Source of the DNA: a virus
IMG/VR virus record: IMGVR_UViG_3300049218_000502
Location: 1-21,516 of that record
Reading direction: 5' to 3' (one strand)
Length of the DNA stretch: 21,516 nucleotides
The translations under genes and the position numbers were made by a program. The notes below the pieces were generated by a model that was given only the letters and a program-made list of their open reading frames with translations, was not told where the DNA came from and made no database searches. Of the stretch, positions 1 through 21,516 are shown piece after piece; position 1 is the stretch's first letter, and every line of letters begins with the position of its first letter.

Positions 1-1041
1 CTACAGGTCCAGACTGGATGCAACCGATCGCAGGTAAGTCGGGTCAAAATGGCGGTAGGTTCGGCGCAGCGTGGCGGGGTCTGTGGCCAGCCAGTCGGCG
101 GCTTGGTCGATCGGAACGCGGTCCATGGCCATGAATGAGGCGACCGAGTGTTTCATGTGATGCGGCGTCGGTTTCCAGGTTAGCCCGGCCGCGACGCACA
201 GCTTTGCAAACGACCACCGAAGGCCGAACGGCACCGGCTTGCCCTGCCAGGCCACCACGTAATCGCACTCCGGGATGCGGTCCTGCTTTGCTGCGGCCAG
301 CACGGCGCGGAGCTGCGTCGTCATCGGCACCACGGCGCGGCGCTTCTTGGTCAGGGTGCGGCCCGGTTCCTGGAAATTGACGATACCGCGGTCCAGATCC
401 ACTCGATCCCACGTGAGGGTTAGGATTGACGTGCGGCGCGCCCCCGTGAACAAAGCCAGCGCGGTGAACACGCGGACGTGGCCGGTCGCACATTCCAGCA
501 GTTTCCGAGCTTCGTCTTTCGTGAGGTATCGGTCCCGCGGCTGGCTATCTGCCGGCGTCTCAAGTTGGGGAGGCCGAAGCAGGAACCCGTCTGCCCAAGC
601 CTTCCTGAGCGCGGCCCGAAGCGTGTTGAACTCTCGCCGCAGCGTGCCTGGCGCGACGGGCCGCGGCTTGTGGTCCTTGGCGTTGGGTCGCGGCTTGGTG
701 ACTCGCTCAACGGCGTAGCGGTCCCACCGGGCCTGCGTCACCTGGTCGACCCGGAGCGCGCCAAGCGCGGCGGTGAGAGGCTTTGCGGCTTCCAGCAACC
801 TGGTGTGGGCCATCACCTTGCCTTCTCGCGCTGTCGTGTAGCGGGTCAGGGCCTCGGCAACGGTTAGCTCTGTGGGACGACGCTCAAGGCTGGCCTCAAA
901 GTCCGCGAGGAACTGTCTAGCGCGCGTTGGATTCGCCGTTCCTGTCGAAGTGCGGCGGCGGGTGTCTCCATCCCACCAGACGACGCCGTAGAGGCCTCGG
1001 CGCAATTCGAGCTTGGGGCCGGTTGGGCGTGGGCGGGGCAT
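1..1041 (-). CDS. int: Tyrosine site-specific integrase (prophage)
   Basis: Phage-type tyrosine recombinase that would integrate and excise the prophage. Residue numbers here count from an upstream in-frame ATG at 1110; I prefer the ATG at 1041 (residue 24, MPRPRPTGPK), giving 346 aa, because the extra 23 residues overlap the excisionase HTH coding region. An N-terminal arm-binding region and an SAM-like core-binding region precede the catalytic domain (about 195-369). Visible catalytic elements are R225 in TGARR, K255/K256, box II PHHMKH (317-321) and the nucleophile Y352 in RTYRHFDP. Two positions are unusual: the box II Arg is Lys (K320), and the usual LGH motif reads LAT (T343). Similar Lys-bearing integrases are, as I recall, known in alphaproteobacterial prophages, so it may be active. 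It is the last gene of the leftward unit; its stop codon is at the window edge, so the att site should lie just outside. Confidence 0.95.
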   Translation of the reverse strand: MPRPRPTGPKLELRRGLYGVVWWDGDTRRRTSTGTANPTRARQFLADFEASLERRPTELTVAEALTRYTTAREGKVMAHTRLLEAAKPLTAALGALRVDQVTQARWDRYAVERVTKPRPNAKDHKPRPVAPGTLRREFNTLRAALRKAWADGFLLRPPQLETPADSQPRDRYLTKDEARKLLECATGHVRVFTALALFTGARRTSILTLTWDRVDLDRGIVNFQEPGRTLTKKRRAVVPMTTQLRAVLAAAKQDRIPECDYVVAWQGKPVPFGLRWSFAKLCVAAGLTWKPTPHHMKHSVASFMAMDRVPIDQAADWLATDPATLRRTYRHFDPTYLRSVASSLDL

Positions 1042-1211
1042 AGATGGGTTTCCAGGTAGGCTGACAGGTGCGCCGGCGCTATCCTGATACAGCCGTTCAG
1101 CCGATAGCAAGCCAGCCTGTGTGTGCGAATGGCGCGCCGAATTGTCTCGGGGTGGCAGTCCAGTTGTTCGGCTGCGGCCTCGACGGTCAGGAGGCGGGGG
1201 AGGTCAAGCAT
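864..1211 (-). CDS. Excisionase-like helix-turn-helix DNA-binding protein
   Basis: 115 aa. The first 60 or so residues form a MerR/excisionase-type winged HTH: LLTVEAAAEQLDCHPETIRR, then a basic stretch and a hydrophobic strand (CIRIAPAHLSAYLE). Such proteins bend att DNA and direct the integrase to excision. The ATG at 1211 follows a GGGGGA ribosome site and overlaps the preceding stop codon by 8 nt. The reading frame stays open about 180 nt into the integrase gene, so the Ser/Ala-rich C-terminal half (after about residue 60) is read from integrase DNA in another frame and may carry no function of its own. The place next to int supports an Xis role, but a plain transcription regulator is possible. 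Confidence 0.75.
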   Translation of the reverse strand: MLDLPRLLTVEAAAEQLDCHPETIRRAIRTHRLACYRLNGCIRIAPAHLSAYLETHLCPAHAQPAPSSNCAEASTASSGGMETPAAALRQERRIQRALDSSSRTLRPALSVVPQS

Positions 1212-1422
1212 CGCGCACGTCCCCCACGCACCTGATGATGCGGCCGGCGCCCTCGCAGGCTCGGCAAGTAGGGTCCCAAAATAGGGCGACATCATACCAC
1301 TTGGGATACCAGCACTCCACGCGACCCGTCCCACCGCACCGGCTGCACATCTCCAGCGTGTGCCGATCGGTGTAGAGCGTGGCCGGGGGCGATTGCTCGG
1401 GGAGGTCGGGGAAGAGGGTCAC
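1204..1422 (-). CDS. Small DnaJ-type zinc-finger protein
   Basis: 72 aa from a GTG start that forms a GTGA overlap with the gene upstream; an ATG at 1467 is in frame but would overlap more. Two CxxCxGxG motifs are present (C26-G33 CSRCGGTG and C53-G60 CRACEGAG), the signature of the DnaJ central zinc domain, separated by a Trp/Tyr-rich spacer. No J domain is present. Free-standing proteins of this type are common in phage early operons and their role is generally unknown; binding of a host protein or nucleic acid through the zinc site is an inference. It is immediately followed by the excisionase-like gene. Confidence 0.75.
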   Translation of the reverse strand: MTLFPDLPEQSPPATLYTDRHTLEMCSRCGGTGRVECWYPKWYDVALFWDPTCRACEGAGRIIRCVGDVRDA

Positions 1423-1610
1423 TTCAACACCCGATCGCACCAACGCGCCTCGTCGCACCGCATGCATGTGCAGTTGGATGTATAGCGGGGTGCTATGTGG
1501 CCATTCTTGCAGGGCTTGCCGGTGAAGTAGGTTGCCGTCCCGGCTTTCTGCGCTTCTGCGCGTGTCATAGGCCTACCGCCTCCCGCGCCGGCCGCTCTCG
1601 GGGCGGTCAT
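1419..1610 (-). CDS. Small Cys/His zinc-binding phage protein
   Basis: 63 aa from the ATG at 1610, which forms an ATGA overlap with the gene before it. A second in-frame ATG at 1568 (residue 15, MTRAEAQ) has a much better ribosome site (GGGAGG) and would give 49 aa; it may be the true start. The conserved-looking core is YFTGKPCKNGH...NCTCMRCDEA, with C34, H38, C49 and C52 able to bind zinc. A similar TGKPCxxGH...CxxC segment occurs in some phage HNH-nuclease-like proteins, but no HNH catalytic residues are present here. Function unknown. Confidence 0.7.
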   Translation of the reverse strand: MTAPRAAGAGGGRPMTRAEAQKAGTATYFTGKPCKNGHIAPRYTSNCTCMRCDEARWCDRVLK

Positions 1611-1774
1611 TGTGACACCATCTTCTGATCGCGTATGCGGTCCCGCAGCCTCTGCATCTGCGCATCGGACGGAACGCTACCGGGTTCGCAATCAGGACAC
1701 ACGATCAGCAGCGGAAAGCCATGGGGACACCGCTCCACCCCACCCGCGACGCTGGGGGCGTCAGGGGGGATCAT
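1607..1774 (-). CDS. Very small Cys-containing hypothetical protein
   Basis: 55 aa, found by reading the junctions by eye. The ATG at 1774 overlaps the upstream stop as ATGA and its own stop overlaps the next ATG as ATGA, exactly filling a 160-nt hole in an otherwise gapless operon. A GAGGCGA ribosome-site match lies just upstream. The sequence holds C16, H18, C26 and C29 (CPHG...VCPDC), a possible zinc knuckle, followed by a charged helix-like tail rich in Arg, Asp and Gln. No family is recognised. Existence is supported by coupling on both sides rather than by homology. Confidence 0.6.
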   Translation of the reverse strand: MIPPDAPSVAGGVERCPHGFPLLIVCPDCEPGSVPSDAQMQRLRDRIRDQKMVSQ

Positions 1775-2217
1775 GCTCTCGCCTCTGCGATGGCCACGGC
1801 AGCTTCATGGCATCCCACTGACCCACTACGAGGATGCAATGCTTTGGGGTAACGGCCTCTCATGGCGTCCAACTTTTCGATAAGTTTGGGGTCTTGGTTT
1901 TGCCAGCCCAGAAGGCCGTCAAATCCCCAATCGGTCAGGACGAGGATTTCCGTGGCGATCTGAAACGCCTCTGCCTCGCACGCCTCAATCACGCAAACCC
2001 GGTGGCCGGTTCCAAGGTGCGTAAGGGACCATGCGGGCGGTCGTTTGCCTTTTGGCGACCCTTCCCACAGCATGGTCATCGCGAGGCCGCTGGCGACGCG
2101 GCCATACTGAGTTTTGGGGCCTATCAGCGTCGCCATCAGGAAATCACCCGGCATCCACTGGCCAACCGGCAGCAGTGTCGGCGGCGCGCGTCGGCGGCGC
2201 TTTCTGATCCCGCTCAC
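1771..2217 (-). CDS. Hypothetical phage protein
   Basis: 148 aa, ATG start forming an ATGA overlap with the gene before it, and ATGA with the one after it. The N terminus is strongly basic (MSGIRKRRRR). The middle is a mixed alpha/beta-looking stretch with WMPGDFLMATLIG and HRVCVIEACEAEAFQIATEILVL, reminiscent of small single-domain phage proteins. No catalytic motif, membrane span or repeat is seen and I do not recognise the family. It lies between the small acidic/helical protein and the tiny Cys protein. Confidence 0.65.
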   Translation of the reverse strand: MSGIRKRRRRAPPTLLPVGQWMPGDFLMATLIGPKTQYGRVASGLAMTMLWEGSPKGKRPPAWSLTHLGTGHRVCVIEACEAEAFQIATEILVLTDWGFDGLLGWQNQDPKLIEKLDAMRGRYPKALHPRSGSVGCHEAAVAIAEARA

Positions 2218-2411
2218 CCCTCCCCTCCCGTCGCCGCGGCGGTCGCGAGGGCGGCTCGGGCGCGTAGGGCGGTGCCTTCATGGCAAAGGGCTGCCCGATC
2301 TAGGGCGTCCGCATCCGACCGAAGTGCATTCGCCCTCGCACGAAGATCGCGAGCGGATGCGGCAGGATCGTATCTATTCCACTTCTCCAGCGCCGCGATC
2401 ACGTCATCCAT
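2214..2411 (-). CDS. Small helical hypothetical protein
   Basis: 65 aa. The ATG at 2411 is chosen over an upstream ATG at 2537 because it has a GGAG ribosome site at good spacing and overlaps the preceding stop by 8 nt. The sequence is Ala/Arg/Asp-rich and almost certainly helical (MDDVIAALEKWNRYDP, then ARDLRARANALRSDADALDR). No Cys motif, no membrane segment and no recognised family. Part of the coupled leftward unit. Confidence 0.6.
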   Translation of the reverse strand: MDDVIAALEKWNRYDPAASARDLRARANALRSDADALDRAALCHEGTALRARAALATAAATGGEG

Positions 2412-2637
2412 GGGGGTTCTCCGGGGTGGGGTCGATATCCGGTTCCGCGCGATAAAGAATGCCGCAAAACGGACAGAAAGTGGCGAACAGGCTGGGTGCG
2501 TGACCTTTGCGACGGTCGTTTTTTGCTGTCTGCACAACGATCCGTTCAGTTCCAGAAGGGACTGTCCAAGCCACCACGAGATGCTGGTTGCACTTCTGCA
2601 ATTCCTCGTTGACCAGGCTGATGCAGGTGCAAGCCAT
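2404..2637 (-). CDS. Small hypothetical protein with a CPFCG zinc knuckle
   Basis: 77 aa. The ATG at 2637 has a GGGAGG ribosome site seven bases upstream and shares one base with the preceding stop (TGATG); a GTG one codon earlier is the alternative. C55-x-x-C58 (FCPFCGILY) with an upstream C3-x-C5 and C16 could make a zinc ribbon. The CPFCGxxY pattern is frequent in short phage proteins of unknown role. The downstream gene starts 8 nt inside its end. Confidence 0.65.
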   Translation of the reverse strand: MACTCISLVNEELQKCNQHLVVAWTVPSGTERIVVQTAKNDRRKGHAPSLFATFCPFCGILYRAEPDIDPTPENPHG

Positions 2638-2888
2638 CACCCAGCCTCCCCGCCATCCGGGGTGAGGGTGGGAACCTCTCCCGTTAGAAGCATCTTATCC
2701 ATTGCTACTTGCGCCTCTTCTTTCGTGTTGAAGAAACTGCAAGTGACCTGTTCGTAGACACTGTGTTTTTGAAAATCACCGAATGCAATAAACCACATTC
2801 CAATGTGGCCACTGTAACAGTTGGTGGATTTAACAACAACCAAGCCGCGCCTGCGGATTTCTTCCTTAAGACCGTTAAGATGATTCAC
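2637..2888 (-). CDS. Hypothetical protein, locally AT-rich gene
   Basis: 83 aa, GTG start with a GGAGG ribosome site and a GTGA overlap with the acetyltransferase gene. It has aromatic strands (GHIGMWFIAFGDF) and a C-terminal helix (TKEEAQVAMDKMLLTGE), an SH3- or small alpha/beta-type outline but no family I recognise. Its base composition is visibly richer in A and T than the neighbours and its codons include many AAx and TTx triplets, which suggests later arrival in the operon. It carries an internal 16-bp inverted repeat at 2793-2808. Confidence 0.65.
   Translation of the reverse strand: MNHLNGLKEEIRRRGLVVVKSTNCYSGHIGMWFIAFGDFQKHSVYEQVTCSFFNTKEEAQVAMDKMLLTGEVPTLTPDGGEAG
2793..2808. repeat. 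Short perfect inverted repeat inside a gene
   Basis: CCACATT-CC-AATGTGG: two 7-base arms around a 2-base centre, lying in the AT-richer gene at 2637-2888. The centre is too short for a stable RNA hairpin, so if it means anything it is more likely a dimer-binding DNA site. It may be chance. Confidence 0.4.
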
Positions 2889-3349
2889 GGTGCAGCCTCC
2901 TCACCATCCAGTGAGCGGCACACAAACAAGCTCCGGCCGTTCGGAAGCGGCGTCTCGCGCCCAAACCCAATGCGGCGATAGAACCCAGGAACCTTGGTGG
3001 TCAAAAAGGGCGTGGTTTCGTCTTCCTCACAGACGGCCATGCAACTCGCCATCAGCAATCGACCTAATCCGGTTCTACGGCAGTCGGGATGGACCGAAAC
3101 CCACGTGATGCCCGCCGTATCTGGATCAGTGATTGATCGGGCTACGATGGCTTGACCTACGGGAAAACCGGCTTTGAAAGCCCCGACGTGGACAGGGTTG
3201 AATGCCAGCGGCGCGGACAGGAACAAGCCAATGTCACGGTCGTATTCGTGTGTAAACATTGGCCACACCGCGATCGTAAGTTCCCTAAACACCGCGGCCC
3301 TGTCGGCGGACAGAGGATGAATATTCAGAGTGATACTGAGATCAGCCAT
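2885..3349 (-). CDS. GNAT-family N-acetyltransferase
   Basis: 154 aa, the usual GNAT length. These enzymes move the acetyl group of acetyl-CoA to an amine on a protein or small molecule. Motif A is clear: strand ITWVSVHPDC, then the acetyl-CoA pyrophosphate loop R91-R-T-G-L-G96 and helix RLLMASCMAVCEE. The C-terminal FYRRIGFGRE (about 123-132) matches GNAT motif B. The ATG at 3349 has a GGAGG ribosome site and overlaps the preceding stop by 8 nt. The substrate cannot be read from sequence. In a phage early operon a host protein or an RNA polymerase-associated target is conceivable, but that is inference. Confidence 0.85.
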   Translation of the reverse strand: MADLSITLNIHPLSADRAAVFRELTIAVWPMFTHEYDRDIGLFLSAPLAFNPVHVGAFKAGFPVGQAIVARSITDPDTAGITWVSVHPDCRRTGLGRLLMASCMAVCEEDETTPFLTTKVPGFYRRIGFGRETPLPNGRSLFVCRSLDGEEAAP

Positions 3350-3974
3350 TCTTCACCTCCCCGCCATCCGGCCCCGTCGCGAGAGCGGCGTCTATCTCCG
3401 CAAGGGCAACCTCTGTGGTGCCGCATGGCTTGCCGTCGTCATCGACCATGGTATCCAGCTGAAGCGCCCTTCTCGCCTGCATCAGTGCTGCATGCGCCTG
3501 ATCCAGCGCCCCCCTCAGCCTCGCAATCTCCGCGTCGCGCGGGTCGGGGGTGGGTGGGGTGGTGGCGAGGGCGCTCCGAACACGTCGTTCATGCTCTTGC
3601 GTGGCTGCTGCCATGGCGGCGTCGGCGGCTTGAAAATTGCTGCCAATCGGCACGAATGGACGCAGCACGTAAGGATACTCGCAATCGGCTTCATAGGTGA
3701 TGTGCCACGACCCCCATGGATGGTGGGCGATCCATTCCGGGCCATACTTCTCTGTAACATGGTCGCGCCATACCAGCGGCGCAACCGCCGCCTGCCCCCG
3801 CACCCCGGCCAGGTCGATCGTGGACAGGGCGGCGCGGGCCATTGCGCGCCACACGTTTCTCTCTGTTTCCTGCCCTTCATACCGCAGAGCACCATCAAAC
3901 GCGCCGGGCCATAGCGATCCGTCCATCATCGCCCGCGCCGCTGCCTCGATCGCGCTGTCTGGCCAGGGGGTCAT
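3342..3974 (-). CDS. Hypothetical phage protein with coiled-coil stretch
   Basis: 210 aa, start set by the ATGA overlap with the ATPase gene. The N terminus (AIEAAARAMMDGSLW...) resembles the opening of many short phage proteins of unknown function in alphaproteobacterial prophages. A Trp/Tyr-rich middle (EWIAHHPWGSWHITYEADCEY) is followed by a likely coiled coil (DAEIARLRGALDQAHAALMQ, about 143-170). No catalytic motif seen. Its place directly after the recombination genes may be incidental. Confidence 0.65.
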   Translation of the reverse strand: MTPWPDSAIEAAARAMMDGSLWPGAFDGALRYEGQETERNVWRAMARAALSTIDLAGVRGQAAVAPLVWRDHVTEKYGPEWIAHHPWGSWHITYEADCEYPYVLRPFVPIGSNFQAADAAMAAATQEHERRVRSALATTPPTPDPRDAEIARLRGALDQAHAALMQARRALQLDTMVDDDGKPCGTTEVALAEIDAALATGPDGGEVKNG

Positions 3975-4963
3975 GCTGCAACAGCTTCGGACTGAGCAAC
4001 CCCGGCGATAGCCTGGTCCATATCGTCCAGCCCATCAGGCGCCGATGCGGCAGTGGCGCGCTGGGCGTCAAACGCCTGCGCCGCGGACTTCAAGTCAGCC
4101 GGGCAGCCACCGCCCGAACTCAACTGCTTCTGCAAAGCCACAGGCAACGCCTTCCACGCCGCGGCAAGAGCCACCATGCCCTGTTCCGTGGTGGTGCGAA
4201 GCATGTTGCGCGCCCGTTCGACTTCGGGGTTTAGCGCCTTCGCGCCGTCCACCCAATCCCGCAGGGCCTTCCCGTCCGCCGCGGTAATGTAGCCCTGGTG
4301 GCGGCCAAGAATGGCCCGCAATTCGCCGGGACATTTGAGCGTCTGCTGCTCCATGCCCTCGTTCCACATCATGAGAGATGCGGTCATCTCAAACATGAAG
4401 TTGGGTTCTTGGATCGGGAGCACGCCCAGCTTCGTATATTCGACCTTGCCGTTGACGGTTTCCAGCTTGACCTTATCGCGGGCGCGGACAGACAGCAGGA
4501 TGTGCATGTCGCATTGCAGCAGCACATTCATGAAAGACTTGTGCTCGTCTTTCGCAAGGTTCCACTTCTTGACCTTCAGCGTGGTTCCGGGAGGGTCGGC
4601 AATGTCGTGGCAGCCGCCCTGGCCTTCCCACTCATGACTGATGCTGTCGATGATGAGGACTTCCACGCCGGCCGCTTGGAACTCCAACACAGCTTGCTTG
4701 TATCGTTCCGGGCTGAACGGGGGGTCCAAGTCCCCAATCAGGAACTTCTGAACCTCGCCTGCCTCGTTCTTGAGACAATCGGCGTAGAGGCTGCCGCGCC
4801 GGTTCTCGGTGTCGAGCAACCCGACCTTGGCGGCATTGTAGTTTGCCAGCCCGTAGGCGAGCTGCAAGAGGCTGTATGTCTTGCCGCTGCCGCTTAGCCC
4901 GGCAGCAGCGATGACCATGCGGGCGCCTTCACGTTCGGCCACGCGGATGTTGACGACACTCAT
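3971..4963 (-). CDS. P-loop ATPase, AAA_24/Sak4-like phage recombinase candidate
   Basis: 330 aa. Walker A is G22-LSGSGKT29 and Walker B is VLIID106, followed by SISHEWEGQGG; the arrangement fits the RecA-like AAA_24 family that includes phage Sak4 single-strand annealing/recombination ATPases. A C-terminal region of about 90 residues (from 240) is Ala-rich and divergent. The ATG has a GAAGGGAG ribosome site and starts 13 nt after the exonuclease stop, one of the few real spacers in this operon. Pairing with a RecE-like exonuclease supports a role in phage homologous recombination: the nuclease makes 3' tails and the ATPase anneals or protects them. The family call is firm; the exact activity is inferred. 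Confidence 0.8.
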   Translation of the reverse strand: MSVVNIRVAEREGARMVIAAAGLSGSGKTYSLLQLAYGLANYNAAKVGLLDTENRRGSLYADCLKNEAGEVQKFLIGDLDPPFSPERYKQAVLEFQAAGVEVLIIDSISHEWEGQGGCHDIADPPGTTLKVKKWNLAKDEHKSFMNVLLQCDMHILLSVRARDKVKLETVNGKVEYTKLGVLPIQEPNFMFEMTASLMMWNEGMEQQTLKCPGELRAILGRHQGYITAADGKALRDWVDGAKALNPEVERARNMLRTTTEQGMVALAAAWKALPVALQKQLSSGGGCPADLKSAAQAFDAQRATAASAPDGLDDMDQAIAGVAQSEAVAA

Positions 4964-4976
4964 AGTGGTGCTCCCT

Positions 4977-5924
4977 TCAAACTATGGATTGCGCGAGATA
5001 CCAGCCGGGCAGGCTGATCGTTTCCAGGCCGGGCCAAAGCCCTGACTTCTTGGCGGCTGCATACCGAGCGAGGTCGGCGCGGTACTCGGCTCGGCCCACG
5101 TCGCGGCTTTGCTGATCCAACACGAACAGCCGCACGGGATAGCGCGAGCGGTCGCGCGTCGTGCTGACCACGAGGAACGGAAAGCCCCGCAGCGCCTCGC
5201 CAGTCACGGCTTGGTGGCCATCCCCGTAGAAGGCGTCCTGGACGTGGTAGCGGTAGTCGTGGATGGACCGGGCGAATTTGCCGATGTCGGCGGTCGTCTT
5301 CACGTCCAGCGTCATGCCCAGCGTCGGGATGCTCTTGTCGTGGCGGGCGCGGCACAACTCGCCGGTCTGCTCATCGTGCCAGTAGTAGGACCGTTCCACC
5401 GCGCCCGGCGCTTCCAGCAACTTGCGGGCAACGGGGTGCGCCATGGCGCTGTCCCGCATTAGGACCAGCTTCTTCCACTCGGCCGGCGACAGCACTTTGC
5501 GGCCCGCGAGGCCCTTGGCCCACTCGCGTTGCAGCACATCAGAGACCGGGGCTGCGGGGTCATTGTCCAGCAGCAGCGTGGTCAAGGCCGACTTCCCAGC
5601 CGACGCTTTGTAAGCGATGCCGCGGCCGTCCAGAGCGGCCTTGAGATCGTCCACCGTCACGATCGCATCGGCGGGCGGCGTCCAGTCCACGATATACAGG
5701 CCGGCGAACGTGTCAGGCTCCAGCAGCAACGAATGGAACGCCGTGCCGAGGTCCACCGCCGCCTTGCAGTCGGTGTCCTTCGGCGCGTTGCGCGACCATT
5801 CCAACAGCGCAGGGGCGTTGTGGATCAAATCCAGGTTGGACTTCGACACCCCGGGGCCTGAGTGGTAGGCATCGGGGTCCAAGCCGTCGATAATGCCCAG
5901 CCGGGCAGGCGAGATCGCGTTCAT
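4977..5924 (-). CDS. RecE-like PD-(D/E)XK exonuclease
   Basis: 315 aa, matching the exonuclease VIII/RecE C-terminal nuclease family (PDDEXK_1). Key residues seen: H64 in LGTAFH, E178 in VERSYYW, D196 in CRARHDK, D207 and K209 in LDVKTT, and the motif YRYHVQDAFY (Q229). These build the metal site that resects one strand from double-strand ends. Between about 90 and 125 is an insert that looks like a SAP-type helical motif (DLKAALDGRGIAYKASAGKS), seen in related phage nucleases. The ATG has GGAGG seven bases upstream and an ATGA overlap with a 50-residue ORF before it. It is followed by the Sak4-like ATPase, forming a two-component recombination module. Confidence 0.88.
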   Translation of the reverse strand: MNAISPARLGIIDGLDPDAYHSGPGVSKSNLDLIHNAPALLEWSRNAPKDTDCKAAVDLGTAFHSLLLEPDTFAGLYIVDWTPPADAIVTVDDLKAALDGRGIAYKASAGKSALTTLLLDNDPAAPVSDVLQREWAKGLAGRKVLSPAEWKKLVLMRDSAMAHPVARKLLEAPGAVERSYYWHDEQTGELCRARHDKSIPTLGMTLDVKTTADIGKFARSIHDYRYHVQDAFYGDGHQAVTGEALRGFPFLVVSTTRDRSRYPVRLFVLDQQSRDVGRAEYRADLARYAAAKKSGLWPGLETISLPGWYLAQSIV

Positions 5925-6073
5925 ACCCGTTCCTCCAAATCCAGCGTCCGCTGCCGCCAGTCATCAATCCGCTCGGCCAGCCATGCCCGATGGTCGTCCA
6001 GCCGTTCGGGCAGCGTGCGGCTGTCGCGCGTTATGCGGTCGGCGTGCGCGGCGGGGTGTTCGTGGGGGTTCAC
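5921..6073 (-). CDS. Very small charged helical protein
   Basis: 50 aa, found by eye. A GTG at 6073 overlaps the upstream stop as GTGA, and its TGA overlaps the exonuclease ATG as ATGA, so it fills a gap of about 150 nt precisely. The sequence is dense in Arg, Asp, Glu and Leu with two Trp (HRAWLAERIDDWRQRTLDLE), consistent with one or two amphipathic helices. No family is recognised. Translation could mainly serve to couple the ribosome to the exonuclease gene. Confidence 0.6.
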   Translation of the reverse strand: MNPHEHPAAHADRITRDSRTLPERLDDHRAWLAERIDDWRQRTLDLEERV

Positions 6074-6273
6074 AGCGCCCACCCCTTCGTCTCAACCGCC
6101 ACCACCCGTGCCGGCCCCTCCAGCAGCGCCACCAGCGCCGGAACCTCGGCAATCGCGGCCTCGTGCGTCGGCAGCATCATCGTCACGCTATGGCCGCGAT
6201 CGTTGACGACCTGGGCCATCCAGGCGGGGTTGCCGAAGGCGACGGCGCGGCGGCGGATGGTGGCGTGGGTCAT
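6070..6273 (-). CDS. Small hypothetical protein
   Basis: 67 aa, ATG start in an ATGA overlap, stop in a GTGA overlap. Alternating strands and a helix are suggested (AWMAQVVNDRGHSVTMMLPT, then EAAIAEVPALVALLEG, then ARVVAVETKGWAL). No motif or family recognised; it is of a size and layout typical for accessory genes in phage leftward operons. Confidence 0.6.
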   Translation of the reverse strand: MTHATIRRRAVAFGNPAWMAQVVNDRGHSVTMMLPTHEAAIAEVPALVALLEGPARVVAVETKGWAL

Positions 6274-6461
6274 GTCCGCACCCGTCGGTAAATCAGCCCG
6301 GGCGCGACCACTATTTCGTCGCTGCGAAGCTGGTCCATGGAGATCGACCCATCTGCATTTTTGGCCGCAGGGCGGTCCATCGCGTAACGGGCTCCAGCGT
6401 GGATCACAACGAAGCCATTCCGGTCCGCCGGTTCATAGACGCCTGTTTGCTTGTCGCTCAT
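6270..6461 (-). CDS. Small hypothetical protein
   Basis: 63 aa. The ATG at 6461 is chosen because it has a strong GGGAGGAG ribosome site and an ATGA overlap; an open frame further upstream is translation of the neighbouring gene in another frame. The sequence has a beta-rich outline (GFVVIHAGARYAM, EIVVAPGLIYRRVRT) and an acidic middle. Not recognised. Confidence 0.6.
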   Translation of the reverse strand: MSDKQTGVYEPADRNGFVVIHAGARYAMDRPAAKNADGSISMDQLRSDEIVVAPGLIYRRVRT

Positions 6462-6706
6462 CCCACCACTCCTCCCGGCGTCGCAAACGGCTTGGGCCAC
6501 CCGCGCGGCGGAAACCGCACCACAACGTTTTCGGCCAGCGCGGCATCCTCCTGCGCGGCTTCGACAATGCGGTCCCGGTCGCGCTCGATCGCTTCGGCGC
6601 GGGCCACGTAGGCGGACAGCAGGTCGGCTGCATCGCGTTGCTCGGCTGGTGTCAGGATGCCAGCCTGCATGGCTAGGATGAGGCGGCGGGTGTGGTCGTG
6701 GGTCAT
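6458..6706 (-). CDS. Small helical hypothetical protein
   Basis: 82 aa with ATGA overlaps on both sides. The first 60 residues look like a helical hairpin (TRRLILAMQAGILTPAEQRD, then a Glu/Arg/Ala-rich helix AYVARAEAIERDRDRIVEAA); the tail is Pro/Gly-rich. Comparable small proteins occur often in phage early regions with no known role. Confidence 0.6.
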   Translation of the reverse strand: MTHDHTRRLILAMQAGILTPAEQRDAADLLSAYVARAEAIERDRDRIVEAAQEDAALAENVVVRFPPRGWPKPFATPGGVVG

Positions 6707-7404
6707 GGCGCAGCGGCCTGCTCAGCGGCGCATGCTCGGATATCGTCCATCGCATCCGAGTTGCTGGCGTAAAAGTTCGGAACAGGCTTACCGGGGCGAG
6801 AAGCGGCATAAATCAATGCACCCGCTGCAGCTGGTCCGATTTTAGATTCCAGTTGTGCGCCTGCCTCTCCGGCCAGCGTAATGGCCCACCCGGCGCGGCA
6901 GTGTGTGGTGCCGCACGTGTGCCAGTCGCGCATATTGAGGCTGCCCCCGGCATCAATCGCGGCAGCAATCGCCACATCAATTTTGGGGACAATGGGCGCA
7001 GGAGGCAGGACCGCGCCCGTCAGGTCCGCGCCCCTCAGGACCGCGCCCCTCAGGACCGCGCCCGTCAGGTCCGCGCCCGTCAGGTCCGCGCGCCTCAGGA
7101 CCGCGCCCGTCAGGTCCGCGCCCGTCAGGTCCGCGCGCCTCAGGACCGCGCCCCTCAGGACCGCGCCCCTCAGGACCGCGCCCGTCAGGTCCGCGCGCCT
7201 CAGGACCGCGCGCCTCAGGACCGCGCCCGTCAGGACCGCGCCCGTCAGGTCCGCGCCCGTCAGGTCCGCGCCCGTCTGAAATGCCCACTTTATTGCAGCG
7301 CCAATCTTGACGCCAATGCTGGGCAAATTAATGTCGATTTCTGCGGCGAACTGCACCTTGCCGGTCCAGCGGTTTTCAACTTCGAACAGTTCTGTTTCTG
7401 ACAT
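6703..7404 (-). CDS. Pentapeptide-repeat protein
   Basis: 233 aa. The ATG at 7404 (MSETELFEVE) has an AGGAGGG ribosome site; the frame is open much further upstream but that part reads another gene out of frame. A 45-residue leader precedes about 18 uninterrupted pentapeptides (46-133) using only the words ADLTG, AVLTG, AVLRR and AVLRG, which should fold as a right-handed quadrilateral beta-helix. A separate C-terminal domain of about 75 residues contains NMRDWHTCGTTHCRAGW and FYASNSDAMDDIRACA, a module I associate with pentapeptide proteins of alphaproteobacterial phages. Some pentapeptide proteins mimic DNA and bind gyrase; nothing here proves that. Confidence 0.85.
   Translation of the reverse strand: MSETELFEVENRWTGKVQFAAEIDINLPSIGVKIGAAIKWAFQTGADLTGADLTGAVLTGAVLRRAVLRRADLTGAVLRGAVLRGAVLRRADLTGADLTGAVLRRADLTGADLTGAVLRGAVLRGADLTGAVLPPAPIVPKIDVAIAAAIDAGGSLNMRDWHTCGTTHCRAGWAITLAGEAGAQLESKIGPAAAGALIYAASRPGKPVPNFYASNSDAMDDIRACAAEQAAAP
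7006..7269 (-). repeat. 15-bp tandem repeat array encoding pentapeptides
   Basis: Roughly 17-18 head-to-tail 15-bp units inside the pentapeptide gene. On the coding strand each full unit reads GCG-GWC-CTG-ASG-SGC, so 12 of 15 positions are constant and only three vary (D/V, T/R and G/R). Such near-identity at third codon positions suggests recent expansion or gene conversion rather than old selected repeats. It is not a CRISPR array: no spacers are present. Confidence 0.9.
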
Positions 7405-7574
7405 TATGCTGCCCTCCTGTAATTCCGAGGCGAAAGCGCCAACCACCCACACATCGTCTCCCGGTTGGACCGCACCGCAAGACGCGCCATGTGACGGCGG
7501 ATGCGGGTCGCCCGGCGGATCAGACGGGCGCCCATCGCGGCGAGGCGGTCGGTGCAAGGCGTGGCTCTGGTCAT
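7404..7574 (-). CDS. Very small basic protein
   Basis: 56 aa, found by eye. The ATG at 7574 overlaps the upstream stop as ATGA and its TAA shares one base with the pentapeptide gene ATG (TAATG). It is very rich in Arg (LAAMGARLIRRATRIRRHMA) with no acidic patch, so nucleic-acid binding is possible but unproven. Without it the operon would have an unexplained 166-nt gap. No family recognised. Confidence 0.55.
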   Translation of the reverse strand: MTRATPCTDRLAAMGARLIRRATRIRRHMARLAVRSNRETMCGWLALSPRNYRRAA

Positions 7575-7900
7575 GCCGCACCCCCATACCGAAGGTCATC
7601 GGCCCGCATCTCGGCGCGATACTCCGCGTCCGCTGCAGCCTTATCCGCGACAAACTCCAGCGCGGCAGCCTCGTTCTCCTCCAGCCACCAGCGCCCCCAG
7701 GCCGTGACGACGGCGCTCTCCAGGCTGTGCGGATCTGCGCAGGCCACGAACTCGATGGCTGGGTTCTGGCCCGGCTCCTCGTGCGTCTCGCGGTAGCCCG
7801 GGGTGTAGTCGAACGTGATGGACACGGACTGCCGCAGCAATTCCATGTCGCTGTCCGGGCACACCGCGACCATCTCGGCCTGGATGACGTGCCGGGTCAT
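7571..7900 (-). CDS. Hypothetical phage protein
   Basis: 109 aa, ATG chosen at 7900 by the ATGA overlap. The sequence opens TRHVIQAEMVAVCPDSDMEL and has an acidic, aromatic middle (ITFDYTPGYRETHEEPG) and an Ala/Glu/Asp helix at the C terminus. Overall acidic. I do not recognise a family; no membrane span or catalytic motif. Confidence 0.6.
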   Translation of the reverse strand: MTRHVIQAEMVAVCPDSDMELLRQSVSITFDYTPGYRETHEEPGQNPAIEFVACADPHSLESAVVTAWGRWWLEENEAAALEFVADKAAADAEYRAEMRADDLRYGGAA

Positions 7901-8259
7901 GGCGCGATCCCATCCATGATCGCCCGCGCCTCGTTCAGCCACGTCCATGCCGCCGCCGCCCGCACCGTCGCCAGTTCCCAACTATTCGGGGGCGGCCCGC
8001 GGAAACCGCAGCCACGCTGGCCCGCGCACGCGTCGATCAGATCGGCTTCGGCGGCGTCAAGATGGTCCGTCAGCGTGGTGACGAACGACACGCCCAGGCC
8101 GCCCATCAACTCGGCTACTTGGTAAAGCCGGTCCTCGGTCATCGGATCGGCGCCCGCCGTGTAGGTGCGGTCCAGCGCCGCGGCGAACGCGAGCGCGGCA
8201 GGCTCCGGGCGGTTGGTTTGAAGCGGGATGACGTGGGAGATGGGAGTTAGGGCGTTCAT
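7897..8259 (-). CDS. Hypothetical phage protein
   Basis: 120 aa from the ATG at 8259 (MNALTPISHVIPLQ), which forms an ATGA overlap. A mostly helical, Ala-rich protein with the segment EDRLYQVAELMGGLGVSFVT and a C-terminal TWLNEARAIMDG. A lone CxxxxxC (CAGQRGC) is present. No recognised family or motif. Confidence 0.6.
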   Translation of the reverse strand: MNALTPISHVIPLQTNRPEPAALAFAAALDRTYTAGADPMTEDRLYQVAELMGGLGVSFVTTLTDHLDAAEADLIDACAGQRGCGFRGPPPNSWELATVRAAAAWTWLNEARAIMDGIAP

Positions 8260-8765
8260 GCCACGCACTCCCGACCCGCGGCGCAGTCCACCGCGGCCTG
8301 CACGGCGGCTGCGGCCAGGAACAGTTCCAGCGCGACGGCGTGCCGCCCGGCCTTGTCCAGCGCGGCACGGATGCCGGCGCACTTGGCCAGTTCTTCGCAA
8401 GCAAGCTCCAGGTGGATGCCACGGAGCATTTCACTTGCCGCCGACCGCTGATGACCCATATGCGCCGCGGCCAGTCGGATCGCATAATCATGCTCGGCGC
8501 GCAGGTCGCGCAGCACCTCGGCGCTGATCGCATGCACCGGCTCGCAGCTCGTGATGGTCAGGCGTTCCGTGTAGCCGTGGGGCTGGGGGGCGGGCATCGG
8601 CCACTGGCCCCGGCGTTGCGCGGTCGGGATATCCAGACGTGCAGCCTCGGCGTTCCGCTCTGCGATGGAACGGCCCTGGCCGGTCAGCGCGGACTCCAGC
8701 GGCGTCGGGACGGTCGGGCGCTCCAAACCAGTATGATCCAGCGCGGCGCTCATGGCGGGGCTCAC
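8256..8765 (-). CDS. Hypothetical phage protein
   Basis: 169 aa from a GTG forming a GTGA overlap with the Ala-rich gene; an ATG four codons later is an alternative start. The N-terminal third is polar and probably disordered. From about residue 75 it is helical and rich in Ala, Glu and His (AEVLRDLRAEHDYAIRLAAA, LRGIHLELACEELAKC). No known motif. Confidence 0.6.
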   Translation of the reverse strand: MSPAMSAALDHTGLERPTVPTPLESALTGQGRSIAERNAEAARLDIPTAQRRGQWPMPAPQPHGYTERLTITSCEPVHAISAEVLRDLRAEHDYAIRLAAAHMGHQRSAASEMLRGIHLELACEELAKCAGIRAALDKAGRHAVALELFLAAAAVQAAVDCAAGRECVA

Positions 8766-9469
8766 AGCGCCACCGCTTCAATCATGCGTCGCACAAGGCT
8801 GATAGCGGACTGCTGGAGAATTGAAACGGTTGGCGTGAGAACGTCCCCGGCGGCGGCCCAGGCGGCGGCCCCGGCGGCGGCCCTGGCGGCGGCCCAGGCG
8901 ACCCTGGCGACCCTGGCGGCATCCCCGGCGGCGGCCCCGGCGGCGGCCCTGGCGGCGGCCCCGGCGACCCTGGCGACCCTGGCGGCATCCCCGGCGGCCC
9001 AGGCGGCATCCGCATCGTACTGCGCGGCTTGCAGCACCGGCATTAACGAAGGGCATCGCGCGAAGTCGGTAATTTCGGGGAGTGCAGCCAGCGCGTCTGC
9101 GTGCCGGTCCAGATTCGCTAGACGAAGCCACGCCGGGGTATACACGCGAACCAGCCAGTCCGCCGCCATCGTCGCTCGGCGCTGTTCAACGGCTTTGGTT
9201 AAACGAGTGTTCAGCACCAGCGGAATAAGCGGACGCAGCAATTCATCCCGGCGGTCATCCGGCAAGTTGTCATTCCAGTTGCGAAGGAACGCCGCGATGA
9301 CCGGGCACACGCATTCCGGATGATCGGACCACGGCTCGCCAGCGATGTAGCTGACTGCCTCCATGATGCACATGCCATCATCGGGGCTGTCGTGCGCGCC
9401 CTCGGAGAGTGGCGGGATTGCGGTCAGGTCCAGCGCGGCGCGGTCGGACTGCATGGGGGATGGGGTCAT
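8762..9469 (-). CDS. Hypothetical protein with conserved N-terminal domain and Ala-rich repeats
   Basis: 235 aa, ATG in an ATGA overlap. Residues 33-75 (MCIMEAVSYIAGEPWSDHPE, C53, C55, then VIAAFLRNWNDNLPDDRR) resemble a domain I have seen in phage proteins from diverse high-GC hosts, always without a known role. Residues about 155-208 are an Ala-rich array in which a unit of about 22 residues (GDAARVARVAxAAARAAAGA) occurs twice with one substitution. The C terminus LTPTVSILQQSAISLVRRMI closes the family pattern, which supports this frame over an overlapping Pro/Gly-rich one. Likely cytoplasmic and helical. Confidence 0.7.
   Translation of the reverse strand: MTPSPMQSDRAALDLTAIPPLSEGAHDSPDDGMCIMEAVSYIAGEPWSDHPECVCPVIAAFLRNWNDNLPDDRRDELLRPLIPLVLNTRLTKAVEQRRATMAADWLVRVYTPAWLRLANLDRHADALAALPEITDFARCPSLMPVLQAAQYDADAAWAAGDAARVARVAGAAARAAAGAAAGDAARVARVAWAAARAAAGAAAWAAAGDVLTPTVSILQQSAISLVRRMIEAVAL
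8846..9007 (-). repeat. GC-only imperfect tandem repeats coding Ala-rich array
   Basis: Long runs of GGC/GCC-type triplets, with a block of about 65 bp present twice, code for the Ala/Arg-rich region of the protein at 8762-9469. One frame over on the same strand it reads as Gly-Pro-Pro collagen-like units. The low complexity makes slippage likely. Confidence 0.8.
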
Positions 9470-9720
9470 GCCGCCACCTGTTGGGCGTCGATTTCCGCAG
9501 CGCGGAGGATGATGATTTCTACCAAAGCACGACAGTCCCGCCTGTCGGACGGGCCGCCAACCGCCCAGTCATTGTAGCCGTGACCAGAACGATCCGCCCC
9601 TGTGCTTTCTTCGCCAGGGCGAAGAAAGTGAGTTGCGCCGGGCGCCGCGAAGTGCGTTTCATTATGACAAATTAGAGAGGAGGCAGCGGCGGTGGTTGAC
9701 ACAGTGGGCGGAGATGACAT
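9466..9720 (-). CDS. First gene of the leftward operon, hypothetical
   Basis: 84 aa. It starts 25-30 bases after the predicted start of transcription from PL and ends in an ATGA overlap with the Ala-rich gene. The ribosome site is poor (GGGACC). The sequence is polar with H/C residues (LICHNETHFAAPGATHF) and ends in a helix (RALVEIIILRAAEIDAQQ). As the first gene after PL it sits where lambda N would be, but nothing in it resembles an arginine-rich antiterminator. Confidence 0.5.
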   Translation of the reverse strand: MSSPPTVSTTAAASSLICHNETHFAAPGATHFLRPGEESTGADRSGHGYNDWAVGGPSDRRDCRALVEIIILRAAEIDAQQVAA

Positions 9721-9752
9721 GGCGCGGGTCCCATCGTGGTGGCGATGGGGGG

Positions 9753-9781
9753 AGTATGCTCAGTGTCGCTAAGCAACGCAA
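9753..9781 (-). promoter_or_regulatory. Candidate leftward early promoter PL with embedded operator
   Basis: On the minus strand: -35 TTGCGT (9781-9776), 17-base spacer, -10 CATACT (9758-9753). The spacer plus one base is the operator GCTTAGCGACACTGAGC (9774-9758). The rightward promoter candidate has the same elements in the same register, which is the main support. Transcription would begin near 9746, leaving a short leader before the gene at 9720. Confidence 0.6.
9758..9774. promoter_or_regulatory. Operator candidate OL1
   Basis: 17-bp dyad GCTCAG-TGTCG-CTAAGC; the arms match as inverted repeats except for one base. It lies between the -10 and -35 boxes of the leftward promoter, where a bound repressor would block RNA polymerase. 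Confidence 0.65.
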
Positions 9782-9787
9782 GCGAAA

Positions 9788-9804
9788 AGTTAGTGGTGCT
9801 AAGC
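9788..9804. promoter_or_regulatory. Operator candidate OL2
   Basis: AGTTAG-TGGTG-CTAAGC, a weaker copy of the same 17-bp dyad, centred 30 bp (about three helical turns) from OL1. This spacing would let two repressor dimers bind on the same DNA face. Confidence 0.5.
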
Positions 9805-9892
9805 AAAAAGCGCCGATCGCCGATTAGCACGCGTTGGCGTGGGGCGAGACAGGCCGCTAAAACGAGTTGGGGGTACGCGCGCGGTGGCTACG

Positions 9893-10228
9893 CTACATAG
9901 TTTTCCGAGCGGTCGCTTGATTAAGGCCGAGCATGACCCCGATAACTTCACGCTTGACGTCGCTTTGAACGCGCCAAAAGTGAACAATGGAAAGTTCGTC
10001 AAGGTCTTCGATAAGCTCACCAACATATGGGCGACCTGGAGCGACGATGACGCCCGCCTCTATGCCGAGAATTTCCTTAACTGCGGCCATGTTTTCGGCG
10101 GTAGGTAGTGATACGTCAGTTTCCCACTGGCCGACAGCACCGGCGCTTACCCCAATCTTTTTGGCCAGCGCCCGTTGAGTTAATTTTGCTTCTTTCCGTT
10201 TGAGTCGGATCAGATCGCCAATTGTCAT
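9893..10228 (-). CDS. XRE-family phage repressor (CI-like)
   Basis: 111 aa. The HTH is plain: LTQRALAKKIGVSAGAVGQW (about 16-35) followed by ETDVSLPTAENMAAVKEIL. It would bind the operators at both flanking promoters and hold the prophage silent. Upstream in-frame ATGs at 10306 and 10327 exist, but starting there would place the operator region inside the gene; the ATG at 10228 leaves a proper 83-bp regulatory region. The C-terminal half (about 65-111) has an acidic stretch (GELIEDLDEL) and a basic helix, but no Ser/Lys LexA-type peptidase domain, so RecA-driven self-cleavage is not expected. No clear ribosome site; repressors of this kind are often leaderless. Confidence 0.88.
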   Translation of the reverse strand: MTIGDLIRLKRKEAKLTQRALAKKIGVSAGAVGQWETDVSLPTAENMAAVKEILGIEAGVIVAPGRPYVGELIEDLDELSIVHFWRVQSDVKREVIGVMLGLNQATARKTM

Positions 10229-10251
10229 GCTACTAAGCTGATCTGGGCTCT

Positions 10252-10268
10252 GCTCAGTTGCACTGATC
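10252..10268. promoter_or_regulatory. Weak operator candidate OR2
   Basis: GCTCAG-TTGCA-CTGATC. Its reverse complement shares 12 of 17 bases with OL1, including an exact ACTGAGC half. It lies between the repressor start and OR1 and could serve repressor self-control. Confidence 0.35.
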
Positions 10269-10280
10269 AAATCGCTTGCA

Positions 10281-10309
10281 TTGCACCGCTTAGTGACGCT
10301 AAGCATGAT
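10281..10309 (+). promoter_or_regulatory. Candidate rightward early promoter PR with embedded operator
   Basis: -35 TTGCAC (10281-10286), 17-base spacer, -10 CATGAT (10304-10309). The operator occupies the spacer in exactly the register seen at PL. Expected transcription start is near 10316, which favours the ATG at 10336 over 10312 for the first gene. Confidence 0.6.
10288..10304. promoter_or_regulatory. Operator candidate OR1
   Basis: GCTTAG-TGACG-CTAAGC, a perfect 6-base dyad around a 5-base centre and the best copy of the operator family. It lies between the boxes of PR in the repressor/Cro intergenic region. Confidence 0.7.
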
Positions 10310-10335
10310 GCATGAGCGACGCAGCACTCACCGGC

Positions 10336-10542
10336 ATGAACCTACTGCGCTCCAGAAGGGGGGCGTTGGCGAGAGCGGCGACGGCCCTTGGTTTGAGCAG
10401 GAGCGCGCCTTACCAATGGCATGAGGTTCCGGCAGACGCCGTAGTTCGGATTGAGGCCGCGACCGGCCTGCCACGAGAGTTGCTTCGGCCCGATTTGTAT
10501 CGAGTTGAGGCAGCCGCCCCCACCCAAGCGAGCGCGGCATGA
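10336..10542 (+). CDS. YdaS/Cro-like helix-turn-helix regulator
   Basis: 68 aa. The pattern RRGALARAATALGLSRSAPYQW, then EVPADAVVRIEAATGLPREL and RPDLY, is characteristic of the YdaS/Cro-like family that sits divergently from a phage repressor. It would compete for the operators and favour lytic expression. The start at 10336 (MNLLRSRRG) agrees with the predicted promoter; an upstream in-frame ATG at 10312 would add 8 residues but lies at or before the likely transcription start. Neither has a clear ribosome site. Its stop overlaps the next ATG as ATGA. YdaS was first described as an antitoxin, but no YdaT-like toxin is adjacent. Confidence 0.82.
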   Translation: MNLLRSRRGALARAATALGLSRSAPYQWHEVPADAVVRIEAATGLPRELLRPDLYRVEAAAPTQASAA

Positions 10543-10640
10543 CCAACCGTGATTGCCTGCGCGGCCTCACGCAAGGCGCGATCGCCGGGGCGCTGGTATA
10601 TTGCGCCGCCGTTCTGCTGGTCCGGGCGCTTCTGCCATGA
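10539..10640 (+). CDS. Tiny predicted membrane protein
   Basis: 33 aa, found by eye. The ATG overlaps the Cro-like stop (ATGA). After a polar start (MTNRDCLRGLTQG) comes one hydrophobic span AIAGALVYCAAVLLVRALLP. The ribosome site is weak, so expression probably relies on coupling. Its stop also overlaps a 9-codon frame (10637-10666, MNPRTWSAA) that ends at the next small gene. Confidence 0.5.
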   Translation: MTNRDCLRGLTQGAIAGALVYCAAVLLVRALLP

Positions 10641-10662
10641 ACCCCCGCACCTGGAGCGCCGC

Positions 10663-10740
10663 ATGATCGCCGCCTTCGGTGCCCTCGGATGCTGCATCCT
10701 CGCTGTCGGCGTGCTGACCTATTGGGGGATGACCCGATGA
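10663..10740 (+). CDS. Tiny predicted membrane protein
   Basis: 25 aa, found by eye. A GGAG ribosome site lies six bases before the ATG, and its stop overlaps the next ATG as ATGA. Nearly the whole peptide is one hydrophobic span (MIAAFGALGCCILAVGVLTY) ending in WGMTR. No family recognised. Confidence 0.5.
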   Translation: MIAAFGALGCCILAVGVLTYWGMTR

Positions 10741-10946
10741 CCCGCAGTCGCGATCCGATCACGACGCCACCCAGCCTCGACGCGGTGCACGAGCGTCCGT
10801 CGCTGCTGGCGCAATTCGTCCTCGACATGGATCAGGCAAAGCCAGAGAAACAGTCCGAAGTGGATCTGGCGTTCTGGCTGGCTCTCGTTGCCCTAAACAG
10901 TGTCGTCTGGGGCGGAGTCTTGCTGATCGTGTGGTGGTCGCTATGA
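10737..10946 (+). CDS. Small membrane-anchored hypothetical protein
   Basis: 69 aa. The ATG at 10737 has a GGGGGA ribosome site and forms an ATGA overlap. A polar, acidic N-terminal part of about 43 residues precedes one C-terminal hydrophobic span (FWLALVALNSVVWGGVLLIV), so the bulk should face the cytoplasm if the tail is inserted. It is the third membrane protein in a row after the Cro-like gene. Function unknown; superinfection exclusion is one possibility given its position. Confidence 0.65.
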   Translation: MTRSRDPITTPPSLDAVHERPSLLAQFVLDMDQAKPEKQSEVDLAFWLALVALNSVVWGGVLLIVWWSL

Positions 10947-11488
10947 GAAGCGATGCGTGGTCGCAAGAGTCCATATCGGCGCTGAGGCAGCTTTGGGCTG
11001 CAGGATACTCGACCGCTGAAATCAGTCACCGCATGGGAGTGTCCAAAAACTCTATCGTCGGCAAGGCGCGGCGGCTGGGGCTGCCAAGTCGTCCAACCCC
11101 GATCCGGCGCGATACTGATGCTCAGATTGCGGCCCGCCGGGCTGCGTTTATCAAAATGTGGAACGATGGCGTGGAGAGGTCCGACATTGTATCGGCCTTG
11201 GGTCTCACGCGAGGGCGTTACGAACATACCGTTGCCAAGCTCGTTGCCACGGGGGCGATTCAGGCCCGCCCAGTCGGCAGGCAGCGTCAGGTTAACGATC
11301 AGCCCGTTTCTGACGAGCGCATAGCTCGGCCAGACACTACCAAGCTGTGCAGAAAGTGCCAAAAGTCGTTTCTGAGCGCTAACGGCGTCATGCACTATTG
11401 CAACGACTGCAAACGGCATTCCGCGGCGTGGCAGTCGGGCGCTTCTAATATCGTCCTTGCAGGCGTGCGCATCAGTGAGCGCCCCTGA
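10943..11488 (+). CDS. GcrA-like regulator with extra HTH and zinc ribbon
   Basis: 181 aa, ATG in an ATGA overlap with the membrane-protein gene. Residues 5-50 (WSQESISALRQLWAAGYSTA, then EISHRMGVSKNSIVGKARRLGLPSR) match the N-terminal DNA-binding domain of GcrA, the alphaproteobacterial cell-cycle regulator that works with sigma-70 at GANTC-methylated promoters. A second HTH-like segment follows (DIVSALGLTRGRYEHTVAKL, about 81-100). The C terminus has a zinc ribbon C136-x2-C139 ... C153-x2-C156. Chromosomal GcrA lacks such a middle HTH as far as I know. A role in diverting host promoters, or in phage transcription, is inference. Confidence 0.8.
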   Translation: MRSDAWSQESISALRQLWAAGYSTAEISHRMGVSKNSIVGKARRLGLPSRPTPIRRDTDAQIAARRAAFIKMWNDGVERSDIVSALGLTRGRYEHTVAKLVATGAIQARPVGRQRQVNDQPVSDERIARPDTTKLCRKCQKSFLSANGVMHYCNDCKRHSAAWQSGASNIVLAGVRISERP

Positions 11489-11489
11489 C

Positions 11490-11891
11490 ATGCAGATCGT
11501 CGCGCCTCCGCCCCCTGGGCGCGACGTTGCGGCGGCTGTGCTGCGCTGGGACGCGCGCCGGTCGCCGCTAAACGGTTGTCCTGACGCGGACAAAATCGGG
11601 CCGGGCTGCGGGGATCGGGACGCCGATGCCCGCCTTACAAAATCCGGTCCCGTGGCGGCGACGGCCGCGGCGTCAATGGTTCGATCGGCCACGCTAGGCC
11701 GGCCAGCGGGTGCGAGCCCCGCGGTTTCCTCCCGCACCTCCGGCAGCCCGGCGTTCCACCGCCAGGCTGCCGACTTTTTCGAGGGGTTACATACTACCTG
11801 CACACTCACTCCGTCTGTCTCTGCACGGGATAACGATGACGGAGCGGATCAGTGCCGACAACCAACAAGGGGGCGCGGATGCTCGCCCTAA
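11490..11891 (+). CDS. Doubtful hypothetical ORF in a 390-bp gap
   Basis: 133 aa if real. The ATG lies one base after the GcrA-like stop and the frame runs 13 nt into the next gene. The protein is Ala/Pro/Asp/Arg-rich with no clear fold signal, and the last 40 residues read through what looks like intergenic DNA. No other frame in 11489-11878 is better on the plus strand. The stretch could equally be a leader or control region for the unit starting at 11879; I see no convincing promoter or terminator there. Confidence 0.3.
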   Translation: MQIVAPPPPGRDVAAAVLRWDARRSPLNGCPDADKIGPGCGDRDADARLTKSGPVAATAAASMVRSATLGRPAGASPAVSSRTSGSPAFHRQAADFFEGLHTTCTLTPSVSARDNDDGADQCRQPTRGRGCSP

Positions 11892-12160
11892 ATTATGTTG
11901 ACATCATGCGAACAGTATGGCCGCGGCACACGGCCAAGCATGCCGCCAAGGCCGCAGATGGGCCGGTCGCCACGGCCAAAGCGTGGCTTCAGGGGCGTTA
12001 TACCCCTAGCGCGCACACTTGGATGCGCATGATCGAAAAAGACAAAGAACTACGCGCCGAACTGGCGCGAATGCTGGGGGAATTCGATGGCGTCTCGGAT
12101 CAACATGGCCGCGGGGCGGTGCCTGCGCTTAGTCGCTCGACGGATCGCTCGCGTGGCTGA
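11879..12160 (+). CDS. Small HTH-like hypothetical protein
   Basis: 93 aa. The ATG at 11879 has an AAGGGGG ribosome site; a GTG at 11852 is in frame. The core KHAAKAADGPVATAKAWLQG (about residues 22-41) reads as a helix-turn-helix used by small phage regulators, followed by WMRMIEKDKELRAELARML. The last 25 residues overlap the next gene and are polar. DNA binding is likely but no family is named. Confidence 0.6.
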   Translation: MLALNYVDIMRTVWPRHTAKHAAKAADGPVATAKAWLQGRYTPSAHTWMRMIEKDKELRAELARMLGEFDGVSDQHGRGAVPALSRSTDRSRG

Positions 12161-12332
12161 CGTTTTCTACAACCCGGAGCGACCCTGGCGCATGGGGCCG
12201 CCTGTTCCGGTGACGGCGTTGATCGGTGTGTCGATAGGCTTGGTGGCTGCGGCGTCTGTGTATGGGGTGTTGTCGTGGCTGTGGGCCATTGTTGCGGCGG
12301 TTCTAGGCGCCGCGGCGGTGGTGGGGCTGTGA
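12087..12332 (+). CDS. Small predicted membrane protein
   Basis: 81 aa. The ATG at 12087 has a GGGGGA ribosome site although it lies 74 nt inside the preceding gene; a GTG at 12153 with an 8-nt overlap is the alternative. A basic N terminus (RCLRLVARRIARVAD) is followed by two adjacent hydrophobic spans (about 40-62 and 63-81), ending at AAAVVGL. Holin-like in outline, but far from lysis genes. Function unknown. Confidence 0.55.
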   Translation: MASRINMAAGRCLRLVARRIARVADVFYNPERPWRMGPPVPVTALIGVSIGLVAAASVYGVLSWLWAIVAAVLGAAAVVGL

Positions 12333-12853
12333 TGCGCGCCGCAACAGACCCCGCTCAAGCCGCGACGCCGCAAGGTTTTCGCGTCGATGGATGCCCTGGC
12401 AAGATCATGGCTAGGGCGTTTTCCGCCCAAGATCGCGTTGACAAGATGCCGGCTGATCTACGCGCCTGCGTTCACGCCTACGGCTCGGTTATTGTCGAGG
12501 CATTTGTCAATTACGGCGTTTGTGATCCGCGCTACATTCACGCACTGGTGGCAACGGTTCGGCACGGCTCTCGCAGTGGCGCCGATCGATCAACGGGGCA
12601 CGGTGCCGAGGGGCTGATTGATGCGTTTCTAGTCCAGTCTGGGTCAGGGGAAACCGCAGCATCCCTCGTGCGACATCTTTGGCAATGCAATCTTGCCATC
12701 GTCAGCCGTGATGGATCCCCAGCCGCCATAGAGGCCAGCATTGAGGCCATCCGCGGAATGCCGCTTATGAAGCGGGAGGAAAAGCACAAGCGTCGGTTTC
12801 GGGCCGCTGTCCATGCTGCCGCTGTGTCGCTTTTCCCATGGCTAGCACCATGA
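12332..12853 (+). CDS. Hypothetical phage protein
   Basis: 173 aa. ATG shares one base with the preceding stop (TGATG); a GTG one codon earlier gives a GTGA overlap. The recognisable core is LRACVHAYGSVIVEAFVNYG followed by VCDPRYIHALVATVR, a pattern I have seen in alphaproteobacterial prophage proteins without known function. The C-terminal part ends in a basic stretch (MKREEKHKRRFRAA) and a short hydrophobic end. No catalytic motif. Confidence 0.65.
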   Translation: MRAATDPAQAATPQGFRVDGCPGKIMARAFSAQDRVDKMPADLRACVHAYGSVIVEAFVNYGVCDPRYIHALVATVRHGSRSGADRSTGHGAEGLIDAFLVQSGSGETAASLVRHLWQCNLAIVSRDGSPAAIEASIEAIRGMPLMKREEKHKRRFRAAVHAAAVSLFPWLAP

Positions 12854-13026
12854 CCCCACCCACCGCCTGCACCTTCTGCGGCTCATCCGAGATCGTGGCC
12901 CATGCGCCGGGCTCGGTTGAGGCGCGCGATCTGCTGCATGACGAGCTTGGGGTTACGCCGCTGTGCTGGTGTCTCAGGTGTTGGCCTTTCGCGGTGGGGC
13001 GGCGGGTTTGTGAGGTGGTGACGTGA
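12850..13026 (+). CDS. Small zinc-finger hypothetical protein
   Basis: 58 aa. Start chosen at 12850 by the ATGA overlap; an ATG at 12838 is in frame. Two Cys pairs, C7-x2-C10 (CTFCG) and C41-x2-C44 (CLRC), would bind one zinc. Between them is an acidic helix (EARDLLHDELG). It directly precedes the GapR-like gene. Function unknown. Confidence 0.65.
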   Translation: MTPPTACTFCGSSEIVAHAPGSVEARDLLHDELGVTPLCWCLRCWPFAVGRRVCEVVT

Positions 13027-13325
13027 TGCAGACTGACATCGAACACGACGTGCTGGGCGCGCACCCAGAAAACGAGGCCCGCGAGGAGGCCCGTCTTGGC
13101 ATCGCAGCCGACCGCCTGCGCAGCCTGATCGAACGGATTGAGCGCCTGGAGGAAGAACGCAAAGCCCTCGGCTCCGACATCAAGGACATCTTCGCCGAAG
13201 CCAAATCCGCCGGCTTCGACGTGAAGGTCATCCGCCAGATCATCCGCCTCCGCAAACAGGAACCCGCCGAGATTAAGGAGCAGGAGACACTTCTGGATGT
13301 GTATCGCCGGGCGTTGGAGATGTGA
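13023..13325 (+). CDS. GapR-like DUF2312 nucleoid-associated protein
   Basis: 100 aa from a GTG in a GTGA overlap (the next codon is ATG). The sequence follows the DUF2312/GapR family closely: RLRSLIERIERLEEERKALG (coiled coil), DIKDIFAEAKSAGFDVKVIR, QIIRLRKQ and a C-terminal LLDVYRRAL. In Caulobacter, GapR binds AT-rich, overtwisted DNA, forms tetramers around it and helps topoisomerases during replication. A phage copy just before the replication genes, with an AT-rich patch downstream, suggests support of phage replication. It could also compete with host GapR. The family call is firm, the role inferred. Confidence 0.85.
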   Translation: MMQTDIEHDVLGAHPENEAREEARLGIAADRLRSLIERIERLEEERKALGSDIKDIFAEAKSAGFDVKVIRQIIRLRKQEPAEIKEQETLLDVYRRALEM

Positions 13326-13840
13326 TGGCAGCCTCTTTCGTCCTCCTTCGCGGCAGCAAGCCGGCCCCGCGCAAGCCCGCAGCCAAGCGCAACGCGGCGC
13401 CCGAGTACTCGGTGCAGGTCGCATGCTACCGCTACCTTAAGGCGGTGCTGCCCGACGCCTTTGTCTACGCGGTCGAGAATGCCGCGCAGCCGAAGTCCGA
13501 CAATGAGGGCGCTCGCATGGCGTTCCACGCCAAGCGGAAAAACAAGGGCATTCATCCGGGCGTGCCCGATCTGCATGTGCTGATGCCTGGTCCCGTCGTG
13601 CTCGCCGTCGAGTGCAAGGCACCTGGCGGCGTCGTCTCCGAAGCGCAGCAGGACGTGCGGGATGAGGTTCTGCGCCGAGGCGGCATCTGGATAGTGGCGG
13701 ACGGCGTGGAATCGCTGCGGTGGGAGCTGCGCAAAGCCGGCATCGCCATCCGCGAGACGCTAGGCCAGCCGGCCGCACCGGCTCGCGTTCGATGGGCTTC
13801 GCGTGCGGGTTCCATCGACAACGCGAGCATGCCCTTCTGA
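13325..13840 (+). CDS. VRR-NUC domain nuclease
   Basis: 171 aa. The ATG at 13325 has GGAG at short spacing and shares a base with the preceding stop; a GTG one codon earlier is possible. VRR-NUC domains are PD-(D/E)XK nucleases of the Holliday-junction-resolvase-like group. Seen: the N-terminal helix SVQVACYRYLKAVL with Q31, GVPDLHVL (D82), LAVECKAPGG (E96, K98) and SEAQQDVRDEVLRRGG (S105, Q108/Q109). The N terminus is basic. In phages these are thought to process recombination or replication branches. Confidence 0.88.
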   Translation: MAASFVLLRGSKPAPRKPAAKRNAAPEYSVQVACYRYLKAVLPDAFVYAVENAAQPKSDNEGARMAFHAKRKNKGIHPGVPDLHVLMPGPVVLAVECKAPGGVVSEAQQDVRDEVLRRGGIWIVADGVESLRWELRKAGIAIRETLGQPAAPARVRWASRAGSIDNASMPF

Positions 13841-14055
13841 TGACCGCGCTCCCGCTCGCCTCCGGCATCTACGAGGGCCTGAACTGGTACGTCCAGGCCA
13901 TCCCGGGCGAGGAAGCGCGTCTGGTGACCGTGCAGGGGTTCGTTGGGCCGCGCGCCGTGTTTCAGCAGGTGGAGTTGATCGCGCCGACCGGTGCGACGGT
14001 GAAGCGGTTGATTGATGGGTTGCTGGCTCCGCCGAAGAAGCGGGGGCGGAAGTGA
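13840..14055 (+). CDS. Small hypothetical protein with basic tail
   Basis: 71 aa from the ATG at 13840, which shares a base with the VRR-NUC stop (TGATG). A compact beta-rich body is suggested (LNWYVQAIPGEEARLVTVQG, then AVFQQVELIAPTG) and the C terminus is strongly basic (APPKKRGRK). Not recognised. Longer upstream reading in this frame only retraces the nuclease gene. Confidence 0.6.
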   Translation: MTALPLASGIYEGLNWYVQAIPGEEARLVTVQGFVGPRAVFQQVELIAPTGATVKRLIDGLLAPPKKRGRK

Positions 14056-14129
14056 AAGCGAGTGAAACGCGCGCCGGGGGTGTTTGCAGCACCGCCCGGA
14101 TCGCTGGCCATCAACGTGAGGAACACACG

Positions 14130-14333
14130 ATGACAGATACACGGACTATGGCGGCTCGGGATGCGCTGAACAAGGCGCAACGCGAGCATATGCGCGCGTT
14201 GCAATCGGCCTTCGCGGCCGGCATCCCCGCTTGTGTCATTCAGCACGAGGCGGAGCAGTTCAATGCCGGGGTGTGGCGGCTGATTGTGATGTGCACGCGC
14301 CCCCGCGGCGATGCGCCGATGGTGTTGGCATGA
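14130..14333 (+). CDS. Small helical hypothetical protein
   Basis: 67 aa from the ATG at 14130, preceded by a good GAGGAA ribosome site. An in-frame GTG at 14052 gives a GTGA overlap with the previous gene and would add 26 residues that look non-coding. Mostly helical (MAARDALNKAQREHMRALQS, then VIQHEAEQFNAGVWRLIV). Ends in an ATGA overlap with the primase gene. Confidence 0.6.
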   Translation: MTDTRTMAARDALNKAQREHMRALQSAFAAGIPACVIQHEAEQFNAGVWRLIVMCTRPRGDAPMVLA

Positions 14334-15157
14334 CCATCCCCCCCGACATCGAACGCGTCGCCCTTCTAGGCTGGTCGCTCTACCCCATGAGCCGCACCAC
14401 CAAGGGCGGCGCATTTAAGGGCGCAGCCGACTCGGCAACGTCCGACCTGGATCAGATTGAAGCTTGGTCCCGCGATTTCCCCGGCTGCGGTTGGCGCGTC
14501 GTGTGCGGCCCCTCTCGCCTGTTCGTGCTGGACGTTGACCGCATGGGGACGCACGCGCACGACGGCTTTGCCACGCTTGCGGCTCTGGTTGAGAAGCATG
14601 GCCCCCTGCCGCCGCGCCCGATGACCCGCACGGGCGGATCGGGTGGTGCCGCGCTGTTCTTTCGCCACAACGGCGAACGCCTCAAAGGGAAGTCTGGCGC
14701 GGCCGGCGCCGGCCTTGATCCGATGCGCGGCCAGCAGGCCGTCGTCATCCCGCCCAGCCTGCATCCCGTCACGGGTGGCGAATACCTTTGGCGCGTGCCT
14801 CCATGGGAGGTTGATCCGCCCACGATCCCTGGCTGGCTTGCCCAAATCCTTGAGGTTCCTCCAGAGCCGAAGTGCCGCGAGTTCGTGCCCACCAGCGAAC
14901 GCGCCCGCGTCGTAGTCATTGAGGCGATGCACCTGGTTGAGCGCGCTCCATCCGGCGCCGCGAACGATACGCTGAACCGCGCCGCCTACCGCCTGGGCTA
15001 CTGGTGTGCATCCGGTGTGCTGCATACCAGCGAAGCCGAGGACGCGCTTTCAACTGCTGCCCAGCGAAGGGCCATCCCGACGCCCGAGGCCCGCGCCACG
15101 ATCAAGTCCGGGCTCTTGGCCGGCCAACGCAAGGGCGCTGCAGCGCATGCCGGATGA
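14330..15157 (+). CDS. Bifunctional primase/polymerase (Prim-Pol) domain protein
   Basis: 275 aa, ATG in an ATGA overlap. Prim-Pol enzymes of the archaeo-eukaryotic primase superfamily make primers for phage replication. Seen: GWSLYPMSRTTKGG (K25), the metal-binding D68-V-D70 in FVLDVD, TGGSGGAALFF, and the S143-L-H145 motif in VIPPSLHPVTGGEYLW. The C-terminal 80 residues are helical and Ala-rich. The helicase is a separate gene starting 11 nt before its end, so the primase-helicase usually seen as one polypeptide is split here into two coupled genes. Confidence 0.88.
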   Translation: MTIPPDIERVALLGWSLYPMSRTTKGGAFKGAADSATSDLDQIEAWSRDFPGCGWRVVCGPSRLFVLDVDRMGTHAHDGFATLAALVEKHGPLPPRPMTRTGGSGGAALFFRHNGERLKGKSGAAGAGLDPMRGQQAVVIPPSLHPVTGGEYLWRVPPWEVDPPTIPGWLAQILEVPPEPKCREFVPTSERARVVVIEAMHLVERAPSGAANDTLNRAAYRLGYWCASGVLHTSEAEDALSTAAQRRAIPTPEARATIKSGLLAGQRKGAAAHAG

Positions 15158-16478
15158 CTCGCCTGTGATCCCGTTCCGGCTCGTCTCGTCAGACTGGATC
15201 GGTCGGCTCGCCAAGAACGAGAAGGGCGGCTATCTGCCGACCCTTGCGAACGCCATGGTCATCCTTCGCAACGACCCGGCAGTATCGGATCTGGTCGCCC
15301 TGAACCTGTTTACCGGCGAGCAGGTCGTTTTGCGCGCCCCGCCCCCGATTGAGGATGGGGCGCCGCTTCTGCACGGCCCCTATCCGCGCTGCTGGCAGCA
15401 CGCGGACATATCGCAAATCCTCGGCTACTTGCAGCGCGTCTGGTCGTCGCGGTTCAGCGCGCAGACCGTAGAGCAGGCCATGGTCGCTACGGCGCCGGGC
15501 AACGCGTTCCACCCGGTCCGCGATTGGCTCGCCACTCTAAAGTGGGACGGCAAGGACCGCGTAGACACATGGCTGCACAAGGCGTTCGGAACGCCGAACG
15601 ATGCCTACCACACCGCGGTCGGGCGCAAATTTCTGGTCGCCGCGGTTCGCCGCATTCTGCACCCAGGCTGTAAGTTCGACTCGCTGTTGGTGCTGGAGGG
15701 GCCGCAGAACATCGGAAAGTCCCGGTCATGCCAGCAGCTCGTCGGGGCTAAGTGGTTCTCGGATGCGCTTCCCCATGATCTCGGTTCGCGGGACGCGGCG
15801 CTTGGTCTTATGGGGAAGTGGCTCATTGAGCTGGGCGAGTTGGACAGCTTGGTCAGGACCGAGGTTGAGACCGTCAAGGCGTTCCTGTCCCGCGAGACAG
15901 ACCGATACCGCGCCCCCTACGGCAAGAACTTTGAGGAACGTCCCCGTCAAGGCGTCCTGGTCGGCACTACCAACCAGACCGACTACCTCCGCGACAGCAC
16001 CGGCAACCGGCGGTTCTGGCCCGTGCGGTGCGAGAAGGCGGAACACGCCTGGATAGCCGAGGTCCGCGATCAGCTATGGGCAGAGGCCGTCCAGATCGAG
16101 GCAGATGGCGAAACCCTGTGGCTGGACGAGGATGGGATCAGCACGGCAGCCAAGCGCAAACAGTCCGACAGGCTCGCGGAAGACCCGTGGGCTTGGCAGA
16201 TACGCGATTGGATATCCATGGGATCGCGGACGGAAGTGCGCTCCATCGACGTGCTCAAGCATGGGTTGAACCTGGAAGCGCCCCAACAAACCAGACAAGC
16301 CGAGATGCGGGTGGCCAGTGTGCTCAGGGCCGATGGGTGGGTCTCTCACGTTCACAGGCCGAAGAACGCGACAGTCACGGTCCGAAGTTGGTTCGCTCCG
16401 GGCTCCCTTTTACCCGGCGGAAAACAGGTTCCCTATTTAGAACAGGCAGTTGATATCGCAACAGGGGTTGTAACATGA
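15147..16478 (+). CDS. VirE-family (D5-like) replicative helicase/ATPase
   Basis: 443 aa from the ATG at 15147 (MPDDSPVIPF), overlapping the primase by 11 nt. The ATPase core matches the virulence-associated E family: Walker A G185-PQNIGKS192, Walker B region WLIELGELD (225-233), then KAFLSRETDRYRAPYGK and the sensor/Arg-finger region TTNQTDYLRDSTGNRRFWPV (R288, R289). The C-terminal 100 residues look like a winged helix (RSIDVLKHGL...MRVASVLRADGW). With Prim-Pol it would form the phage replisome core. The stop overlaps the next ATG as ATGA. Confidence 0.9.
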   Translation: MPDDSPVIPFRLVSSDWIGRLAKNEKGGYLPTLANAMVILRNDPAVSDLVALNLFTGEQVVLRAPPPIEDGAPLLHGPYPRCWQHADISQILGYLQRVWSSRFSAQTVEQAMVATAPGNAFHPVRDWLATLKWDGKDRVDTWLHKAFGTPNDAYHTAVGRKFLVAAVRRILHPGCKFDSLLVLEGPQNIGKSRSCQQLVGAKWFSDALPHDLGSRDAALGLMGKWLIELGELDSLVRTEVETVKAFLSRETDRYRAPYGKNFEERPRQGVLVGTTNQTDYLRDSTGNRRFWPVRCEKAEHAWIAEVRDQLWAEAVQIEADGETLWLDEDGISTAAKRKQSDRLAEDPWAWQIRDWISMGSRTEVRSIDVLKHGLNLEAPQQTRQAEMRVASVLRADGWVSHVHRPKNATVTVRSWFAPGSLLPGGKQVPYLEQAVDIATGVVT

Positions 16479-16822
16479 CCGGCTCTGTAAATTACAGGTG
16501 TGACGACCTATGCAGTTACGCTCTAACCCACTGCAATCTCTTACTGTTATATCCTTTACAACCTATTATAAGAAATAGGATAGGGTATATAAAGATAGGG
16601 GGTATGGGGGCCGTGTATCAGCGGTATTGGTCGAAACGGGCCAATGGCTGGTCTTTCTCGGCCGCCCCCGCTACCCAACCCCCCGCGCGCGCGGCCCGTC
16701 TGGCGCGGCCCAGTCCCACGATACCCACAGACCGCGCAACGCGGGGCCTGTGGGGCGGTGTGGCGCTCGGCGGGTCGTGGGGTAGCGGGTGGGGCTCGGA
16801 CCCCGCAGGAGCCCCGCAATGA
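16475..16822 (+). CDS. ORF of unusual composition spanning the candidate origin
   Basis: 115 aa, weakly supported. It starts in an ATGA overlap with the helicase and ends in an ATGA overlap with the next gene, which argues for translation. Yet the first half is AT-rich and codes LLLLYPLQPIIRNRIGYIKI, while the second half is GC-only low complexity coding Ala/Pro/Gly/Trp repeats. Neither half looks like a normal protein. It may be a translated spacer that keeps ribosomes moving across an origin. Confidence 0.4.
   Translation: MTGSVNYRCDDLCSYALTHCNLLLLYPLQPIIRNRIGYIKIGGMGAVYQRYWSKRANGWSFSAAPATQPPARAARLARPSPTIPTDRATRGLWGGVALGGSWGSGWGSDPAGAPQ
16485..16497. repeat. Perfect 13-bp palindrome near candidate origin
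   Basis: CTGTAA-A-TTACAG, arms of six around a single base, seven bases after the helicase stop. GTTAC/GTAAC-like words recur around it (16470-16474, 16514-16519, 16524-16529), as could be expected for initiator sites. Confidence 0.5.
16530..16615. other. AT-rich patch, candidate phage replication origin
   Basis: A sharp AT-rich island in very GC-rich DNA, right after the primase and helicase genes. It contains the hairpin CCTATT-ATAAGA-AATAGG (16562-16579) and TATAAAGATAG. Replication origins in this position are common in phages; a promoter or terminator function is the main alternative. Confidence 0.4.
16562..16579. repeat. AT-rich inverted repeat (6-bp arms, 6-base loop)
   Basis: CCTATT and AATAGG flank ATAAGA inside the AT-rich patch. 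No T-run follows, so a simple Rho-independent terminator is unlikely. Confidence 0.55.
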
Positions 16823-17169
16823 GAGGCGTGCCCCTATCGTGCCTGATGGCCCCGATCGGTTCCAAGACCGTCACCATCAATGGCTCGCACTGGAAAGAAA
16901 GCGCGCCGTGGGCTGGGTTGGACTTTCACCGAGCGGAATTGCGTTCCGCGTCGATCTGGAACGACGACGACTACCACCTGGGCGTCCCATGGATGCATCC
17001 AGGCGACCGCGTGGGCCACATCGACGATCCCGACTGGTGGGCGGTTTACCGCGTCCGGCTCAAGCGTGGGTGGAAGTCTTTTGTTTGGAATGGCGCGACT
17101 TGGTGCGTGAGCAAGGCACCGCCGCTTTCATACGCCCCGGCTCGGCGGCTTTTGGAGGGTGAGGGATGA
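16819..17169 (+). CDS. Hypothetical phage protein
   Basis: 116 aa, ATG in an ATGA overlap and stop in an ATGA overlap. Rich in Trp and Asp with a beta outline: SKTVTINGSHWKES, SIWNDDDYHLGVPWMHPGD, DDPDWWAVYRVRLKRGW, SFVWNGATWC. The pattern suggests a small beta-barrel or SH3-like fold. No family recognised, no catalytic residues identified. Confidence 0.65.
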   Translation: MRGVPLSCLMAPIGSKTVTINGSHWKESAPWAGLDFHRAELRSASIWNDDDYHLGVPWMHPGDRVGHIDDPDWWAVYRVRLKRGWKSFVWNGATWCVSKAPPLSYAPARRLLEGEG

Positions 17170-17777
17170 CCATAGCGCAGCGTGTCGCCGCCGAGCGCCG
17201 GGCGGAGCGTGAGCGCATCCGTCAGCTCAATACAAAAATAGCACCCGGACCAGACGGAGAGGATCACGGCATGGACCTTGGACCCGCAGCCCTTGCGCGC
17301 CCTTCCACCATCCAGCGCGTCGGGGGCCGTCTTCGTGGTGCTGGACAAAAGGAAGCAACACCAACTTATGCTCGGATGATCGACGCCACGACGATCTTTG
17401 AGCGGATGAACCTGTCGGCACAGCTGTCCGACCGGCAGGCGCAGGCAGGCCATCGAATACTGATGCTGCGGCATGCGGCCGGCATACTGCCGCGCGTCAC
17501 CGCAAAATACGTTATCGTTCAGCCGCCACCGCCCGATGACGATGACGACCCCGAAACCGCCGCTGACGTCGATCCTCTTTTCCCGGACGGCTATGACGCG
17601 CGGACCTATCACCGATGGGCGCTGCGTCAGCTTGCGCCACCAGTGGCGGCTATGATTGATCGCGCCTGCGAGTGGACGCCAGAGAACCCCGTTGGCCGGC
17701 CCGAGACGCGGTTCCTGGCGACGTTTCAGGAAGGCCTTGATAAGCTCGCTGACATTTTCTCAATCAAGAAGCGATAA
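17166..17777 (+). CDS. Hypothetical protein at the end of the early operon
   Basis: 203 aa, ATG in an ATGA overlap. The N terminus is a charged helix (AQRVAAERRAERERIRQLN). The middle (YARMIDATTIFERMNLSAQL, SDRQAQAGHRILMLRHAAGI) is helical; an acidic linker with five Asp in a row (DDDDD) follows, then a helical C-terminal domain with ARTYHRWALRQLAPPVAAMI. It is the last gene before the packaging module, where phages often place the late-gene activator or antiterminator, but I see no diagnostic motif. Confidence 0.65.
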   Translation: MTIAQRVAAERRAERERIRQLNTKIAPGPDGEDHGMDLGPAALARPSTIQRVGGRLRGAGQKEATPTYARMIDATTIFERMNLSAQLSDRQAQAGHRILMLRHAAGILPRVTAKYVIVQPPPPDDDDDPETAADVDPLFPDGYDARTYHRWALRQLAPPVAAMIDRACEWTPENPVGRPETRFLATFQEGLDKLADIFSIKKR

Positions 17778-17866
17778 AGTGCTTGACCGGCTCGGTCACG
17801 GTTTCGTATCCAATCGCCGGCAGCACAGCTATGTCCATATGGAACTTGTCGCAAAGCGTGGTTCCT

Positions 17867-18172
17867 ATGCCGACTAAGCCGCCTGTCTTTCGACCATCAT
17901 ATGCGTCACCACCTGCAGTCATTCGCGCGAAAGCCGATCGAGAGCTCGGGTCTGCATCATCGCGTGGTTACGATCGTTCATGGCAGCGTGTGCGTCTGCA
18001 TGCGTTGAAAGCGCAGCCTCTGTGTCAAGACTGCCTGCCCCGCGTGACTATAGCGACCGAGGTGCATCACGTCATCAAGGTCAAGGACGATCCTGATCAG
18101 CGTCTCACTCTGTCGAACCTGCGCTGCCTCTGCACGACGTGCCATGCAACTAGGACGGGGCGAGGCGAATGA
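17867..18172 (+). CDS. HNH endonuclease of the packaging module
   Basis: 101 aa from the ATG at 17867; the opening MPTKPPVFRPSYASPP is typical for these proteins, though the ribosome site is weak and in-frame starts at 17831 (ATG) and 17783 (TTG) exist. HNH elements seen: C53-x2-C56, H67-H68 (EVHHVIKVKDD), N84 (LSNLRCLC) and C89-x2-C92-H93. HNH proteins beside the terminase genes in HK97-like phages are known to assist terminase cleavage of packaged DNA. The 89 bases before it hold a TTGACC box but no good -10. Confidence 0.88.
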   Translation: MPTKPPVFRPSYASPPAVIRAKADRELGSASSRGYDRSWQRVRLHALKAQPLCQDCLPRVTIATEVHHVIKVKDDPDQRLTLSNLRCLCTTCHATRTGRGE

Positions 18173-18222
18173 ACTGGTCATGCGCCCAACGCTCGGTTCG
18201 ATCAATGTCATGCGTCCATCAA

Positions 18223-18234
18223 CCCCCTAGGGGG
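18223..18234. repeat. GC palindrome in the HNH-terminase gap
   Basis: CCCCC-TA-GGGGG, in the 162-bp non-coding gap between HNH and small terminase. With the next hairpin it marks a candidate cos/packaging recognition region; no T-tract follows directly. Confidence 0.5.
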
Positions 18235-18253
18235 GTCTCAGGGTCTGGGGCCT

Positions 18254-18271
18254 TTCGGTTTGTGGACCGAA
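18254..18271. repeat. Inverted repeat, 6-bp arms and 6-base loop
   Basis: TTCGGT-N6-ACCGAA, twenty bases after the GC palindrome. A run of six T lies eleven bases downstream (18282-18287), so a leaky terminator is an alternative to a packaging site. Confidence 0.45.
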
Positions 18272-18334
18272 TGTCAACTGCTTTTTTGTGCGCCCACCCA
18301 GGATTTCCGCACATCCAAACTCCGAGGCGCTGAA

Positions 18335-18739
18335 ATGCAGAAGGGGACGAAACCCGCGCTGCCTTCAGCTAAAATAGCTCGCGGCACCTTCAAGCCCTAT
18401 CGCGACAGCAACTACGTTCAGGTCATTGAGCCTGATGCTCTTCCATCGCAGCCGGATTGGCTGACGGAGGCGGGGAGCGCGGTCTGGCTTGACGACATTG
18501 GTCGCGTCTCATCCGTGCGTCTCGCTAACGAGCGCGATAGCACGATGTTCGCCACCTACTGCAATTTGCAGGGCGCGATCGTCCAGGCATGGCGTGCGGG
18601 CGAGGTTCCGCCGGCGGCGCATTTGATGGAAGCGAGGAAGATGGCGGAGCAGTTTGGGCTGTTCGGGGCAAAGAGTCGGCTGACGAAGGCTGCCGAGCCA
18701 GGCAAGCCATCCGGAAATCCGTTTACCAAGACTAGGTGA
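18335..18739 (+). CDS. Phage terminase small subunit, P27 family
   Basis: 134 aa from the ATG at 18335, which has GAGG seven bases upstream. The small subunit recognises phage DNA and brings it to the large subunit. The family pattern is clear: QPDWLTEAGSAVWLDDIGRV, SVRLANERDSTMFATYCNLQ, a helical middle and GLFGAKSRLTKAAEPGKPSG near the end. The N terminus is basic. The large subunit begins five bases after the stop. Confidence 0.85.
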   Translation: MQKGTKPALPSAKIARGTFKPYRDSNYVQVIEPDALPSQPDWLTEAGSAVWLDDIGRVSSVRLANERDSTMFATYCNLQGAIVQAWRAGEVPPAAHLMEARKMAEQFGLFGAKSRLTKAAEPGKPSGNPFTKTR

Positions 18740-18743
18740 GGGC

Positions 18744-20522
18744 GTGGCTCATCAACCTGCGCTAACCCACACCAGAGACTACCCCGGCATCGCCAATCGC
18801 TACGCCCGCGATGTCGTCTCTGACCGTGTCGTCGCGTGCAAGTGGGTGCGGCTGGCGTGTCAGCGGCATCTGAGTGACATGAAGCGACGGGGCGATGACT
18901 GGCCTTATCGGTGGGATGCCTGGAACGCGGCCGACATCTGTGACTTCGCCGAGTTGCTGCCTCATATCGAGGGGCGCTGGGCGACGCCAACGTTGTTCCT
19001 GGAGCCATGGCAGGTCTTCACGCTGGCGGTGATCTTCGGGTGGCGACGAAAGGCTGATGGCGGCCGGCGGTTCAGCAAGGTGTATTGGGAGGTCGCTCGC
19101 AAGAACGCGAAGTCAACGATCGCGGCGGTGATCACGCTCTACTGCCTTACCAAAGAAAACGAGCCTGGCCCTTACGTGTTCATTGGGGCAACCACCGGCG
19201 CTCAGGCGCTGAAGGTCTTCCATCCTGCGAAAATGATGGCGAAGAAGTCGCCGGATTTGTGCGAGGCATTCGGGCTTCAGGTGTGGGCTAAGAGCATCAC
19301 GGAGCCGGGCGGTGGCTATATCCAGACGATCAACAGCAAGGGCAGCACGCAGGACGGGCACAACCCGCACTTGAGTGTGTTGGATGAGCTGCATGCCCAT
19401 AAGGACCGAGCGCTTTACGACGTGATGGACAGCGCCATGGGCGCTCGCTCAAACCCGCTGATGTGGATTATTACGACGGCCGGTTTCGACACCGAGACCG
19501 TCTGCTACGAGCAGCGGACCTTTGCGACGAAGGTGCTGGAAGGTGTGGTTGAAGCGAACCACTACTTCGGCATCATCTATACGCTGGACGATGATGAGGT
19601 TGAGGCCGCCAAGAAGGGGGACTTCAACCCGGCCAACTGGATCAAGGCCAACCCGAATCTCGGTGTGTCGGTCGGGATCGCAAATATGGAAGCCTCAGCA
19701 ACTGAGGCGCTGGCGCAGCCCGGCAAGTTGGCCGACTTCCTGACCAAAAAGCTGAACGTCTGGGTGTCAAGCCGGAACGGCCACGTCAACAACACTAGGT
19801 GGAAGGCGTGCAACGGCCCGGTCGACCTTGAGGATCTGCGGACGACGCCGTGCTGGATGGGCTACGACCTCGGCGCGACGTCGGATATGACGTCCTGGCG
19901 CCTAGTCTGGTGGCTGAAGGGCCGGGTGAAGACCTGGGGCCTACGCTATGTGCCGGCAGCCGCGGTCGATAGTCGGTCAAAGAAGAACGGCGTGCCATAT
20001 AGCCGATGGGTGTTGCAGCCTCCCGCAGGCAACTGGTCGCCCAGCAGCGACATCGGCGATCACTTGGCGCGGCGACGCCTGTTGAACACGACCGAGGGCG
20101 ACGTCACCGACTACGCTTACATTGAGCAGGACATTCGCTGGGCTATGGAGGTTTTCAACCTTCAAGGCATCGGCTTTGACAGTTGGAAATCGCAAGATTT
20201 GAACAGTCGACTGCAAGCGGATGGTGCGCCGCTTGTCGAGGTCCGTCAGGGGCACGCTACACTTTCCGGTCCAATGCAAGAATTGGACAGGCTATATTTG
20301 TCCAACGCGCTGGATCATGCCGGCGATGAAGTGCTGGCTTGGTGCGCTTCGAACGTGGTCGCTCGATCGGACCACAATGACAACCTGGTCCCATCCAAAA
20401 GATTGAGCGCCGAAAAGATTGACGATTACGCGGCGCTGCTGAATGCATTGGCCGTTGGGATGCACAGCGACATTGAGGAATCACCATACGCGGATGGGCG
20501 GGACATGCTGATCCTCGGCTAA
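18744..20522 (+). CDS. terL: Phage terminase large subunit (HK97/Terminase_1 type)
   Basis: 592 aa from a GTG, full length for the family. It powers packaging and cuts concatemers. The ATPase half has the Walker A variant EVARKNAKST (R119-S124), Walker B LSVLDELHAH (D214, E215) and coupling motif IITTAG (about 242-247). The nuclease half has D375 in MGYDLGATSDMTS and a C-terminal AEKIDDYAALLNAL matching the third metal-binding region. Walker A has Ala where Gly is more usual (RKNGKS), a variation I take as tolerated. Flanked by small subunit and portal as in siphoviruses. Confidence 0.95.
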   Translation: MAHQPALTHTRDYPGIANRYARDVVSDRVVACKWVRLACQRHLSDMKRRGDDWPYRWDAWNAADICDFAELLPHIEGRWATPTLFLEPWQVFTLAVIFGWRRKADGGRRFSKVYWEVARKNAKSTIAAVITLYCLTKENEPGPYVFIGATTGAQALKVFHPAKMMAKKSPDLCEAFGLQVWAKSITEPGGGYIQTINSKGSTQDGHNPHLSVLDELHAHKDRALYDVMDSAMGARSNPLMWIITTAGFDTETVCYEQRTFATKVLEGVVEANHYFGIIYTLDDDEVEAAKKGDFNPANWIKANPNLGVSVGIANMEASATEALAQPGKLADFLTKKLNVWVSSRNGHVNNTRWKACNGPVDLEDLRTTPCWMGYDLGATSDMTSWRLVWWLKGRVKTWGLRYVPAAAVDSRSKKNGVPYSRWVLQPPAGNWSPSSDIGDHLARRRLLNTTEGDVTDYAYIEQDIRWAMEVFNLQGIGFDSWKSQDLNSRLQADGAPLVEVRQGHATLSGPMQELDRLYLSNALDHAGDEVLAWCASNVVARSDHNDNLVPSKRLSAEKIDDYAALLNALAVGMHSDIEESPYADGRDMLILG

Positions 20523-20535
20523 CCCCGGAGATAAA

Positions 20536-21516
20536 ATGGGCCTGTGGTCAAAGATCGGCTCGATCGTAGGCCGCAAAACAGCCGACGCGGTCGGTTCGGA
20601 GTTGTGGGGCGACTACGCCTATTCCGGCGGGTCTAGTGCGGGCGTCGCGGTTAACAGCTTGTCGGCGATGCAGCATGTGGCAGTCATGGCATGCGTGTCG
20701 ATCCTGTCTGAAGACGTGGCAAAGCTGCCCTTGCAGGTCTGGCGCCGCCGAAAGGATGGCGGAAAGGATCAGATCAAGGATCACCCGCTCGCCAAGCTCC
20801 TGGCGCGGCCGAACGGCTGGCAGACCCGGTTTGAGTGGGTCGAGATGATGCAGGCGGCGCTCGTGCTGCGCGGCAATGCCTATTCGGTCATCCTGCGGGA
20901 CGGCCGCGGCACGCCGACGGCTCTGGTGCCCATTCACCCTGATCGGGTGACGCTCTTTGAAGCCCCAGGCGGTGAATACTTCTTTGCGGTGACCCGGCAG
21001 GGCCTATTCGAGACGGCATTGCTCCGCGACATGCCTCTGCTGATCCACAGCGAGGATATGCTTCACGTTCGGTGGCTGTCAGGGTGGAATTCGCTCCTCG
21101 GCATCTCCAGGATCGGGTTGATGCGCGAAGCTGTCGGCCTGGCGATGGCGCAGGAACAGCACGCCGGCCACTTCGCCGCGAACGGCGCCAGGCCAAGCGG
21201 CGTGCTGCATACCGAGCAGAAGCTGGACAAGGAAGTAATTGATCGGCTGGTGTCATCCTGGAAGCAGGATCAGGCCGGCTTCCGCAACAGCGGCAAGACC
21301 CGAGTGCTTGAGCAGGGCTTGCAGTGGCAGCAGTTGTCGATGTCCATGGTCGACGCCGATTTCATGCAGTCCCGTCGTTTCTCGGTCGAGGACATTGGCC
21401 GCGGGTTCCGCGTGCCGCTCTACAAATTGGGTGTCCCGTCCGAAGGGCAGGGAACCGCGATGATCCAGCAGGATCAGGAATACCTGAACAACGTCATCAG
21501 TGTTGAGTTGCACTGA
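20536..21516 (+). CDS. HK97-family portal protein, short C terminus
   Basis: 326 aa with a GGAGATAAA ribosome site; starts 13 bases after the large terminase. The portal is the dodecameric ring through which DNA enters the head. Family features: SAMQHVAVMACVSILSEDVA, KLPLQVWRR, HPLAKLLARPNGWQTRFEWV, GNAYSVILRD, IHSEDMLHVRWLSG and the closing FRVPLYKLGVPSEGQGTAMI with QQDQEYLNN. Family members usually run on for some 80-100 residues after that point. Here TGA follows VELH at the last three bases of the window, so the gene is either truncated by a stop or frameshift or continues as a second frame outside. Confidence 0.9.
   Translation: MGLWSKIGSIVGRKTADAVGSELWGDYAYSGGSSAGVAVNSLSAMQHVAVMACVSILSEDVAKLPLQVWRRRKDGGKDQIKDHPLAKLLARPNGWQTRFEWVEMMQAALVLRGNAYSVILRDGRGTPTALVPIHPDRVTLFEAPGGEYFFAVTRQGLFETALLRDMPLLIHSEDMLHVRWLSGWNSLLGISRIGLMREAVGLAMAQEQHAGHFAANGARPSGVLHTEQKLDKEVIDRLVSSWKQDQAGFRNSGKTRVLEQGLQWQQLSMSMVDADFMQSRRFSVEDIGRGFRVPLYKLGVPSEGQGTAMIQQDQEYLNNVISVELH

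Follow-up and report, generated by a model that had tools for sequence, protein, structure and literature searches.

The question raised by this locus is why a portal gene that begins in the expected manner stops short exactly where its record ends. The window, that is, the whole stretch of DNA analysed here, constitutes an entire IMG/VR virus record of 21,516 bases. Its last open reading frame (positions 20,536–21,516, plus strand) translates into a 326-aa HK97-type portal protein, MGLWSK...QQDQEYLNNVISVELH, followed by a TGA whose final base is also the final base of the window. The portal identity was established by two profiles scoring well above their cut-offs, PF04860 Phage_portal in Pfam (E-value 3.1e-75, 253.8 bits against a cut-off of 39.1) and TIGR01537 portal_HK97 (3e-54, 184.4 bits against 112.05). 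These profiles were matched only over positions 2–262 of 321 and 5–274 of 343, respectively, so that approximately 60–70 profile positions are missing from the C-terminal end. As the definition of a full-length HK97-type portal includes the C-terminal part, the window portal does not qualify as one.

Comparison with related phages led to the same result. The lengths of related portals were surveyed at 159 loci, with residues counted in the numbering of locus L003 (IMGVR_UViG_3300047334_000236) and duplicates removed for the counts of distinct portals; the N-terminal portal part was found at 137 loci, three of which ran off their locus. Among the 134 portal frames with a readable stop, 133 had at least 390 residues, and the 31 distinct relatives sharing at least 50% identity with the N-terminal part of L003 had 433–456 residues. 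The sole short relative in the survey was L052, with a frame closing at about residue 170. The L003 portal is 74% identical to the window portal and homologous to it up to the point discussed below, but it is uninterrupted and comprises 443 aa. More distant portals were also sought: a tblastn search against annotated phages matched 1721 records, every one of them below 60% identity, and 27 pattern-matched stretches in genome contigs yielded no confirmed portal relative. A sequence-only reading of the window had noticed that the frame closes with VELH and TGA well before the expected end, and had named equally short functional portals in relatives as the observation that would overturn this view. 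The profile ends and the longer relatives bear out the premature end, and no such group of short portals emerged, as 105 of 106 distinct related portals reach 398–698 residues.

The cause of the early stop was revealed by another IMG/VR record, L002, a contig of 4218 bases that is 100% identical to window positions 17,409–21,516 (4108 bases), although both records may go back to a single study or material and the independence of L002 as a sample is uncertain. The additional 110 bases by which this contig runs past the window end belong to the left end of an insertion sequence of the IS21 family. The first base of the element corresponds to window position 21,501, the third base of codon 322, and thus the initial 16 bases of its left end (21,501–21,516, plus strand) lie inside the window, identical to L002:4093–4108. 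The portal part encoded by the phage consists of codons 1–321 and two bases of codon 322 (20,536–21,500, plus strand), as indicated by PF04860, TIGR01537, and the alignment to relatives. In this alignment, the 321 N-terminal residues are conserved and the similarity to related portals breaks off at the junction. Read base by base, the VELH codons and the TGA occupy element bases 2–16, the stop codon itself (21,514–21,516, plus strand) being bases 14–16. Whichever of the three frames enters the element end, a stop is encountered by base 23, and an insertion in this orientation would therefore close the frame in any phase. The sequence-only reading had proposed that the bases after 21,516 be read for a continuation of the portal; those supplied by L002 explained the break, but no portal continuation was contained in the 110 bases.

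The assignment of the element relies on its terminal sequence and on its relatives. A blastn search with L002 from position 4093 onward matched 96 plasmid records, the best 10 of which belong to Roseomonas and Lichenicola with 83–86% identity, and istA of the IS21 family is annotated under the match in eight of these best 10. The left end aligns, from base 1 through to the start codon of istA, with IS21 elements of Roseomonas mucosa (CP099476.1) and Lichenicola cladoniae (NZ_CP053712.1); however, identity with such plasmid elements is 83–86% at best, with just 126 bases available here for comparison. In Lichenicola, the element occurs in two copies with different flanks that share 100% identity across 2489 bases, and both copies start at the base aligning with window position 21,501. 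Homologous elements carry istA, with integrase core and Mu-transposase C-terminal domains, and istB; for the inserted element, these genes are known from relatives only, except for the first four istA codons, at which the 126 element bases in L002 end. The terminal sequence begins with TG and is homologous to known IS21 ends, as is characteristic of this family. Two direct repeats within the 126 bases, identical at 16 of 20 positions, correspond to the left repeats L1 and L2; when the repeats were tested over 21 bases, 16 matched, and at least 15 matches were reached in four of 500 shuffles. PMC10122671 describes an IS21 left terminal repeat with two multiple repeats (L1/L2) and a 5 bp direct target repeat made by its element. 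Judged by its terminal features, the sequence of 126 bases fits the organisation described there. No target-site repeat was seen for three reference copies, with the boundaries of one of them (L017) being approximate.

Within the window, no second element end was found at up to three mismatches to a 28-base pattern, for which the 16 bases at the window edge are too few to match. An element-end pattern had no match in genome contigs. In viral contigs, such a pattern identified 11 stretches, one of which was the L002 contig again, and the matching portal half was absent from all 11. Two further search routes followed relatives of the genes expected beyond the element, namely an L003 ORF at 5386–6663, taken as the capsid protein and with relatives at 65 loci, and the C-terminal part of the portal, for which the best 80 of 259 alignment relatives were used. 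By these three routes, neither the right end of the element, nor the target repeat, nor the remaining portal was found, and the genes that follow the portal were likewise not found. Outside the pattern set, 159 loci were without any element end at up to four substitutions. The L003 ORF at 4088–5305, taken as the protease, was present at two loci, the contig of L003 itself and one 99% identical to it.

The position at which the record stops can also be considered in this context. Stop codons sit exactly at both of its ends, that of the portal frame at 21,514–21,516 and that of the integrase gene (1–1110, minus strand; phrog_1 integrase, 3.2e-41) at bases 1–3, while L002 continues for 110 bases beyond the right-hand one. 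Both ends coinciding with gene ends is what would be expected if a provirus had been trimmed from a longer contig at gene borders, and the record probably ends at the portal stop through such trimming beside transposase DNA. Five of the 11 element-end loci are metagenome loci, judging by their names; in four of these the contig breaks after 125–127 bases of the element, and in L030, the fifth, after 82. An assembler with a k-mer length near 127 breaks in this way at multi-copy repeats. Elsewhere in the window, two frames, at 10,832–11,809 (minus strand, 325 aa) and 17,166–17,777 (plus strand, 203 aa), are open and had no PHROGs match at an E-value of 0.001.

Taken together, it is highly likely that an IS21-family insertion split the portal gene of an HK97-type prophage, most likely disabling the prophage. 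The main competing possibility is an assembly chimera, in which phage DNA was wrongly joined to an insertion sequence copy from elsewhere and the true portal is intact. The frequency of contig breaks at this element (four of the five metagenome loci) and the failure to find the right junction in the element-end, capsid-relative, and portal-C-terminal searches are in line with a chimera. However, the junction is base-exact at the first base of the element and present in both the window and L002. In addition, this lineage was not encountered in uninterrupted form, as a pattern from the phage side matched only L003, the 74% relative, and L016, which is the same contig as L002. A chimera is thus considered very improbable.

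Even less probability was given to the other two explanations. A sequencing or frameshift error within an intact portal gene had been raised by the sequence-only reading, and an early frame end is the usual sign of such an error. However, L002 is identical over the 4108 bases including the junction and then runs into the insertion sequence, the sequence that follows the junction matches that of IS21 ends, and a tblastn search with the C-terminal part of a relative's portal had no match in any frame of L002 past the junction (126 bases available), which leaves an error with almost no plausibility. A genuinely short, functional portal would be consistent with the conservation of the first 321 residues, but the last four codons and the stop of the frame are part of the insertion sequence, and nearly all distinct relatives are much longer; the chance of this being the case is negligible. 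The split gene that the sequence-only reading had offered as one possibility is accordingly borne out, the cause being the insertion starting at 21,501, and its suggestion of a defective prophage gains support, by inference, from the same insertion.

In the favoured scenario of a disrupted gene, an element of the istA/istB type would have entered the portal gene between bases 2 and 3 of codon 322. The portal frame reads four codons into the left terminal repeat of the element and halts at the TGA located there, and the other approximately 120 codons would be expected beyond an element of about 2.5 kb. A portal without its last approximately 120 residues should fail to assemble a working ring, and a working ring from the C-terminally shortened protein is very probably ruled out here. 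As the loss of this part should block the ring, the prophage probably makes no particles alone, and particles would be expected only if a relative supplied the portal. Open frames are present for integrase, helicase, and terminase, including that of the terminase large subunit, the upstream neighbour of the portal (18,744–20,522, plus strand, 592 aa; Pfam TerL_ATPase and TerL_nuclease, phrog_9), and the damage may therefore be recent or limited. Regarding the host, the top matches of the insertion sequence are from Acetobacteraceae (Roseomonas and Lichenicola) and, of the phage records listed for the portal, Komagataeibacter phage phiKM1 scored highest, with 36% identity; these similarities do no more than hint at an acetic-acid-bacteria-like host.

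The insertion of an insertion sequence into a prophage gene is an ordinary kind of event. No published account of this portal insertion was found among literature titles and the beginnings of abstracts. A comparable case is nu1 of prophage Sp4 of E. coli O157 Sakai, disrupted by an insertion sequence according to the available text of PMC2669165. There, too, the broken gene is a prophage gene for packaging or the head; however, the host, gene, and phage are different, and the Sp4 element is not named in that text. At two other IMG/VR loci, similar elements likewise adjoin phage head or packaging genes. At L185:8091–9046 on the minus strand, a region also covered by L029, a frame resembling a terminase leads into an IS21 element from the subgroup of the window's element. 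The frame shares 31% identity with residues 57–376 of the window's terminase, and no remaining part of its terminase was detected across the 11 kb that were read. Element ends in L185 lie at 6949 and 12,589, 5.6 kb apart, and the former may belong to a separate or nested copy; no target repeat was seen if the two are paired, although they may not delimit one element. At L023:1–169, an IS21-type right end is located just before a distant portal frame, 30% identical to the L003 portal. This frame is open up to the junction and a possible GTG start lies 42 bases after the element end, so the gene may or may not be broken.

The remaining element-end loci have other neighbours and hence provide no evidence for targeting, and a set of 11 loci, obtained by pattern matching in a viral collection, cannot show a preference. 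That this IS21 subgroup breaks prophage head or packaging genes more often than expected by chance is accordingly considered improbable; if it were true, the reason could be host selection for cells whose prophages are disabled, or a preference of the elements for phage DNA. For the window itself, a single ordinary cause would account for both the short portal and the end of the record, which makes this record unsuitable for illustrating short portals. More generally, provirus trimming at gene edges can conceal an insertion sequence and mimic a naturally short gene.
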